From Sphingomonas sp. LC-1 (lineage in GTDB: Bacteria; Pseudomonadota; Alphaproteobacteria; Sphingomonadales; Sphingomonadaceae), in assembly GCF_025371035.1 (NCBI RefSeq), contig NZ_JANZXB010000011.1, forward strand, positions 62,001 through 126,000: 64,000 bases of DNA, read 5' to 3'. Positions 1 to 64,000 of this stretch are shown here, piece after piece (positions within the stretch are counted from its first letter, which is position 1; the number at the start of each line of letters is the position of its first letter). Under the pieces are notes generated by a model that did not search any database, was not told the origin of the DNA, and worked only from the letters and a program-made list of their open reading frames with translations. Made by a program: the position numbers and the translations under genes.

Positions 1-27
1 GCGGAGCGCGAAGACGTGGTCCACGAT

Positions 28-1023
28 CTAGCGCGCCGAGGCCGTCACACCGGCTTCGGTCTGAACCACCGGCTTCATCGCCCCATCCGGATTATAATGG
101 AGCCGTTCCACCGTCACCGCGCGCCGCCCGATCGCCCCGCTCTGATCGCCGATCGCGAGATTGGCGTTATGCAAAAACAGGTAGGACTTGCCTTTGAAGT
201 CGGCGATACCGGGATGGATGGTGAAGCTGTACTTGCCCGATCCGGTCAATAGTCCGCGATAGGTCCATGGCCCTTTCAGCGATGGCGCGGTGGCGTAGGA
301 GATATGCTCGTCACGCTGCGTCGTCCGGTCGAGCGAGGCATAGGTCAGGTAATAAAGCTTCCCCCGCTTGTGGAGCCAGGGCCCCTCCTCGAAATGCGGC
401 GGGGTGATCTCGGTGATCGGGCCATCGATCTCGATCATATTGGGCTTCAGCTTGGCGATGTAGCATTGCCGGTTGCCCCAGGCGATCCATGTCGTGCCGT
501 CATCATCGGTCAACACGGTCGGGTCGATGTCTTCCCAGCTATGCGTCCCCTTGGGCGTCATCTCGTTGGTGATCAGCGCGGAGCCCTTGGCATCGACAAA
601 GGGGCCTGTCGGCGTGTCGGACACGGCGACCGCGATCGCCTTGCCCGGATGACTGTCGTCATGCTCAACCGCGGCGTAGAACCAGTATCTGCCGCTCTTG
701 TGGATGGTCTGGCTGGCCCAGGCGTCCTTCTTCGCCCATTTGAAGTCACGCACGTTCATGATGGGCCCGTGCCGCGTCCAGTTCCGCATGTCGGTGGTCG
801 AATAGACCAGCCATTCCTTCATGTTGAACATCTCGTCCCGCTGCGCCTCGTCATGCCCGACATAGAGGTACAGCCGCCCCCCCACGACCAGGGGCGCGGG
901 GTCGGCGGTGAACGCGTCGCGGATGATCGGATTCGACCCCGGCACGGCGGATGGGGTATCAGCCGCCATGCCCATCACCGGCAAGGCGGCCAGCAGTACC
1001 GCTCCGATCATCCGTTCCATCAT
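28..1023 (-). CDS. Glycoside hydrolase family 43 protein (arabinosidase/xylosidase-like), secreted
   Basis: A 331-residue five-bladed beta-propeller hydrolase that probably removes arabinose or xylose units from plant polysaccharide in the periplasm or outside the cell. An N-terminal signal peptide ends near MGMAAD. The three GH43 acidic residues are visible: the base Asp41 in TADPAPLVV, the pKa-modulating Asp in WEDIDPTVL, and the acid Glu in FEEGPW. Two adjacent ATG codons (1023 and 1020) follow a GAGGGGGG ribosome site. A TTG at 1041 would overlap the upstream receptor gene and is less likely. It follows the TonB receptor directly, so the two are probably one operon for uptake and breakdown of an oligosaccharide. 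The exact substrate cannot be read from sequence. Confidence 0.88.
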   Translation of the reverse strand: MMERMIGAVLLAALPVMGMAADTPSAVPGSNPIIRDAFTADPAPLVVGGRLYLYVGHDEAQRDEMFNMKEWLVYSTTDMRNWTRHGPIMNVRDFKWAKKDAWASQTIHKSGRYWFYAAVEHDDSHPGKAIAVAVSDTPTGPFVDAKGSALITNEMTPKGTHSWEDIDPTVLTDDDGTTWIAWGNRQCYIAKLKPNMIEIDGPITEITPPHFEEGPWLHKRGKLYYLTYASLDRTTQRDEHISYATAPSLKGPWTYRGLLTGSGKYSFTIHPGIADFKGKSYLFLHNANLAIGDQSGAIGRRAVTVERLHYNPDGAMKPVVQTEAGVTASAR

Positions 1024-1037
1024 CACCACATCCCCCC

Positions 1038-4028
1038 TCAAAAGTTGAACCGCACGCCGGCCCGGTACACGCGACCGAGCACGTCATAGAGCGCCGGGTT
1101 CACGAAATAGGGCGACCGCGCCGGATCGCGATTGAACACATTATCGACCTTGAAATAAGCGGTTACCGCCTTGGTCACGTTATAGGTGCCGCCCACGTCG
1201 AAATAGAAGGCGCCGGGGATGAAATTATTGTCGATCGTCGGCCGATTGGCGGTCGAGGCGGGGCAGCCGGTGGTGCACTCGATATACTGATTGCCCAGCT
1301 TGCCGTCGCTGAACCAGCGCTCCTGCAGCAGCAATGACCAGTCGTCGGTGGCATAGGTCTGCACCGCCAGCCACTTCCACTTCGGCGTGCTGCCGATATT
1401 CACGCCCGCCGTGTCGTTGGGGATCGTATTGGGCAGGCCGGTATCGGTGATGAAGCGCCGGATATTGGTCGCCAGCGCCCGCAGCGTCAGGCTGCCCGGC
1501 AGGCCCAGCGGATTGCGCCAGCGATAGCTCGCCTCGATGTCGAAACCATCGGTCAGGATCGACGCCAGGTTGAAAGACTGGACGTTGATATAATTTGGCC
1601 CATTGGGGTTGTTCAGGTTGAACACACCGCAGGTCTCCGGCGCGATGTTCAGATAGCACAGGTTGACGATGTCCTGCGCGCCCAGGCTGGAGATGACGTC
1701 GGTGATCTTGATCTTGTAATAGTCGACCGACAGGCTGAGCCCCGGGATCGCCTGCGAGTTGGAGAAGGCGATGCCCAGCGTCGTGTTGCGCGCGATTTCG
1801 GGCGTCAGGTTGACGTTGCCGATGGTGTTCTGAAGCGCCAGCACGTTGACGTTGTTGAAGGGGTCGAAAAAGCCCGGCAGCGTGGTCGTGACCGGCGCCG
1901 CGAACAGTTCCGACAGATTGGGCGCGCGCACGTCGCGAGAGGTCACGCCGCGAATGCGCAGGCCGTCGACCGGCAGGTCCCAGGTGCCGCCGATCTTCCA
2001 GGCCCACACGGTGCCCGACGTACTGTAATCGGTAACGCGCACCGCGCCGTTAATGTTGGCGCGCCCGCCGGCCTCCGAGTTGATGATCGGCAGGTCGGCC
2101 TCGATAAAGGCCTCCTTCACGCTATAGGCACCGCTGCCATTCTTGTAGTTGCCCGCATACCAGTTGTTGCCATCGGCCAGCAGGACCGGGTCGGCGGGAT
2201 AGGCAGCGTTGGCGGGCGTATTCGCAAAGCCCGCGCCATATGGGTCGGCCCGCACGCGGTAATATTCGTGGCGGAACTCGCCGCCGAACGCGATCGACAC
2301 CGGTCCTGCCCAGGACGAGAAGGGCGAGCCCGAGAAGTTCAGGCTGATCACGTCCTGCGTCTGGCGCGTCTGCTGATAGGGTCCGTATTGCGGCATGATA
2401 TAACTCATTGCCGCGGCCGACGGATTACCGCCGAAGATATTGAGCGGCTGACACCCGTTGGCGCGCGCAGTCGCATCGGCGCAGACGATCGCCCCGTTCA
2501 GCGTGGTCGCGTTGATCGCCTGGTTGAAGCGGCGCGACAGCATGATGTTGCTGACGTCCACATCCGTATAGTTGGTGCCGTGCTCGTAATACATGTCATA
2601 GGACCAGTCGGAACCGAGCACCGGTTCCCGCCCCTTGGCCCCCGCGACGAAACGGTACTGGCGACGGTCGGTATAGACCTGGGTATTGCCCAGCGCGGCG
2701 TTGCTGGTGCCGTATTGGAAATTGGTGATGCCCGCCGTGGCGCAAGCCGCCTTGACCAGCGCGGGGACATAAGGATTGGCGCACTGGATGGTCAGGTTGG
2801 GGCGGTTCTGCCCGCCGACCGGCTGGTTGTTGGTCTTGACCTGGCCGATATTGATCGTGCCGTAAATCTCGCCGTTGGGCGCGAAGTCATAGCCGATCCG
2901 GCCATAGCCGTTCACGCGCTGAATCTTGGATTGCAACGAGCGACCCGCATCCACATTACCCGACAGGTCACCACCCTGGCAAAAACCGGGGAGACATCCG
3001 CTGACATTGCCCGCCGCGTCCCGCGCGGGCACGCCGTTCGATCCGTACTGGAACTGGAACGGATTGCCCGACTGGTCAAAGGCGATGCCCTGAAGCGGCC
3101 CGGCGGTGATCAGGCCATATTTGGTGTAGTTGTACGCCTGCGCATAGTCGCGAAACAGATATTGCGGCGATCCGTCGTTCAGCACGTTGCGGTTGATCAG
3201 CGTGGACTGGCGGAACCAGTCGCGCCCGCCCGCCAGGCCGATGCCGAACTGCCCCCCGCCGACGCCTTCCTCATGCGCATATTCGGTGCTGGCGATCACA
3301 TGCAGGCTGTCGTTGAGCAGGCTGGTACCGCCCGCCAGCTGGACCAGCACTTGTTCATCGTCGCCATAGGTGGTCAGACCACCCTGGACATTGCCCTTGA
3401 TCCCCTTGAACCGGGTATCGGTGATGAAGTTGACGACGCCGCCGACCGCGTCCGAACCATAGGAGGCCGAGGCACCGCCATTGACCACGTCGACCCGCTT
3501 GATCAGCAGTTGCGGAAACAGGCTGATGTCGGGAACGCCGGTGACGTTCGCACCGACCACCCGCTGGCCATCGAGCAGCGTCAGGGTTCGGATCGCGCCC
3601 ACACCCCGGAGCGAGAAAGAGCTGAGCCCCTGCTGACCGCTCGACGTACTGAAGGTGTTGGTCGCGGTGCCGGTCGAGCCCTGAAGCGAGGGCAATTGCG
3701 CGACCGTGGTGAAGATATTCGGTTGCGCATTGGCGGCGATCTGCTCCTCGCCGATCACGGTCGTCGGGGTCGGCGCGGTAAAGCCGCCGGTCGTGATTCG
3801 CGAGCCCGTGACGATGATGTCGCGCGCATTGGTATCGCCGACCTGGTCGTCCGGCGCAGCCGTGTCGACCGATGCCGCCGGAGCGTCTGCCTGATCGGTC
3901 TGAGCCGCCTGGTTCGGTGGCACCTGAGCCCAGGCCGGCGTCGCGACCGTCGCCGCCGCCAGAACCACCAAGCTTGCCGCGCCAAGAGTGCGCCGACGCA
4001 CGGTGCGGCTATGCGATCCCGTCATCAT
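1038..4028 (-). CDS. TonB-dependent outer-membrane receptor
   Basis: A 996-residue outer-membrane transporter. It has a signal peptide ending in TPAWA, a Gln/Asp/Ala-rich linker, a TonB-box-like stretch (DIIVTGSRI near residue 70), a plug domain with LRGVGAIRTLTLLDGQRV and GSDAVGGVVNFIT, and a long beta-barrel ending in the aromatic GVRFNF. This architecture is the large sphingomonad/caulobacterial type often used for sugar polymers. The downstream GH43 enzyme supports an oligosaccharide as substrate, though a siderophore cannot be excluded. ATG codons lie at 4028 and 4025 after a GGGAGAGG ribosome site. A LacI-type palindrome lies 33 bp upstream of the start. Confidence 0.93.
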   Translation of the reverse strand: MMTGSHSRTVRRRTLGAASLVVLAAATVATPAWAQVPPNQAAQTDQADAPAASVDTAAPDDQVGDTNARDIIVTGSRITTGGFTAPTPTTVIGEEQIAANAQPNIFTTVAQLPSLQGSTGTATNTFSTSSGQQGLSSFSLRGVGAIRTLTLLDGQRVVGANVTGVPDISLFPQLLIKRVDVVNGGASASYGSDAVGGVVNFITDTRFKGIKGNVQGGLTTYGDDEQVLVQLAGGTSLLNDSLHVIASTEYAHEEGVGGGQFGIGLAGGRDWFRQSTLINRNVLNDGSPQYLFRDYAQAYNYTKYGLITAGPLQGIAFDQSGNPFQFQYGSNGVPARDAAGNVSGCLPGFCQGGDLSGNVDAGRSLQSKIQRVNGYGRIGYDFAPNGEIYGTINIGQVKTNNQPVGGQNRPNLTIQCANPYVPALVKAACATAGITNFQYGTSNAALGNTQVYTDRRQYRFVAGAKGREPVLGSDWSYDMYYEHGTNYTDVDVSNIMLSRRFNQAINATTLNGAIVCADATARANGCQPLNIFGGNPSAAAMSYIMPQYGPYQQTRQTQDVISLNFSGSPFSSWAGPVSIAFGGEFRHEYYRVRADPYGAGFANTPANAAYPADPVLLADGNNWYAGNYKNGSGAYSVKEAFIEADLPIINSEAGGRANINGAVRVTDYSTSGTVWAWKIGGTWDLPVDGLRIRGVTSRDVRAPNLSELFAAPVTTTLPGFFDPFNNVNVLALQNTIGNVNLTPEIARNTTLGIAFSNSQAIPGLSLSVDYYKIKITDVISSLGAQDIVNLCYLNIAPETCGVFNLNNPNGPNYINVQSFNLASILTDGFDIEASYRWRNPLGLPGSLTLRALATNIRRFITDTGLPNTIPNDTAGVNIGSTPKWKWLAVQTYATDDWSLLLQERWFSDGKLGNQYIECTTGCPASTANRPTIDNNFIPGAFYFDVGGTYNVTKAVTAYFKVDNVFNRDPARSPYFVNPALYDVLGRVYRAGVRFNF

Positions 4029-4060
4029 CTCAAACCTCTCCCTTTTCGTCCCGTTTTATC

Positions 4061-4074
4061 TGGTAACGTTACCA
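4061..4074. promoter_or_regulatory. LacI-family operator-like palindrome upstream of the TonB receptor gene
   Basis: TGGTAACGTTACCA is a perfect 14-bp palindrome with the central CG typical of LacI/GalR operators. It lies 33 bp upstream of the receptor start codon, where a repressor would block transcription. No lacI-type gene is in the window, so the regulator must be elsewhere, perhaps left of position 1. The remaining bases to 4312 hold no gene I can support. Confidence 0.6.
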
Positions 4075-4312
4075 ACGTCATTTCGCGTTTCGGCGCGCAA
4101 GTCAATGCCTTGTGTCGATTGCAAAACTTGTGTCGCGGCGATGGCGTGCCGAAATGCGCCGGATCGAGCCTATGGGGCGGGACCAGCGATCGCTACGTCA
4201 AAGGGTGAAATATAGCGCCGTGACGATGACGGCGATCATCGGGAGGCCGGTACGCAAATACGGAGAGTCTATATGGCCCGATCAACCGAGGGACGGAGTC
4301 CCCCAAAACCGG

Positions 4313-4780
4313 TTAATCTCCGGCGCAATCCGCGCAACGTCCCCGAACCTCGATCACCGGACGCTCGGGGCTGAACCCCGCCCCGCGTGCCGCATCGCGC
4401 ACCGCACCGGTCAGCCGGTCGTCGTCGATATGGGTGGTCTGCCCGCATTTGTCGCAGACCAGGAAGATGCAGTCGTGCATGCAGTCTGGATGCGCATTGG
4501 CGACATAGGCATTGGCGCTCTCGACCCGGCGCGCAAGATTGGCACCGACAAACAGGTCGAGGATGCGATAGACGCTGTTTGCGGCGACGCGCCGACCTTG
4601 CGTCTTCGACATGGCATCGGCGATGTCATAGGCGGAGGCGGGCTTTTCGAAGCCGGCCAGCGCTGTGAAGACGCTGGCGCGCATGGCCGTCCATTGTTCG
4701 CCAGCCCGCTCCAGCGTCGCCTTCGCCGCGTCGGCAAGATCGGCCCCGACGGGCTCGTGATGGTTATGCATGTGCGCCAT
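4313..4780 (-). CDS. zur: Fur-family regulator, Zur-like (zinc uptake)
   Basis: A 155-residue metal-dependent repressor. It has an N-terminal winged helix (KPASAYDIADAM...VAANSVYRILDLFVGANLARR) and a C-terminal dimerization domain with a His/Cys cluster (HPDCMHDCIFLVCDKCG) plus a second CxxC (CADC), a pair that binds structural zinc in Fur/Zur proteins. A His-rich N-terminus (MAHMHNHHEP) and overall similarity favour Zur over Fur or PerR, but the call is by eye. It is divergent from heme A synthase with about 105 bp between starts. No zinc transporter genes lie next to it. Confidence 0.8.
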   Translation of the reverse strand: MAHMHNHHEPVGADLADAAKATLERAGEQWTAMRASVFTALAGFEKPASAYDIADAMSKTQGRRVAANSVYRILDLFVGANLARRVESANAYVANAHPDCMHDCIFLVCDKCGQTTHIDDDRLTGAVRDAARGAGFSPERPVIEVRGRCADCAGD

Positions 4781-4886
4781 GATCGAGATTTAGGCTTTGC
4801 CGGTCGGTGGAGCAAGGTCCCCGGCGCGTCGCGACGGGGCATTCGGTCCACTATCGCCGCGACGCTCAGGCCATTATGACGATGCG

Positions 4887-5942
4887 ATGCTGCAACCGAG
4901 CCCCGCTTTCATGATCACCGCCCGTCCCCGAGCCCTCGCCCGCTGGCTGTTCGCGGTGGCCGGTCTGATCGTTGCCATGGTCGTGGTCGGCGGGATCACC
5001 CGCCTGACCAATAGCGGCCTGTCGATCACCGAGTGGAAGCCGATCACCGGCATCGTGCCCCCGCTGACCGAGGCGCAGTGGCAGGCCGAGTTCGACAATT
5101 ACAAGCGCATCCCCGAATATTGGACCTTCAACCGCGACATGACGCTGGGCGGGTTCAAGGCGATCTTCTTCTGGGAGTATCTCCACCGGGTGCTGGGACG
5201 GGTGATCGGCATGGCCTTCGCCCTGCCCCTGATCTGGTTCTGGGCCCGAAAGGCCATTCCCGTCGGCTACAAGCCGCGCCTCGTCGCGCTGCTCGCGCTG
5301 GGCGGACTACAAGGAGCGATCGGCTGGTGGATGGTCGCCTCCGGCCTCGTCGAGCGTACCGATGTCAGCCATATCCGCCTGACGGTCCATCTGCTGACCG
5401 CGTTGCTCATCCTTGCCGGGATCATATGGACCGGGCTGGACCTGAAGGCCCTTCACCGCGATCGGCTGTCGGCCCCCGCCAGGTTGACCGCACCGGGGTC
5501 CTCCGCGCTCCTGCTGCTGTTCGTGCAGTTGATGTTCGGCGCGCTGACCGCCGGACTGGACGCGGGCTATGCCTTTTCGAGCTGGCCGCTGATGGGGGAC
5601 GCCTGGTTCCCGGCGGGCACGCCGATGATGAGCCCCGCCATCGCCAACGCTTTCGACAATCCCGTGGTCGTGCAGTTCATTCATCGCTGGTTCGCCTTCG
5701 CGGCGGCGGCGGGACTGTTGTGGCTGGCCGTCCGCGCGATCCGGGCGGGGGGCTTGCGCGCGGGTTGGCTGGTAATCGCGCTGGTGGTCACCCAGATCGG
5801 ATTGGGCATCGCGACCTTGCTCAGCGGCGTGCAGATCGACATCGCGGTCGCGCACCAGGCCAATGCCGCCCTGCTGCTGATCGCCGCGACCGCCGCCGCA
5901 CACCGGCTCGGAAGCAGCACGCGCGCCCTTAAGGTATCATAA
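4887..5942 (+). CDS. ctaA: Heme A synthase (COX15/CtaA)
   Basis: A 351-residue polytopic membrane enzyme that converts heme O to heme A for aa3-type cytochrome oxidases. Eight hydrophobic segments are visible. Conserved heme-ligand histidines appear in EYLHRVLGR, TVHLLTALL, QFIHRWFAF and VAHQANAALL. The motif RLTNSGLSITEWKPITG near the N-terminus is diagnostic of the alphaproteobacterial/mitochondrial (type 2) form. ATG at 4887 (MLQPS) is the likely start; ATG at 4911 (MITARP) is the alternative. The frame stays open upstream but that stretch lacks family resemblance. Confidence 0.93.
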   Translation: MLQPSPAFMITARPRALARWLFAVAGLIVAMVVVGGITRLTNSGLSITEWKPITGIVPPLTEAQWQAEFDNYKRIPEYWTFNRDMTLGGFKAIFFWEYLHRVLGRVIGMAFALPLIWFWARKAIPVGYKPRLVALLALGGLQGAIGWWMVASGLVERTDVSHIRLTVHLLTALLILAGIIWTGLDLKALHRDRLSAPARLTAPGSSALLLLFVQLMFGALTAGLDAGYAFSSWPLMGDAWFPAGTPMMSPAIANAFDNPVVVQFIHRWFAFAAAAGLLWLAVRAIRAGGLRAGWLVIALVVTQIGLGIATLLSGVQIDIAVAHQANAALLLIAATAAAHRLGSSTRALKVS

Positions 5943-5950
5943 TACCCGTC

Positions 5951-5969
5951 AGCAAAGCCGCACTTTGCT
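5951..5969. terminator. Short inverted repeat after ctaA
   Basis: AGCAAAG and CTTTGCT form a perfect 7-bp stem with a 5-base loop starting 9 bases after the heme A synthase stop. No T-run follows. It abuts the -35-like TTGACA of the rplM promoter, so it could be a weak terminator or a regulatory site. Confidence 0.35.
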
Positions 5970-5997
5970 TGACATTTTGGGCCACCTTCCGCATTGG
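5969..5997 (+). promoter_or_regulatory. Putative sigma-70 promoter for rplM-rpsI
   Basis: A perfect -35 hexamer TTGACA (5969-5974) is followed after 17 bases by CATTGG (5992-5997), a weak -10. It lies about 70 bp before the L13 start, in the right place for the ribosomal protein operon. The -35 is strong; the -10 is an inference. Confidence 0.45.
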
Positions 5998-6065
5998 ACC
6001 CTCGTTCGCGCCGCCCCGGTTCAAAGGGCGGCGTGTTGCATTTCAAACCGAAAGGTCTCACGCCC

Positions 6066-6545
6066 ATGAAGGCGCTCATGAAGACCACCAAGGCGGCCAA
6101 GCCGCACGAGGTGGAGAAGAAGTGGCATATCGTCGACGCCGACGGCCTGGTTGTCGGCCGCGCCGCCACCATCATCGCGAACATCCTGCGCGGCAAGCAC
6201 AAGCCGTCATTCACCCCGCACGTCGATTGCGGTGACAATGTCATCGTCATCAACGCGGACAAGGTGCGCTTCACCGGCAACAAGCTGGGCCAGAAGGTGT
6301 ACTACAAGCACACCGGTTATGCCGGTGGTATCAAGGGCATCACCGCCGCCAAGGTCCTGGAAGGCCGCTTCCCCGAGCGCGTCCTGGAAAAGGCCGTCGA
6401 GCGCATGATCCCCCGTGGTCCGCTGGGCCGTCAGCAGATGCGCAACCTGCGCATCTTCGCCGGCACCGAGCATCCGCATGCCGCGCAGAACCCCGAAGTG
6501 CTCGACATTGCGAGCATGAACCGCAAGAACAAGGTGGGCGCATAA
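6066..6545 (+). CDS. rplM: 50S ribosomal protein L13 (uL13)
   Basis: A 159-residue large-subunit protein, of typical bacterial length. Core signatures are present: [51 protein letters not shown] and the HPHAAQ C-terminal segment. ATG at 6066 is chosen because an upstream extension of the frame has no L13 resemblance; ATG at 6078 is an alternative. The stop overlaps the rpsI start by one base (TAATG), the usual rplM-rpsI operon. Confidence 0.97.
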
Positions 6546-7087
6546 TGTCCGATAACCGCCAGTCGCTCGCCGATCTCGGCGCCGCCCTGAACCAGCAGGC
6601 CGCTGCCGCTCCGGCGCAGACCGCCGCCGCCGGTGAAGCCCCCGCCGCTCCCGCCGAGCGCGTCAGCACCACCCCGCTGCGTCAGCAGGAACTGGACAAG
6701 TTTGGCCGCGCCTATGCGACCGGCCGTCGTAAGGACGCCGTCGCTCGCGTCTGGCTGAAGCCGGGTTCGGGCAAGATCACGATCAACGGTCGTGACCAGG
6801 AAGTCTATTTCGCGCGTCCGACGCTGCGTCTCGTCATCAACCAGGTGTTCGGCATCACCGAGCGCGAAGGTCAGTATGACGTGATCTGCACCGTCAAGGG
6901 CGGCGGTCTGTCGGGCCAGGCCGGTGCGGTCAAGCACGGCATCAGCCAAGCGCTGACCAAGTACGAGCCCGTTCTGCGCGCTCCGGTCAAGGCCGCTGGC
7001 TTCCTGACCCGCGACAGCCGCGCCGTCGAGCGTAAGAAGTATGGCCGCGCCAAGGCGCGTCGCAGCTTCCAGTTCTCGAAGCGCTAA
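6545..7087 (+). CDS. rpsI: 30S ribosomal protein S9 (uS9)
   Basis: A 180-residue small-subunit protein. The last 130 residues are canonical S9: [36 protein letters not shown], and the basic C-terminal tail RRSFQFSKR that reaches the ribosomal P site. The first 50 residues form an Ala/Pro/Gln-rich extension typical of sphingomonads and absent from E. coli S9. It is translationally coupled to rplM through TAATG. Confidence 0.97.
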
Positions 7088-7195
7088 GATGCGGGCGTGC
7101 TGGGATGGCCACGGCCTTCCCAGCATTCGCCACGTCGGGCGGCAGGAACGGCAACGCCGTTCACCTCCGACGGCGTGGCGCTCGGCCTTTTGCCG

Positions 7196-7231
7196 AAAGG
7201 GCGGCCCGGCAACGGGCCGCCCTTTTCGTTT
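7196..7231 (+). terminator. Rho-independent terminator of rplM-rpsI
   Basis: A perfect 13-bp stem (7196-7208 with 7213-7225) has a GCAA tetraloop and is followed by a T-rich stretch (TTTTCGTTT). It is the strongest terminator in the left part of the window and closes the ribosomal operon. Confidence 0.9.
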
Positions 7232-7283
7232 GAGCGTCCCACGCTCCACCCCAGGCCCGGTCAACTGATAAGCGAGAGCTGCC

Positions 7284-8174
7284 ATGTCCAACCCGCTATG
7301 GATCCCCGCCACGGTGGCAGCCGCAACCTTCCAGGTTGGCCGCAATGCCCTGCAGCGTGGGGTCATGTCGTCATCGGGACCATGGGGTGCGACGCTGGTC
7401 CGTTTCCTGTTCGGCCTGCCCTTCTCCCTAATGTTCGTCGCCATCGCCCATATCTTCACGCCGGGCGCCGGGCTTCGATGGACCGGCATGTTCTGGCTGT
7501 CGGCGATCGTGGGCGCAACGGCGCAGGTATTGGCGACGGCGGCGCTGCTCGATGCCATGCGGCGGTCGGGCTTCGCGGTCGGCACGGCGCTCCAGCAAAG
7601 TTCCTTGCCGCTCGCCGCGTTGCTCGGCCTGATCGTCTACCACGACCGGATCAGCGCGATGGCATGGGTCGGCGTCGTCATCACCACCATCGGACTGGTC
7701 GCGTTATCCTGGCCCCCGGCCGATCAGCGTCGCGCCTCGCTGGTCGGTGCGGCGATGGGGTTGACCTCCGGTCTGTTCTTCGGCTTCTCACTCAACGCGT
7801 TCCGCCACGCGGCGTTGGCGCTGGAGCCCGCACATCCGGTCTTCGCCGCGCTCGTTTGCGTCGCCGTCGTGCAGGCGATGCAGACCGTGGGACTCAGCTT
7901 GATCCTCGCCTGGCGTGACCCGGCTACGCTGGTCGAGGTGCTGCGCCGCTGGCGGCCCTCGCTCGGGGCGGGGCTGTGCGGGGCCTGTGCCTCGGCAGGC
8001 TGGTTCGTGGCGCTCGCCCTCTCCCCGGCCGCGCCGGTCAGGGCACTGGGAATCATCGAGGCCCCGATCGCCGCCATGGCGGGACATCGGCTTTTCCGCG
8101 AGGCCTTGGGCGTTCGGCAAATCCTGTCGGGTCTGGCGATCGTCGGGGGCGTGTTGCTGACGACGCTTCTCTGA
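7284..8174 (+). CDS. EamA/DMT-family transporter
   Basis: A 296-residue inner-membrane protein with about ten hydrophobic segments in two repeated halves, the drug/metabolite transporter (EamA) fold. Each half ends in a typical segment such as SSLPLAALLGLIVYHDRISAMAWVG and APIAAMAGHRLFREALGVRQILSG. Members export small metabolites or amino acids; the substrate here is unknown. It is a stand-alone gene after the ribosomal terminator. Confidence 0.85.
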   Translation: MSNPLWIPATVAAATFQVGRNALQRGVMSSSGPWGATLVRFLFGLPFSLMFVAIAHIFTPGAGLRWTGMFWLSAIVGATAQVLATAALLDAMRRSGFAVGTALQQSSLPLAALLGLIVYHDRISAMAWVGVVITTIGLVALSWPPADQRRASLVGAAMGLTSGLFFGFSLNAFRHAALALEPAHPVFAALVCVAVVQAMQTVGLSLILAWRDPATLVEVLRRWRPSLGAGLCGACASAGWFVALALSPAAPVRALGIIEAPIAAMAGHRLFREALGVRQILSGLAIVGGVLLTTLL

Positions 8175-8321
8175 CGCTAAGCGACCGGCATTTGGTTTGG
8201 CCGGGATGTCACGCGCCCTTCACGGCCAAGCCATCCAGACTATCGCAAGCTACGCTTCGCATTCGCCGAACCCTGTCAGTCCCCGAGACGGTAACGGCGT
8301 ACGTCGGAGGAGTTTCGCGCC

Positions 8322-9098
8322 ATGCCCGGTCGTCGGCTAATCTGCTTGCTCCCTTTGTGGGCTGCGACCGCCGCCGCTTCGCCCCCGCGGCCCATCGCTC
8401 TGTCTCGCCCGTTCGGCCTCAAGCCGGGATGGCAACTTCTGGTGGCACAGGGGCCGGACGTTCCAGACCCATTCGGCGATGCGACCGCCAAGGCACCGGG
8501 CAAGATCCATCTCTGCATCACCCGCGATGACGGGAAAAGCTGCCGCCCTTCGCTCGACGCGATACTGGTCCGGCCGGGGCGAAATGCGCTTTACGAAACC
8601 ATTCATTATCTCGACGACGCACGCATCGTACGTCCGCGCGCCGATCACCCCCTGCTGTGGGTGCAGGCCGCAAGCCTGCGCGGCGGCAATGGCGATCAGG
8701 TGATCGGGACGATGGCACTGGCCTATGACCGTGCGGGCCAGCGGTTTGTGCCCGTCTATGCCATCAACACCGGCCGCAACAACAATCAGGAAGTCCGCTA
8801 CATCGAAAGCGGGCCCTTGCGCGGTGCGATCATTTCCGCCCAGCCGACGTCCAACGCGCCCTTCGGCTTCTGGATCACGGTGAACCGCCGGGCCCGTTCG
8901 GGCCGCTATGCTCCGATACTACGGTATCGCAGCGCGACCCGTTATGGCGACGGTAATCCATTGCCCGTGATCGATTCGGATATGCCCGAGCTCTTGCGTC
9001 GGCTGAACCTTTGGAAGCCCGGCACACCGCCTCCCCACCCCGACCATTGCCGCACGCCTCACTTGGTCAAGGGAGCGCTTTGGTGCGGCGCCACTTGA
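8322..9098 (+). CDS. Secreted hypothetical protein
   Basis: A 258-residue protein with a clear signal peptide (LICLLPLWAATAAAS) and a strong GGAGGAG ribosome site before ATG 8322. The mature part is soluble, with Cys pairs near the middle (LCITRDDGKSC) and at the C-terminus (HCRTPHLVKGALWC), so disulfides in the periplasm are possible. I do not recognise a domain. It lies between the EamA transporter and the convergent molybdate operon. Confidence 0.75.
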   Translation: MPGRRLICLLPLWAATAAASPPRPIALSRPFGLKPGWQLLVAQGPDVPDPFGDATAKAPGKIHLCITRDDGKSCRPSLDAILVRPGRNALYETIHYLDDARIVRPRADHPLLWVQAASLRGGNGDQVIGTMALAYDRAGQRFVPVYAINTGRNNNQEVRYIESGPLRGAIISAQPTSNAPFGFWITVNRRARSGRYAPILRYRSATRYGDGNPLPVIDSDMPELLRRLNLWKPGTPPPHPDHCRTPHLVKGALWCGAT

Positions 9099-9265
9099 CC
9101 TTACCCCGTCCGCGTCTCGACAGTAGCGAAGCGACAAAGCCACCTATCGCAGGGGAGCGCGCCATGCCCCCAACGTCGATCGTCGCCAATGACTGCAAGG
9201 CCGGTGGGACGTTCCCCTGGGCGGACGGGCATGGACCGACCGGGGCTTCGAACTCGCCTGACCGA

Positions 9266-9871
9266 TCAGAGCCGGACGATGGCGGTGGCGATCCGTTCGG
9301 CTTCTTCGGGATCGTGCGTGACCATCAGGATCGGGATGCCGGTCCGGTCACGCACCGCCACCAGCGCATCGAGTATTTCGCCCCGCCGCGCGCGGTCGAG
9401 CGACGATAGAGGCTCGTCGAGTAGCAGGACGCGGGGGTTGCTGAGCAGGGCCCGTCCTATCGCCACGCGCCGCGCTTCGCCTCCCGACAGGCTGCGCGGC
9501 CAGCGATCGAGCAGATGGCCGATGCCCAGCATCGCGATGATGTCTTCCCAGTCCCCGCCGCCCCCCTGCATGCCGTAACGCAGATTGGCCGCAACCCGCA
9601 TATGCGGAAACAGGCGCGGCTCCTGAAAGACATAGCCGATACGGCGGCGCTCGGGCTTGACGTCGATACGGGCATCAGCGTCGAACAGCGTCTCGCCAGC
9701 GACGCGGACATGACCCGCCTCGGGGCGCAGCAACCCCGCGACCATTTGAAGAATGCTCGTCTTGCCCACGCCCGACGGCCCGAACAATATCGTCGCACCG
9801 GGGCCGGTGACGAAACTGCCCCCGATCCGGCTGTCCCCACGCCGTACCGTGACATCGACGTCAAAGGACAT
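9266..9871 (-). CDS. modC: Molybdate ABC transporter ATP-binding protein, short form
   Basis: A 201-residue ATPase with Walker A (GPSGVGKTS), Q-loop (FQEPRLFPHM), signature (LSGGEARRVAIGRALL), Walker B (VLLLDEPLSSLD) and H-loop (MVTHD). Typical ModC proteins are about 350 residues with a C-terminal TOBE/molybdate-binding domain, which is missing here. The frame ends cleanly and the ABC core is intact, so a naturally short ModC is more likely than a broken one. It overlaps the modB stop by 11 bases. Confidence 0.85.
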   Translation of the reverse strand: MSFDVDVTVRRGDSRIGGSFVTGPGATILFGPSGVGKTSILQMVAGLLRPEAGHVRVAGETLFDADARIDVKPERRRIGYVFQEPRLFPHMRVAANLRYGMQGGGGDWEDIIAMLGIGHLLDRWPRSLSGGEARRVAIGRALLSNPRVLLLDEPLSSLDRARRGEILDALVAVRDRTGIPILMVTHDPEEAERIATAIVRL

Positions 9872-10550
9872 GCAGCCCCCGCCCCATCCGACGTGCCAGC
9901 CATTCGGATATCACCAGCGCGATCAGCGACAGCAGGACCGATACGGTGGCCAGACGCCAGACCATCGCCTCTCCGCCGGGGCGCTGCAGCGCGGAGTAGA
10001 TGGCGAGCGGCAGTGTGGCCGTTTCGCCGGGCACGTTGGACACGAAGGTGATCGTCGCGCCAAACTCGCCGATCGACCGGGCGAAACCCAGGATCAGTCC
10101 CGCCAACAGGCCTGGCGCACAGAGCGGCAGCGTGATGGTGGCAAAGACACGGGCACGCCCCGCCCCCAGCGTCCGTGCGGCCTGCTCCAGACGGGGATCG
10201 ACCGCTTCGATCGATAGCCGTATCGCGCGCACGACCAGCGGCAGCGCCATCACCGCGGCAGCGATCACGGCCCCCGTCCAGCGGAACAACACGCTGACCC
10301 CGAACCACTCGCTCAGCCAATGGCCGATCGGCCCGTCCGGGCCAAAGGCGAGCAGCAACACCCAGCCCGTGACGACCGGTGGCACGACCAGGGGAAGATG
10401 GACGATCCCGTCGAGAAGAACGCGCCCCGGAAACCGTCCCCGCGCCAGCAGCCACGCCAGGGCAAAGGCGATCGGCAGGGTAACCAGCATCGCGGTGCCG
10501 CCGACCAGCAGCGACAACCGAACGATCCCCCATTCCTCCGCCGACAGCAT
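9861..10550 (-). CDS. modB: Molybdate ABC transporter permease
   Basis: A 229-residue inner-membrane permease, the usual ModB length. It has about five membrane segments and the family signatures DGIVHLPLVVPPVVTGWVLL and FARSIGEFGATITFVSN, the EAA loop that contacts the ATPase. ATG at 10550 (MLSAEEW) is chosen because ModB proteins usually start at this motif. An ATG at 10577 would overlap the end of modA by 20 bases. Confidence 0.93.
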   Translation of the reverse strand: MLSAEEWGIVRLSLLVGGTAMLVTLPIAFALAWLLARGRFPGRVLLDGIVHLPLVVPPVVTGWVLLLAFGPDGPIGHWLSEWFGVSVLFRWTGAVIAAAVMALPLVVRAIRLSIEAVDPRLEQAARTLGAGRARVFATITLPLCAPGLLAGLILGFARSIGEFGATITFVSNVPGETATLPLAIYSALQRPGGEAMVWRLATVSVLLSLIALVISEWLARRMGRGLHVL

Positions 10551-10557
10551 CAAGCCG

Positions 10558-11310
10558 TCATCGCGTGGAAAAGCCATAGCGGCGGAAGATCGCCTTGCCG
10601 TTCGCCGATAGCAGGAACCGGCGAAACCCCTCGGCTTCGGGGTTACTCGACGCCTTCAACCGGGCGAGTGGATAGGTAATCGGAGGATGGCTGGCCGCCG
10701 GGAACAGACCGACGACATGGACGCGCGGCGACGCCTTGGCATCGGTCGAATAGACGATGCCGTGCGGGGCTGCCCCCCGCTCGACCAGCGCGAGCGCGGC
10801 ACGGACGTTTTCCGCGCGCACGACATGCGGGGCGACCGCATTCCACGCGCCAAGCTTTTCGAGGGCGGCCTTGCCATATTTGCCTGCCGGAACGCTGTCG
10901 GTGTCGGCCATGGCCACCGGTCCAGCGGACAAGGTCCTGCCCAGAGTCCGGGTCGTCACCTGCCCGCCCTTGCCGACCGGCGCGATGACGACGAGGCGAT
11001 TGCCCAGAAATGCGCTGCGGGTCCTGTCCGCAAGCAGACCGTCCTTCTGGAGGACGTCCATCCACTCTTCGTCGGCGGAGGCGAACAGATCGGCCTTGCC
11101 GCCCGCCTGCACTTGTCGCGCGAGCGCGGAGGAGGCGGCGAAGGAGATGACCGGACGCGGGTGGCCGCGCTGCGCCCAGGCATTGGCGGCGGCAGTCATC
11201 GATTCCTGCAAGCTGGCCGCGGCGAGAACCAGCGGAGCGCGAGTCTGAGCGGCGGCTGACGCCGACACGAGCAAAGCGCCGACCAGCGCGACGGATCGAA
11301 ATACCATCAT
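10558..11310 (-). CDS. modA: Molybdate-binding periplasmic protein
   Basis: A 250-residue substrate-binding protein with a signal peptide ending ASAAAQT. The ModA signatures are [12 protein letters not shown] at the mature N-terminus, SFAASSALARQVQAGGKADLFASADEEWMD and ADTDSVPAGKYGKAALEKLG. It captures molybdate or tungstate for the ModBC transporter. Two ATG codons (11310, 11307) follow an AAGGGGA ribosome site. It is first in the modABC operon. Confidence 0.94.
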   Translation of the reverse strand: MMVFRSVALVGALLVSASAAAQTRAPLVLAAASLQESMTAAANAWAQRGHPRPVISFAASSALARQVQAGGKADLFASADEEWMDVLQKDGLLADRTRSAFLGNRLVVIAPVGKGGQVTTRTLGRTLSAGPVAMADTDSVPAGKYGKAALEKLGAWNAVAPHVVRAENVRAALALVERGAAPHGIVYSTDAKASPRVHVVGLFPAASHPPITYPLARLKASSNPEAEGFRRFLLSANGKAIFRRYGFSTR

Positions 11311-11407
11311 TGGCGTCCCCTTATTGTGCCTTGATGGCCATATAAGGCTGTAACGCACAAGGAACGATTCTTTCCCGTCGCGCGAAGCCGAAAGCCGGCT
11401 TTCTTCG

Positions 11408-11435
11408 ATCCTCCCCAGCCAAGCCTGGGGAGGAT
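11408..11435 (-). terminator. Hairpin downstream of lepA
   Basis: A perfect 11-bp stem (11408-11418 with 11425-11435) with a 6-base loop lies 7 bp after the lepA stop, between lepA and modA. No T-run follows on the minus strand, so it may act as an mRNA 3'-end stabiliser or a weak terminator. Confidence 0.55.
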
Positions 11436-11441
11436 TTGAGG

Positions 11442-13253
11442 TCAGGCCTCATCGCCCATGCGCAGCGCTGCGATAAAGGCTTCCTGCGGGATGCTGACCG
11501 AGCCGTACTCGCGCATCTTCGCCTTACCCTTCTTCTGCTTTTCCAGCAGCTTACGCTTACGAGTTGCGTCGCCGCCGTAGCATTTCGCGGTCACGTCCTT
11601 GCGCATGGCGGAAATCGTCTCGCGCGCGATCACCTTGCCGCCGATCGCGGCCTGGATCGGGATCTTGAACAGATGGCGCGGGATGAGTTCCTTCAGCCGC
11701 TCGCACATGCCGCGTCCGCGTGTCTCGGCGGTCCCACGGTGGACGATCATCGACAGCGCATCGACCGGCTCCTCGTTGACGAGGATGCTCATCTTGACGA
11801 GGTCGCCCTCCCGATAGCCGATCTGGTGATAGTCGAAGCTGGCATAGCCCTTCGACAGCGACTTCAAGCGGTCGTAGAAATCGAACACGACTTCATTGAG
11901 CGGCAGTTCATAGGTCGCCTGCGCACGGCCGCCGACATAGGTCAGATTCTTCTGGATACCACGCCGGTCCTGGCACAGCTTCAGGATCGAACCCAGATAT
12001 TCATCGGGGACATAGATGGTTGCCTCGATCCACGGCTCGCTGATCGACTCGATCTTGTTCGGATCGGGCATATCGGCGGGGTTGTGCAGATCGATCTGCC
12101 CGCCGCCATGCGTCAGCTCGATCTGGTACACCACCGACGGCGCGGTGGTGATCAGGTCGAGGTCATATTCACGCGTCAGACGCTCCTGGATGATCTCCAG
12201 ATGCAGCAGCCCCAGGAAGCCGCAGCGGAAGCCGAAGCCGAGCGCCGCCGACGTCTCCATCTCGAAGCTGAACGAAGCATCGTTTAGCCGCAGCTTGCTG
12301 ATCGACTCGCGCAGCTTCTCAAAGTCGTTGGCGTCGACCGGGAAAAGTCCGCAGAACACGACCGGCTGGACTTCCTTGAAGCCCGGCAGCGCCTGTTCGG
12401 TCGGCTTCTTGGCGTCGGTCAGCGTGTCGCCGACGCGCGCCTGCGCCACGTCCTTGATCTGCGCGGTAATGAAGCCGATCTCGCCGACGCCCAGCTCGGT
12501 CAGTTGCTCGATCTTCGGGCGGAAACAACCGACGCGGTCGATCAGGTGGGTGGTCCCAGCCTGCATGAACTTGATCTGCTGCCCCTTCTTCAGCGTGCCT
12601 TCCATCACGCGGACCAGGATGACGACGCCCAGATAGGGGTCGTACCAGCTGTCGACCAGCATCGCCTTCAACGGCGCGGTCGCGTCGCCCTTGGGCGCAG
12701 GGATGTTCTTGACGATCGCTTCCAGAATGTCGCCGATGCCGATGCCAGACTTTGCACTGGCCAGCACCGCACCCGACGCGTCGATGCCGATCACATCCTC
12801 GATCTCCGCGCGGACCTTTTCAGGTTCGGCGGCGGGTAGGTCGATCTTGTTGATGACGGGCACGATCTCATGGTCATGCTCGATCGACTGATAGACGTTG
12901 GCCAGCGTCTGCGCCTCGACACCCTGAGCGGCGTCGACGACCAGCAGCGCGCCTTCGCACGCCGCCAGCGACCGGCTGACCTCATAGGCGAAGTCGACAT
13001 GCCCCGGCGTGTCCATCAGGTTCAGCGTATAGGTTTCGCCATCCTGCGCCTTGTACGCCAATCGCACGGTCTGCGCCTTGATGGTGATGCCGCGTTCCTT
13101 CTCGATCTCCATATTGTCGAGAACCTGTTCGCTCATCTCGCGGTCGGTCAGGCCGCCGGTGAACTGGATCAGGCGATCGGCAAGGGTCGACTTGCCATGG
13201 TCGATATGCGCGATGATGGAAAAATTGCGAATCTTGTCGAGCGGCGTGGTCAT
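11442..13253 (-). CDS. lepA: Elongation factor 4 (ribosomal back-translocase)
   Basis: A 603-residue translational GTPase of normal LepA length. It has G1 (AHIDHGKST), G3 (DTPGHVDF), G4 (NKID), the EF-G-like domains and the LepA-specific C-terminal domain ending with [23 protein letters not shown]-type basic sequence. It acts on stalled or mistranslocated ribosomes. ATG at 13253 begins [20 protein letters not shown], as in homologues. Confidence 0.97.
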
Positions 13254-13365
13254 AGTTCCGCAGCGCCTAGCCTGTCCTGAGCCGGAGTGCTAGCCGCCAG
13301 CGGCGAGGATGCAGATGCATCAAGCACGCATCCCGCAGAACATATGGTTTGTCGGGGAGCATACC

Positions 13366-13860
13366 ATGTCCAAATTCGTCTTTGTCGCCACCGTCGCGAG
13401 CCCCAGCCCAATCGCCGCGAACCCTGTCGGCGCCCAGAATGTCGCGAAGCCAATCAGCGGCCAGCGCCTTGAGGAAGCCACCGCCAGTGACGTACCCGAT
13501 TGCGTCCGCAAACCGGGTACGCTTTTGATCGTCGATGGTGACACGTCCAGCGTGACCGGTGCGTGGAACCTCGCGCCACCATCGAAGCTGCTCAAGGTTC
13601 CTATGCAACGTTCGGGCTGCGGGGGCTTCTTTGCGGTCGCTGGCGCGGTGGGTGGCAGCTATGACAACACCGATATCAGCCGGATCGTGACCCTGTCGCT
13701 CATCCAGGCTTATTCGAAGCTGGTGAGCGGTCTGGGTCTCGGCACACCGGGTGCCGCGGGTACGGCAGAGGCAGCGCCGGACAAGACGTTTGCAACAGAG
13801 GGAGAGGTCGCCCACTATTGGGGCGCCCCTCTTCTAAGAGGGGATAACGATGTGATGAAA
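13366..13860 (+). pseudogene. Remnant of a CsgG/HfaB-like secreted protein gene
   Basis: It begins well: a GGGGAG ribosome site, ATG 13366 and a signal-like N-terminus (MSKFVFVATVASPSP). It then shows stretches that resemble a sphingomonad CsgG/HfaB-family protein (VDGDTSSVTGAWNLAPPSKLLK, then GAVGGSYDNTDISRIVTLSLIQAY). From memory of the family, about 100 residues between QRSGC and the GAVGG stretch and the C-terminal domain are missing. The frame then runs without a stop into the tRNA-Pro gene. This looks like a gene shortened by internal and 3' deletion. The family match is by eye. Confidence 0.5.
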
Positions 13861-13937
13861 TGGTCGGGGAGAGAGGATTCGAACCTCCGGCCCCTGCCTC
13901 CCGAAGGCAGTGCTCTACCAGGCTGAGCTACTCCCCG
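13861..13937 (-). tRNA. tRNA-Pro (anticodon CGG)
   Basis: A 77-nt cloverleaf with a 7-bp acceptor stem (CGGGGAG/CTCCCCG), D-arm AGCTC...GAGC, anticodon stem CTGCC/GGCAG with loop TTCGGGA (anticodon CGG, reading CCG), T-arm with GGTTCGAATCC, and an encoded CCA end. Confidence 0.97.
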
Positions 13938-14054
13938 ACTAGAGAGTACGGACCGTTTTCGAAGCCTTTCGGGAAGGCCGATCCGTGCTGGAGGCGCGCC
14001 AATAGCCAGCGGTTCGGACAGGCGCAAGCGGTTTTTTATCTGTCAGGTAAATTA

Positions 14055-14873
14055 TTACAGATTGCGCCCGATCCGCCCCGCCAGATCGACCACATATTGC
14101 CACGCAACCCGCCCCGAACGGCTGCCCCGCCGCGTCGCCCAGTTGACCGCCTCCGCGCCATCGAACGGCAGGTCATAGCGTTCGGCATAGGCCCGCACGA
14201 TCGCCAGATAGCCGTCCTGGTCCAGCGTATGGAAACCCAGGCTCAGACCAAAGCGATCGGACAGCGCCATCTGATCGTCGATAACATCGCGCGGATTGAT
14301 CGCGCTGTCCTGCTCGCTGAGGTCGCGGGGCAGGAGATGGCGACGGTTCGACGTGACCAGCAGACGGACATGCGCGGGCCGCGCCTCCGCCCCGCCATCG
14401 AGCAATGAGCGCAGCGTCCGCGCCTCGCCCGCCCCATCGAAGCCCAGATCGTCGATGAAGACGGCGAAGGCGCGCTTCACCCGCTCCAGCATGGCGAACA
14501 GGTCCGGCAGGCTGTCGAGCATGTCGACCGATACCAGCGCGAGCCTTCCGGCCCTCTGCTCCTGAACGGCCGCCACGCTGGCCTTGACCAGCGCCGATTT
14601 GCCGGTGCCCCTCGCACCCCAGAGCAGCACGTCCTGCGCCGCGTGACCATCGGCCAGCCGCTCCAGATTGGCGATCAGGGACTCTCGCTGCCGGTCCAGT
14701 CCCTGAAGCAGCGCCAAGGGCACCGGCGAAAAGCTGCGCGCGGCGTGCAGCACCCCGCCCCGCCACAAATAGGCCGGGTGCGCGAGCGGATCGGCAGAGG
14801 GCTGCGGCGGGGGAGCAAGGCGTTCGAGCGCGGCGGCGATGCGCTCCAGCGCATGGGGGGCGGGGTCGGTCAT
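14055..14873 (-). CDS. DUF815-family AAA ATPase
   Basis: A 272-residue predicted ATPase with Walker A (LLWGARGTGKSALVKA), Walker B (FAVFIDDLGFDG) and sensor region (VRLLVTSNRRHLLPRD), typical of DUF815 proteins related to DnaA/Hda-like AAA modules. The role is not established. The start is ATG 14873 (MTDPAPHALERI); the open frame upstream lacks family resemblance. Confidence 0.88.
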   Translation of the reverse strand: MTDPAPHALERIAAALERLAPPPQPSADPLAHPAYLWRGGVLHAARSFSPVPLALLQGLDRQRESLIANLERLADGHAAQDVLLWGARGTGKSALVKASVAAVQEQRAGRLALVSVDMLDSLPDLFAMLERVKRAFAVFIDDLGFDGAGEARTLRSLLDGGAEARPAHVRLLVTSNRRHLLPRDLSEQDSAINPRDVIDDQMALSDRFGLSLGFHTLDQDGYLAIVRAYAERYDLPFDGAEAVNWATRRGSRSGRVAWQYVVDLAGRIGRNL

Positions 14874-14973
14874 GGCGTGGCTGTAGGGCGCGCCCCAGCG
14901 CCTGCCAAGCACCACCGGTCGGTAGCATTTCCAGCCCAAATTGCGTCGCCGTCTTTCCCCGGCGGAAAGCGGT

Positions 14974-16992
14974 TTAAAGCGCGGCGCGGTGCCTCAGGAT
15001 CACGGGATCGCCGGGTGCCAAGGCCAGCGCCTTGTCGAACAACTGTCGCGCCCCCGCCCCTTCGCCATCCGCGGCCAACGCCATGCCATAGGCATCCGCC
15101 ACCGCCGCGTTCATCGGAGCCAACCGATAGGCGGCCATCGCGTAACGCCGCGCCACCACACCGTCCCCACTTTCGGCATAGGCGATGGCCAGATCGTGCA
15201 GCAGCGCGACGTCGGCCGGACCAAGCCGGGTCCGCAGCGCTTCCAGCGTTTCGATCGCATCGTCCCACTGTCCCGCCGCCATCTGCCACGTGGCCAACAA
15301 GCGTCTGGCGGGTAGACTTTGCGGATTCTGCGAAAGGTACAAGCCCAAGGCCGTGGCCGCCGCGCGCGGCTGACCGATCCGCTGATAGCCGTCGATCAGT
15401 CGGAGCATTGCGGGTTCGTCGAAGGTGAGATTGGCCGCACGGGCATAGGAACCGACCGCTTCGGTCCTACGTCCCGTCACGGCGAGCATGTCACCATAGG
15501 CGATCTGCGCAACCGGTGCACCGGGGCTGGCGCGGACAAGGGCCTGCGCCGTTCGGATGGCTGCGGCCCGATCGCCCTGGCTGGCCAGTCCACGGATCAG
15601 GCCGAGCGCATAGGTCGGATCGGTCGGAGACTCGGCGGCTGCCAGCGCGAGGTCGCCGACGGGGCGATCGGCGCGGAAGATGGCAGCATCGCCCCGCTGG
15701 GCGCTGGTGACGCGATCGTTCAGTGCTGTGGCCTCCCCCGGCTGCGCGATGGCGGCGAGGCGGAGCGCATAACCGTCCGCATCAGTCCGTGACAATATAG
15801 GGCGCAGCGTCGCCAGCGCCGCAGCCCGGTCGCCGGATCCGATCTGCGCCAAAGCCAGCAAACGCCGCGCGGTGACGTTCATCGGTTGCATGGCGACCAG
15901 CCGCGCCCAGGCGCGAACGGCTCGCTGTGGTCGGCCCTGAGCATAGGCCAATGCGCCCTCCAGCAGCACGACCGACGGCCGGGCCGCCAGCGCTCCGTCG
16001 GTGAGTTGCAGCGCCAGTTGCGCCAGGGCGTAGCGGCCCGCTCGAGCGGCGATTACCGCCTGGAAATAGAGTGCTTCCGGACTGCCGGGCTCCGAGACCA
16101 AGGCCATCCGCGTCGCGGCCAGCGCGTCCGAGGCGCGGCCCAGATCACCCAGCGTCGCGGCATATTGGATCAAAGCGGGGTGATAATAGGCGTCACGCGC
16201 CAAGGCCGCCTCGAACCATGGCAATGCCGCCGCCAGGCCATACCGAGCCCGGACGACCTCCCCTTGCAGGGTCAGCGCGGCGGGATCGGCCGGGGCCAGC
16301 GCCACCGCCCGAGTTGCTGCCTGCGTCGCGCCCTCCATATCGCCCGCTCCGAAGCGGCTACGCCCCAAATCGGTCCAGCCTCGGGCATCCCGAGGAAAGC
16401 GAGCAACCAGTTGCTCCAGGCTGGAGCGCAGCGCGCCGCCTCCACTGCCCTGGACCGCACGAAGTTGCGCGGCAACCCGCGACATTGCGGCGTCGCGTTC
16501 GCGCGGCATATGGCCAATCGCATCCTGCGCACCCGCCACATTACCGAGCAGCAGCCGCGCCTCGGCGCGATAGGCCAGCGTATCAACCTGTGGCACGCCA
16601 TCGGCCAGCGCACGGTCGAGCGCGACCTCAGCCGTCACCCCCTGACCCAGCAACAGGCTGGTCCTGGCGAGCATCATCTGCGCCTGACCCGATTGCGGGG
16701 CGGCCTTGGCGGCTTCCCGCGCCTGGTCATGCGCGGCGTGATAATTCCCCGCCTCCAGCGCGATCGTCGCACGTCGCAGCGCCAGAACGGGGTCGACGCT
16801 CGGGCTGCCGCTATACAATAGGGTCAGCAGCCCCGCGATCGCCAATGCGATAACCGCCAGCACCGCCACGATCCTGATCCGCCGCCGAATCGAGCGCCGA
16901 CGCCAGATACGACGTTTGCGGCGCAGCATCGGATAGGGATGCGATCGCCGCCGTTCGCGCCCGGTATAGGGCTCCTTCGCGCTATCCGGCAC
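14974..16992 (-). CDS. Membrane-anchored TPR protein, exopolysaccharide-associated
   Basis: A 672-residue protein with a very basic cytoplasmic N-terminus (RRKRRIWRRRSIRRRIR), one membrane segment (about 41-62) and then some 550 residues of TPR-like helical repeats (A..A/G..Y.A spacing, many ALARDAYYHPALIQYAATLGDLG-type units). The GTG start is 2 bp after the sugar transferase stop, so they are co-transcribed. TPR proteins in such loci scaffold polysaccharide assembly or export; that role is inferred from context only. Confidence 0.8.
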   Translation of the reverse strand: MPDSAKEPYTGRERRRSHPYPMLRRKRRIWRRRSIRRRIRIVAVLAVIALAIAGLLTLLYSGSPSVDPVLALRRATIALEAGNYHAAHDQAREAAKAAPQSGQAQMMLARTSLLLGQGVTAEVALDRALADGVPQVDTLAYRAEARLLLGNVAGAQDAIGHMPRERDAAMSRVAAQLRAVQGSGGGALRSSLEQLVARFPRDARGWTDLGRSRFGAGDMEGATQAATRAVALAPADPAALTLQGEVVRARYGLAAALPWFEAALARDAYYHPALIQYAATLGDLGRASDALAATRMALVSEPGSPEALYFQAVIAARAGRYALAQLALQLTDGALAARPSVVLLEGALAYAQGRPQRAVRAWARLVAMQPMNVTARRLLALAQIGSGDRAAALATLRPILSRTDADGYALRLAAIAQPGEATALNDRVTSAQRGDAAIFRADRPVGDLALAAAESPTDPTYALGLIRGLASQGDRAAAIRTAQALVRASPGAPVAQIAYGDMLAVTGRRTEAVGSYARAANLTFDEPAMLRLIDGYQRIGQPRAAATALGLYLSQNPQSLPARRLLATWQMAAGQWDDAIETLEALRTRLGPADVALLHDLAIAYAESGDGVVARRYAMAAYRLAPMNAAVADAYGMALAADGEGAGARQLFDKALALAPGDPVILRHRAAL

Positions 16993-16994
16993 GC

Positions 16995-18383
16995 CTAGCG
17001 CGCACCCGTCGGCCAGAGGATCACGCGCAGCGTCTGCAACAGGATCAACGCGTCCAGAAAGGGCGAGTAATTCTTGGCGTAATAAAGGTCATATTCCAGC
17101 TTGTGCCGCGCATCGTCGATGGATGCGCCATAGGGATAGTTGAGCTGCGCCCAGCCGGTGATCCCCGGCTTCACCATATGCCGTTCTGCGTAAAAGGGAA
17201 TGTCCCGCTCCAATTGCTCGACGAACTGGGGGCGCTCGGGGCGGGGGCCGACGAAGCTCATCTCCCCCATCAGCACCGACCAGATCTGCGGCAATTCATC
17301 GATCCGCACCTTTCGGATGAACCGGCCGATCCGGGTGATGCGGGGATCATCCTTTTCCGCCCAGACGGCATGTCCCGCCACTTCCGCATCCTGCCGCATC
17401 GAGCGAAGCTTTAGAATGTCGAACGGCTCGTTGAAAAGGCCGATCCGGCGCTGCCGGTAAAAGGCCGGCCCGCGCGATTCGAGCCGGATCGCAATCGCGG
17501 TGATCAGGATAACGGGCAGCGCAAAGACCAGCAGAATCAGGCTGACCGAGATGTCGAAGGCGCGCTTGAACATCGCCGACCACATCCGGCCCGAGGCAAA
17601 GCCTTCGGAAAAGATGAGCCAGCTATGGCTGACCGAGGCGAGATCGATCCGCCCCGTCTGCCGCTCGAGAAAGCTTGATAGCTCACAGACTTGCACGCCG
17701 GTCGTGCGAACGCGCAGCAAATCTTGATAGGGCAAGGCGTTGCGCCGCTCCTGCAAAGCGAGCACGACCTCGCTTGCTTCCCGGTCGAGGACAAACTGTC
17801 GCAGGTTGGGAATGTCGGCGCGGGGAATGGCACCCGCGACCGCCGTCTCCGCCGCGTTCATCGCGATAGCCCCCGCCACCAGGAAGTTCGTCCCCGGCTG
17901 CCCCGCCAAGGTCATGATCGCAGCGGCACGCTCGCCCGCGCCCATCAGGATCACCCGACGCTTAAACCGATCCCCCCCCAGGATCCGCCCCATCAGCGCC
18001 CGCTCCGAGACCAGCATGACGACCGCTAGGATCATCGAAAAGAACAGGCTGGACCGCCAATAGGACAGGCTGGGGAAGAAAAAGAATATGAGCGACAGGA
18101 AGATGACCCCCATCGACACCGCGACCATCAGCCGGGCCGCGGCGAAACGCAGGGACAGGAAGGACGCCGCCGCATAGCCCCCCACCGCCAGCAACGCGAT
18201 CTGCAAAGGGATGGCGAAGCTCAACACCTGAGGCAACCGTTCGGACAGCGATCCCGGAGGATATCCGATCTGTCGTGCCCGGATCAGCCAACCCAGTTCC
18301 GCCGCCGCCATCAGCAGCACGAAATCGACCAGCCCGAGCAACAGCGCCGCATGGGGAACATAGTGTTTGAACAGGCGGATCAT
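16995..18383 (-). CDS. Polyprenyl-phosphate sugar-1-phosphate transferase (exopolysaccharide initiation)
   Basis: A 462-residue protein of the WcaJ/GumD type. It has four to five N-terminal membrane segments, a central Rossmann-like domain, another membrane segment (SLILLVFALPVILITAIAI) and a C-terminal bacterial sugar-transferase domain. That domain carries the signatures YRQRRIGLFNEPFDILKLRSM, RKVRIDELPQIWSVLMGEMSFVGPRPERP and ITGWAQLNYPYGAS. It would load the first sugar phosphate onto undecaprenyl phosphate. Divergent from the GDP-mannose pyrophosphorylase gene and upstream of the TPR gene. Confidence 0.93.
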   Translation of the reverse strand: MIRLFKHYVPHAALLLGLVDFVLLMAAAELGWLIRARQIGYPPGSLSERLPQVLSFAIPLQIALLAVGGYAAASFLSLRFAAARLMVAVSMGVIFLSLIFFFFPSLSYWRSSLFFSMILAVVMLVSERALMGRILGGDRFKRRVILMGAGERAAAIMTLAGQPGTNFLVAGAIAMNAAETAVAGAIPRADIPNLRQFVLDREASEVVLALQERRNALPYQDLLRVRTTGVQVCELSSFLERQTGRIDLASVSHSWLIFSEGFASGRMWSAMFKRAFDISVSLILLVFALPVILITAIAIRLESRGPAFYRQRRIGLFNEPFDILKLRSMRQDAEVAGHAVWAEKDDPRITRIGRFIRKVRIDELPQIWSVLMGEMSFVGPRPERPQFVEQLERDIPFYAERHMVKPGITGWAQLNYPYGASIDDARHKLEYDLYYAKNYSPFLDALILLQTLRVILWPTGAR

Positions 18384-18538
18384 CTATCTGGCGATCGTCC
18401 CCATGCGTCGCTTCGCGCAACCGTCCATAATTTTTGCAACAAATGACAAACGAAACGTGAAGAAACACGTTGTGGCATGTGACGAGGCGACCGTACGACC
18501 CGCTTGCGGGGGTCTTACGGCATTTTGAAGGGGCATTC

Positions 18539-19582
18539 ATGAATAATCAGATCGTGCCGGTGATCCTGTCTGGCGGGTCCGGCACCCGTCTCTGGCCGAT
18601 GTCCAAACCGGAGATGCCCAAGCAACTGCTCCCCATCACGTCCGACGAAACCATGTTGCAGCTGACGGCGCAGCGGACCAACTCCAATGACTTCGCCGCG
18701 CCCATCGTCGTCGCCGGACAGCGTCATGCCGATCTGGTCGAGCAGCAACTGGTGGACGCCGGAACCGCCCCGCAAGTGCTGATCCTGGAGCCCATGGCCC
18801 GGAACACTGCACCCGCCATCGCCCTCGCCGCATTGGCCGCGAAGCCCGAAGAGGTGCTGCTGGTCATGCCCTCGGACCATGTGATCGCCGATCTCGACGC
18901 CTTCCATGCCGCGATCCGATCGGCCCTGCCCATGGTGTCGCAAGGCTGGCTTGCGACGTTCGGCATCGCGCCGGACAAGCCCGAGACCGGCTATGGCTAT
19001 ATCCAGGTGGGTCGGGAAATCGCAAAGGGCGTGCACCAAGTCGCCCGCTTCGTCGAAAAGCCCCGGCTGGAGCGGGCCGAAGCCATGCTGGCGCGTGGCG
19101 ATTATGCCTGGAATGGCGGAATCTTCCTGTTTCGCGCCGATCGCTATCTGGAAGAACTGGGTCAGCATGCGCCGGAAATGCTGGTCGCCGCCGAAAAGGC
19201 GATGCGCGCCGCGCGCCGTGAGGGCAAGCGCCTGTTCCCCGACGAGGGCGAATTCGCCGCCTGCCCGTCGGACTCGATCGACTATGCGGTGATGGAGCGG
19301 GCGGAGCGCGTAGCGGTCGTCCCCGTCGCCATGGGGTGGAACGATGTCGGAAGCTGGGATGCGCTTCACGCGATCAGCGAACTCGACATGTTCGGCAACA
19401 CCCATCGCGGGGAGGTTCTGGCGATCGACACGCGCAACTGCCTGATCCGCACCGACCGCGTCCGGGTGGCGGCCGTCGATGTCGAGGACCTGATCGTGGT
19501 GGCGAGCGGCGACGATGTGCTGATCCTGCCGCGCGGTCGCAGCCAGGACGTAAAGAAGCTGATCGAGGCGATGAAACGCTGA
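18539..19582 (+). CDS. Mannose-1-phosphate guanylyltransferase
   Basis: A 347-residue nucleotidyltransferase that makes GDP-mannose. It has the signature SGGSGTRLWPMSKPEMPKQL, the sugar-binding FVEKPRLERA and ETGYGYIQVG. It lacks the C-terminal isomerase half found in bifunctional ManC/XanB enzymes. ATG 18539 follows a GAAGGGG ribosome site. The divergent sugar transferase suggests GDP-mannose feeds the same polysaccharide. Confidence 0.93.
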   Translation: MNNQIVPVILSGGSGTRLWPMSKPEMPKQLLPITSDETMLQLTAQRTNSNDFAAPIVVAGQRHADLVEQQLVDAGTAPQVLILEPMARNTAPAIALAALAAKPEEVLLVMPSDHVIADLDAFHAAIRSALPMVSQGWLATFGIAPDKPETGYGYIQVGREIAKGVHQVARFVEKPRLERAEAMLARGDYAWNGGIFLFRADRYLEELGQHAPEMLVAAEKAMRAARREGKRLFPDEGEFAACPSDSIDYAVMERAERVAVVPVAMGWNDVGSWDALHAISELDMFGNTHRGEVLAIDTRNCLIRTDRVRVAAVDVEDLIVVASGDDVLILPRGRSQDVKKLIEAMKR

Positions 19583-19591
19583 GCCGGACAA

Positions 19592-19621
19592 GAGCCGGGC
19601 GGGCCCGATCCCGCCCGGCTC
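19592..19621. terminator. Bidirectional terminator-like hairpin
   Basis: A perfect 12-bp GC-rich stem (19592-19603 with 19610-19621) with a CCCGAT loop lies between two convergent genes. Its right arm overlaps the stop codon of the polysaccharide deacetylase gene. Confidence 0.7.
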
Positions 19622-20636
19622 AGCCGATTTGCTGGTCGAGCAGCGCGAGGATTTCGGCGATCATGGTCGGCTCTATGCCATGCCGGGCCAGCCGCTCGAA
19701 CACCGAATCCCACCAGCGGTCGAACATCGCTCTATCGCGCGCATCGCGAACATAGGGCGTGTGCCCCGGCTCCAGCGTCGGCGAATGAAAGGAAAAGGTT
19801 AGCAGGCGTACGCCATCCTCCACCGCCCGGTCGATCGCCGCCAGGGCATCCCTGATCCCCACGCCTTCAGGCGTCAGGGGGATGCGAGACAGCAGCCCCA
19901 GCCGGGCCAACACCCCCCGTCCATGCGCTACCCGACCCGCTTTCGGATACAACATTGCACCCCGACGACGGAGAAGCCCGGCATAGACGCTGGTCAGCGG
20001 CAATTCGATCATTCCGTCGCGGCGAAAGCCATGCGAGTCGATGGCGCTGAAATCCATGCCGCCGCCCTCGCCATAATTGTGCAGGGCACGCATCGAACTG
20101 TCGACACGATAACCCCGTGCGGCCAACAGCGACAATGACGACGGGCCCAGTCCATAACGCCCCGACCGGAACATGCGCGGTCGCTGTCCGAACGCCTCGG
20201 CGATGGCATCGGTCAGGCAATCGAGCTTCGCCGCCTCCAGCGTGCAGGGCAGATTGCCCGCATGGCTGGTGAAGGGATCCACCACTTCCTGATGCGGGGG
20301 CGTAACCCAGGCGTGCAGTTGCGCCCCAATCTCTGACCGCCCGTCCTCGAGACATTCGGACAGGATGGCGACCGCCGCCGGATCGACCACCACCGGATAA
20401 TCGACCAGGCAATGGAGCCCGACCCCGGCGGCGGCAAAGCGTCGGTGCGCGGGGCCGAAGGCACGCATCGCGCTTGTCGAACGATGACGGGGATCGAGCG
20501 GGGCGGACCAGTCGAACTCCTCCTCGACGTCGACCGAGACAAGAAAGCGGCGACCGAAGCTCTCGGGCCAGTCGATCCGCTCGGCCGCGTCGACCGGGTC
20601 GGGCCGCCAGGGACGAGCGGCCACCCCCATGCTCAC
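19620..20636 (-). CDS. Polysaccharide deacetylase family protein
   Basis: A 338-residue NodB-like carbohydrate esterase. The metal-site region VSVDVEEEFDW, GAQLHAWVTPP, the substrate motif FRSGRYGLGPSS and SFHSPTLEPGHTPYV match polysaccharide deacetylases found beside exopolysaccharide genes. No signal peptide is obvious. GTG at 20636 gives a GTGA overlap with the histidine kinase; ATG 20630 is equally possible. Confidence 0.82.
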   Translation of the reverse strand: MSMGVAARPWRPDPVDAAERIDWPESFGRRFLVSVDVEEEFDWSAPLDPRHRSTSAMRAFGPAHRRFAAAGVGLHCLVDYPVVVDPAAVAILSECLEDGRSEIGAQLHAWVTPPHQEVVDPFTSHAGNLPCTLEAAKLDCLTDAIAEAFGQRPRMFRSGRYGLGPSSLSLLAARGYRVDSSMRALHNYGEGGGMDFSAIDSHGFRRDGMIELPLTSVYAGLLRRRGAMLYPKAGRVAHGRGVLARLGLLSRIPLTPEGVGIRDALAAIDRAVEDGVRLLTFSFHSPTLEPGHTPYVRDARDRAMFDRWWDSVFERLARHGIEPTMIAEILALLDQQIG

Positions 20637-22474
20637 CGGGTCGCCGCCTGCCCCGATCGCTGATCGTCGCCCAGCGGCAACGCCAGGACGACCCGGTGCA
20701 AGCCGATGGTCAGGCCACCGCCCATTTCGGCCCCCAGCTTGTCGATCAGTCGTAGCGAAAAGCCCGTGCCCAACAACGGCGCGCCGTCCCGCTGTTCGTC
20801 ATCGCCCGCCTCGCTGAGCAGGGCCGCCTCAGTCTCCACCGTCAACGAGAGCGGGCGATCGATCCGCAGAGTCGCCATGCCCTGTTCCACCGACAGGCTG
20901 GCGGCCAGACGCTCACCGACCACGCAGTTGGACAGCAGAACGGAAAAGAGCCGCGTGACCAAGCGTTCGCTGGCCCGGTCGTCCGCCATGGCGACGATGG
21001 AAATGGCGGGCGGTTCAAAGCGGATTTCGGCACGACGAAGCTCGGCCAGCGGCCGAAGCTCGGCCAGTACGCGCTGGATCAGTGGAGCAAGCGGTACCGA
21101 TGTAGCGCGCAGTTCCAGAACCCGCCCCTCGATCCGTGCCGCCGTATCAAGATCCTCGACCGAGGCGAGAAGATCGGCCGCCATCGACCGGATCGCACTC
21201 GCACGGTCGCGATAGACGGGCGCGACCGGACCCAGCAACTCGCTTTCGATCAGTTCGGCAAAGCCCGCCACCGCATTGGCCGGGGTCCGCAGTTCATGGA
21301 CCAGTTGGCGCAGCGAATCCGAAGAAGAGGCCTCCGCTTCGCTCGCCGCCTCGCGAACATTGGCGATCTCATCGCGGCGTGGCCGTCGCCCACTTCCGCG
21401 ATAGCCGAGGAAAACGCCCGATGCCGGATCGAAATAGGGCATGGCCGACACCCGCCATGATCCCGATGCTTCGGAGATGCCGCCAATCTCCAGTCGCGCG
21501 TCTCGGAACGGCGAACGTCGACGAAACGCCCCCATCGCCACGCCATCGAAGCGGGCCAGCCCCTGCATAGCGGTATCCGCGATACTGACCCCCACCAGCG
21601 GGCCCCGCGCGACACCGGCCACGCCCAGGATCAGGCCATGGGCATCGGTCTCGAAATCGAAATGTGCTGGCCCTGCGTCGCCACGGGGGGCACCGGAGGC
21701 TTCTTCGCGCCGCTGGTTGAAGGCATCGATCCGGGCGACCAGATCGGCGATTTCGTAACGCGGCGGGGCGGTGGGCACCTCGGCATGGCGGAGCGCCTCC
21801 GCCATGAACGGCAATCCACGCGCCACCTGGCCCAGTGCGACGAAGGGCGTGGCCGCCTGGGTCGGCACCGGATCGAGCAGGACGGAAACCGGTAAAGCCT
21901 CATCCTCTTCGAACGCGTCATCAGCAAACTGCTCGGGCACCCGATCTTCGGGCGCCACCCGCCCCTGCTGCGTCGGCTCGGGCGGAAGGAGCGAGTGATC
22001 GTCTCGGGCATCGAATTCGATCGCCGGAGCAGACACCGGCTCGGTGAGATCGGGGAGAACGAAATCGACCGCGCCGAAATTGACCAGCCCGCGCTGCACC
22101 GTATCGGACAGATCGCGACGGTGACGCAGCACCGACCGGGCGCCCGGCGACAGCAGCGGCAGGATCGCCAGCCATTCATCATCGGTCAGCGCCACGCTGC
22201 GCAAAACGGGGGCCGCGACGGACAATTCGTCCTGCACGAAAAAGGATACCAGTGCGGCGGGCGGACGCCCGGCGATCAGGGCGCGCGCGCTGGCGGCACG
22301 GACGTCATCAGGTACCGACTCGCGCAACTGGAGCAACCGGGACAGCATCGGTGGATCGGCCGGAACGCGGCCACGCGCCATCAGGTCGACAAGCTGCCGC
22401 CAAGCCGTCTGCGCGCCAAAAGGCGAGCCCATGTCGGCCGACAGAATCGTCGCCAGGCTATCGTCGAACCGCAC
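20633..22474 (-). CDS. Soluble sensor histidine kinase
   Basis: A 613-residue protein without membrane segments. An N-terminal helical half of unknown type is followed by a PAS-like region (about 285-370), the H-box QLVHELRTPANAVAGF (phosphoacceptor His near residue 395) and a degenerate HATPase domain (GTGFSLRLIDKLGAEMGGGL). The N-box is poorly conserved, so ATP binding may be weak. It shares a GTGA overlap with the deacetylase gene and may control polysaccharide production. No response regulator gene is adjacent. Confidence 0.82.
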   Translation of the reverse strand: MRFDDSLATILSADMGSPFGAQTAWRQLVDLMARGRVPADPPMLSRLLQLRESVPDDVRAASARALIAGRPPAALVSFFVQDELSVAAPVLRSVALTDDEWLAILPLLSPGARSVLRHRRDLSDTVQRGLVNFGAVDFVLPDLTEPVSAPAIEFDARDDHSLLPPEPTQQGRVAPEDRVPEQFADDAFEEDEALPVSVLLDPVPTQAATPFVALGQVARGLPFMAEALRHAEVPTAPPRYEIADLVARIDAFNQRREEASGAPRGDAGPAHFDFETDAHGLILGVAGVARGPLVGVSIADTAMQGLARFDGVAMGAFRRRSPFRDARLEIGGISEASGSWRVSAMPYFDPASGVFLGYRGSGRRPRRDEIANVREAASEAEASSSDSLRQLVHELRTPANAVAGFAELIESELLGPVAPVYRDRASAIRSMAADLLASVEDLDTAARIEGRVLELRATSVPLAPLIQRVLAELRPLAELRRAEIRFEPPAISIVAMADDRASERLVTRLFSVLLSNCVVGERLAASLSVEQGMATLRIDRPLSLTVETEAALLSEAGDDEQRDGAPLLGTGFSLRLIDKLGAEMGGGLTIGLHRVVLALPLGDDQRSGQAATR

Positions 22475-22665
22475 TTAGCTCCCTTCACACATGGCTGCAC
22501 CGCCCCGATCAACCTGACGTAACGTCCATATCCTTCCAACTGGTAACCTGCAAATATCCATATGCGTGCCGTTGCAATATGGGAGAATTGCGATAGTGCG
22601 TAATTTTCTTATAGTCCGCCGTATCAGAGCATAGGGAATCGGCATTTTATGTGGAGTATCGTGTA

Positions 22666-23133
22666 ATGGCGCTCGATCGCATCGATCGGCAAATCTTGGC
22701 GCTGTTGCAGGCCGATGGCCGTATGACCAACGTCGAACTGGCAGAACGGGTGGGATTGACCGCCCCCCCCTGTCTTCGGCGCGTTCGCGCGTTAGAAGAA
22801 GCGGGCGCGATCCGGGGCTATCACGCCGATCTGGACGCCGCGCGCCTGGGCTTTCCGATCACCGTCTTTGCCATGGTATCGCTCCGCAGCCAGGCCGAGC
22901 ATGATCTGGCGACGTTCGAACAGCATGTCGCGGGCATCCCCGAAGTTCGCGAATGCCATATGCTGAACGGCGAGATCGATTTCATCCTGAAGATCGTCGC
23001 GTCGGATCTCAAGAGCTTCCAGGAAATCCTGACCACCCACCTGACGCCCGCTCCCAATGTCGCGAGCGTCAAGACCTCGCTGACGATCCGTACCGCCAAG
23101 CAGGTGTCGGGTATTCCGATCGAAGCGGACTAA
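22666..23133 (+). CDS. Lrp/AsnC-family transcriptional regulator
   Basis: A 155-residue regulator. It has an N-terminal winged helix (LDRIDRQILALLQADGRMTNVELAERVGL, LRRVRALEEAGAIRGY) and a C-terminal RAM ligand domain (GEIDFILKIVASDLKSFQEILTTHL, VASVKTSLTIRTAKQ). ATG 22666 starts at the usual MALDRIDRQ; a GTG at 22651 is the alternative. Such regulators sense amino acids. No obvious target gene is next to it. Confidence 0.93.
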   Translation: MALDRIDRQILALLQADGRMTNVELAERVGLTAPPCLRRVRALEEAGAIRGYHADLDAARLGFPITVFAMVSLRSQAEHDLATFEQHVAGIPEVRECHMLNGEIDFILKIVASDLKSFQEILTTHLTPAPNVASVKTSLTIRTAKQVSGIPIEAD

Positions 23134-23158
23134 ACCAACCCGTCATTCCGGCGAATCG

Positions 23159-23193
23159 AAAAGCCGACCATCCACCAGGATGGTCGGCTTTTT
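23159..23193 (+). terminator. Rho-independent terminator after the Lrp gene
   Basis: A perfect 15-bp stem (23159-23173 with 23178-23192) with loop ACCA runs into TTTTT. Its A/T ends make it usable in both directions. Confidence 0.92.
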
Positions 23194-23335
23194 AATGGAC
23201 TACTCAGCCGGAATTCACCGCCCGGACCCCGCCACCGCTTCGCTTCGAGCGAATTCGGGCAAAATATCCAGGGACTCTGGCTGAAACCAGGTGGGAATGA
23301 CGGACACGTCGCGGACAAAGCAGCCCGCCTGGTTA

Positions 23336-23360
23336 CCCCCGCGCCAGTAGGGCGCGGGGG
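23336..23360 (-). terminator. GC-rich hairpin after the periplasmic TPR gene
   Basis: A perfect 10-bp stem, CCCCCGCGCC (23336-23345) with GGCGCGGGGG (23351-23360), 5-base loop, lies 8 bases past the stop of the minus-strand TPR gene. No T-run follows. Confidence 0.55.
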
Positions 23361-23368
23361 CATTGGCA

Positions 23369-24658
23369 TCAGGCCTGGGCGTCCAGGTAGGTCTTCCAGA
23401 AGCCAGCCAGATCGGCGCGCGGCTGGCCCTGAACCGCGTCGAATGCGGCCTTCGCGCCGGCCTTGTCGCCCTGCGCTGCGAGCGCGATGCCGAGACGGGT
23501 GTTCACCTCATTGGCATCGACCCCGCCCTTTTGCAGCGCGGCGCGGTACAGTTCGGCGGCCTTGGCGTAATTGCCCTGACCATAATAGGCCTCGGCGGTC
23601 AGCGCGGCGAGCTTGCCGTCGGCGGCCGACTTGGCGCGGGCCTCGGTCGGCGCCAGCGAGCCTTCCTGGCGGCTCTTGGCGGCGGCGGCGGCCAGCATGG
23701 CCTTTGCCGTCGCGTTACCCGCCGGGATCTTGCCGGTGGCGATGCCTTCCTTCAGCACCGTCTCCGCTTCGGCGGGCAGGCCCTTGTCGGTCGCATATTG
23801 CGCATATTCCATATAGTCATTCTGATCGGCGAGCGACTTGGTGGCGCGCATCAGGCGGAACAGATCGAGCCGCTGGTTCTTGTCCAGCGTCGCCAGCGAA
23901 CCCGGCTGCAGACCATAAATCACCAGCGAGTTACGCCAGTTCTGCGCGGTCGGATAGGCCGTGATCCACTTGCGCATCCAGCTCAGCGTTTCCGGAACCA
24001 TCTTCGCCTTGTTGGCCCGGCCGATCGCGTACTTGTAATAGTCCTCAGGCGCCTTCTGGCCCGAGGCGGTCATCTGGTCGATCGCGCTCGACAGTTCGGC
24101 ATTGGCACCGGCAACGTCGCCCGAATCCATCTTCGCCTTGACGATCAGCATCGGCAGGTTCGGATCGTTGTAACCGAGCTGCTTCGCCTGATTGAAATAT
24201 TGCAGCGCGATCGGATACTGCTTGCCGTTATAGGCCAGCGCACCACGACGGAAGACGTAGCGCGGCTTGTCCGCGGCCGGGGTCGACGGGCTGGCGATCA
24301 GCGCGTCGAGCGGCTTGGCCAATGACGCTTCGTCGACCGGCGCATTCGGATTGGCCTGCTGCGCCGCATAGAGCTTGCCCGATTCGAGTTCGTAGCGCAG
24401 CGCCGCCGCGATATATTTGTCGTCCTCGGTCTTCGCCGCAGCCTCTACCGCCGCGACCAGCGGATCGGCCGCAGCGTAATTCTTCTGCTGCAACACGGGC
24501 TGTGCCGCCTGCGCCGCCTTCAGCGCCTCGGGGCTCAGCTTCAGGCCGCCGGCCTCCTCGGCCTTCTTTTTCTGCGCCACGGCCGGGACCGTCAGGGCAA
24601 CCCCACTCACACTCGTCGCCAGCACGGCCGCAAGCGCGAGCTTCGGAATGATCTTCAT
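23369..24658 (-). CDS. Periplasmic TPR-repeat protein
   Basis: A 429-residue protein with a signal peptide (LALAAVLATSVSGVALTVPAVAQ) followed by tetratricopeptide-like repeats (for example PIALQYFNQAKQLGYNDP, YAKAAELYRAALQKGG, GDKAGAKAAFDAVQGQP). It is probably a protein-interaction module in the periplasm; partners are unknown. ATG 24658 is preceded by TTGGAG. It is a single gene convergent with the Lrp regulator. Confidence 0.85.
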   Translation of the reverse strand: MKIIPKLALAAVLATSVSGVALTVPAVAQKKKAEEAGGLKLSPEALKAAQAAQPVLQQKNYAAADPLVAAVEAAAKTEDDKYIAAALRYELESGKLYAAQQANPNAPVDEASLAKPLDALIASPSTPAADKPRYVFRRGALAYNGKQYPIALQYFNQAKQLGYNDPNLPMLIVKAKMDSGDVAGANAELSSAIDQMTASGQKAPEDYYKYAIGRANKAKMVPETLSWMRKWITAYPTAQNWRNSLVIYGLQPGSLATLDKNQRLDLFRLMRATKSLADQNDYMEYAQYATDKGLPAEAETVLKEGIATGKIPAGNATAKAMLAAAAAKSRQEGSLAPTEARAKSAADGKLAALTAEAYYGQGNYAKAAELYRAALQKGGVDANEVNTRLGIALAAQGDKAGAKAAFDAVQGQPRADLAGFWKTYLDAQA

Positions 24659-24828
24659 GCGAATTTTCTCCAAGAATAGAGCCTGTCGGGTCCAGAACCG
24701 TATCTGACGGGCTTGATAGGGACAGCGCGCGTCCCGTTCAAGCAATGCGATGATGCGATCCTCCCTTACCCCTCAACCGCTGAACGCGGATTGAACGCGA
24801 ACGCTCCGAGCGCTAGCGCGGCAGGATC

Positions 24829-25569
24829 ATGATTGCCGTCATCTCCCCCGCCAAAACGCTCGATTACAAGAGCCCCCTCCCCGACCTTGCCCCGACCGAG
24901 CCGCATTTCGCCGCCGAAGCCTGCACCCTGGCGCAGGCCGCTGCCGGTCTGGGCGAGGACAAGCTTTCCTCGCTGATGCGCATCTCGCCCGCGCTCGCCA
25001 AACTCAACGCCGAACGCTTTCGCGACTTCGCAACCGCGACGGAGCGGCCCGCGATGTTCGCCTTTGCGGGCGACGTCTATACCGGGCTGGAGGCCAAGAC
25101 GCTGGACGAACCGGCGGTGCTGTTCGCGCAGGACCATCTGCGGATGCTGTCGGGGCTTTACGGCCTGCTCCGCCCGCTCGACGCGATGCGTCCTTATCGG
25201 CTGGAAATGGGCACGCGCTGGGCGCCGCGCGGCGACAAGTTGACCGACTGGTGGGGCGACCGCATCGCCAAGCGGCTGTCCGACGAGGTCGAGGCGGAGG
25301 GCTCGGGCACGATCCTGAACCTCGCCAGCCAGGAATATTGGCACGCGGTCGACGGCAAGCTTCCCGCCGCGGTCCGGGTGATCGCGGTCGATTTCCGGGA
25401 GGGCGATCGCTTCATCAGCTTCCATGCGAAAAAGGCGCGCGGGGCGATGGCGCGCTGGATGGTCGAACATGCCATCACCGATAACGATGCGATGCGTGGC
25501 TTCGACAGCGACGGCTATGGCTTCGATGCGGCGAACAGCACGCCGACACAGTGGAGATTCGTGCGATGA
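24829..25569 (+). CDS. yaaA: Peroxide stress protein YaaA
   Basis: A 246-residue UPF0246/YaaA protein beginning MIAVISPAKTLDYKSPLP, the family hallmark. It also has FAGDVYTGL, LRMLSGLYGLLRPLDAMRPYRLEMGT and FREGDRFISFHAKKARGAMARW. In E. coli YaaA lowers free iron and DNA damage during peroxide stress. The stop overlaps the next gene's start (ATGA), indicating one transcript. Confidence 0.95.
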   Translation: MIAVISPAKTLDYKSPLPDLAPTEPHFAAEACTLAQAAAGLGEDKLSSLMRISPALAKLNAERFRDFATATERPAMFAFAGDVYTGLEAKTLDEPAVLFAQDHLRMLSGLYGLLRPLDAMRPYRLEMGTRWAPRGDKLTDWWGDRIAKRLSDEVEAEGSGTILNLASQEYWHAVDGKLPAAVRVIAVDFREGDRFISFHAKKARGAMARWMVEHAITDNDAMRGFDSDGYGFDAANSTPTQWRFVR

Positions 25570-26264
25570 GCGAATGGAAGCAGGCGAGCGTCATCGGCGC
25601 TTCCGGCGGTATTGGCGGCGCTATCGCCGATGCGCTTGAGGAGGAGGGCGTATGTGTCGCCCGCTTCGGCCGTTCGATGAGCGGCGATGCGCATATCGAC
25701 ATCGAGGACGAAGCGAGCATTGCGGCAGCGGCGTACCGGATCGCAAAGGGCCCCGCCCCCGATCTGGTGATCGTCGCCACCGGCCTGCTGCATGACGGTG
25801 CCCAGGGGCCCGAAAAGGCGATCGACCAGCTTTCGCCCGAATGGCTTGCGCGCAATTTCGCGGTGAATGCGATCGGCCCGGCGCTGGTCGCCAAGCATCT
25901 GTTGCCCCTGATGCCGCGGACCGGCAAGACGATCTTCGCGGCCCTGTCCGCGCGCGTCGGGTCGATCTCCGACAATCGCATGGGCGGCTGGTATGGCTAT
26001 CGCGCGTCCAAGGCCGCCCTCAACCAGTTCATCCGCACGCTCGCCATCGAGCATAAGCGGCGCAACGATCGTTCGATCGTGGTCGCGCTTCATCCCGGCA
26101 CGGTCGATACGGTTTTGTCCAAGCCGTTCCAGGGCAATGTCAGGCCCGGCGGCTTGTTCGATCCGTCACGCGCCGCCGTCCAGCTTCTCGACGTGCTCGA
26201 CGGACTCCGCGCGCCGGACAGTGGCAAGCTGTTCGATTGGGAGGGCAAGGAGGTCCAGCCTTGA
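25566..26264 (+). CDS. SDR-family oxidoreductase
   Basis: A 232-residue short-chain dehydrogenase with the cofactor motif GASGGIGGAI and the catalytic YRASKAALNQ (Tyr and Lys). The N-terminal sequence and short length resemble the C-factor/YwfD-like group. Substrate unknown. It is coupled to yaaA by an ATGA overlap. The 322 bases after it (26265-26586) hold no gene I can support; they should contain the gyrA promoter, but no clear -35/-10 pair was found. Confidence 0.88.
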   Translation: MSEWKQASVIGASGGIGGAIADALEEEGVCVARFGRSMSGDAHIDIEDEASIAAAAYRIAKGPAPDLVIVATGLLHDGAQGPEKAIDQLSPEWLARNFAVNAIGPALVAKHLLPLMPRTGKTIFAALSARVGSISDNRMGGWYGYRASKAALNQFIRTLAIEHKRRNDRSIVVALHPGTVDTVLSKPFQGNVRPGGLFDPSRAAVQLLDVLDGLRAPDSGKLFDWEGKEVQP

Positions 26265-26586
26265 CCACCCCCCTGATTATCACTTGCATTACAGCATCGT
26301 AACGTCGGCGACATTCGCGCGAAACCACCCGTCCCCGATAAGGAGCGGGCTGGTCGCCGTTCCACTCCCGTCGGCGGCCAGCGCCTACCAAGTCCCGTGA
26401 TCCGCTGCCGAGGGGGTAGCATTGCCGCAGGGCCCGTCCCCGCGCCCGGTTTTCACGCATCGGTCGCTTCCCGAACCGCTCATGCGAATGCCGGTGCGCG
26501 GGGATGGCGAAGGGGTGGTCAGGCGGCTTCTGCTGGGCTAGGAACGACGCTTCCCATCTGACAACCAACCCGGAAAGCAACAGACT

Positions 26587-29333
<2,747 letters not shown>

Positions 29334-29337
<4 letters not shown>

Positions 29338-29684
29338 GCCACCCCGCCACCGCCTATAAGGTGCTGACCGCCGACCAAATGGCTGCACTGGAACAGGAGG
29401 GCGTCTTCAGTGGCGCGCCGGTGGATATGGCCGATGGCTATATCCACCTCTCTACCGCCGCCCAGCTCACCGAGACGGTGGACAAGCATTTCGCCGGCCA
29501 GACCGACCTGCACATTGCGGCGGTCGATCTGGAGGCGATGGGCGAGGCGGTGAAGTGGGAGGAGAGCCGGGGCGGCCAGCTCTTCCCGCATCTCTATGCC
29601 CCGTTGAGCTTGACGGCGGTCGTCGCCTATGGCCCGATGCAGCGCGATGACGACGGCAGCGTTCGGTTGCCCATCACCGGTTGA
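29334..29684 (+). CDS. DUF952 domain protein
   Basis: A 116-residue protein of the DUF952 family (glutathione-S-transferase-like or ADP-ribosyl-fold set). Signatures include YKVLTADQMAALEQEGVF, ADGYIHLSTAAQL, HFAGQTDLHIAAVD and FPHLYAPLSL. Function unknown. The GTG start overlaps the gyrA stop. Confidence 0.88.
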
Positions 29685-29693
29685 AACTCATAG

Positions 29694-29723
29694 TGATGAC
29701 GTTTCGTCATTGAAACGTCATCA
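29694..29723. terminator. Perfect 12-bp inverted repeat after gyrA-DUF952
   Basis: TGATGACGTTTC (29694-29705) pairs perfectly with GAAACGTCATCA (29712-29723) around a 6-base loop, 9 bp after the DUF952 stop and about 45 bp before the receptor gene start. It could be a terminator for the gyrA transcript or an operator for the receptor gene. No T-run follows. Confidence 0.5.
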
Positions 29724-29767
29724 AATCCTAACGCCACCTTTACCGGTCACGCATAGCAAAGACGGCG

Positions 29768-31051
29768 ATGAAGCCGTCTGTCTTCTCTAATGGCCCACCA
29801 GTGGCCGATGACCCGGTGATCGGGGCCGACGCTTCGCTGGCTGAGGCCATCGGCCTGTTCCGCCAGCACCCCGACATGCGCCTGCTGCCCGTCCTCGACG
29901 CCGGGCAGCGCCCCGTCGGCGCGGTCCGTGAACGGGACTTGCGCGGATTGCTGTTCAATCCCTTTGGCCATGCCCTGCTTCAAAATCCCGATTTCGGCAC
30001 CACGCTGAACGCCTATGTCCGCGCCCATGCCATTTGCGAGGTGGAAGCACCACTAGCCGAAAAGCTGTTGCTCCATGCCAACTGGGGAGCGCCGGACATG
30101 CTGATCCTGACCCGCGAGGGCATTTTCGCCGGGACACTCGACGCCGCGACGCTGGCCCGGCAGGCCGCCGATGTGCAGATTTCGCTCGCCAAGGAGAGGA
30201 TCGCACGAGCGCACCAGATCGACGAGGCCGCGCGCGACTTCATGGTAGACATCGGCGCCTCGTCCGAACAATCGCTGGCGGCGACCCGCGAGATGGACCA
30301 GATGGCTGATGCCCTTGCCCGCTATGCCGCGCAAACGCATGGTGGTGCGGATCGCATGACCGGCGCAATGGGCGACGCGGGCAGCGCGCTCGGCGACATC
30401 GCCAAGCAGGGGCATGGCCTGACCGAGGCCTTTGGCGCGATTACGCGCGATATGGATCAGGCGCGAAAGATCCGCGAGGAAGTGCGCCACCGGATCGCCA
30501 GCACCGGCCGCCATGCCTATGCCCTGGCGAACGGCGCCACCACCATCGACGCGCTGCTGGCCGTAATCGAGGGCGTGGCGACCCGCACCAATTTGCTGGC
30601 ACTGAATGCCGCCATCGAAGCCGCCCGTGCGGGCGAGACCGGGCGGGGCTTCGCGGTCGTCGCGCATGAGGTGAAGGCGCTTGCCCGCCAGACGCGCGAG
30701 GCGGCGCAGGATGCGACCCGCAACGTCGCACAGGTCAAGTCGGACCTTCACGCGCTGGTCGCCGAACAAAAGCATCTCGATGAAGCGGTCGAGGCGATCA
30801 GCGGCATCTCCCACTCGATCGACACGGCTGTCGCCGCGCAGGGCATGGCGACCGCCTCCATCGCCGCCAATGTCGACCAGACCGCTTCGGCCGCTCGCCA
30901 GATCGGCGCGCAGGTCCGTCAAATACAGGAAGACGCCACGCGGATCGACCGCGATGCCGGATCGCTGCTGACCTTGGCCCGGACATTGGGCCACACCGTC
31001 ACCCGGTTGCGCGATCGCACCGCCGGTTTCGTCGATACGGTCGCCGCCTGA
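29768..31051 (+). CDS. Soluble methyl-accepting chemotaxis-like protein with CBS-type sensor
   Basis: A 427-residue protein without membrane segments. Residues 15-145 resemble paired CBS modules ([49 protein letters not shown]). The C-terminal half is an MCP signalling coiled coil with the conserved hairpin tip [20 protein letters not shown] and [18 protein letters not shown]. It probably passes a nucleotide or energy signal to CheA/CheW. No other chemotaxis genes are in the window. Confidence 0.88.
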
Positions 31052-31054
31052 TCG

Positions 31055-31489
31055 TCAGACGTAGAGGTCGACCACCTTTACCCCCTCGCCCACCGCCTCC
31101 AGCAACAAGGTCCGGTGGCAGTGACAGGGATCGCGCTCGAAACAGAGCAAGGCGCTGGGCTTTTCCCGCGACAGATCGAGCATCCGCGCCGCTGCGGCCT
31201 GCGCCTCGGGCAGGGCAAGCTGGTCGTCATAGACCTCGCGCAGGGTCGTGACGTCGCCCTTCTTCGCCGCGTCGCGCCCGCGTTTCGGCGTGCCCAGGTC
31301 CTTCAGATGGACATAATCGATCCCAACCTCCCGCAACGCCGCTGCGAGCGGGGATTTGGAAAAGCCCGGACGTCGCGACAACGGCAGCGCGCGAACGTCG
31401 ATCAACCGCTCGACCCCGGCCTGCTTCAACGTCGCCAGAAAACCGTCGACGGTCGCGCCTTCGTAACCGATGGTGAAGATGGTGGTCAT
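31055..31489 (-). CDS. DUF488 family protein
   Basis: A 144-residue DUF488 protein: IFTIGYEGATVDGFL at the N-terminus, DVRALPLSRRPGFSKSPL and the C-terminal LLCFERDPCHCHRTLL with a CxC pair that is the family hallmark. Role unknown. ATG 31489 matches family starts. Convergent with the MCP-like gene with only 3 bp between stops. Confidence 0.9.
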   Translation of the reverse strand: MTTIFTIGYEGATVDGFLATLKQAGVERLIDVRALPLSRRPGFSKSPLAAALREVGIDYVHLKDLGTPKRGRDAAKKGDVTTLREVYDDQLALPEAQAAAARMLDLSREKPSALLCFERDPCHCHRTLLLEAVGEGVKVVDLYV

Positions 31490-31563
31490 GAACAGCAGGT
31501 GGGGGTTGGCCGGCAGGCTGCCAAGTGCTTCCACCTGACGGCTTACGGGTCTAAAGCCGGGCG

Positions 31564-32955
31564 ATGACTTATGACATTCATGTGATTGGCGGCGGGCTGG
31601 CGGGTTCCGAAGCGGCGTGGCAGTTGGCCGAAGCGGGGCTGAAGGTGCGCCTGTCCGAAATGCGCGGCGGCGCGGACACCACGCCCGCCCATCATGGCGG
31701 GGACCTGGCCGAGCTGGTCTGTTCCAACTCCTTCCGCTCGGACGATGCCACGTCGAACGCGGTCGGCCTGCTCCATCAGGAGATGCGCACGCTCGGCTCG
31801 ATCATCATGGCGAAGGGCGACGTTCATGCCGTGCCCGCCGGTTCGGCGCTGGCGGTGGACCGCGACGGCTTTTCGGCCGGGGTCACGGCCGCGCTCGCGG
31901 CGCATCCCAACATCACCATCGTTCGCGAGCGGATCGATGCGCTGCCGGAGGGGCCCGCGATCATCGCCACCGGCCCACTGACGGCGCCGTCGCTGGCGGG
32001 CGGCATCGGCGAGGCGACCGGCGCGGAGGCGCTGGCTTTCTTCGACGCGATCGCCCCCATCGTCCACCGCGAATCGATCGACATGGACGTCGCCTGGTTC
32101 CAGAGCCGCTGGAACAAGGGCACGGGCAAGGATTACATCAACTGCCCGATGGACAAGGACCAGTATCTGGCCTTCCATCAGGCGCTGCTCGACGGCGAGA
32201 AGACCGAGTTCCGCGAGTGGGAGAAGAACACGCCCTATTTCGACGGCTGTATGCCGGTCGAGGTGATGGCCGAACGCGGCGTCGACACGCTGCGCTTCGG
32301 GCCGATGAAGGGCGTCGGACTGGACGATCCGCGGACTGGACGCTGGCCCTATGCCGTCGTCCAGCTCCGCCAGGACAATGCAGCGGGCACGCTGTGGAAC
32401 ATCGTCGGCTTTCAGACCAAGCTGAAATATGCCGAGCAGATCCGCATCTTCCGCACCATTCCCGGTTTGGAAAAGGCCGAGTTCGCGCGGCTGGGCGGAT
32501 TGCACCGCAACACCTTCATCCGCTCGCCCGAACTGCTCGACGCGACGCTGCGGCTGAAGTCGCGGCCCAATCTGCGCTTCGCGGGCCAGATTACGGGGTG
32601 CGAGGGCTATATCGAGAGCGCCGCGATCGGTCTGCTCGCCGGGCGTTTCGCGGCGGCCGAGCTGGCCGGCAAGACCATCGCCCCGCCGCCGGTCGAAACG
32701 GCGCTGGGCGCGCTGCTGGGCCACATCACCGGGCTGGCCGAGGCCGAGACCTATCAGCCGATGAACGTCAATTTCGGCCTGTTCCCGCCCATCCCCGGCC
32801 GGACCAAGAAGGCCGATCGCAAGAAGATGTACACCGACCGCGCGCGCGAGGCGCTGCCCGGCTGGCTCAACTCTCTTCCGCCTGGGCCGCCTGCGGTGCC
32901 TCAGCCGGTCCCGTTCGTGCCGGAGGACAGTCCCGCCGAGCCGGTCGACGCTTAA
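31564..32955 (+). CDS. trmFO: Methylenetetrahydrofolate--tRNA-(uracil-5-)-methyltransferase
   Basis: A 463-residue flavoprotein that methylates U54 in the tRNA T-loop using methylene-THF and FADH2. FAD motif [13 protein letters not shown] at the N-terminus, then [43 protein letters not shown] (with the catalytic-region Cys) and [23 protein letters not shown]. The last 30 residues are Pro-rich and encoded in DNA shared with the opposite-strand EF-hand gene. Confidence 0.95.
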
Positions 32956-33355
32956 CGGCGGTGGTGGCGAATTCGGCCGCGTTCATCGTGCCTGACTTGT
33001 CATGGTCTGCGGTGGCGAATTTGGTCGTGGCCTTGATCGCCCATTCGTCGAAGCTCAGCTTGCCATCGCCGTCGCGGTCCAGCTTGGCATAGGCCTTGCG
33101 CCGCGCGGCGAGATATTCCTCACGGGTGATCGTGCCGTTGCGGTCCTTATCGTAGCGGTCGAAGCGCTTCTGCTCGCGGGTGCGGGTGGACGCTTCGGGA
33201 AGCGGCCCATCGTCCTCGGCAGTTTGCGGGGGCGAGGCGGTCGCCGCGCTCGCGGCTGGGAGCGGGGATGGCGTGTCGGGTCGGCTGCCCCACAGGAACA
33301 GCCCCGCCCCCACCAGCACGAGCGTGCGCAACCCACCGGCCAGATAGCGCCACAT
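32867..33355 (-). CDS. EF-hand domain protein, membrane-anchored or exported
   Basis: A 162-residue protein with an N-terminal hydrophobic segment ([15 protein letters not shown]) and three calcium-binding loops: [24 protein letters not shown] and [12 protein letters not shown]. It is a likely periplasmic calcium binder. The C-terminal 29 codons overlap the trmFO 3' end on the other strand by 89 bases. Confidence 0.85.
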
Positions 33356-33431
33356 CGGTTCCGTCTCCCCCCAGTCAGACGGGGTTATGGTTAACCGGGG
33401 TCATATGGGAGCGGCAAGGTGATTCCCTTAG

Positions 33432-33456
33432 CCTTCGACTTCGCTCAGGCTGAACG
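33432..33456. repeat. Dispersed repeat, single copy (also at 44,591)
   Basis: The 25-base stretch starting CCTTCGACTTCGCTCAGGCT is nearly identical to 44,591-44,616 in another intergenic region. It is a short dispersed intergenic repeat. Confidence 0.65.
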
Positions 33457-33485
33457 GTGGGGGAAGCCATTCCCAATACTGGGCC

Positions 33486-33610
33486 TACCCCGGCGAAGGC
33501 CGGGGTCCAGTTTCTCCGCAGCCTGTGGAGCGCCGCGGATCGGCGGGGGAGGCAAAGGTCCCGCGCCGTCGATAGAGCATTACAACTGGACCCCGGCCTT
33601 TGCCGGGGTA
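33486..33610. repeat. REP-like inverted repeat pair
   Basis: Two 27-base arms, 33486-33512 and 33584-33610, are inverted copies with one mismatch. Each arm is itself a small palindrome (ACCCCGGC...GCCGGGGT). The layout is that of a BIME/REP pair. It sits in the 280-base gap between the EF-hand and squalene/phytoene-synthase-like genes, where no gene is supported. Confidence 0.75.
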
Positions 33611-33635
33611 CGGCTCCGTCTTGATACGAACGGCT

Positions 33636-34328
33636 TCAGCGCCCCGTCAAACCATGCCACGCCAGCCGCGCCGCGCGGAGGGGATGGCCCGGCAGGCGGT
33701 CCGGGTGGCGCATACCCTCTCGGGCCAGAATGCCCAGCCCGCTCAATCCCCGCGTCCCTCGTGCCCACTTCGGCGATAGCGCGGTGTCCAACTCACCTAG
33801 GGCCTGGGCGCCGATTCGATCCGCCAGCGGCTTGTCGCTGATATGCCCGGCCAGGTCGGCCTTGGCCCAGGCGATCCCGAGAGGCTCCCATCCCTCACCA
33901 CTTAGCAGCCGCCCGATCGAGGCGAACAACGCACCGCCCCGCGCACGTGCATGTAGCGCGACCCGTTCGTCGTCCAGCGGCTCGCCATCATCGAGCAGCG
34001 CCTCCCACCCCTCGATCATCGGCGCCAGCTCCGCCCCCCGCACGCCACCGGGCAGCACCGACGCCGCCAGCCGCTGCAACACGGGATGCGCAGGGGCATG
34101 CTCGCGATCGAGCTTCTCCAGCGCCTCATACCACCAGGTGAGCCGCATCTGACCGATCATCGGCTCGGTCGTGCTTTGCAAGATGGAGGCGAGCTGATGG
34201 TCGAGATCGAGCAGCGCCGCGAACCCCTCGCGCGCCGATGCGGGCGAATAGCCCACCGCCAGTGCCTGTTCGCGCATCACCGCCTCGATGGCGGTCGGGG
34301 GCGTCGAGGTAGCGGGAGCGTCGGTCAT
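33636..34328 (-). CDS. Squalene/phytoene synthase-like family protein
   Basis: A 230-residue helical protein with the family pattern LLDLDHQLASIL and MRLTWWYEALEKL and C-terminal similarity to trans-isoprenyl diphosphate synthases. It lacks the two DxxxD catalytic motifs of true squalene or phytoene synthases, so it resembles the NDUFAF6-type members tied to respiratory complex assembly. The role is uncertain. Confidence 0.75.
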   Translation of the reverse strand: MTDAPATSTPPTAIEAVMREQALAVGYSPASAREGFAALLDLDHQLASILQSTTEPMIGQMRLTWWYEALEKLDREHAPAHPVLQRLAASVLPGGVRGAELAPMIEGWEALLDDGEPLDDERVALHARARGGALFASIGRLLSGEGWEPLGIAWAKADLAGHISDKPLADRIGAQALGELDTALSPKWARGTRGLSGLGILAREGMRHPDRLPGHPLRAARLAWHGLTGR

Positions 34329-34358
34329 TCCCTGCCCTTCGCACGAATGACCCCCATG

Positions 34359-34389
34359 AAAAAGGGCCTCCCGGTTTCCCGGAAGGCCC
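34359..34389 (-). terminator. Rho-independent terminator of pdhA-pdhB
   Basis: On the minus strand a GC-rich hairpin (arms GGGCCT.CCGG and CCGG.AGGCCC with one mismatched pair, 4-base loop) is followed by TTTTT. It lies 28 bp past the pdhB stop. Confidence 0.88.
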
Positions 34390-34416
34390 CCTTCAAATCA
34401 TAAGATAACCCGCCGC

Positions 34417-35847
34417 TTAGCCGCGATAGGTGACCTTCTTGACCGCCGCGACGACCTTGTCCGCATCGACCAACGCCAGCTTTTCGAGGTTGGCGGCGTA
34501 AGGCAGCGGCACGTCCTCGTTGGTCACGCGCAGCACGGGCGCGTCGAGGTCGTCGAACCCTTCTTCCATCACGACGGCGGTGATTTCCGACGCGATCGAG
34601 CAGGTGGGCCAGCCTTCCTCGACCACGACCAAGCGGTTGGTCTTGGCGAGCGACTTCAGCACCGTCTTGGTGTCGAGCGGACGCAGCGTGCGCAGGTCGA
34701 TGACCTCCGCATCGATGCCCTCGGCGGCCAGCTTCTCGGCGGCTTCGAGCGCGACGCCCACGCCGATCGAGTAAGAGACGAGCGTGACGTCCTTGCCCTC
34801 GCGCATGATCCGCGCCTTGCCGATCGGCAGGACGAAATCGTCGAGCTTGGGCACGTCGAACGAACGACCGTACATCAGCTCGTTCTCAAGGAACACGACC
34901 GGGTCTTCCGAACGGATCGCCGCCTTCAGCAGGCCCTTGGCATCGGCGGCGTCATAGGGCGCGATCACGATCAGGCCGGGGACCGACGCATACCAGGGGC
35001 CGTAATTCTGTGAGTGCTGCGCGCCGACGCGGCTGGCGGCACCGTTGGGACCACGGAACACAATCGGGCAGCGCATCTGGCCACCGGACATATAGTTGGT
35101 CTTGGCGGCCGAGTTGATGATGTGGTCGATCGCCTGCATGGCGAAGTTGAACGTCATGAACTCGATGACCGGACGCAGGCCGCCCATGGCGGCACCGGTG
35201 CCGACACCGGCGAAGCCATATTCGGTGATCGGCGTGTCGATCACGCGACGGTCGCCGAACTCGTCCAGCAGGCCCTGCGTCACCTTGTACGCGCCCTGAT
35301 ACTGGGCGACTTCCTCGCCCATCACGAAGACACGGTCGTCGGCGCGCATTTCCTCGGCCATCGCATCGCGCAGCGCTTCGCGGACGGTCAGCTTGACCAT
35401 CTCGGTGCCTTCCGGGATTTCCGGCGAGGCGGGCGCTTCCTGCTCGGCGGCAGCGACCAGCTTCTGCGTGCCGCTCTCCTGCTCGGCGGCAGCCGCGCCC
35501 TCAGGCATCGGCGGTGCGTTCGAATCGGTCGCCTCGTTCTTCGGCGCGGCATTGGCGGCCTCGCCCGAACGGCTGCCCGACGCGGCGGCGGACGCGACGT
35601 CCTCGCCCTCTTCGGCCAGCAGCGCGATGGCGGTGCCGACCTTCACATTGTCGGTGCCCTCGGCGACGATGATCTTGGCGATCACGCCCTCATCGACGGC
35701 CTCGAACTCCATCGTCGCCTTGTCGGTCTCGATCTCGGCCATGATGTCGCCGGACTTGACCGTATCGCCTTCCTTCACGAGCCACTTGGCGAGCGTGCCC
35801 TCTTCCATGGTCGGCGAAAGGGCCGGCATCTTGATCTCGATCGCCAT
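34417..35847 (-). CDS. pdhB: Pyruvate dehydrogenase E1 component beta subunit with lipoyl domain
   Basis: A 476-residue protein. Residues 1-80 form a biotinyl/lipoyl domain with lipoyl-Lys43 in [11 protein letters not shown]. An Ala/Glu/Pro-rich hinge (about 85-145) leads to the E1-beta transketolase-like domain ([52 protein letters not shown]). The fused lipoyl domain is the alphaproteobacterial arrangement. The start is ATG 35847, overlapping nothing, 1 bp after the pdhA stop. The E2 and E3 genes are not in the window. Confidence 0.96.
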
Positions 35848-35848
35848 C

Positions 35849-36892
35849 TTAGTAACGCTCCACCAGCACTTCAGTGTAGAGTTCAGCCACATCGGGCTCG
35901 GGGGTCTGTTCGGCGAAATCGGCCGCTTCGTTGACCTGCTTGCGAATGTCCTGCTCCAGGACCTTCAGATCGGCCTCGGTGACGCCCTGCTCTTCGAGCA
36001 GCCGCTTCACATGATCGATCGGATCGGACTTGTCGCGCACGCCCTGCACTTCCTCGCGGCTGCGATACTTGGCGGGGTCGGACATGGAGTGACCGCGATA
36101 GCGATAGGTCTTCATCTCGAGGATGACCGGACCCTTGCCCGCACGGACCCAGGCCAGCGCCTCTTCGGCGGCACCGCGGCATGCCAGCACGTCCATGCCG
36201 TCGACCTGGATGCCGGGGATGCGGAAGCTCTCGCCACGGCGATAGAGCTGGTCCTCGGACGAGGCGCGGTTGACCGCCGTGCCCATGGCATATTGGTTGT
36301 TCTCGATCACGAAGATGATCGGGAGCTTCCACAGCTCCGCCATGTTGAAGCTCTCGTACACCTGGCCCTGATTGGCAGCACCATCGCCGAAATAGGCGAG
36401 GCAGACGCCGCCGTCATTGCTGTACTTGTGCCCGAACGCCAGGCCGGTGCCCAGCGACACCTGCGCGCCCACGATACCGTGGCCGCCGTAGAACTTATGC
36501 TCGGTCGAGAACATGTGCATCGACCCGCCCTTGCCCTTGGAGATGCCGGCGGCACGCCCCGTCAGCTCGGCCATGATGACCTTGGGATCGATGCCGTAGG
36601 CGAGCATGTGGCCATGGTCGCGGTAACCGGTGATGACCGAATCCTTGTCGCCGTCGAGCGCCGACTGGAGACCCACCGCCACGGCCTCCTGGCCGATATA
36701 CAGGTGGCAGAAACCGCCGATCAGGCCGAGGCCATAAAGCTGGCCCGCCTTTTCTTCGAAGCGGCGGATCAGGAGCATCTGCTTGTAGAAATCCAGCAAC
36801 TGTTCCTTGGTAGCCTGGAACGGTTGCGGTTCGGCGGGACGCTCCCGATTGGGAATGGGGGGCTCGCTGGTACGGCTTGGAGCTTTTGCCAC
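35849..36892 (-). CDS. pdhA: Pyruvate dehydrogenase E1 component alpha subunit
   Basis: A 347-residue thiamine-diphosphate enzyme subunit. [43 protein letters not shown], the ThDP motif [20 protein letters not shown]...ENNQYAMG and the loop [20 protein letters not shown] are present. GTG 36892 (MAKAPSRTS) is preferred because AAGGTG lies 9 bases upstream; GTG 36904 is the alternative. First gene of the pdhAB operon. Confidence 0.95.
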
Positions 36893-37063
36893 AGTCGGGA
36901 ACACCTTTGTTTCCGTTAGGGAAGGATGGACGCCTATTGGCGTGCTTTGTCACGAAACTCAATTCCCCCTCTTAATTCCCATTCGGACAGGTGGAATTTA
37001 GGGGTGAATAGCTTTGTATCGGTTGCCTTGTCGGCGCACCGCAGCCTACAACGCCCGTCGATT

Positions 37064-38416
37064 ATGGATAGACCCAAACACCCGTTTCGCATCGCCAATT
37101 TCCGCAGTCACTGGCTGTCGCGGTTCACCGGGACCATCGCGGTATCCGCCATGTCGATCGTCATCGGGTGGCAGGTTTACAATCTGGCGCGCGAAACGAT
37201 GGACGTGCGGCAGGCCGCCTTCATGCTCGGCATGATCGGTTTCGCGCAGTTCGTGCCGCTGTTCCTGCTGACCCCGATCACCGGTCTGGTCGCCGACAGC
37301 GTCGACCGGCGGTGGATCGTGCGGGCGACGACGGCGCTATTGGTCCTGGCCGCTGCAAGCCTCTGGTTCCTGACTTGGTCCGGGCATCTGACCCTGGGGG
37401 CGCTGTTCACCGCCGCCGTGGCCTTCGGCATCGCGCGTGCCTTTTCGGGGCCCGCCTATTCGGCGCTCGCCCCCAATCTGGTGCCGCGCGAAAGCCTGCC
37501 GACCGCCATCGCGGTCAGCTCGATCGCGTGGCAGGTGGGCACCATCGCCGGTCCGAGCGTCGGCGGGCTTCTCTATGCGATCCATCCCGAATTTGCTTAT
37601 GGCATCGCCACCTTGCTGTTCGGGGTCGCGCTGTTTTGCATCTTCCTGATCGGCCCTGTTCCGCAGCCGCCCGCGCAAACCGACCGCCGACCGCTGACCC
37701 GAATCGTCGAGGGGTTCAGCTATGTCCGCCGCAACCGGCTTGTGCAGGCGGCGATCACGCTCGACCTGTTCGCGGTACTGCTGGCGGGTGCGACATCGCT
37801 GCTGCCGGTCTATGCGCGCGACATATTGCATGTCGGATCGCAGGGCTTGGGCGTGCTGGCGGCGGGCATGGGCATCGGGGCGGCGACCACGGCGATCTGG
37901 TTTTCGTTCAAGCCGATGACCAGCAATGTCGGGGTCAAGATGCTGGTTGCGGTCGTGGTCTTCGGCCTGTCGATCCTGACCTTCGGCATCGCCAGCAATG
38001 TGACCGGCGCCCTGGGGCTCCAGAGCGGAACGGTGGCGCTGGGCGGGCTGAACCTGTTCGTCCACCCCGCCTTCCTGCTCAGCCTCGCCGCGCTGATCTG
38101 CGCGGGCGGCGCGGACATGGTGTCGGTCTATGTCCGCCAGTCGCTGATCCAGCTCCATACCCCCGACGCGATGCGCGGGCGGGTGAGCGCGGTGTCGCAA
38201 CTCACCATTTCCGCCTCCAACGAATTGGGCGAGTTCGAGAGTGGGGTGATGGCCTCGATCCTCGGCCCCGTCGGCGCGGTGGTGTTCGGCGGACTGGGGG
38301 CGATCGGCGTCACGCTGCTCTGGTCGCGGCTGTTCCCGGAACTCCGACGCGCGCGAACCTTTGATCCGCCTGAAATCCTTGCAACCGAACCAACCCACGG
38401 AGAAGCCAAGCCATGA
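37064..38416 (+). CDS. MFS transporter (EntS-like)
   Basis: A 450-residue inner-membrane carrier with about 12 hydrophobic segments. The N-terminus ([32 protein letters not shown]) and the loop DSVDRRWIV match the EntS/MFS_3 exporter group. Substrate unknown. ATG 37064 begins at the family start. The stop overlaps cysK by ATGA, so the two are co-translated. Confidence 0.88.
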
Positions 38417-39333
38417 AGGCCAACACCATCCTGGAAACGATCGGCAACACGCCACATATCAAGCTCCAGCGGCTGTTCCCTGGATCGGAAGTCTGGATCA
38501 AGTCCGAACGCTCCAACCCCGGCGGATCGATCAAGGACCGAATCGCCCTCGCGATGATCGAGGCGGCCGAGGCCAAGGGCGAATTGAAGCCCGGCGGGAC
38601 CATCGTCGAGCCGACCAGCGGCAATACGGGCGTAGGCCTGGCGATGGTCGCGGCGGTAAAGGGCTATAAGCTGATCCTCGTCATGCCCGAATCCATGTCG
38701 ATCGAGCGCCGCCGCCTGATGCTGGCCTATGGCGCGACCTTCGACCTGACCCCGCGTGAGAAAGGCATGAAGGGCGCGATCGAGCGGGCGCTGGAACTGG
38801 TGCGCGACACGCCCGGCGCGTGGATGCCCCAGCAGTTCGAGAACCCCGCGAACATCGACGTGCACGTCCGCACCACAGCGCAGGAAATCCTGAACGACTT
38901 TCGCGATTTGCCGATCGACGTCATCATCACTGGGGTCGGCACCGGCGGCCACATCACCGGCGTCGCCGAAACGCTGAAGAAGGAATGGCCGCAACTGAAG
39001 GTCTATGCGGTCGAGCCCGCCGCCTCGCCGGTCATCCAGGGTGGCGCCCCCGGCCCGCACCCGATCCAGGGGATCGGCGCAGGCTTCATCCCCGCCAATC
39101 TCCACACCCAGGCGATCGACGGTGTGATCGAGGTCGATGCCAATGTCGCCAAGGACATGGCGCGTCGTTCCGCCACCGAGGAAGGCATCCTCGTCGGCAT
39201 CTCGTCCGGCGCGACGCTTGCCGCGATCCTGCAGAAGCTGCCCGACCTGCCCGAAGGTGTCCGCGTGCTCGGCTTCAACTATGACACGGGCGAGCGTTAT
39301 CTGTCGGTGCCGGACTTCCTGCCCGAACAGTGA
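38413..39333 (+). CDS. cysK: Cysteine synthase A (O-acetylserine sulfhydrylase)
   Basis: A 306-residue PLP enzyme. The PLP lysine is Lys41 in [10 protein letters not shown], the substrate loop is [11 protein letters not shown], and the phosphate loop is [10 protein letters not shown]. It makes cysteine from O-acetylserine and sulfide. ATGA overlap with the MFS gene upstream and GTGA overlap with the hydrolase downstream make a three-gene operon. Confidence 0.95.
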
Positions 39334-40610
39334 GCGATCTCGCCAAGCCGCGCGGCGGCATCCGCGCGGCCCTGTTCGCCATCGCCGGTACGGCCAGCGT
39401 CGTACCGGCTTTGCTCGTGGCGAACGCGCCCGCCATTCCCCAAGCCTCTCGCGTGTCGTCCCACCGGGCGGCACACGCGCAGCGCGTGGTCCCGCCCGCC
39501 GAGCTTCCCCCGGTCGAGCCCGTCGCCTTTGTCGACATGCCCCCGGACGAGGCGCGCGCCTATAACGAAGGCGTCCCCTTTTCGACCGACCCCAATCCGG
39601 CGGCGCGTCCTTTCGTCTTTCGCGGAACGGCGGAAGACAAGGCGCGCGCGCTAGATTGCCTCGCGGCCGGGGTGCTGTACGAGGCGGGTGATGATGCGAA
39701 GGGCGAACAGGCGGTGGCCCAGGTCATCCTGAACCGACTGCGCCATCCCGCCTTCCCCAAGACGGTTTGCGGCGTGGTGTTCGAGGGACAGGAACGCTCG
39801 ACCGGGTGCCAGTTCACCTTCAGTTGCGATGGCGCGCTGACCAAGTGGCAACCGCCCGAAGCCGCCTGGGCCCGCGCGCGCGAAATCGCCGCCATGGCCT
39901 TGAATGGCAAGGTCTTCCGGCCGGTCGGACACGCCACCCATTACCATACCGATTGGGTCGTTCCCTATTGGCAGGCGAGCCTGGACAAGGTGGCGCGGGT
40001 CGGCAGCCATTTGTTCTTCCGCTGGTCAGGCTGGTGGGGAACGCCGCCGGCCTTTAACCGCCATCAACTGGCCGACGAGCCGATCATCTCTTCGATCGCC
40101 CCCTTCTCGCCGGCGCACAGGGCCGGAGCAGAGGCCAGCGACGAGGCTGGCGCAGCGCTTGCCGAAGGCGCCGTGGCGGCGGGCACGACCGGACCGCTGG
40201 CAAGCGACCCGGACATGTTCCTCGTGACGCTTCCTGCCGGACTGTTGCCCGAGGGGTTTGCCGCTTTCGCGCTGAAATTGTGCGCGGAGCGCAAGCATTG
40301 CACCGTCATGGCCTGGCGAGAAGGAGGCGCGAAGCCCAACTCGGTGCCGCTGACGACGGGGCAGATGGACATGATGGCCTTCAGCTATCTGCGCGATACG
40401 GCGGCTGGTCTCGAACGCACGCTGTGGAATTGTACGCTCTATCCCGCGATGCGCGGGCCGCGTTGCATGAAGCGGCAGGTGATGACGGTCATGCCGCCCA
40501 ATCCCCTGCCCACCCCCACGCCACAGGCAACTGCCACCCCCACCGCCCCGGGTGAACTGGGCGGCGTCCGCCGGGCCAGCGCGCCGCCCGCCGAGTCCAA
40601 ACAGCCCTGA
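39330..40610 (+). CDS. Cell wall hydrolase, SleB family
   Basis: A 426-residue protein with an N-terminal hydrophobic segment ([18 protein letters not shown]). Its Hydrolase_2 (SleB-like) domain has [49 protein letters not shown] and [14 protein letters not shown]. These enzymes cleave peptidoglycan. The C-terminal half is of unknown type with a Pro/Thr-rich tail. The GTG start overlaps the cysK stop. Confidence 0.88.
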
Positions 40611-40621
40611 TTCGCGGTTCG

Positions 40622-41032
40622 TCAGTCGCGGTGCGATTCGACGACCGCGACGAACTCGGTCAACTCAGCGATTGCCGCGTCGATGTCCCGCTTCTGCGCC
40701 TGCAAGGCCTCGATCTTGGCGGTGCAGCGAGCGATCGTGACTTCACGCTGCTGGCGGCGGTCATCGCCCAGGTCATAGAGGTCGATCATCTCGCGAATAT
40801 CCGCCAGACTGAACCCCACCCGCTTGCCCCGCAATATCCAGGCAAGCCGGGCGCGATCGCGCTGCGAATAGATACGCTGCGTCCCCCGCCGCTCGGGCGC
40901 GATCAGCCCTTCATCCTCATAAAAGCGAAGCGCCCGCGCCGTGACGCCGAATTCCGTGCAGAGCTGTGTAATGGAATAATCGTCGCGATCGCCACGGGGG
41001 GGAATGGCTGCAGGAGCAACGGGGGTCGACAT
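40622..41032 (-). CDS. MerR-family transcriptional regulator
   Basis: A 136-residue regulator. It has a winged helix-turn-helix at the N-terminus (YSITQLCTEFGVTARALRFYEDEGLI), the RGTQRIYSQRDRARL recognition stretch and a long dimerization coiled coil (REVTIARCTAKIEALQAQKRDID). It has no metal-binding Cys pair. The shape resembles LiuR-like regulators of branched-chain amino-acid breakdown, but no such genes are near. Convergent with the hydrolase gene. Confidence 0.9.
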   Translation of the reverse strand: MSTPVAPAAIPPRGDRDDYSITQLCTEFGVTARALRFYEDEGLIAPERRGTQRIYSQRDRARLAWILRGKRVGFSLADIREMIDLYDLGDDRRQQREVTIARCTAKIEALQAQKRDIDAAIAELTEFVAVVESHRD

Positions 41033-41076
41033 GGCGCGACGCTATATGCCGTTTACGTGAACGTCAATCGACCCGC

Positions 41077-41583
41077 TCAGCTATCGCACAGACGGTCGCC
41101 GTCCACGCCGTGAAGCGCCTGCGCTTCGGCCATCGAGGCGCTGATCCGTTCGACGGCGAGGGCCGACAGGCTGGCCCTGCCGGTGCACAAGGCATTGCAC
41201 GCATTGGGCAAAGCCGCCGGGAACTGAATGGTTTCGCCATCGAAGCGGGCGGTGAAGCGGCACGCTCCCAGGGCGATCTCCAAGGCAGGGCCGGACCGGT
41301 GGAGCGTACCACGCGCGGTACACCCCTGCCCCTCGCCATAATCGAGCATCACGCCGATCTGTCGATCCGCCGCCGCCCCGCCGGACTTGGGCAGGATGCA
41401 CATCCGGTCTGTGTCGCGCGACCAGATGCCGTCGAGCGGTGCGGCAGCGGGGTCGGCGACGAGACCGGCAGCAATGCCCGCCGCCTCCAACCGTTCGCCC
41501 GCCGCATTGTCGCCGCTTCCCACGCCCTGACTGCAGGCCGCCGTCCATCCCGCCAGCAGGACGATCCCCCAGCGTCTGATCAC
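41077..41583 (-). CDS. Putative lipoprotein, hypothetical
   Basis: A 168-residue protein with a short hydrophobic leader and a possible lipobox (WTAAC). It has several further Cys residues ([31 protein letters not shown]) that could form disulfides. No known domain is seen. The GTG start forms a GTGA overlap with the hisI stop, so it is translated from the hisI message. Confidence 0.75.
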
Positions 41584-41942
41584 GCCACCGGGGCCAGGCC
41601 GTCGCCGTCGATCCGCCGATAAAAGCAACTGCGCCGCCCGGTATGACAAGCCGGGCCCGCCGGCTCGCAGATCAGCCAGATCGCATCCTGATCGCAATCG
41701 ATCCGCATCTCCACGACGCGCAGGACATTGTTCGAGCTTTCGCCCTTCTTCCATAAACGCCCGCGACTGCGCGACCAAAAATGCGCTTCTCCGGTGTCCC
41801 GTGTCGCCGACAGCGCTTCTTGGTTCATATGCGCGACCATGAGAATTTCGCCGCTCGCCCTGTCGGTGGCGATGGCGGTGAGCAAGCCATTTGCATCGAA
41901 TTTCGGGTCGAGCGTCAGCCCGGTGTCGCGGTGATCTGCCAT
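41580..41942 (-). CDS. hisI: Phosphoribosyl-AMP cyclohydrolase
   Basis: A 120-residue enzyme for step 3 of histidine synthesis. [26 protein letters not shown], the metal-site DCDQDAIWL and the C-terminal Cys-rich [16 protein letters not shown] are all present. It is the monofunctional alphaproteobacterial form. Other his genes are not in the window. Confidence 0.95.
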
Positions 41943-42003
41943 AGCCCCGCCTTTAACCGGCTATCGGGCGCGAGTCATCTTTGCGCACGGTGCAAGCCGC
42001 CAA

Positions 42004-42255
42004 TCACCCGTGATCGCGAATCGCCTTGATAAGATCGTCCTTGCTCATCTTCGATCGGCCTTCGATACCGATCTTTCGAGCTTCCTTCATCAGGTCGTCC
42101 TTGGTGCGATCTTCGAGATGGGTGGCTCGGTGATCCAGACTGCCCTTCGCTTTCGCGTTGGCGATGCGAGCGGCCTTTTCCTTGGATTGGCCCTGCTTGC
42201 GCAGTTCCTCGTACAGCCCGTCATCCTTGATCTGGGCCCCATGATCGCGCGCCAT
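42004..42255 (-). CDS. Small basic protein with Rho-N/SAP-like C-terminus
   Basis: An 83-residue, highly charged protein: DGLYEELRKQGQSKEKAARIANAKA at the N-terminus and a SAP/Rho-N-like helix-loop-helix at the C-terminus (RTKDDLMKEARKIGIEGRSKMSKDDLIKAIRDHG). It is widespread in alphaproteobacteria without known function and may bind nucleic acid. ATG 42255 has AGGAGAA upstream. Confidence 0.82.
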   Translation of the reverse strand: MARDHGAQIKDDGLYEELRKQGQSKEKAARIANAKAKGSLDHRATHLEDRTKDDLMKEARKIGIEGRSKMSKDDLIKAIRDHG

Positions 42256-42399
42256 ATGGCTTCTCCTATATCGGGGCCCGAAACGCAGGGTCTGCGAAAA
42301 TGATCCCGTGGATGATGACAAACAGGCGACAAACGCAGATCACATTCCTATATGCGCCCCGTCTGCCCCTTAGTTGCGAACGTTGCGAGCGCCTCTCCC

Positions 42400-43851
42400 A
42401 TGCTGACCACCAACCCCTTCGACGACGACAAACTCCGCGAGGAATGCGGTATTTTCGGCGTGTCCGGCGCCACCGGCGCGGCGGCACTGACCGCGCTGGG
42501 CCTTCACGCGCTCCAGCATCGCGGGCAGGAAGCCGCGGGCATCACCAGCTTCGATGGCACGCTGTTCCATACGCACCGCGCCATGGGGCATGTCGCGGGC
42601 AATTTCGATCGTGACGATGTGATCCGCGGCCTGCCGGGCGATGTCGCCTGCGGCCATGTCCGCTACTCGACCACGGGCGAAACCGCGCTGCGCAACGTCC
42701 AGCCGCTTTATGCCGATCTGTCGACCGGCGGCTTCGCCATCGCGCATAACGGCAATATCTCCAATGCGATGAAGCTGCGTCGCGAGCTCGTGCGTCGCGG
42801 TTCGATCTTCCAGTCGACCAGCGATACCGAGACGATCATCCATTTGGTCGCGACTTCCAACTATCGCACCCTGCTCGATCGGTTCATCGACGCGCTGAAG
42901 CAGGTCGAGGGCGCCTATTCGCTGATCGTGATGACGCCGGAGGGCATGATCGCCTGCCGCGATCCGTTGGGCATCCGGCCGCTGGTCATGGGTCGCCTGG
43001 ACGGCTCGGTGATCTTCGCATCCGAGACCGTGGCGTTGGACGTGTGCGGCGCGACCTTCGAGCGTGCGGTCGAGCCGGGCGAGTTGGTCATCGTGCAGGG
43101 CACCGAAATTCGCTCGATCCACCCCTTCCAGTCGGTGGCGCCGCGCCCCTGCATCTTCGAATGGGTCTATTTCAGCCGCCCCGATTCGATCGCGGGCGAT
43201 CAGTCGGTCTATTCGGTCCGCAAGGAAATCGGCGCGCAGCTGGCGATCGAGGCACCGGTCGATGCCGACCTGGTCATCCCGGTTCCCGATTCGGGCGTGC
43301 CCGCCGCGATCGGCTATGCCCAGCAGTCGGGCATTCCGTTCGAGTTGGGCATCATCCGCTCGCACTATGTCGGCCGAACCTTCATCCAGCCAGGGGACAA
43401 GGTCCGTCACCTGGGCGTCAAGTTGAAGCACAACGCGAACCGCGCGCTGATCCAGGGCAAGAAGGTCGTGCTGATCGACGATTCGATCGTGCGCGGCACC
43501 ACCAGCCTCAAGATCGTGCAGATGATGCGCGAAGCGGGCGCGGCCGAAGTGCATATGCGCATCGCCAGCCCGCCCACCCGGCATAGCTGCTTCTACGGCG
43601 TCGACACGCCCGAGCGCGCCAAGCTGCTCGCGGCCAAGCTGGACCTGGGCGGGATGACCGACTTCATCCATGCCGACAGCCTGTCCTTCGTGTCGATCGA
43701 GGGACTCTACAAGGCGCTGAACGCCGCGCGCGGTGAAACCCCTAGCTATTGCGACGCCTGTTTCACTGGCGACTACCCCACCACCCTGACCGACCACGAC
43801 GAAACCGCGCCGGTCGATCAGTTTCAGCTGCTGGCCGAGCGGGTCGCCTGA
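42400..43851 (+). CDS. purF: Amidophosphoribosyltransferase
   Basis: A 483-residue enzyme for the first committed step of purine synthesis. A 15-residue propeptide precedes the N-terminal nucleophile Cys16 in REECGIFG. The glutaminase domain has GLHALQHRGQEAAGI and HNGNISN, and the phosphoribosyltransferase domain has the PRPP motif VVLIDDSIVRGTTS. CDAC near the C-terminus may be part of an Fe-S site. The stop overlaps the SDR start (TGATG). Confidence 0.97.
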   Translation: MLTTNPFDDDKLREECGIFGVSGATGAAALTALGLHALQHRGQEAAGITSFDGTLFHTHRAMGHVAGNFDRDDVIRGLPGDVACGHVRYSTTGETALRNVQPLYADLSTGGFAIAHNGNISNAMKLRRELVRRGSIFQSTSDTETIIHLVATSNYRTLLDRFIDALKQVEGAYSLIVMTPEGMIACRDPLGIRPLVMGRLDGSVIFASETVALDVCGATFERAVEPGELVIVQGTEIRSIHPFQSVAPRPCIFEWVYFSRPDSIAGDQSVYSVRKEIGAQLAIEAPVDADLVIPVPDSGVPAAIGYAQQSGIPFELGIIRSHYVGRTFIQPGDKVRHLGVKLKHNANRALIQGKKVVLIDDSIVRGTTSLKIVQMMREAGAAEVHMRIASPPTRHSCFYGVDTPERAKLLAAKLDLGGMTDFIHADSLSFVSIEGLYKALNAARGETPSYCDACFTGDYPTTLTDHDETAPVDQFQLLAERVA

Positions 43852-44561
43852 TGGCCGGTGCGCTGTCGGGTAAGTTGGCCCTGGTCACCGGGGCCAGCCG
43901 GGGCATCGGTGCGGCCACCGCCATCGCGCTGGCGGCGGAAGGAGCCCATGTCGTCCTGACCGCGCGAACGCCCAAGGGATTGGAGGAGGTCGAGGAGAGG
44001 ATCTTCGACGCCGGTGGTTCGGCAACGATCGCCCCGCTCGACCTGGCGGAAAATGACTCGATCGGACGCCTAGCCGCCGCGATTGGCGAGCGCTGGCAGG
44101 CGCTGGACGTGATGGTCCTGAATGCTGCGATGCTGGGCTCACTGGCCGCCGTGCCCGCGATCGATCCCAAGGAGTTCGCACGCGTCCTGACCCTGAACGT
44201 CAGCGCGCAGGCAGCGATGATTTCCGCCTTCGACCCGATGCTGCGCCGCTCGAGCGGCGCGCGGGTCATCGGCGTCACCTCCTCGGTCGGGCGCAAGCCG
44301 CGCGCATATTGGGGCGCTTATGGCGCGTCCAAGGCGGCGTTCGAAACGCTGCTCGGCGCCTATGGCGACGAAACGTCCGAGATTAGCGCGATCCGTGCCG
44401 CCATCGTCGACCCCGGCGCGACCCGGACTCAGATGCGCGCTAAGGCTTATCCGGGTGAGGACCCTGCCTCGGTGAAAACGCCGGAAGTGGTGGCCGAAAG
44501 GATTGCCGCCCTGGCGATCGACGGCTTCGCGCCCGGGCATTTCGAGCGGGTGGGTCTGTAA
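43851..44561 (+). CDS. SDR-family oxidoreductase
   Basis: A 236-residue short-chain dehydrogenase with TGASRGIGAATAIAL (NAD(P) binding), NAAMLG and the catalytic YGASKAAFE. It is coupled to purF by a one-base overlap, an arrangement common in sphingomonads. Substrate unknown. Confidence 0.92.
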   Translation: MAGALSGKLALVTGASRGIGAATAIALAAEGAHVVLTARTPKGLEEVEERIFDAGGSATIAPLDLAENDSIGRLAAAIGERWQALDVMVLNAAMLGSLAAVPAIDPKEFARVLTLNVSAQAAMISAFDPMLRRSSGARVIGVTSSVGRKPRAYWGAYGASKAAFETLLGAYGDETSEISAIRAAIVDPGATRTQMRAKAYPGEDPASVKTPEVVAERIAALAIDGFAPGHFERVGL

Positions 44562-44581
44562 GGGGCTGTTTGGTTGGCGGT

Positions 44582-44677
44582 GGGGCGTGGCCTTCGACTT
44601 CGCTCAGGCTGAGCGGGGTTAGGGAATCCTGCTCCACCCAGGCCGTTCAGGCTTGGCGAAGTCGAAGCCCACGCCCC
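44582..44677. repeat. Long imperfect inverted repeat between convergent genes
   Basis: The outer 22-base arms 44582-44603 and 44656-44677 are inverted copies with one mismatch, and the pairing continues more weakly inward. The left arm contains the same intergenic repeat found at 33,432. Located between the SDR and holB 3' ends, it could act as a two-way terminator. Confidence 0.7.
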
Positions 44678-44694
44678 GCCATCGCCCAAAGCCC

Positions 44695-45669
44695 TCACCG
44701 CAACGTCGCGACGATCCCCGCCATTTCGAACACCGTGCCCTGCGCATCCAGTGACAGGCCCCGCGCCGCACCTGCAAGATCCTGCGCGGCGGCATAGGCG
44801 TCCAGCGCCACCTTCAACCCCGGCCCCGACCGCCCGCGTGCGCGCTCTGCGATGAAGGCGGGCACCCGGTCAAGAAACGCCTCATAGCGGGCCTGCGCAG
44901 CTTTGCCCGCCAATGCCTTGGCCAGCTTCACCCGCTCCGCATTGCCGGGATCACCCGTTTCCGCGATCCGTGCGATCGCGCTGTCCAGCCCGGCGATATT
45001 CAACCCGGCAAAGCGCAGCGCCCGCCCCGGCGCACCATCCGCCACCGCGACCAGGGCGGCGATCTCGCCCTCATCCGCCTCGGGGAGCTGCATCCGCAAC
45101 ACCCGCGCGACGTCCGCATCGCTCAGCCGTTCGAAGCGCAGCAAACGACAGCGCGACCGGATGGTGGGGAGCAACCGCCCCGGCGCATGGCTGACCAGCA
45201 GGAACACCGTGCCCGCGGGCGGCTCCTCCAGATTCTTGAGCAGCGCATTGGCCCCGCCACGTTCCAGATCGTCGATCGCATCGATCAGGACGACACGCGC
45301 CGGGCCCATGGCGGGCGCGGTCGCGAACATGGGTTGTAGCGTGCGGACCTGCGCGATGCTGATCGAGCGCGCGAGATCTTGATCGGGCTTGTCCGCATCC
45401 TTGGGCAGCCGCGACAGGACGCGAAAGTCGGGATGCGAGCCCGCCGCGATCAACTTGGCCGTGGGGTGATCCTCGGGCACGGCCAGGCCGGGGGGCAAGT
45501 CCCCCGCCCCGCCGCCCCGCGCGAGCAGACGCGCCGCCGCCGCCCGCGCGAAGCTCGCCTTACCGACACCTTCCGGCCCGGCGATCAGCCAGGCATGGTG
45601 AAGCTTGGCGCCGCCCAGCGCGGCGGCAAAGGCGGCCTGGCCCGCGTCATTGCCGACCGGCAGGGTCAT
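44695..45669 (-). CDS. holB: DNA polymerase III delta prime subunit
   Basis: A 324-residue clamp-loader subunit. LHHAWLIAGPEGVGKASFARA, SISIAQVRTLQ, VVLIDAIDDLERGGANALLKNLEEPP and SRCRLLRFERL match HolB. The usual zinc-binding Cys cluster of DnaX/HolB is absent, as in other alphaproteobacteria. It lies 4 bp after the carboxypeptidase gene; tmk, which often sits here, is missing. Confidence 0.93.
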   Translation of the reverse strand: MTLPVGNDAGQAAFAAALGGAKLHHAWLIAGPEGVGKASFARAAAARLLARGGGAGDLPPGLAVPEDHPTAKLIAAGSHPDFRVLSRLPKDADKPDQDLARSISIAQVRTLQPMFATAPAMGPARVVLIDAIDDLERGGANALLKNLEEPPAGTVFLLVSHAPGRLLPTIRSRCRLLRFERLSDADVARVLRMQLPEADEGEIAALVAVADGAPGRALRFAGLNIAGLDSAIARIAETGDPGNAERVKLAKALAGKAAQARYEAFLDRVPAFIAERARGRSGPGLKVALDAYAAAQDLAGAARGLSLDAQGTVFEMAGIVATLR

Positions 45670-45673
45670 CGGC

Positions 45674-46846
45674 TCAGCCGAAGATCGAGGTCAGCCCGGC
45701 CCAGGCGCGACCGAAAAAGCCCGCTTCGCTGACATCCTTGTCCGCAACCAGCGCCAGCCGCTGCGCCGGCATGTCGGGCGAACTGATGACGAGGTCGGCG
45801 ATATGCTGGCCCGCCTTGATCGGCGCCTTGATCGGGCCTTGATAGACGACCTTCGCGCTCAATTGCGGATCGAGGCCAGCAGGCAGCGTCACGGTCAGCT
45901 GCTGCGGCGCGATCAGGCCGACGCTGCTCGACGATCCCATCTGAACCTCGGCATCGGCGACCTTCTTGCCCTTTGCCACGACCGGCTTGGCCTGCCATGC
46001 GCGGAAGCCCCAGTTCATGAACTTGACCGACTCTTCCGACCGCGCGTTGAAGCTGTTCAGTCCCGCAACGACCATCACCAGTCGGCGGCCATTCTGCTCG
46101 GCGGAGCCGGTGAAGCCGAACCCGGCCTCCTCGGTATGGCCCGTCTTCAGGCCATCGGCCCCGGCGACGCGGCCCAGCAACGGATCGCGATTGGCCTGGG
46201 TGATGGCATTCCCGCCCATCGTCTTGCCCCAGGTGAAATCCCGGCGCGAGTAGAATTGCTTGTAGAGCTGCGGGAAGTCCTGGATCGTATGCTCGGCCAG
46301 ATCGGCCAGGTCGCGCGCGGTGACATAGGTGACGCCGCCGTCCGGCCAGCCGTTCGACGTGCCGAAATGGCTGTTGTTCAGGCCGATCTGCTTGGCGGTG
46401 CGGTTCATCCGCTCGACGAAGTTCGGCTCGGTTCCCGCAATGTGCTCGGCCAGAACGACACAGGCGTCATTGCCCGACAGGGTGACGATGCCGTACAACA
46501 GGTTGGCGACGCTGACCTGCTCGCCGGGCGACAGGAACATGGTCGACCCCGCCTGGGGCCCATGCCACTTGGCCCAGGTCTCCGGCTGGACGGTGACCAT
46601 GTCGTTCAGCTTCAACTGGCCCTTCTTCACCAGGTCGAAGGCGACATAGACCGTCATCATCTTCGCCATCGATGCGGGCGGCATCCGGCGGTCTGCATCA
46701 CGCTGAAACAGGATCGCACCCGAGGACAGGTCCTTCATGAAGGCGACGGGGGCGGTCGTCTCGAACTGCGGAGCGGCCGCGATCGAGGGGTGGGCCAGCG
46801 CGACGAGAGCGAGCGGGGCGGCGAAGGATACGAACAGGGTCTTCAT
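45674..46846 (-). CDS. D-alanyl-D-alanine carboxypeptidase (DacC/PBP5-6 type)
   Basis: A 390-residue periplasmic enzyme that trims the terminal D-Ala of peptidoglycan. It has a signal peptide ending PSIAAAP. The SxxK motif is SMAK (Ser59, Lys62), SxN is SGN, and KTG is in DGLKTGHTEEAG. A C-terminal PBP5-type domain ends in an amphipathic helix (EAGFFGRAWAGLTSIFG) for membrane attachment. ATG 46846 begins the signal peptide. Confidence 0.95.
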   Translation of the reverse strand: MKTLFVSFAAPLALVALAHPSIAAAPQFETTAPVAFMKDLSSGAILFQRDADRRMPPASMAKMMTVYVAFDLVKKGQLKLNDMVTVQPETWAKWHGPQAGSTMFLSPGEQVSVANLLYGIVTLSGNDACVVLAEHIAGTEPNFVERMNRTAKQIGLNNSHFGTSNGWPDGGVTYVTARDLADLAEHTIQDFPQLYKQFYSRRDFTWGKTMGGNAITQANRDPLLGRVAGADGLKTGHTEEAGFGFTGSAEQNGRRLVMVVAGLNSFNARSEESVKFMNWGFRAWQAKPVVAKGKKVADAEVQMGSSSSVGLIAPQQLTVTLPAGLDPQLSAKVVYQGPIKAPIKAGQHIADLVISSPDMPAQRLALVADKDVSEAGFFGRAWAGLTSIFG

Positions 46847-46877
46847 GCGTGTTCCGTGACCAAAGGGCGGGGAGAGG

Positions 46878-47555
46878 TCAATCCTGAAGCAGGATGCGGG
46901 CGTCGTCATAACCCGCCCGGGCCGCCGCGTCACGCAGCGCTTTGGCGGATTCAGGCGTCATTCCACTGCGTTCCACCCGCCATACCCGCCCAGCCGGGCG
47001 GAGTTGCGCGTCGAAGCGCCGCGCCAGGGCCTGGGCACGGTCATGACTGGCGAAGCTGGCAATCTGTACGCGATATTGGGCATGCGGATCGAGCGCGATC
47101 GGGCGAGCGACCGGCGCCACCGCACTGGCCCCGGCCAGGATCAGGCCGGGGGCGTCGCCGCCGGGCGTCAGGGCCCGCAGCCTGATATGCGCCACCGCCC
47201 GCTTATTGGTACCCAGCAGCCGGGCCGCGCCCAGCGACAGGTCGGCCACCCGATCGGCTCGGCCCGGGCCACGATCCCCGACCCGTGCGACGATGGTGCG
47301 CCCGGTATCCACATCGGTCACCTCGACCATCGATTCGAGCGGCAGGGTGCGATGCGCGATCATCACGTCGTCGGGATCGAAACGCCGCCCCGTCGCGGTC
47401 CGCCGCCCCGCCAGTTCATGCCCATACCAGCTCGCCCGCCCGGTGGCGTCATAACGGCCATAACGCGGCGCGGTCGGCTCTTCGGTCTTCGCCGCTACCG
47501 GGGTCGCGGTCAGGGCCGCGACGATCAGGACGATCGCCTCAACCCGCAATCGCAT
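46878..47555 (-). CDS. RlpA-family septal ring lytic transglycosylase with SPOR domain
   Basis: A 225-residue protein. It has a signal peptide, a double-psi beta-barrel (GRASWYGHELAGRRTATGRRFD, VEVTDVDTGRTIVARVGDRGP) and a C-terminal SPOR domain (QYRVQIASFASHDRAQALARRF) that binds denuded septal glycan. It overlaps the transglycosylase gene by 17 bases, so the cell-wall genes form one transcript. Confidence 0.93.
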   Translation of the reverse strand: MRLRVEAIVLIVAALTATPVAAKTEEPTAPRYGRYDATGRASWYGHELAGRRTATGRRFDPDDVMIAHRTLPLESMVEVTDVDTGRTIVARVGDRGPGRADRVADLSLGAARLLGTNKRAVAHIRLRALTPGGDAPGLILAGASAVAPVARPIALDPHAQYRVQIASFASHDRAQALARRFDAQLRPAGRVWRVERSGMTPESAKALRDAAARAGYDDARILLQD

Positions 47556-48585
47556 CGGCCAGCAACCCCACCGACAAAGCGTAGAAGTTGGAGCAGTTGT
47601 AATCCAGGATGACCCGGTAATTGCCGGTCAGCAGATAGGCGGTCGCCCCCTGCCCGTCCGGCTCCATCAGCGTCGCAAGCACCCGGTCGTCGGGCCAGGC
47701 GGCACCCTGCGGTACGATGCCCATCGCGCGCCACTCCGCCATGGTCCGCCATCCGCTATGCCGTTCGAACACGCGCGGGCAGCGTGGGCTGACCAGCCGG
47801 TTGCGTACCATCGACTGGTCGAACCCGGCCGGAACGGTGACCGCAAAGCCCCAGGGCTGCCCCGCACGCCATCCGGCATTGACGAAGTAATTGCCAATCG
47901 AGGCCAGCGTATCCGCCTCGCTATTCCATATGTCCACGCGACCATCACCGTCGCCATCGCGGCCCAGGCGCAGATAGATGGAGGGCAGGAATTGGGGATT
48001 GCCGGTCGCCCCGGCCCAGCTGCCCTTCAACTGATCGCGGGTGACGCCCCGGTCCATCATCTTGAGCGCAGCGATGAATTCGCCCTCGAACAGCGGACGA
48101 CGGCGACCCTCATAGGCCAGGCTCGCCAGCGAGCGGATCAGATCGAAATTGCCGGTATAGGAACCGTAATTGGTCTCATGCCCCCAGATCGCGACCATGA
48201 TCGATTCGGGCACGCCCGTCTCGCGCTCGATCCGCGACAGGCGGGGCCGCTGCGCGAGATACTTGCTTCGACCGCGACCGATCCGCGCCGCATCGACATG
48301 CACGGCCTTATAGGGGGCAAAGGGACTAAAGCCGCTATTGGCCGGGCCGCCCGGCTGTCGCCGATCCAGTTCGATCACACGCGAATTGAGCGTCAGCGTG
48401 GGCAGCACCGAGTCCAGCGTGGCGCGGCTGACCCCCTGCCCTAACGCGGTACCGCGAAACTGTTGAAGATAGCTTTGAAAGCCGGCTTCATCCTGCGCCT
48501 GCGCGCCGGTGCCACCGAGCGTCAGCAGCGCCAGACCCGAGAATAAGCCGAGGCGCATCACACGCCGGGTAATCGTCCCCCACAT
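47539..48585 (-). CDS. MltB-family lytic murein transglycosylase
   Basis: A 348-residue periplasmic enzyme with a signal peptide (ALLTLGGTGAQAQ) and the SLT_2 fold. The catalytic Glu is in MVAIWGHETNYGSYTG. Other motifs are AGATGNPQFLPSIYLRLGRDGDGDGRVDIW and GVTRDQLKGSW. A YNCSNFYALSVGLLADAIAG C-terminus is typical. ATG 48585 or 48558. Confidence 0.93.
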   Translation of the reverse strand: MWGTITRRVMRLGLFSGLALLTLGGTGAQAQDEAGFQSYLQQFRGTALGQGVSRATLDSVLPTLTLNSRVIELDRRQPGGPANSGFSPFAPYKAVHVDAARIGRGRSKYLAQRPRLSRIERETGVPESIMVAIWGHETNYGSYTGNFDLIRSLASLAYEGRRRPLFEGEFIAALKMMDRGVTRDQLKGSWAGATGNPQFLPSIYLRLGRDGDGDGRVDIWNSEADTLASIGNYFVNAGWRAGQPWGFAVTVPAGFDQSMVRNRLVSPRCPRVFERHSGWRTMAEWRAMGIVPQGAAWPDDRVLATLMEPDGQGATAYLLTGNYRVILDYNCSNFYALSVGLLADAIAG

Positions 48586-48748
48586 GACGCCTGTTTGCCA
48601 TAGCGGGGCGTTTGCAGGAACCTCGCATCACCGCAGCCATGGCACGATCAACCGCGCGGAGCCGCCGGCTGCATTCCGCAGAAACTCGCACAATCCATGG
48701 TGGATTTGCCGGCGCGCTTGACGTACACGCACCTCCCGCGCCGATCCC

Positions 48749-48838
48749 GGAAGAGTGGCCGAGCGGTTTAAGGCACCGGTCTTGAAAACCGGCGATGGTG
48801 CAAGCCATCCGTGGGTTCGAATCCCACCTCTTCCGCCA
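48749..48838 (+). tRNA. tRNA-Ser (anticodon TGA), prophage attachment site
   Basis: A 90-nt class II tRNA with acceptor stem GGAAGAG/CTCTTCC, anticodon stem CCGGT/ACCGG with loop CTTGAAA (anticodon TGA), a long variable arm (GATGGTGCAAGCCATC), T-arm GTGGGTTCGAATCCCAC and encoded CCA. The integrase gene follows 190 bp downstream, so the 3' end is the likely attL core. The matching copy is not in the window. Confidence 0.96.
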
Positions 48839-48944
48839 GAACCCTGCATCAATACGCCTCACAACGTCTCAATCCCCTCGTAAACGCGGGGAAATTTTGA
48901 TATTCGATGTCTCAGGTTGTCTCGGTTTGTTCCGCAAAAGCGCG

Positions 48945-49026
48945 GGGGTATCGGGGGTATCGGACGGGGTATCGCCGTCGACGCGTCCCGCGATACCCCG
49001 ACCGGCAGGCCGATAGCGGGGTATGG
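48945..49026. repeat. Iteron-like GGGGTATCG repeats before the integrase
   Basis: GGGGTATCG occurs at 48945-48953, 48954-48962 and 48966-48974, inverted at 48991-48999, and as GGGGTATGG at 49018-49026 over the integrase start. Five copies in 82 bp between the tRNA and int suggest arm-type integrase sites or autoregulation. Confidence 0.65.
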
Positions 49027-49028
49027 AC

Positions 49029-50333
49029 ATGCTGACCGACACGGCGGTGAAAAAGGCGGAGCGACGGGACAAGCCGTACAAGATGGCCGATTCCGGAGGC
49101 CTATATCTGCATGTTGCACCTACCGGGTCGAAGTCCTGGCGGATGAAATTCCGCTTCGACGGCAAGGAAAAGCTGCTGACGTTTGGGCCGTACCCCGAGG
49201 TCAAGCTATCCGAGGCGCGCGAACGCCGCGATGAAGCGCGCCGACAGATCCGTGATCATATCGACCCGTCCGGTGCGCGGCGGCGGTCGCGTGAGGAGCG
49301 CGACCGGAAGGCGCTCGACGAGGCACGGGCGGTGTCCTTTGAGACGGCGGCGCGGGCCTGGTTCGGTCTGCAAAAAGGGCGATGGGCGCCGGTCCACGCG
49401 GACGACGTCATCACCAGCTTGGAGCGTGACGTCTTTCCGGCCTTCGGTGCCCGCGCGTTGACCGAGATTGACGCCCCGACCGTGCTGAAGGCGCTTCGCG
49501 CGGTGGAGGATCGCGGCTCGATCGAGACGGCGAAGCGACTGCGCCAGCGAATCTCGGCGGTCTTCGCGATGTATATCTCTGAGGGGGTCGTCGCAGTCGA
49601 TCCGGCGGCGGCGGTCGGAAAGGCGCTGCGTCCGCTGCCGAAGAAAGGTCGGCAGCCCGCGCTGACCGATGTCGACGAAGCGCGCGGCGTGCTGATCGCG
49701 GCCGAGGCTTCCGGGGCATCGCCGGTGACCAAGCTGGCTTCGCGCCTGCTAGCGCTGACCCAATCGCGGCCTGGCATGATCCGTGGGGCCGAATGGGAGG
49801 AATTCGAGGGTATTGACTGGACCGGGGAGCAGTATGGCCCATTCATGCCGCTGTGGCGCGTCCCGGCGGCGCGCATGAAGCTGGTCAGCGACCTGAAGGC
49901 CGAGGAAGCTTTCGAGCACCTGATCCCGCTGCCCTGGCAAGCGGTCGACACTCTGCTCGCGGTGCGGCGACTGTCCGGCCGTGGCCGCTTGGTCTTTCCA
50001 AGCCAGCGGCATAGCCACCGCCCGCTGTCCGAGAATGCGATCGGCTATCTGTATAACCGCGTCGGGTATCACGGGCGCCACGTCCCGCACGGCTGGCGCG
50101 CCGCATTCTCGACGACGATGAACGCGATCGCCAAGCGCCAGCGCCGAGTCGGCGATGATGACGTGATCGAGCTGATGCTGGCCCATGTCCCGGCCAATAA
50201 AGTGAAGGCGGCCTATGACCGGGCGGGACACATGGAGCGGCGGCGCGAGCTATCCCAAGAGTGGGCCGACATGCTCATGAAGGGGCTGGCTCCAGCCAAT
50301 GATGTGCTCGGCGGGCGACGGCGGGGCGGCTGA
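49029..50333 (+). CDS. int: Tyrosine-type phage integrase
   Basis: A 434-residue site-specific recombinase. An N-terminal DUF4102 arm-binding domain (KPYKMADSGGLYLHVAPTGSKSW, FGPYPEVKLSEARE), a central core-binding domain and a C-terminal catalytic domain are seen. Catalytic residues: Arg in TQSRPGMIRGAEW, HGWR (His, Arg), LAHVPANKV (His) and the nucleophile Tyr in AAYDRAGH. ATG 49029 has GGGG 7 bases upstream; ATG 49023 lies only 1 base after it. Adjacent to the tRNA-Ser attachment site. Confidence 0.95.
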   Translation: MLTDTAVKKAERRDKPYKMADSGGLYLHVAPTGSKSWRMKFRFDGKEKLLTFGPYPEVKLSEARERRDEARRQIRDHIDPSGARRRSREERDRKALDEARAVSFETAARAWFGLQKGRWAPVHADDVITSLERDVFPAFGARALTEIDAPTVLKALRAVEDRGSIETAKRLRQRISAVFAMYISEGVVAVDPAAAVGKALRPLPKKGRQPALTDVDEARGVLIAAEASGASPVTKLASRLLALTQSRPGMIRGAEWEEFEGIDWTGEQYGPFMPLWRVPAARMKLVSDLKAEEAFEHLIPLPWQAVDTLLAVRRLSGRGRLVFPSQRHSHRPLSENAIGYLYNRVGYHGRHVPHGWRAAFSTTMNAIAKRQRRVGDDDVIELMLAHVPANKVKAAYDRAGHMERRRELSQEWADMLMKGLAPANDVLGGRRRGG

Positions 50334-50349
50334 GCGCCCCGCCTATCGT

Positions 50350-50553
50350 TCAGGCCGCGGCCCGCCAGCCGATCGGATTGGCGACCCACGCGTTGATGTC
50401 CGCCTCATACCACGCGACCATGCGCGTGCTGATTGGTGTGGCGGGCGGGAACGCTCCGGCGGCCATCTTGCGGTAAATCGTCGCCCGCGACAGCTTCGTC
50501 CGAGCGCGGACGTCGGGCAGCCGCAGCAGAGTATCATGCTGACGGTCAGGCAT
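50350..50553 (-). CDS. AlpA-type helix-turn-helix regulator / excisionase-like
   Basis: A 67-residue protein with an MerR-like HTH (LLRLPDVRARTKLSRATIYRKMAAGAFP) and the AlpA tail VAWYEADINAWVANPI. Such proteins act as phage regulators or directionality factors. Strong GAGGAGG ribosome site. Last gene of the leftward operon, convergent with int. Confidence 0.85.
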   Translation of the reverse strand: MPDRQHDTLLRLPDVRARTKLSRATIYRKMAAGAFPPATPISTRMVAWYEADINAWVANPIGWRAAA

Positions 50554-50944
50554 TGCTCTTTACCTCCTCAGGAACATATCGCCGCCAGAGCGCCCTAAGA
50601 GCGTCGAGCCATGCCGTGGCATCTTGGCGCTTCGCCTGGGTCGCGCCCTTGCGCGCGAAGAATTTATGGTGATCGACCTGGTCGAGGATCCAGCACCGCG
50701 CGAACGGCGGCGGCGGCTCGCCGTGAACGTCCAGCCGGCTGTCGATCGCGAAGTGGACCGCATCGGACTTCTCGGGCGTCCAATCCTCCCGGTCCCGCTT
50801 CCGCAGGATCGACAACCGACCGATCAGGATCACGCACCACGCCCCGAACGACGCCGCACGCCCCTCCTCCATCAGCTTCCACACCTCCGGCTGATTTTGC
50901 CAGCTGTAGGCGCTCTCGCTCATCGCGAAGCCGGTCCCGGTCAT
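50546..50944 (-). CDS. Phage hypothetical protein
   Basis: A 132-residue soluble protein with no known domain (SAYSWQNQPEVWKLMEEGRAASFGAW, ILDQVDHHKFFARKG). The 5' region of this gene (50915-50945) is repeated at 51268-51298 just past the methyltransferase, with a small gene between. ATG 50944 (MTGTGFAMSES) or 50923. It overlaps the AlpA-type gene by 8 bases. Confidence 0.7.
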   Translation of the reverse strand: MTGTGFAMSESAYSWQNQPEVWKLMEEGRAASFGAWCVILIGRLSILRKRDREDWTPEKSDAVHFAIDSRLDVHGEPPPPFARCWILDQVDHHKFFARKGATQAKRQDATAWLDALRALWRRYVPEEVKSNA

Positions 50945-50992
50945 GACGCAATGCTCACTGGCGCCGCGGCGCGCGCGGGGGCACCATCCCCT

Positions 50993-51012
50993 GGCCGACA
51001 CGCGAGTCGGCC
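50993..51012 (+). promoter_or_regulatory. Stem-loop before the small secreted-protein gene
   Basis: GGCCGAC-ACGCGA-GTCGGCC gives a perfect 7-bp stem, 16 bases before the ATG at 51029. It may be part of the gene's promoter or 5' leader. No -35/-10 pair is evident. Confidence 0.3.
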
Positions 51013-51028
51013 CATGGAGAGGTTCGAC

Positions 51029-51220
51029 ATGAAGATCTTCGCTGCTGCACTGACCGCTGCCGCCCTGTTCGCCACGCCCGCGCTGGCCGCCCCGTGCCGA
51101 GATGCGAAGGGAAAATTCATCAAATGCCCCGAGAAGGCCGCCTCAGCGTCGACCCGCTGCAAGGCAGCGAACGGCAAGTTCGCAAAGTGCGGGACGCCAG
51201 GCGCGAAGCCGATCAAGTGA
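51029..51220 (+). CDS. Small secreted protein with two C..GKF.KC repeats (moron candidate)
   Basis: A 63-residue protein with a classic signal peptide (MKIFAAALTAAALFATPALA) and a mature part of two repeats, CRDAKGKFIKC and CKAANGKFAKC, each with a Cys pair. It would be exported to the periplasm. GGAGAGG lies 6 bases before ATG 51029. It is the only plus-strand gene inside the leftward operon and has its own downstream hairpin. Confidence 0.78.
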   Translation: MKIFAAALTAAALFATPALAAPCRDAKGKFIKCPEKAASASTRCKAANGKFAKCGTPGAKPIK

Positions 51221-51227
51221 CCCGCGC

Positions 51228-51252
51228 GCCCCGGCCGCCCAATGGCCGGGGC
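51228..51252 (+). terminator. Hairpin after the small secreted-protein gene
   Basis: A perfect 9-bp GC stem, GCCCCGGCC (51228-51236) with GGCCGGGGC (51244-51252), 7-base loop, starts 8 bases after the stop. No T-run. It gives this gene its own 3' end. Confidence 0.6.
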
Positions 51253-51293
51253 ACCGACCCGCGCCCGCTCGCTCATCGCGAAACCGGAGGCGG

Positions 51294-52985
51294 TCATGCT
51301 GCGGCCCTCCCATAGATGGCAGCCAGCGCGGCTTCCGTGCGCAGGATCGCCTTGCCTATGGCTTCGGGGATTTGGGGGATGACCGCGTCGCCGAACGCCT
51401 CGACCTGCCTACTGGCGAACAGTCTCAGCCGTCGCTCTGCCCGCTGGTGAACGGCCCACAAGTCTTGCTCGCATATGGTGACTGGAATGGCAGGGTGAGC
51501 AGAGGGTCTGGAGGTTGGTGGGGTCGCCGTTGGTCCAGTCTTCGTCAATGTGATGGATCGCGAGGCGGTCTGTGCCTTGGCAGACTTCGCAGGCTTCTCC
51601 CAAGTGGCGTCGGGCGCGATGGTTATGCTGCAACCGTCCAACATCGTCTCGGCTATTGGCGCAAGCCTGCGAGCAGTGGTCGCGCTGTAGGAAGCGAGAA
51701 CGATCCTCAAGGCGCTGGCCAAATCGCTGTCGAGTGAAGGCTGCTCCACATGCTCGGCAGATTTTACTGCCGCAATCAATCGCTCGCCTTCCCATCGCAT
51801 ACCCCCTTCTTCAAGCAAGATAGCCAGAAACGCCCAGGCCTGTAACCTAGCATCCAGCCATACGTGACTGGTAAGGTCTCTGAGGGACCAATCAGCCCAG
51901 CCTCCGTCAGGATCGCCGCGATCTGGCGCGCATAGGCCCATTTGTCCGGCGCCCTGCCCGTCTGCGCACCGTCCAGCACAGCGTCCATCGTCGGCGATTT
52001 CCGCTTGTCGTATGCCGGGGACCATGCATCCATCCGCTTGTCCCGCTTGGTCGGGGTCGGAAGTGTCTCGGGCATCAGGAAATGCACGACTTCCCCCATG
52101 TTCGGGGTCCGATCGAAGTCGTCCTGATCCGTGGTCATACGACCCTTCTGCCGTCTCAGCACTGATCCCCGTGGGGCAGGATTCGCTGTTGGCGTACCCA
52201 GCATCCCCGCATGGCGCGATGGATAGCCGTTCAGCTGGCTCAGCACGTCCCCACGGAAGCCCCGATCGGCATCCGTCTTGCGCGGTGTCGCCAGCATGGC
52301 TTGCTGCAACTGGTGACGCGCCGATCCCATCCGGCCCGTGTCCCCGTGCCCACCCGCCTTCATATCCGACGCGCGCGGCGTGCTCAGCGGTGGATTGCCG
52401 ATCAGATCCCAGCCCTCGCACGATGGCCATTTCTGCATGGACGGGTGATGCAAATTCCCGGTTGCTGTTGGGGTGTGCAACCTGTGCAAGGTCGCACCCG
52501 ATGAGCCAGCAGCGGGGTCGCTCGTGGTTGGCTCCGACGTCGCCAGCACGAACCACGACCGGCCAGCAGGCGTAGCCGATTGCCTCCAGCGCAGCGATGA
52601 CGGCGTCAGCGCCCCGAGTTCGGAGATTAGCGCTGTTCTCAAGAGCGAACCAACGAGGGCGGCACTCTCCGATGATACGGATGGCTTCGAAGTAGAGGCC
52701 CGAGCGCTCCCCTTCGACGCCTTTGCCCTTGGTGTTGGCGCTGCTGATATCTTGGCAGGGAGGGGAGCCGACGACGATGGACGGAAGTCGTCCAAGATCA
52801 GCGAGAAGTCGGTCTGCCGTAAGGGTGCGGACATCGTCGTAAACCTTCACGCCTGGATTGTTTTCAGAATAGAGCGCGCGCCGCCAGGCTTCGACCTCGC
52901 AGGCGGCTATCGTCGTGAAGCCCGCGCGGTGCATACCAAGGGACCAGCCCCCGGCGGCCGCGCTGAACAGGTCCAGCGCCTGCAT
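51294..52985 (-). CDS. DNA (cytosine-5-)-methyltransferase, phage type
   Basis: A 563-residue C5-MTase. Motif I DLFSAAAGGWSLG, motif IV GSPPCQDIS with nucleophile Cys77, motif VI ENSANL (about 116-121) and motif VIII-like HERPRCWLIG (about 154-163) are present. Motif X, EAFGDAVIPQIPEAIGKAI, lies at about 529-547. The 365-residue gap between VIII and X is unusually long. It is partly low-complexity phage linker (AHPNSNREF, SDPDQAGQAD) and partly overlain by an HNH gene in another frame. ATG 52985 has GGAGGGG upstream and a TGATG overlap with the preceding gene. Confidence 0.85.
   Translation of the reverse strand: MQALDLFSAAAGGWSLGMHRAGFTTIAACEVEAWRRALYSENNPGVKVYDDVRTLTADRLLADLGRLPSIVVGSPPCQDISSANTKGKGVEGERSGLYFEAIRIIGECRPRWFALENSANLRTRGADAVIAALEAIGYACWPVVVRAGDVGANHERPRCWLIGCDLAQVAHPNSNREFASPVHAEMAIVRGLGSDRQSTAEHAARVGYEGGWARGHGPDGIGASPVAASHAGDTAQDGCRSGLPWGRAEPAERLSIAPCGDAGYANSESCPTGISAETAEGSYDHGSGRLRSDPEHGGSRAFPDARDTSDPDQAGQADGCMVPGIRQAEIADDGRCAGRCADGQGAGQMGLCAPDRGDPDGGWADWSLRDLTSHVWLDARLQAWAFLAILLEEGGMRWEGERLIAAVKSAEHVEQPSLDSDLASALRIVLASYSATTARRLAPIAETMLDGCSITIAPDATWEKPAKSAKAQTASRSITLTKTGPTATPPTSRPSAHPAIPVTICEQDLWAVHQRAERRLRLFASRQVEAFGDAVIPQIPEAIGKAILRTEAALAAIYGRAAA
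51409..51795 (-). CDS. HNH endonuclease nested out of frame in the methyltransferase gene
   Basis: A 128-residue protein on the same strand but in another frame than the methyltransferase. N-terminal zinc ribbon CRACGAAF...CSQACANSR, then the HNH core CEVCQGTDRLAIHHIDEDWTN...LQTLCSPCHSSHH, with both Cys pairs and the HH dyad. It has its own AAGGGGG ribosome site 5-7 bases before ATG 51795. Its stop (51409) falls right where methyltransferase motif X begins. It looks like a mobile HNH nuclease inserted so that the host frame stays open. Confidence 0.8.
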   Translation of the reverse strand: MGRRAIDCGSKICRACGAAFTRQRFGQRLEDRSRFLQRDHCSQACANSRDDVGRLQHNHRARRHLGEACEVCQGTDRLAIHHIDEDWTNGDPTNLQTLCSPCHSSHHMRARLVGRSPAGRATAETVRQ

Positions 52986-53476
52986 CACTTCCGCCCCTCC
53001 CCGTGCGAGAGGGCGGCGTCGTATGCGTCCCACCACTTGCGAGCCGCTGCGAAGGCTGCGGTAGCCTTCGGGCCAGGATCAGCCGCGATCACATCGGCAA
53101 GCAATTTCGCGCATTCATGCAGCATGTCCTCCCCTGCCGGGACCGCATCGACAGCGGGCGCGGGGGTGGCGGATAGGGTGGCCTTACCCGACTTCACCGC
53201 TTCAACAGCGCGACGAAGATCGCCGACCGTGAATGTTGGCCAGACCTGCATATGGGGCTCGTCCTCCGCGTCACCTTCATCAGCATCGGCGAAGGGCTGC
53301 AACGCGCCGATAGCTTCGGAAAGAGCATCCCGCACCGCATCACCCGCGCGGCTGTCGAGGGCGGCGAGGATGGCGTCGGCTTCGCTTTCGCTAAACTGGA
53401 TGGGCGGCAAGGACCCGCATCCATCCCAAGCGGCTTGCAATCTGCGCACGGCATCCGGCGTCTGTCGGGTGGTCAT
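52985..53476 (-). CDS. Phage hypothetical protein
   Basis: A 163-residue acidic soluble protein (LDSRAGDAVRDALSEAIGALQPF, HECAKLLADVIAADPGPKATAAF). No domain recognised. Its stop overlaps the methyltransferase start, and its own start overlaps the stop of the gene before it by 4 bases (ATGA). Confidence 0.7.
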   Translation of the reverse strand: MTTRQTPDAVRRLQAAWDGCGSLPPIQFSESEADAILAALDSRAGDAVRDALSEAIGALQPFADADEGDAEDEPHMQVWPTFTVGDLRRAVEAVKSGKATLSATPAPAVDAVPAGEDMLHECAKLLADVIAADPGPKATAAFAAARKWWDAYDAALSHGEGRK

Positions 53477-54174
53477 GCTGCCATCCTTTCGAGCTTGTCA
53501 GCATAGGCGCGCACGCCGCTCCATTCATCGGGCGTCCCGGCGAATAGGCGAAGGCGATAGCGGTGATGATTCTGCGCAAGGCTGGTGCTGTCACAGCTCG
53601 CGAACGGGTAGTCACCGCCTACGGCCACACCGCGCAGCATGTGCAGCGGGTGCCAGCAGTTGCCCATCAGCGTGGAGACTTCATCCATGCGACGGCGGTA
53701 CGCAGCGCAACCCACCGGCTCGCGCTTCGGATCACCGATCCAGCCCAGACAGACGCGATCATATTGCGAGCAGAGGCGCGCCAAGCGATCAAGTGGGCCG
53801 TCCATGTGCCAGACGGGCACGCCGCGCGAACGACCATGGGGCCATTCGTTGAGAAGCCCGTCGTTCATCTGCGACGGCGCGGCTGGCTTGTCGGGGATGA
53901 CAGCCCAGCGCCCCGGCACGAACAGCCGATCTTCCAGCCATTCGTAGTAGCTTGACCAATCCAGCCGTCCGGCGTCCATCGGGTCAACACCGGCGCGAAC
54001 CGCCTGCATCCAGTAGGAGAACGCGCCGTTGTCGTACATGATGAAGGGCGCCTGCGCCTCGACATCGGCAACACTGTCAGGACGGAAATAGCTAACGCAA
54101 TATGCCCGCGCGCCAGCAGCCAACAGCGCCTCGCGTGGCGTCAGAGGCGTGCCGTGATAGACCGCCGCCATCAT
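53473..54174 (-). CDS. Phage protein, possible TGT-like TIM barrel
   Basis: A 233-residue protein of unknown function. FIMYDNGAFSYWMQA, GVPVWHMDG, RVCLGWIGDP and HPLHMLRGVAVGGDYPFASCDSTSLAQNHH recall the arrangement in tRNA-guanine-transglycosylase-like (and phage DpdA-like) TIM barrels: an Asp-x-Gly-Ala-Phe/Ser loop early and a PF.S.DST strand late. This is a by-eye structural resemblance only. It overlaps both neighbours by 4 bases (ATGA). Confidence 0.7.
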   Translation of the reverse strand: MMAAVYHGTPLTPREALLAAGARAYCVSYFRPDSVADVEAQAPFIMYDNGAFSYWMQAVRAGVDPMDAGRLDWSSYYEWLEDRLFVPGRWAVIPDKPAAPSQMNDGLLNEWPHGRSRGVPVWHMDGPLDRLARLCSQYDRVCLGWIGDPKREPVGCAAYRRRMDEVSTLMGNCWHPLHMLRGVAVGGDYPFASCDSTSLAQNHHRYRLRLFAGTPDEWSGVRAYADKLERMAA

Positions 54175-54782
54175 GCTGCCTTCCCCCCATCGCTGGCGTG
54201 AGAGGCGGGGGTGGCGAGCATCTTGCGGACAAAATTGACGGCAGCGACGATAAAGGCGGCGTTGCGCTTCCCGACCTGGTCCCAGACGTAAACGTCGTCC
54301 TCGCTGTATTCCTCCTCGATCAGCTTTGCGGTGCTGTTTTCGCTGCCGAAAAGCGTCCGCCCTTCTGCGTCGAGAATGATGTAATCGTCATAGCCGGTGC
54401 CATGATCCGGACCGCTGCCATATGCACCGTCCTCATTGCGCTCGCTGTCAATTTCCCACGGGCCATCCGAAGCATATCGTGCGGCCTCGCGCAGATCGTC
54501 GGGAATGGATATCCCCTCCCCCTGGCGGATCGCGTCTGCGGAGAGGGTGGAGAGGGCCAATGGCTGGACCACCAATCGCGCGCGTGCCTCCGTGCCTGAA
54601 GCCCCGCCCCAGAAATATTCTCCGCTTTCAAAGCAATATGCATCGACCTGATAGCGGCGCGGATCTTCCAATGTGGTCGCATATTCGGATCGGAAACCGA
54701 TCGAGCCGTTGAACTCGAACGGTCCAGGCGGGCAGGCATTAAGCGTGACGGGTTCGCCCATTGGGACCAGCCCCCAGGTCAT
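54171..54782 (-). CDS. Phage hypothetical protein, Ea22-like C-terminus
   Basis: A 203-residue acidic protein. The C-terminal NAAFIVAAVNFVRKMLA stretch is common in small phage early proteins of the Ea22/Eae type. The N-terminal half (FNGSIGFRSEYATTLEDPRRYQVDAYCFESGEYFW) is not recognised. ATGA overlaps on both sides. Confidence 0.72.
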   Translation of the reverse strand: MTWGLVPMGEPVTLNACPPGPFEFNGSIGFRSEYATTLEDPRRYQVDAYCFESGEYFWGGASGTEARARLVVQPLALSTLSADAIRQGEGISIPDDLREAARYASDGPWEIDSERNEDGAYGSGPDHGTGYDDYIILDAEGRTLFGSENSTAKLIEEEYSEDDVYVWDQVGKRNAAFIVAAVNFVRKMLATPASHASDGGKAA

Positions 54783-55075
54783 GCCAAATCCTCCCCGAGT
54801 AAAGCAAAGTCTGCAATGTTGCGCATGCGCTGGGTGGTGACGATCGGCAGGCTATGCAGTGGTTCCGCTGAGATGCGCCGGAGAGCCTTGGTCAATAGCG
54901 CCTCCCGATCCATCGCGGGCGGGGCGGCGCGGAGGTCCTCTATCGTCTGCTCGATATGAGGCAGATACGGGTGGCGCTCGAAATCGTCGGCGCGCACGTC
55001 GTTGCGAATGAAGTCCGCGTACGTCTTGAGGATATCGACCGCATCCATCAGGGCTTTTTCGGGTATGTCAGCCAC
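54779..55075 (-). CDS. Phage hypothetical protein
   Basis: A 98-residue helical protein (MADIPEKALMDAVDILKTYADF). No domain recognised. GTG 55075 is preferred, overlapping the preceding small gene by 8 bases; ATG 55048 is an alternative. Confidence 0.6.
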   Translation of the reverse strand: MADIPEKALMDAVDILKTYADFIRNDVRADDFERHPYLPHIEQTIEDLRAAPPAMDREALLTKALRRISAEPLHSLPIVTTQRMRNIADFALLGEDLA

Positions 55076-55184
55076 GGGCGGCCTCCCCCAGGGCAAAGGG
55101 GAAAAATTCGATCGCGAGGCAGCACACCATCGCGATCCCGACGATGAAGGCGAGCGCCGATAGGGCGCGGCTAGGCTTACGCAT
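55068..55184 (-). CDS. 38-residue membrane protein
   Basis: A tiny protein with a basic N-terminus (MRKPSRAL) and one membrane segment (ALAFIVGIAMVCCLAIEFFPF). CAGGAGAA precedes ATG 55184 by 6 bases, strongly supporting translation. Function unknown. Confidence 0.6.
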   Translation of the reverse strand: MRKPSRALSALAFIVGIAMVCCLAIEFFPFALGEAARG

Positions 55185-55494
55185 TGGCGTTCTCCTGAGA
55201 TTTCTCGCGGCGGGCCTGCTGGAGGCGCAGGTCAGCGCGGGCGAGGCCGATGGCGTCGGCCAGATACTTCGCGGCGGCAGTCGCGCTGTGCGGCGCTTCC
55301 TGGCCAGCGGTGCGGGTCCGCATGATCGAACCGCCATTCTCGACGGTGCGGGCGACCACGGTTGCCGATACGCAGCCCTCCGGCATGTCCGTCGACGGTC
55401 CATGCGCAGCGACAGCGACGACCACAGCCGCCTCCCCTTCGTCGCGCAGACTCGCCAGCATGACGCCGATCGCGTTGATCTCGGCGGCGGTCAT
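55177..55494 (-). CDS. Phage hypothetical protein
   Basis: A 105-residue soluble protein (MTAAEINAIGVMLASLRDEGEAAVVVAVAA). Not recognised. Its start overlaps the stop of the preceding gene by one base (TGATG). Confidence 0.65.
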   Translation of the reverse strand: MTAAEINAIGVMLASLRDEGEAAVVVAVAAHGPSTDMPEGCVSATVVARTVENGGSIMRTRTAGQEAPHSATAAAKYLADAIGLARADLRLQQARREKSQENANA

Positions 55495-56162
55495 CAGTAA
55501 TCGCCCACCGACGTAACGACGCGGTCCTCATCAATCTCAATGACGGTCCCGCAGGCAAAATAGGCGCGCAGCTTCTGCTCGAGCCCGTAGCTGGTGCCGA
55601 AGTGCTTCGACGACTTGATGTCGTGCTCGCGCAACGTTGCGCTGGAGATCTTGCCATCCTTGCCGATCAACAGGCGATAGTCGCAGCGATACTTGTTGCG
55701 CTCGTCGTGCACCTGATCTTCGTCGAGATAGACCCATGTCGAGCCATATTCGTTTTGCTCGACGATCACGGTGATGACCTCGCCATAGGCGTCATCGTCA
55801 TGCCGCTTGAGCATGGCGGCGGCGATCTCTGACAGCTTCACCGTGGAAGGCGCCAGCTTCAGTAGCTCGTCGATGTCCTCAGCCAGCCGACCAGCGATAA
55901 GCGGTGCGACCTTCGCCTCGACCTGGGCCTTGACCATCGCAGCAACAACATTGCCGTAAGTCGGCAGGTCGAGCCGATCGACATGCAGCGCATCCTCAAT
56001 CGCCTTTTCGATCAGCTTCCCCGTGTCGCTCCACGTCCGGAGCGCCTTGTCCACGCTTTCGACAACCAGCTTCTCGACGCGGGTGTTGACTTCCTTTTCG
56101 ATGAAGTCGGGCGTCATTTTGGCAGCGACGGCAGCGCCAATCAGGCTCGAAAGGTTATCCAT
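55494..56162 (-). CDS. Phage hypothetical protein
   Basis: A 222-residue protein with a long helical N-terminal half (LIGAAVAAKMTPDFIEKEVNTRVEKLVVESVDKALRTW) and a mixed C-terminal half with a DEDQVHDERNKYRCDYRLLIGKDG segment. Not recognised. ATG 56162 or 56168. Confidence 0.7.
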   Translation of the reverse strand: MDNLSSLIGAAVAAKMTPDFIEKEVNTRVEKLVVESVDKALRTWSDTGKLIEKAIEDALHVDRLDLPTYGNVVAAMVKAQVEAKVAPLIAGRLAEDIDELLKLAPSTVKLSEIAAAMLKRHDDDAYGEVITVIVEQNEYGSTWVYLDEDQVHDERNKYRCDYRLLIGKDGKISSATLREHDIKSSKHFGTSYGLEQKLRAYFACGTVIEIDEDRVVTSVGDY

Positions 56163-56352
56163 GGGCATGCTCCTGAGGATCGGCGGCGCTCGGCGCGGAA
56201 TCGGCCGAGGCGGCATTGGAGACGGGGAACAGAGCGGCGATGATCCGGCCCCAGTTCGGGACCAGGGAGCCGACCAGCGTCCACACGGCGAGACCGCCTG
56301 CGAAGACGAACACCGACACGAAAAGCGTGTCAGTCAGGGGTGACGGGGTCAT
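56155..56352 (-). CDS. Small single-pass membrane protein
   Basis: A 65-residue protein with one strong membrane segment (LFVSVFVFAGGLAVWTLVGSLV) and an Ala/Ser/Asp-rich tail. ATGA overlap with the preceding gene. It could be holin-like in shape, but the early-operon position argues against lysis. Confidence 0.65.
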   Translation of the reverse strand: MTPSPLTDTLFVSVFVFAGGLAVWTLVGSLVPNWGRIIAALFPVSNAASADSAPSAADPQEHAHG

Positions 56353-56843
56353 CGGATGGCCCTCCGGGTGGTGGAAAATTCGGGACGCGACGCGGAACCG
56401 CCGGCACCAAGGATGCGACCGGGAATGAAGGCGTCGTACTCGTCGCGCGGACGGCGGAAGGGGCGATGTCCCCAGCCGTCCGGCAAGACGAACTTGAAGC
56501 AGCCGTTCGGCGCGATGACCTTGATCCGGCCGCCCTTCATGGCCTTGATGACCGGGCATTCGAACTCGAAGACGGCGGGAAGATTGCCCAGGCCGACGAC
56601 GACCTCGTCATTGACCGACTGGCGGCGGACCATCATCGACTTGCAGGTCAGTAAATCGAGCCCCAGCCGGATCAGGGTGGCGACCTGCTCGCGGGTCCAG
56701 CGGTCCCCGCCGACCTGGTTACCGTCGACAACCTCGTACCCGCGGATATGGCCATACCATGGATAGCCATCCGCCAGTTTCGAGACGATCACGGAGCGAA
56801 CGTCCGGCTGGCGCCCGATCGGGGGCGTGTTGGGGTTAGCCAA
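56349..56843 (-). CDS. Phage hypothetical protein with TTG start
   Basis: A 164-residue protein (MANPNTPPIGRQPDVRSVIVSKLADGYPWYGHIRGYEVVDGNQVGGDRW). Not recognised. The TTG at 56843 is chosen because TGGAGG lies 6 bases upstream and it overlaps the preceding stop by 8 bases; no ATG fits except a more upstream one at 56858. Confidence 0.68.
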   Translation of the reverse strand: MANPNTPPIGRQPDVRSVIVSKLADGYPWYGHIRGYEVVDGNQVGGDRWTREQVATLIRLGLDLLTCKSMMVRRQSVNDEVVVGLGNLPAVFEFECPVIKAMKGGRIKVIAPNGCFKFVLPDGWGHRPFRRPRDEYDAFIPGRILGAGGSASRPEFSTTRRAIR

Positions 56844-57315
56844 GGCTCGCCTCCACATACCGGAGGGCTTCACCAAGGGCGGCCACCTTAGCGGCGGCCT
56901 TCTTCGCCTCGCGCTGCGCGATGATAAACTCGACCCGCGCGTCGGAGGCGGCACGCTCGGCATAACCAATGCCGTCGCGCAGGTTCGCGACAACCGCGTT
57001 CGCGGCTGGGGACTTGCGTTGCCCACGGGGCTGCTTCGTCAGCGCTGCGGCCACCTCGATCAGTCGGATCAGGGCATGAGGCGACTTGATCCCCAGCTTC
57101 TCGGCGCGGACGCGGAAGGACTCGAAGAGGTCGCCTCGCTCGTCAATGCGGGCGGCAAGCGTCCGGTAAAGCTGCGGGTCGTTCGTTGCCTCGATGATCA
57201 TCGGGCCCAACTGGTGGTACCGGGTGACCTTCCAGCGCATTTCCTCGACGGTCTGGTCGAGATCAGGATCGATCTCGGCGAGCGTCACCGGACCAGGGCG
57301 GCGGGCGGCGCTCAC
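56836..57315 (-). CDS. Phage hypothetical protein
   Basis: A 159-residue helical protein (PVTLAEIDPDLDQTVEEMRWKVTRYHQLGPMIIEATNDPQLYRTL) ending in a probable coiled coil (AQREAKKAAAKVAALGEALRYVEASLG). GTG 57315 gives a GTGA overlap with the previous stop. Not recognised. Confidence 0.68.
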   Translation of the reverse strand: MSAARRPGPVTLAEIDPDLDQTVEEMRWKVTRYHQLGPMIIEATNDPQLYRTLAARIDERGDLFESFRVRAEKLGIKSPHALIRLIEVAAALTKQPRGQRKSPAANAVVANLRDGIGYAERAASDARVEFIIAQREAKKAAAKVAALGEALRYVEASLG

Positions 57316-57566
57316 AACACGAACCCCGGCACCGAATAGATGCCCTGACACCGCGCCAGCACCGTGACGACGCTCCGGCCGTCACAGATCAGCCGATCAC
57401 CCGAGGCGAGCTTGACCACCTGGCAGCCAAAATCGGCAGCGGCGCAGACGGCGCGGGCGTGCGACCGAATTTCTCGGTCAGCCGTCTCATAGTCGGCGTT
57501 CGGGTTGATCCGCTGCATCCACCGATTGACCGCGTGGCGCGTGACGCTGATGTGGTGCTCGGTCAT
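57312..57566 (-). CDS. Small phage protein, DUF4258-like by eye
   Basis: An 84-residue protein starting MTEHHISVTRHAVNRWMQRINP, with a short beta-rich C-terminus (GDRLICDGRSVVTVLARCQGIYSVPGF). The .TRHA..R...R. start recalls RelE/DUF4258-like folds, a weak resemblance. It overlaps the HNH-type gene by 4 bases. Confidence 0.6.
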   Translation of the reverse strand: MTEHHISVTRHAVNRWMQRINPNADYETADREIRSHARAVCAAADFGCQVVKLASGDRLICDGRSVVTVLARCQGIYSVPGFVL

Positions 57567-57967
57567 AGCGCACCTCGCATCGCACCAGCCTGCTCGGCCA
57601 GATCGCGTTCCCAGGCCGCACGGCCCGGCCACTGCTGCCAAAATGCGGTGGCCACCACCGTGGCGTCCTGCATCGGCAGCTTCTTCTCGAAGGTGCGCCA
57701 ACCGTCCCGGTGCTGCTCCTGGTGGCACTGGTCGCACAGCGGAATGCAATGGCGGTCGGCGACTTTCGTCCCCGCGCCCTTCCCGCCGGCATGATCGACA
57801 TGGGCTGCGACAATGGGATTGGTTCGATCGCCGAGGGAGTGGCAGGCCACGCACGGCAGTCGGCGCAGCCAGCGCTTATATTCCTCGGCGCACTTCCATG
57901 CCGGACGACCGGCGCGAGGCGGCTTACGGGTCTGAAACGCCGAGCGCGGCAGGCCGACGGCGCGCAT
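57563..57967 (-). CDS. HNH-like nuclease, DUF968 (Ref-type)
   Basis: A 134-residue protein. LPCVACHSLGDRTNPIVAAHVDHAGGKGAGTKVADRHCIPLCDQCHQEQHRDGW matches the DUF968/Ref nuclease core: two CxxC-type pairs around a His-rich loop. In phage P1, Ref works with RecA to cut DNA at D-loops. The TAATG overlap with the preceding gene sets the start. Confidence 0.8.
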   Translation of the reverse strand: MRAVGLPRSAFQTRKPPRAGRPAWKCAEEYKRWLRRLPCVACHSLGDRTNPIVAAHVDHAGGKGAGTKVADRHCIPLCDQCHQEQHRDGWRTFEKKLPMQDATVVATAFWQQWPGRAAWERDLAEQAGAMRGAL

Positions 57968-58278
57968 TATGCCTGACCTCCGGCTCGCATTTCGGCGACC
58001 GCCTGCTCGCACAGCAACGCCACGCGGGCGCGCTGGTTCGCGATGTGCGCCTCAATGATGGGTATCGCCAGCTTATAGTCGACATGGAACAGGCGGTGCC
58101 CACTCTCACCGGATGGGACGCCTAGTTGCAGACCTCCCTGGCGCCGGCCGTACGCGTCTCGGATGTCCGCCGGCGCGAACTTGTCGATCGCGCCTTTAAC
58201 GTCTGCCAACAGCTTTTCGGCGGCTGCGATTTCGCCATAGGCAATCGCAATGTCGGTCGCAGTCGTCTGCGTGATCAT
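57967..58278 (-). CDS. Phage hypothetical protein
   Basis: A 103-residue helical protein (DIAIAYGEIAAAEKLLADVKGAIDKFAPADIRDAYGRR, then IANQRARVALLCEQAVAEM). Not recognised. ATGA overlap with the 50-residue gene before it. Confidence 0.65.
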   Translation of the reverse strand: MITQTTATDIAIAYGEIAAAEKLLADVKGAIDKFAPADIRDAYGRRQGGLQLGVPSGESGHRLFHVDYKLAIPIIEAHIANQRARVALLCEQAVAEMRAGGQA

Positions 58279-58427
58279 GCCGACACCGCCTGCCCGGCCG
58301 CCATCTGCTGCAGCATGTCGACCTGCTTCGAGACCGACAGCGCCTGATACCATGCCCGCAGCGCCGACAGCGTCAGCTGCCGACGGTCATCGTTCCTATG
58401 CTGGGGAATGCCCGCGATGCAGGACAT
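58275..58427 (-). CDS. 50-residue phage protein, first gene of the leftward operon
   Basis: A small helical protein beginning MSCIAGIPQHRNDD and ending AAGQAVSA. GAGGAG lies 7 bases before ATG 58427 and the stop overlaps the next start (ATGA), so translation is well supported. Function unknown. Confidence 0.6.
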   Translation of the reverse strand: MSCIAGIPQHRNDDRRQLTLSALRAWYQALSVSKQVDMLQQMAAGQAVSA

Positions 58428-58480
58428 AGCGATCTCCTCGACCGCTTCGCTCGCATCAGGCGGCGATCAGCGGTGAGGGC

Positions 58481-58510
58481 AAATTAGTGTGACTATTCCC
58501 ACCGTGTCAA
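58481..58510 (-). promoter_or_regulatory. Leftward early promoter (PL-like)
   Basis: On the minus strand a perfect -35 TTGACA (58510-58505) is followed after 18 bases by TAATTT (58486-58481), about 55 bp before the first gene of the leftward operon. An operator-like palindrome lies just upstream of the -35. Confidence 0.65.
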
Positions 58511-58517
58511 TGACAAA

Positions 58518-58531
58518 TGTGATTTCTCACA
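58518..58531. promoter_or_regulatory. Operator-like site TGTGA-N4-TCACA
   Basis: TGTGATTTCTCACA shares its half-sites with two of the palindromes between the repressor and Cro-like genes, so it is probably bound by the same repressor. It lies between the leftward promoter and the HIRAN gene. Confidence 0.65.
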
Positions 58532-58589
58532 TCGTTCTTGCAATGTTCCTGATCTTGATCATGCTTGCAAGGTCGGGAGGTGGTGATTC

Positions 58590-59012
58590 GTGCTGGACGA
58601 TGATGTCGATTTTTTGAGGGTGGTAGGGGTCTCGCATTATCAGGATGCTGTGTCGCGCTGCTCGCCGGGTGAGGCAGTCCGCTTCGTACATGAGCCCGAC
58701 AATCCTCACGACGCCACCGCGCTGCGCGTGGTCTCGAGCCTCGGCGAGACTATCGGATATGCCCCCAGGAATAGCTGGGTGCATCACATGATCCATCAAA
58801 GCGGGCGAGGCGTCTCAGCAGTCGTGCACAGCGTCGGCTACAGCCGTTCTTGTCTACTGGGTGTGCTGCTTAGCATGGCCGTCTGCGATGATGAAATTGA
58901 GCGCGCATCGTACTATCCGGGCAGGCCTGCTCCTGAACCGCCGCCCGGCGGGTTCCGCTATTGGATCAGTACCCCAGGCGACGTCGAGCGGCGCGTGGCA
59001 GGACGAAGATGA
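58590..59012 (+). CDS. HIRAN-domain protein
   Basis: A 140-residue protein with the HIRAN pattern: FLRVVGVSHYQDAVSRCSPGEAVRFVHEPDNPHDATALRVV followed by ETIGYAPRNSW. HIRAN domains bind DNA ends or stalled forks. Here the domain stands alone with a Pro-rich tail. GTG 58590 after GGGAGG. Its last 47 bases overlap the 3' end of the repressor gene on the other strand. Confidence 0.8.
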   Translation: MLDDDVDFLRVVGVSHYQDAVSRCSPGEAVRFVHEPDNPHDATALRVVSSLGETIGYAPRNSWVHHMIHQSGRGVSAVVHSVGYSRSCLLGVLLSMAVCDDEIERASYYPGRPAPEPPPGGFRYWISTPGDVERRVAGRR

Positions 59013-59571
59013 CTGGTCGAGCCCAATCGATCTCAATGTCGACAATATCCTCGGCGTTTAGCGACCGCAGCGTCCATAGCCCCGGCCTGGTGCCGAATGC
59101 GAGCTGCTTCACATAGGTTTCGCCGCTACTTGCCCGCACGACGCAGAAGTCGCCGACATCGTCAGGACTCACCCCAGGCGCGGCTTTTTCGATGTAGAGG
59201 ATGTCGCCTGCCGAATAGCGCGGCAACATCGATATCCCATCAACTTCCAAGGCTTCGAGTTCGCCGCCCATGCCTGGGGGCATCGGCACTGCGCCTCCGT
59301 CAACGGGCTCGAAAATCACGGAGCCGCCAGCTCCAACGCGGCCCGCTACCCGAATGCTGCCGCCGCCCACGATATCGGCGATCGACACCTCCAGAGCATT
59401 CGCAAGACGATGGAGGTTGCCGAGCTTGACGTCATCGCCGTCCAGCATGTCGCGGACGAACGTCTCCCCTTTGCCTGCCTTCTTCGACAGCGGCTTCGCC
59501 TTGATGCCCTTTTGGTCCATCAACTGGCGAAGGCGTTCCTTCACGCGCGCGACTTCGTCCTGCTCATTCAT
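58966..59571 (-). CDS. CI-type phage repressor, LexA-like (S24 peptidase)
   Basis: A 201-residue repressor. N-terminal HTH (VARVKERLRQLMDQKGIKAKPLSKKAGKGETFVRDMLDG...LANALEVSIADIV), then a likely self-cleavage site (AGRVGAGG) and an S24 peptidase domain with catalytic Ser in EVDGISMLPRYSAGDIL and Lys in ETYVKQLAFG. It should keep lysogeny and be inactivated by RecA after DNA damage. ATG 59571 abuts the first operator. Confidence 0.92.
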   Translation of the reverse strand: MNEQDEVARVKERLRQLMDQKGIKAKPLSKKAGKGETFVRDMLDGDDVKLGNLHRLANALEVSIADIVGGGSIRVAGRVGAGGSVIFEPVDGGAVPMPPGMGGELEALEVDGISMLPRYSAGDILYIEKAAPGVSPDDVGDFCVVRASSGETYVKQLAFGTRPGLWTLRSLNAEDIVDIEIDWARPVIFVLPRAARRRLGY

Positions 59572-59572
59572 G

Positions 59573-59586
59573 TGTGATCTATCACA
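59573..59586. promoter_or_regulatory. Repressor operator 1
   Basis: TGTGATCTATCACA, with arms extending one base further on each side (GTGTGAT...ATCACAC), lies directly before the repressor start codon. Confidence 0.75.
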
Positions 59587-59611
59587 CGACGGTGACGCTG
59601 AACGATAGATG

Positions 59612-59625
59612 GGTGTTTTCACACC
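59612..59625. promoter_or_regulatory. Repressor operator 2 (degenerate)
   Basis: GGTGTTTTCACACC has perfect GGTGT/ACACC arms with a 4-base centre, a variant of the neighbouring sites. It lies just upstream of the -35 of the rightward promoter. Confidence 0.6.
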
Positions 59626-59654
59626 TTGACGGTGTGATAATTCACACATACTGT
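59626..59654 (+). promoter_or_regulatory. Rightward early promoter (PR-like)
   Basis: TTGACG (59626-59631) is followed after 17 bases by TACTGT (59649-59654), or after 15 by CATACT. The third operator (59633-59646) lies between -35 and -10, so repressor binding would block it. Confidence 0.5.
59633..59646. promoter_or_regulatory. Repressor operator 3
   Basis: TGTGATAATTCACA, arms extend to GTGTGA/TCACAC. It sits in the spacer of the rightward promoter before the Cro-like gene. Confidence 0.75.
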
Positions 59655-59661
59655 TGTGCTC

Positions 59662-59856
59662 ATGGAAAAGATCCTGAGCGACATCGAGGCTTTCCTCGCC
59701 ACGCATGGCATAGCACCAACTCGGTTTGGTGATGAGGCTCTGGGCGACCGTCATTTCGTTCGCCAACTCAGGGAGGGCCGGAGGCTATGGCCTGAGACCG
59801 AGGCCAAAGTCCGCAAGTTCATGTCCGAATACCAGCCTGCGCGGGCGGCGGCATGA
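59662..59856 (+). CDS. Small Cro-like DNA-binding protein
   Basis: A 64-residue protein (MEKILSDIEAFLATHGIAPTRFGDEALGDRHFVRQLREGRRLWPETEAKVRKFM). The APTRFGDEALGDRHFVRQLREGR stretch has the layout of a helix-turn-helix as in Cro/YdaS-type phage regulators. ATG 59662, or GTG 59656. Divergent from the repressor. Confidence 0.78.
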   Translation: MEKILSDIEAFLATHGIAPTRFGDEALGDRHFVRQLREGRRLWPETEAKVRKFMSEYQPARAAA

Positions 59857-60023
59857 ACATCGGTTGGCCGCAGGGTATCCTGCTCGCGCTGCTGTTCCTC
59901 AGCGTCTGCTTGCACGCCAGCAAAAATGGCCGTCCTCGCGAGGGCCATTACGACCTCGGCGCTAGCATGCTGACGGCCGCGATCTGGGTCGGCCTGACGT
60001 ATTGGGGCGGGTTCTTCGGATGA
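59853..60023 (+). CDS. 56-residue membrane protein
   Basis: A small protein with two hydrophobic segments (GILLALLFLSVCLHA and MLTAAIWVGLTYWGGFFG) joined by a charged loop. ATGA overlap with the Cro-like gene, and its own stop overlaps the next start. Function unknown. Confidence 0.6.
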   Translation: MNIGWPQGILLALLFLSVCLHASKNGRPREGHYDLGASMLTAAIWVGLTYWGGFFG

Positions 60024-60235
60024 CCGCCGACATTCACTTCCTCTCCCTGGCGGCTGACCTCCCCAAGACGGTCAGCCCCTCCCTCGCCGGCGGCGTGGTT
60101 CTCCCGCCCGTCGCCGGTGATTTTGTCGACCATCGCGCGAGCGATCGCGATGCGGACGGCGCGCGGCGCGGTGGAGAGGTGATCGGTATCCATAACCATT
60201 CCACTAATGAAACGGAGGGGCGGGATCATGTCTGA
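60020..60235 (+). CDS. Phage hypothetical protein
   Basis: A 71-residue protein (MTADIHFLSLAADLPKTVSPSLAGG). Not recognised. Supported mainly by the ATGA overlap upstream and the 8-base overlap with the CII-like gene. Confidence 0.5.
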   Translation: MTADIHFLSLAADLPKTVSPSLAGGVVLPPVAGDFVDHRASDRDADGARRGGEVIGIHNHSTNETEGRDHV

Positions 60236-60650
60236 TCATGCCGCAATGCAGCGACAAGTCGCCCAACGTCAGGTCGCGATGTTCAGCAGCTTCATGGGCC
60301 GTGGCCTGCACACGACGCGCGCGGCGCTGTCGGCGGCCTCGGGCATCCCGGAGAGCACGCTTCGCGAATGGGCCAACGGCGCCGCGATGCCGCTGAGCGC
60401 GATCTTCACGCTGCGCCGCCACCTTCCGCCCCAGGCTATCGCCATGGTGTGCGAGCCCGGCGACGTCCGCATGGTGGACATCGAGACCAGCGAGACGAAC
60501 TGGGACGAAATCGCCTCGGAGACGGCAGGCCTGACCTTCGAAATCTGCGAGGCCCGCAAGGACGGCCACATCGACCATGTGGAGCGCGCCCGGCTTCAAC
60601 ACCGTGCCCGCTCGCTGATCGCCGAGCTGTCCGAAATCATCAAGGACTGA
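60228..60650 (+). CDS. CII-like phage regulator
   Basis: A 140-residue protein with a likely HTH (AALSAASGIPESTLREWANGAAMPLSAIFTLRRHLPP) and a C-terminal helical part (ICEARKDGHIDHVERARLQHRARSLIAELSEII) as in the CP76/CII-type phage regulators. GGAGGGG lies upstream of ATG 60228. Confidence 0.72.
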   Translation: MSDHAAMQRQVAQRQVAMFSSFMGRGLHTTRAALSAASGIPESTLREWANGAAMPLSAIFTLRRHLPPQAIAMVCEPGDVRMVDIETSETNWDEIASETAGLTFEICEARKDGHIDHVERARLQHRARSLIAELSEIIKD

Positions 60651-60691
60651 GGACCAATCGGCCGGTCTGACCCGGCTCTGGAGTGACGACA

Positions 60692-60871
60692 ATGACGATT
60701 GCCAATGACGACGCGGTAGCGGCTGGCGCTGCTTTCGCGACCGAAGAATTGCGTCTTGCGATGGTGCAGCCTGCGGCGGCGGTGATCGTCTCCGGCGGTC
60801 AGACCTATCGCTTCCTGTCGATCAGCGATCCCGCCCAGGCGGTGATCCCGCTGTTCGAGGTGGCGGCATGA
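60692..60871 (+). CDS. Phage hypothetical protein
   Basis: A 59-residue protein (MTIANDDAVAAGAAFATEEL, VIVSGGQTYRFLSI). GGAGTG precedes ATG 60692. ATGA overlap with the next gene. Not recognised. Confidence 0.6.
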   Translation: MTIANDDAVAAGAAFATEELRLAMVQPAAAVIVSGGQTYRFLSISDPAQAVIPLFEVAA

Positions 60872-61947
60872 CCGCCGTTCGCGATGGCGTCGCCCGCCTG
60901 CCGCGCGGTCGTCAGCTTGGCCTGCATGGCGAAGCGCTGACCCGAGCAGTCGAACTGTACGAGTCCGGTCAGAGCATGGAGGCCACAGCCCGCGCCATCG
61001 GCATGCCCACGCCCACCGTGCAGAACGGTGTCATGGCAGCGCTGTGCGTGCTCCGAGGCTATCGGCCCGCTGAGCGCGATAAGAACGGCTACCTGACGTC
61101 GGCTGGCGTCGAGCGCCTCCGGGAAATGCTGCGCAAGGGCATGAAGGGCGTCGACATTCAGCTGCGCCTCGGCGTCAGCGCGTCGACGATCAGCAATGAG
61201 CGGGGTCGCTACAACGCCGACCTGAAGGCGCGGGGCAAGCGTCCCCTCCCCCGCCCAGGCGGCGGCGCGATGTATTCGGGCGCCCGGCTGTCGCGTGAGC
61301 AGATCAAGGAGGTCGAGCGGCTGCTCCATACCGGCCTCGGCTCTCAGCAGGTCGGGCGGCAGACGGGGATTTCCAGCACCAGCGTCATCCGCATTCGCGC
61401 GGCGCTCGTGAAGAGGCTCGCCCGCAAGGGTGAAGTCCTGACGGGGTGCGATAAGCGCGGCAAGAGGGTCAAGCTGGCGAACCTCGTCCATGCTGTGCCC
61501 GAAGCCGCAAAGGCGAAGCTGCGCCAGCTGATCGCTGATCGGGTGCCGGTCAGCCGTGCGGCGGTGATGACGAACATCGGCAGCTGCTACGCCTACAAGG
61601 TCCGCGACGAGATGCGGGCCGAATATGCAGCGCGCGGTGAGGTTTTGCCTGCTCCGATCAAGCTCGGTCGGAAGCTGGCCAAGGAAGCAGACTTCCGAGC
61701 CGCTTGGTTGCCAGGCGGGCGGGCGAACAAGGTTCTCTATCGGTCGATCCTGATCGCCTGCGGCGGCGACGAAGCCGAAGCCCGTCGAAAGACGATCCGA
61801 GCGATTGCTGAGCGCGACGGTGAAGACCCCGCGATGGCGGAGCAGTTCGACCGCCTGCGCCGCGGTGCAACCGTCACGGCCAAGCCGATCATTCGCCGCG
61901 CCGATCCGGCAATGACGCTCGGCGGCGTTGCAACGGGGGCGCTGTAA
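60868..61947 (+). CDS. Phage protein with four helix-turn-helix-like segments
   Basis: A 359-residue basic protein. HTH-like segments appear at about residues 34-58 (GQSMEATARAIGMPTPTVQNG), 91-114 (MKGVDIQLRLGVSASTISNE), 153-177 (GLGSQQVGRQTGISSTSVIR) and 223-247 (VPVSRAAVMTNIGSCYAYKV). Repeated HTHs resemble IS30-type DNA-binding regions, but no nuclease motif is seen. It may be an origin-binding or transcription protein of the rightward operon. Confidence 0.72.
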   Translation: MTAVRDGVARLPRGRQLGLHGEALTRAVELYESGQSMEATARAIGMPTPTVQNGVMAALCVLRGYRPAERDKNGYLTSAGVERLREMLRKGMKGVDIQLRLGVSASTISNERGRYNADLKARGKRPLPRPGGGAMYSGARLSREQIKEVERLLHTGLGSQQVGRQTGISSTSVIRIRAALVKRLARKGEVLTGCDKRGKRVKLANLVHAVPEAAKAKLRQLIADRVPVSRAAVMTNIGSCYAYKVRDEMRAEYAARGEVLPAPIKLGRKLAKEADFRAAWLPGGRANKVLYRSILIACGGDEAEARRKTIRAIAERDGEDPAMAEQFDRLRRGATVTAKPIIRRADPAMTLGGVATGAL

Positions 61948-62144
61948 TGGCCGACCATATCGACATGGCGAACGACCTCGCCGCTGCCGAGACGGCGCGT
62001 CACATCGCCGCTGCGCGCCAGCCCATCCCGGTCGGCCAGGCTGGTGAATGCGACCAGTGCGGCGATCACTTCGATCGGCTGGTCCGCGATCACAAGGGCC
62101 TACGCTGCGGCTATTGCCGCGACGGTCGGAGGCGTCTGCGATGA
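61947..62144 (+). CDS. TraR/DksA-type zinc-finger protein
   Basis: A 65-residue protein with the four-Cys finger CDQCGDHFDRLV...LRCGYCRDGRRRL, as in phage TraR/DksA homologues that bind RNA polymerase. TAATG overlap with the gene before it and ATGA with the gene after. Confidence 0.82.
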   Translation: MADHIDMANDLAAAETARHIAAARQPIPVGQAGECDQCGDHFDRLVRDHKGLRCGYCRDGRRRLR

Positions 62145-62524
62145 TGGGGCGCAGCTGCAGCGATGAAGCTTGGGACCTCATGCTGTCCCTGGTGCAGAAG
62201 CATTCACGGAGCACCGTCGACAGCGTTCTGCGTAAGCGCGATCCGAACGACGTCCCAAGCTGGAATGCAATCGGCCACGCCCGCCGGCAGTTCCTGACCG
62301 CGAACCCGAGCGCCCGGCGGATGGTCGGCCGCTCCGCGAAGGCGGTAGCCGAGAGGGTGTCCGTCGCCACTCCGATCCGCCAGCCAGTCTGCAACCGCGC
62401 CCCGCTGACCTTCGAGGAGAAGCTGGCGCGCGTTGCCGCAGGTGCCCGCCTCATCACCGTCTACCCGCTCCGCAAGCCCGCCCCGCCCTTCACGCTGGGC
62501 GGCGTCGGCAGCTCCACCCTTTGA
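62141..62524 (+). CDS. Phage hypothetical protein
   Basis: A 127-residue protein (SCSDEAWDLMLSLVQKHSRSTVDSVLRKRDPNDVPSWNAIGHARRQFL). The N-terminal part could be a helix-turn-helix. Not recognised. Confidence 0.62.
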   Translation: MMGRSCSDEAWDLMLSLVQKHSRSTVDSVLRKRDPNDVPSWNAIGHARRQFLTANPSARRMVGRSAKAVAERVSVATPIRQPVCNRAPLTFEEKLARVAAGARLITVYPLRKPAPPFTLGGVGSSTL

Positions 62525-62540
62525 CCTGAGGAGAAGCTCA

Positions 62541-62939
62541 ATGATCATCGACCCTGAGAATCCGCCTCGCGCGGCCGACGGCAATCGCATGCCGCCCGCC
62601 GCCAATAGCTTCGGCGACTTCGTCCGCTTCCTGGAAGACGGCCAGTTGGACGCCGAGTTGTCCGAAGTGCTGCGCCAGATGTCCAGCGACATGGCCCACA
62701 CCGCAATCGAGAGCGGCGGCAAGGCCAAGGGCAAGCTGACGATCTCTCTCGACTTCGCCCTCGATGGCCGCGTCTTCACCATCAAGGCGAAGCACAAGGT
62801 CGACGTTCCGGAGGCCAAGCGCCCGCAGAGCGTCATGTGGTCGACCGAGGACGGCCGCTTCACCCCCAGCAACCCGCAACAGGGTCAGCTTTTCGGCGTG
62901 CGCGAAGTGCGCGGGCCCGGCTTCCGCGACGCCGTCTGA
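62541..62939 (+). CDS. Phage hypothetical protein next to DUF2303
   Basis: A 132-residue protein (SFGDFVRFLEDGQLDAELSEVLRQMSSDM, KGKLTISLDFALDGRVFTIKAKHKVDVPEAKR). This pattern is common directly before DUF2303 genes in alphaproteobacterial prophages. GAGGAGAA precedes ATG 62541. Function unknown. Confidence 0.78.
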   Translation: MIIDPENPPRAADGNRMPPAANSFGDFVRFLEDGQLDAELSEVLRQMSSDMAHTAIESGGKAKGKLTISLDFALDGRVFTIKAKHKVDVPEAKRPQSVMWSTEDGRFTPSNPQQGQLFGVREVRGPGFRDAV

Positions 62940-62959
62940 TCGCGATCACCTGAAAGGAC

Positions 62960-63889
62960 ATGACCATGGAAAGCATTAACGGAGACGGCGTGATTGCGCA
63001 GGCGCGCGACCTCGTCGAGGATTACGTGAAGGCCGAGATTATCAGCGTGGCGGAGCCGAGTACCGGCATCACGCTCGCAGCGGTCCGGCGCGGCAATGAC
63101 GTCACCGTCCTGCCGCCCTCGACCTTCGATCCCTATCGCCCGCAGCCGCTGTTCCGCACCGGCTCGGCGGTCATGCTGTCGCTGGACAGCCTCATCGAGC
63201 ATGCGAACCGGTTCAAGGATGACGATAGCGTCGTCTTCGCCGACGACAGCCGCACGAACCCCAGCATCATCGTCGTGCTCGACTACCACCGCGCTGGCGC
63301 CGCTGCCGATCCTCGCTTCGGCAAGCATCGGTCGACCTTCACCTTCCCGCTCAGCGACGAGTGGAAGGCCTGGAACGACAAGAATGCCGAGGCGATGGGC
63401 ATGGTTGATTTTGCTGCCTTCCTCGAAGAGCGCATCATCGACGTGCTGTATGTCGAGGGCGAGGACGATGTGTCCGAGGATCTCGGACGCCTGATCGATA
63501 CCCTCGGCGGCCGCGATACGATCGCCACGCCGAACAAGCTGATGGAACTGGCGCGCGGGCTGCAGATCAATGAGGCGGCGGTCGTCCAAGAGGCGGTGAA
63601 CCTTGCGTCGGGCGAGGGCATCGTCCGCTTCCAGTCCACCCATACCGACGAGCACGGCGCTCCGATCAAGGTGCCCGGCCTGTTCTTGATCGGCATCCCG
63701 GTTTTCCGCAATGGCCCGCTGTACCGCGTCGCGGCGCGTCTCCGGTACCGCAAGTCCGGCGGCAAGATCGTGTTCTGGTACGAACTGTGGCGCACGGATC
63801 GCACCTTCGACCATGCCTTCAAGGAATCGGTCGAGCGCGTGAAGGCCGACACCGGCCTGCCCGTCCTCATCGGTAAGCCGGAGGCCTGA
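62960..63889 (+). CDS. DUF2303 family phage protein (YfdQ-like)
   Basis: A 309-residue protein matching DUF2303: HRSTFTFPLSDEWKAWNDKNAEAMGMVDFAAFLEERIIDVLYVEG and a C-terminal RLRYRKSGGKIVFWYELWRTDRTFDHAFKE. E. coli YfdQ is a prophage member of unknown role. ATG 62960 or 62966. Confidence 0.88.
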   Translation: MTMESINGDGVIAQARDLVEDYVKAEIISVAEPSTGITLAAVRRGNDVTVLPPSTFDPYRPQPLFRTGSAVMLSLDSLIEHANRFKDDDSVVFADDSRTNPSIIVVLDYHRAGAAADPRFGKHRSTFTFPLSDEWKAWNDKNAEAMGMVDFAAFLEERIIDVLYVEGEDDVSEDLGRLIDTLGGRDTIATPNKLMELARGLQINEAAVVQEAVNLASGEGIVRFQSTHTDEHGAPIKVPGLFLIGIPVFRNGPLYRVAARLRYRKSGGKIVFWYELWRTDRTFDHAFKESVERVKADTGLPVLIGKPEA

Positions 63890-63893
63890 TCCC

Positions 63894-64000
63894 ATGTGGT
63901 CGCTGCTTTCCCGTCTCCGCCCAGCCCCCGTTGACCGCCTCGCCCCGCTGCGCGCCGACCTCGACGCGTCATTGGCGGAACGTCGGATGCAGCGGCCCAC
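63894..64000 (+). CDS. Phage gene cut off by the window edge
   Basis: ATG 63894 opens a frame (MWSLLSRLRPAPVDRLAPLR) that runs to the window end, 35 codons. It follows the DUF2303 gene by 4 bases and is probably the next gene of the rightward operon. Too short to identify. Confidence 0.5.
   Translation, partial: MWSLLSRLRPAPVDRLAPLRADLDASLAERRMQRP

Follow-up and report, generated by a model that had tools for sequence, protein, structure and literature searches.

The minus strand of one 1.7-kb stretch of Sphingomonas sp. LC-1 DNA carries a cytosine methyltransferase (MTase) reading frame that runs without a stop through a second, out-of-frame gene for an HNH nuclease. This arrangement raises two questions. 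First, how did the nuclease gene come to lie inside a frame that stayed open around it? Second, do the two genes work as a pair, or does one merely lodge in the other? The locus is part of a window of 64,000 nucleotides, which is the whole stretch of DNA that was analysed. The MTase frame, frame A or alpha (51294..52985, minus strand), was defined by its open ORF of 563 codons, by a Pfam match to PF00145 (C5 cytosine methyltransferase, E 2.1e-31) that is restricted to residues 1-190, and by alignment with relatives. Motifs I-VIII are located at its N-terminal end and motif X at its C-terminal end. The three landmarks named in the first-pass annotation were all found in place on the minus strand: the sequences that we take to be motif I (DLFSAAAGGW, 52944..52973), the PC nucleophile motif (GSPPCQ, 52752..52769) and motif X (EAFGDAVIPQIPEAIGKAI, 51345..51401), the last read in frame A directly after the HNH stop and aligned with relatives. 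At 49023-50553, 1-2 kb downstream of the MTase, are an integrase gene (Arm-DNA-bind_3, Phage_int_M) and a regulator of the AlpA type, which place the locus near the end of a prophage or a similar element.

The HNH endonuclease gene (51409..51795, minus strand) encodes 128 amino acids in frame A+2. It matches PF01844 in Pfam (E 3.2e-5) as well as 24 PHROG families at E up to 1, most of which are named HNH endonuclease. The HH..N..H residues and the zinc cysteines are all kept in an alignment of 31 sequences, and the AlphaFold model has a pLDDT of 92.8. The Pfam match, the conserved residues and the confident predicted fold ruled out a chance ORF. A possible ribosome site, AAGGGGG (51802..51808, minus strand), precedes the ATG, and the stop falls just ahead of frame A motif X. 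The complete out-of-frame nuclease gene of the first-pass annotation is therefore real according to PF01844, PHROG and alignment.

In a tblastn search against 50,697 phage records, the window HNH matched 16 records. In five of these the match spans 80% or more of the query, with E-values of 4e-15 for the Komagataeibacter phages phiKX1 and phiKX2, 2e-5 for both records of Vibrio phage nt-1 and 6e-5 for Staphylococcus phage CUB-EPI_14. The HNHs of phiKX1, phiKX2 and CUB-EPI_14 lie inside a C5-MTase frame that is open; the phiKX1 and phiKX2 records give the HNH no gene of its own, that of CUB-EPI_14 stands under a single MTase annotation, and annotated phage MTases can thus conceal unannotated genes. 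The related HNH of nt-1, with a better E-value to the window HNH than that of CUB-EPI_14, is free-standing and scores 67.6 bits with the lineage model, no MTase being found within 2.5 kb on each side of it. This free-standing copy indicates that the wider HNH family is not confined to MTases.

At least 118 loci were screened by script, drawn from the matches listed in two viral-contig profile scans and from 385 genomes of the class. Among the matches listed, 42 loci (window included) carry an HNH of at least 100 bits, a set that is not an unbiased sample because the scoring models were trained on nested members. By script, 35 of these HNHs are nested in an open MTase ORF, and the remaining seven also lie at C5-MTase sequence when inspected by eye: L059, L063, L086 and L089 look nested with the N end cut or shifted, L064 has its HNH nested in a separate ORF holding motif X, and L069 and L076 look frame-disturbed. 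Below 100 bits (n = 72 among the matches listed), L098 is nested, L112 and L123 have an MTase nearby and 69 have none. Four of the 118 screened loci among the matches listed had no HNH on the strand read; the screening script read the plus strand only, L133-L136, without an HNH there, were left uncounted, and both strands were read later. As far as sequence neighbourhood goes, these counts demonstrate an association of the HNH lineage with C5-MTase genes. The C5-MTase at L064 (1108-2958) seems to hold an intein-like insertion at the PC motif (GFPC / QPFSCAG), besides its downstream HNH.

The first-pass annotation interpreted the locus as a mobile HNH gene that had entered in such a way that the host frame stayed open, and proposed alignment with homologues lacking the HNH. 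This alignment gave a net insertion of 369 bp at the HNH in all eight comparisons between the window and HNH-less viral relatives that passed the script filter. Neither of the two results that the first-pass annotation had named as refuting its reading was obtained: sequence corresponding to the HNH stretch is missing from the relatives, and the HNH itself is conserved in distant phages. Over 52520-53000, the HNH-less loci L006, L007, L008 and L012 are 0.80-1.00 identical to the window per 40-base window, and both flanks of the HNH align with HNH-less relatives at 12 of the 13 loci with matches. The right edge of the insertion is sharp and coincides with motif X, the DNA of which is 0.93-0.97 identical to close relatives. 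On the left flank (51840..51960, minus strand; 40-base windows), identity to all six relatives compared declines over about 120 bp toward the element, from 0.78-0.93 through 0.75-0.82 to 0.68-0.70, as would possibly fit a co-converted donor flank.

Searches for a donor of the window element, with the HNH and with profiles against viral contigs, genome contigs and plasmids, found none. The HNH gave no confirmed relative in viral contigs and genome contigs, nor did profile A2 in genome contigs, and the partial HNH matches in 12 plasmid records all covered less than 80% of the query. Against 296 genomes of the order, the HNH found its own genome and one weak partial match, and nothing else; profile A3, run against 385 genomes of the class, found its own genome and four others at 34-50 bits, in which no MTase was found. 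In a sample of the genus, the MTase is present at E 1e-40 in 4 of 121 genomes, its own included, and an HNH of the window lineage is absent at the MTase loci of the other three (L299-L302).

Across 18 loci, 366 of 373 pairs with HNH-less relatives show a net insertion divisible by 3, and the other seven miss by a single base (464, 383), probably an effect of alignment edges; L112 and L076 were excluded from these lengths, and the near-duplicates L080, L081 and L084 were excluded from the pair tests of insertion length and conservation and kept in the stop and identity tests. The lengths come in multiples of 3 because the frame is shared. Roughly 16-54 bp of host sequence is repeated on both sides in some native loci.

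The host gene holds a further reading frame, absent from the list of the first-pass annotation. Frame B (51776..52834, minus strand; frame A+1) is an ORF of 352 codons that overlaps frame A and matches phrog_1008, 'DNA methyltransferase', at E 1e-8; an NCBIfam search with it gave no sensible match. It contains TPTA-type stretches and, close to its end, the sequence WMLGYRPG (51833..51856, minus strand), which corresponds to WMMGYPPGW in relatives and which we take, by eye, to be motif IX-like. In the window, the HNH start and the end of frame B share 20 nt. The HNH-less relatives L004-L012 have both frames, A and B, open. When the synonymous codons of A were resampled, the probability of B being open given A was 0.0037 in the window and 0-0.049 across 14 loci, and the reverse test (A given B) gave 0-0.0017. 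Codon-position GC points to A in the N-terminal part and at motif X, does not separate the two frames over the MTase core and points to B over 51900-52479, with the same shift toward B in six of six relatives checked. This shift suggests that the variable region of the 'methyltransferase frame' is read mainly in B, and in the middle of frame A (about residues 170-362) the primary frame is probably another one. Judged by openness and codon-position GC, the MTase host gene codes in two frames, A and B.

Several side observations concern this overlap. Openness of A and B beyond chance was seen in the window (51776-52834, minus strand) and at L004-L012, L017, L021 and L022. VADANS-type stretches in A and LPTPTA-type stretches in B are one DNA in two reading frames. 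The variable A/B region of L006-L012 looks modular, blocks such as LATPRKTDADRGFRGDVLSQL and STPRASDMKAGGHGDTGRMG being present, absent or reordered among close relatives. L013 (2929-4207) holds a close relative of the window MTase with shifted frames and an N-terminal part that stops early, from sequencing error or decay.

Is the host frame open across the HNH by chance or by selection? By synonymous-codon resampling, the window has no MTase-frame stop across the HNH against 0.6 expected (P(open) 0.53), and its openness there is not beyond chance. The empty alleles and the constant net insertion support the mobile entry proposed at first pass, where the dual coding of the host had been missed. 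The open frame stressed there lacks significance in the window taken alone but has it across the lineage. The other 35 nested loci, counted with near-duplicates and with codon usage taken from as few as 708 bases at some loci, each have 0 stops against 3.4-20.5 expected (P 0-0.026), the highest expectation of 20.5 being that of the Staphylococcus phage locus (GC 0.35). An open MTase ORF was the entry condition for 'nested' in this test; it cannot explain the openness, since only two of the 42 high-scoring loci among the matches listed (L069, L076) look broken. The resampled counts demonstrate that the open MTase frame across the HNH is, at the codon level, under selection in the other nested loci. 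Conservation of the MTase-frame translation across the HNH gave a mean z of 2.87 with a stop penalty, and 1.11 against 0.83 for the third-frame control without it (481 pairs); a conserved domain in this translation was accordingly dropped as a candidate. With residues conserved no further than in the control, selection seems to maintain openness and hardly anything more, as would suit a tolerated linker.

In phase, too, the window stands apart from the 35 other nested loci: the HNH is always in MTase frame +1 in those loci and in +2 in the window only. Given this atypical phase, the open frame of the window may be luck, and the window copy is an atypical member of the lineage, in a non-native phase and with an openness explainable by chance. 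It is not hard to carry this further and to regard the window copy as a dead passenger, a chance or decayed insertion in an inactive MTase, as P(open), the phase and the loss of the frame B tail in the window would allow. We consider this unlikely, because the HNH and zinc residues are all kept, the fold is confidently predicted, the net insertion is divisible by 3 and the motif X DNA has stayed nearly identical to that of close relatives.

The second question concerns the relation between the two genes. The first-pass annotation had suggested a small restriction-modification-like or exclusion pair. In such a pair, the HNH would cut foreign DNA at sites protected by the MTase and the overlap would hold the genes together. 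Viral MTase loci were fetched with N-terminal alignment queries (160 loci, the best 80 of each of two scans). Among those listed, 157 have no HNH at all, two have a nested HNH, both on the query contigs, and in one a weak HNH lies elsewhere. Within the MTase families, the HNH is rare and its distribution patchy, and HNH-less alleles dominate. HNH and MTase identities correlate at 0.60 (630 pairs), which indicates that part of their history is shared descent and leaves room for an HNH-MTase pair. However, similar HNHs sit in MTases of much lower identity, and the reverse: HNH against MTase identity is 0.90 against 0.64 for L058/L060, 0.72 against 0.47 for L056/L057, and 0.40 against 0.63 for L060/L098. 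The picture drawn by these identities is one of partly shared descent and partly exchange. The pair found no positive support, and with so patchy a partner and such exchange between hosts it is an improbable account of the locus.

The HNH is plausibly translated by termination-reinitiation. The HNH ORF directly follows, in the same frame, a B-type ORF whose tail is motif IX-like in 25 of the 35 native loci. Stop and first start codon are 0-6 nt apart in 29 of the 35, and 22 of the 35 have an SD-like string by a loose pattern; the first start codon of L024, a TTG, comes 63 nt in. L020, L028, L029 and L031 carry motif IX in frame A, and in six native loci neither a B-type motif IX tail nor a frame A motif IX was found. 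The C-terminal tails of some nested HNHs (L021:4001-4519, L023:2992-3480, L024, L058, L060) resemble the end of frame B (LLMGWPIGHT, WDDCAPT), as if the element ended in host sequence and borrowed the old frame B stop.

On balance, the locus probably consists of a dual-coded phage C5-MTase gene in which an HNH endonuclease gene of homing type is nested out of frame. The alignments demonstrate, at the level of DNA sequence, that the HNH is out of frame with its host and that it is an insertion where empty alleles have none; that it cuts and homes, and that the MTase stays active, is what we infer. The HNH would sit in the linker between the motif IX DNA, read in frame B, and the motif X DNA, read in frame A. 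Its targets would be MTase alleles without an HNH in other phages or prophages, cut close to the conserved motif IX-X DNA, and repair of the cut would copy the element into the empty allele. Translation of the HNH would begin at a start of its own, next to where frame B ends. The MTase would acquire just a linker of no particular sequence, and splicing would not be required, since the length of the element preserves the MTase frame.

Group I introns are known to carry HNH genes, so that a self-splicing intron, perhaps of an undescribed type, or an intein might be the carrier here as well. Yet Rfam gives no match at E up to 1 in 51000-53300, and the MTase frame is stop-free in 35 native loci, which would be needless for an intron. 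As for an intein, the endonuclease would have to be in the frame of the host protein, whereas the window HNH is outside it, in frame A+2. We regard such a carrier as very unlikely indeed. The homing-type reading can be taken one step further, for which we would put the chances a little below even: the three frames of this one 1.7-kb stretch would give the MTase alpha from A, a beta that bears motif IX from B and a homing HNH from C, and the HNH lineage would be a mobile element specialised on the end of dual-coded phage C5-MTase genes, starting its translation at the stop of beta, with a length in multiples of 3 replacing splicing. For the lineage, codon-level evidence indicates that host and parasite frames are both kept, and the arrangement offers a testable route, besides introns and inteins, for a homing gene to inhabit coding sequence without destroying it.

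Three known systems invite comparison. Free-standing phage HNH homing endonucleases are intron-free nuclease genes that are thought to copy themselves into empty alleles (intronless homing). They sit between genes or split a gene, whereas the host frame of the window runs through the HNH gene.

The beta subunit of M.EcoHK31I reportedly lies in an alternative frame inside alpha. In the available part of its description, the larger subunit of this enzyme has motifs I-VIII and X and the smaller one has motif IX (PMC3404938). Likened to that published account, the window has a similar layout, with I-VIII and X in frame A and a motif IX, assigned by eye, in the overlapping frame B, both frames being open beyond chance. 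It differs in that an HNH is nested in the window gene, a candidate MTase known from its sequence, while that part of PMC3404938 reports no HNH.

The closest precedent is the ShiLan domain. According to the portions available, it consists of an HNH that lies out of frame within the methylase gene of a mycobacteriophage and leaves the host frame open; it was recognised as neither intron nor intein and was judged to be homing on grounds of its distribution (PMC11855218; PMC9957025 is an earlier ShiLan paper). Among the titles and abstract openings listed from the open-licence literature, an HNH nested in a methylase gene appears only in these two papers, and a word search of two HNH surveys (PMC10448857, PMC12724721) found no mention of methyltransferase or methylase. 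As far as those portions tell, the HNH of both ShiLan and the window occupies the third frame (+2) within a phage DNA methylase gene whose own frame has no stops, and ShiLan and the window lineage share a patchy distribution with empty alleles, with no intron or intein detected; the out-of-frame nested HNH is thus of a kind already known. The window element nevertheless does not belong to the ShiLan lineage, as both the HNH family and the methylase host differ: the ShiLan host gp65 is a PF01555 N6/N4 methylase and the window host a PF00145 C5 enzyme, and the best domain of the ShiLan HNH reaches only 10.7 bits with the window-lineage profile A6. The ShiLan authors found no ribosome site, in the part of PMC11855218 available, whereas many HNH starts of the window lineage follow an SD-like sequence or a frame B stop. 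The C5 host, the separate HNH lineage, the motif IX-X site and the link to frame B are features that the available portions of PMC11855218 and PMC9957025 do not describe for ShiLan. The oddity of the mycobacteriophage N6/N4 methylase therefore has a counterpart, a separate nuclease lineage in phage cytosine methyltransferases.
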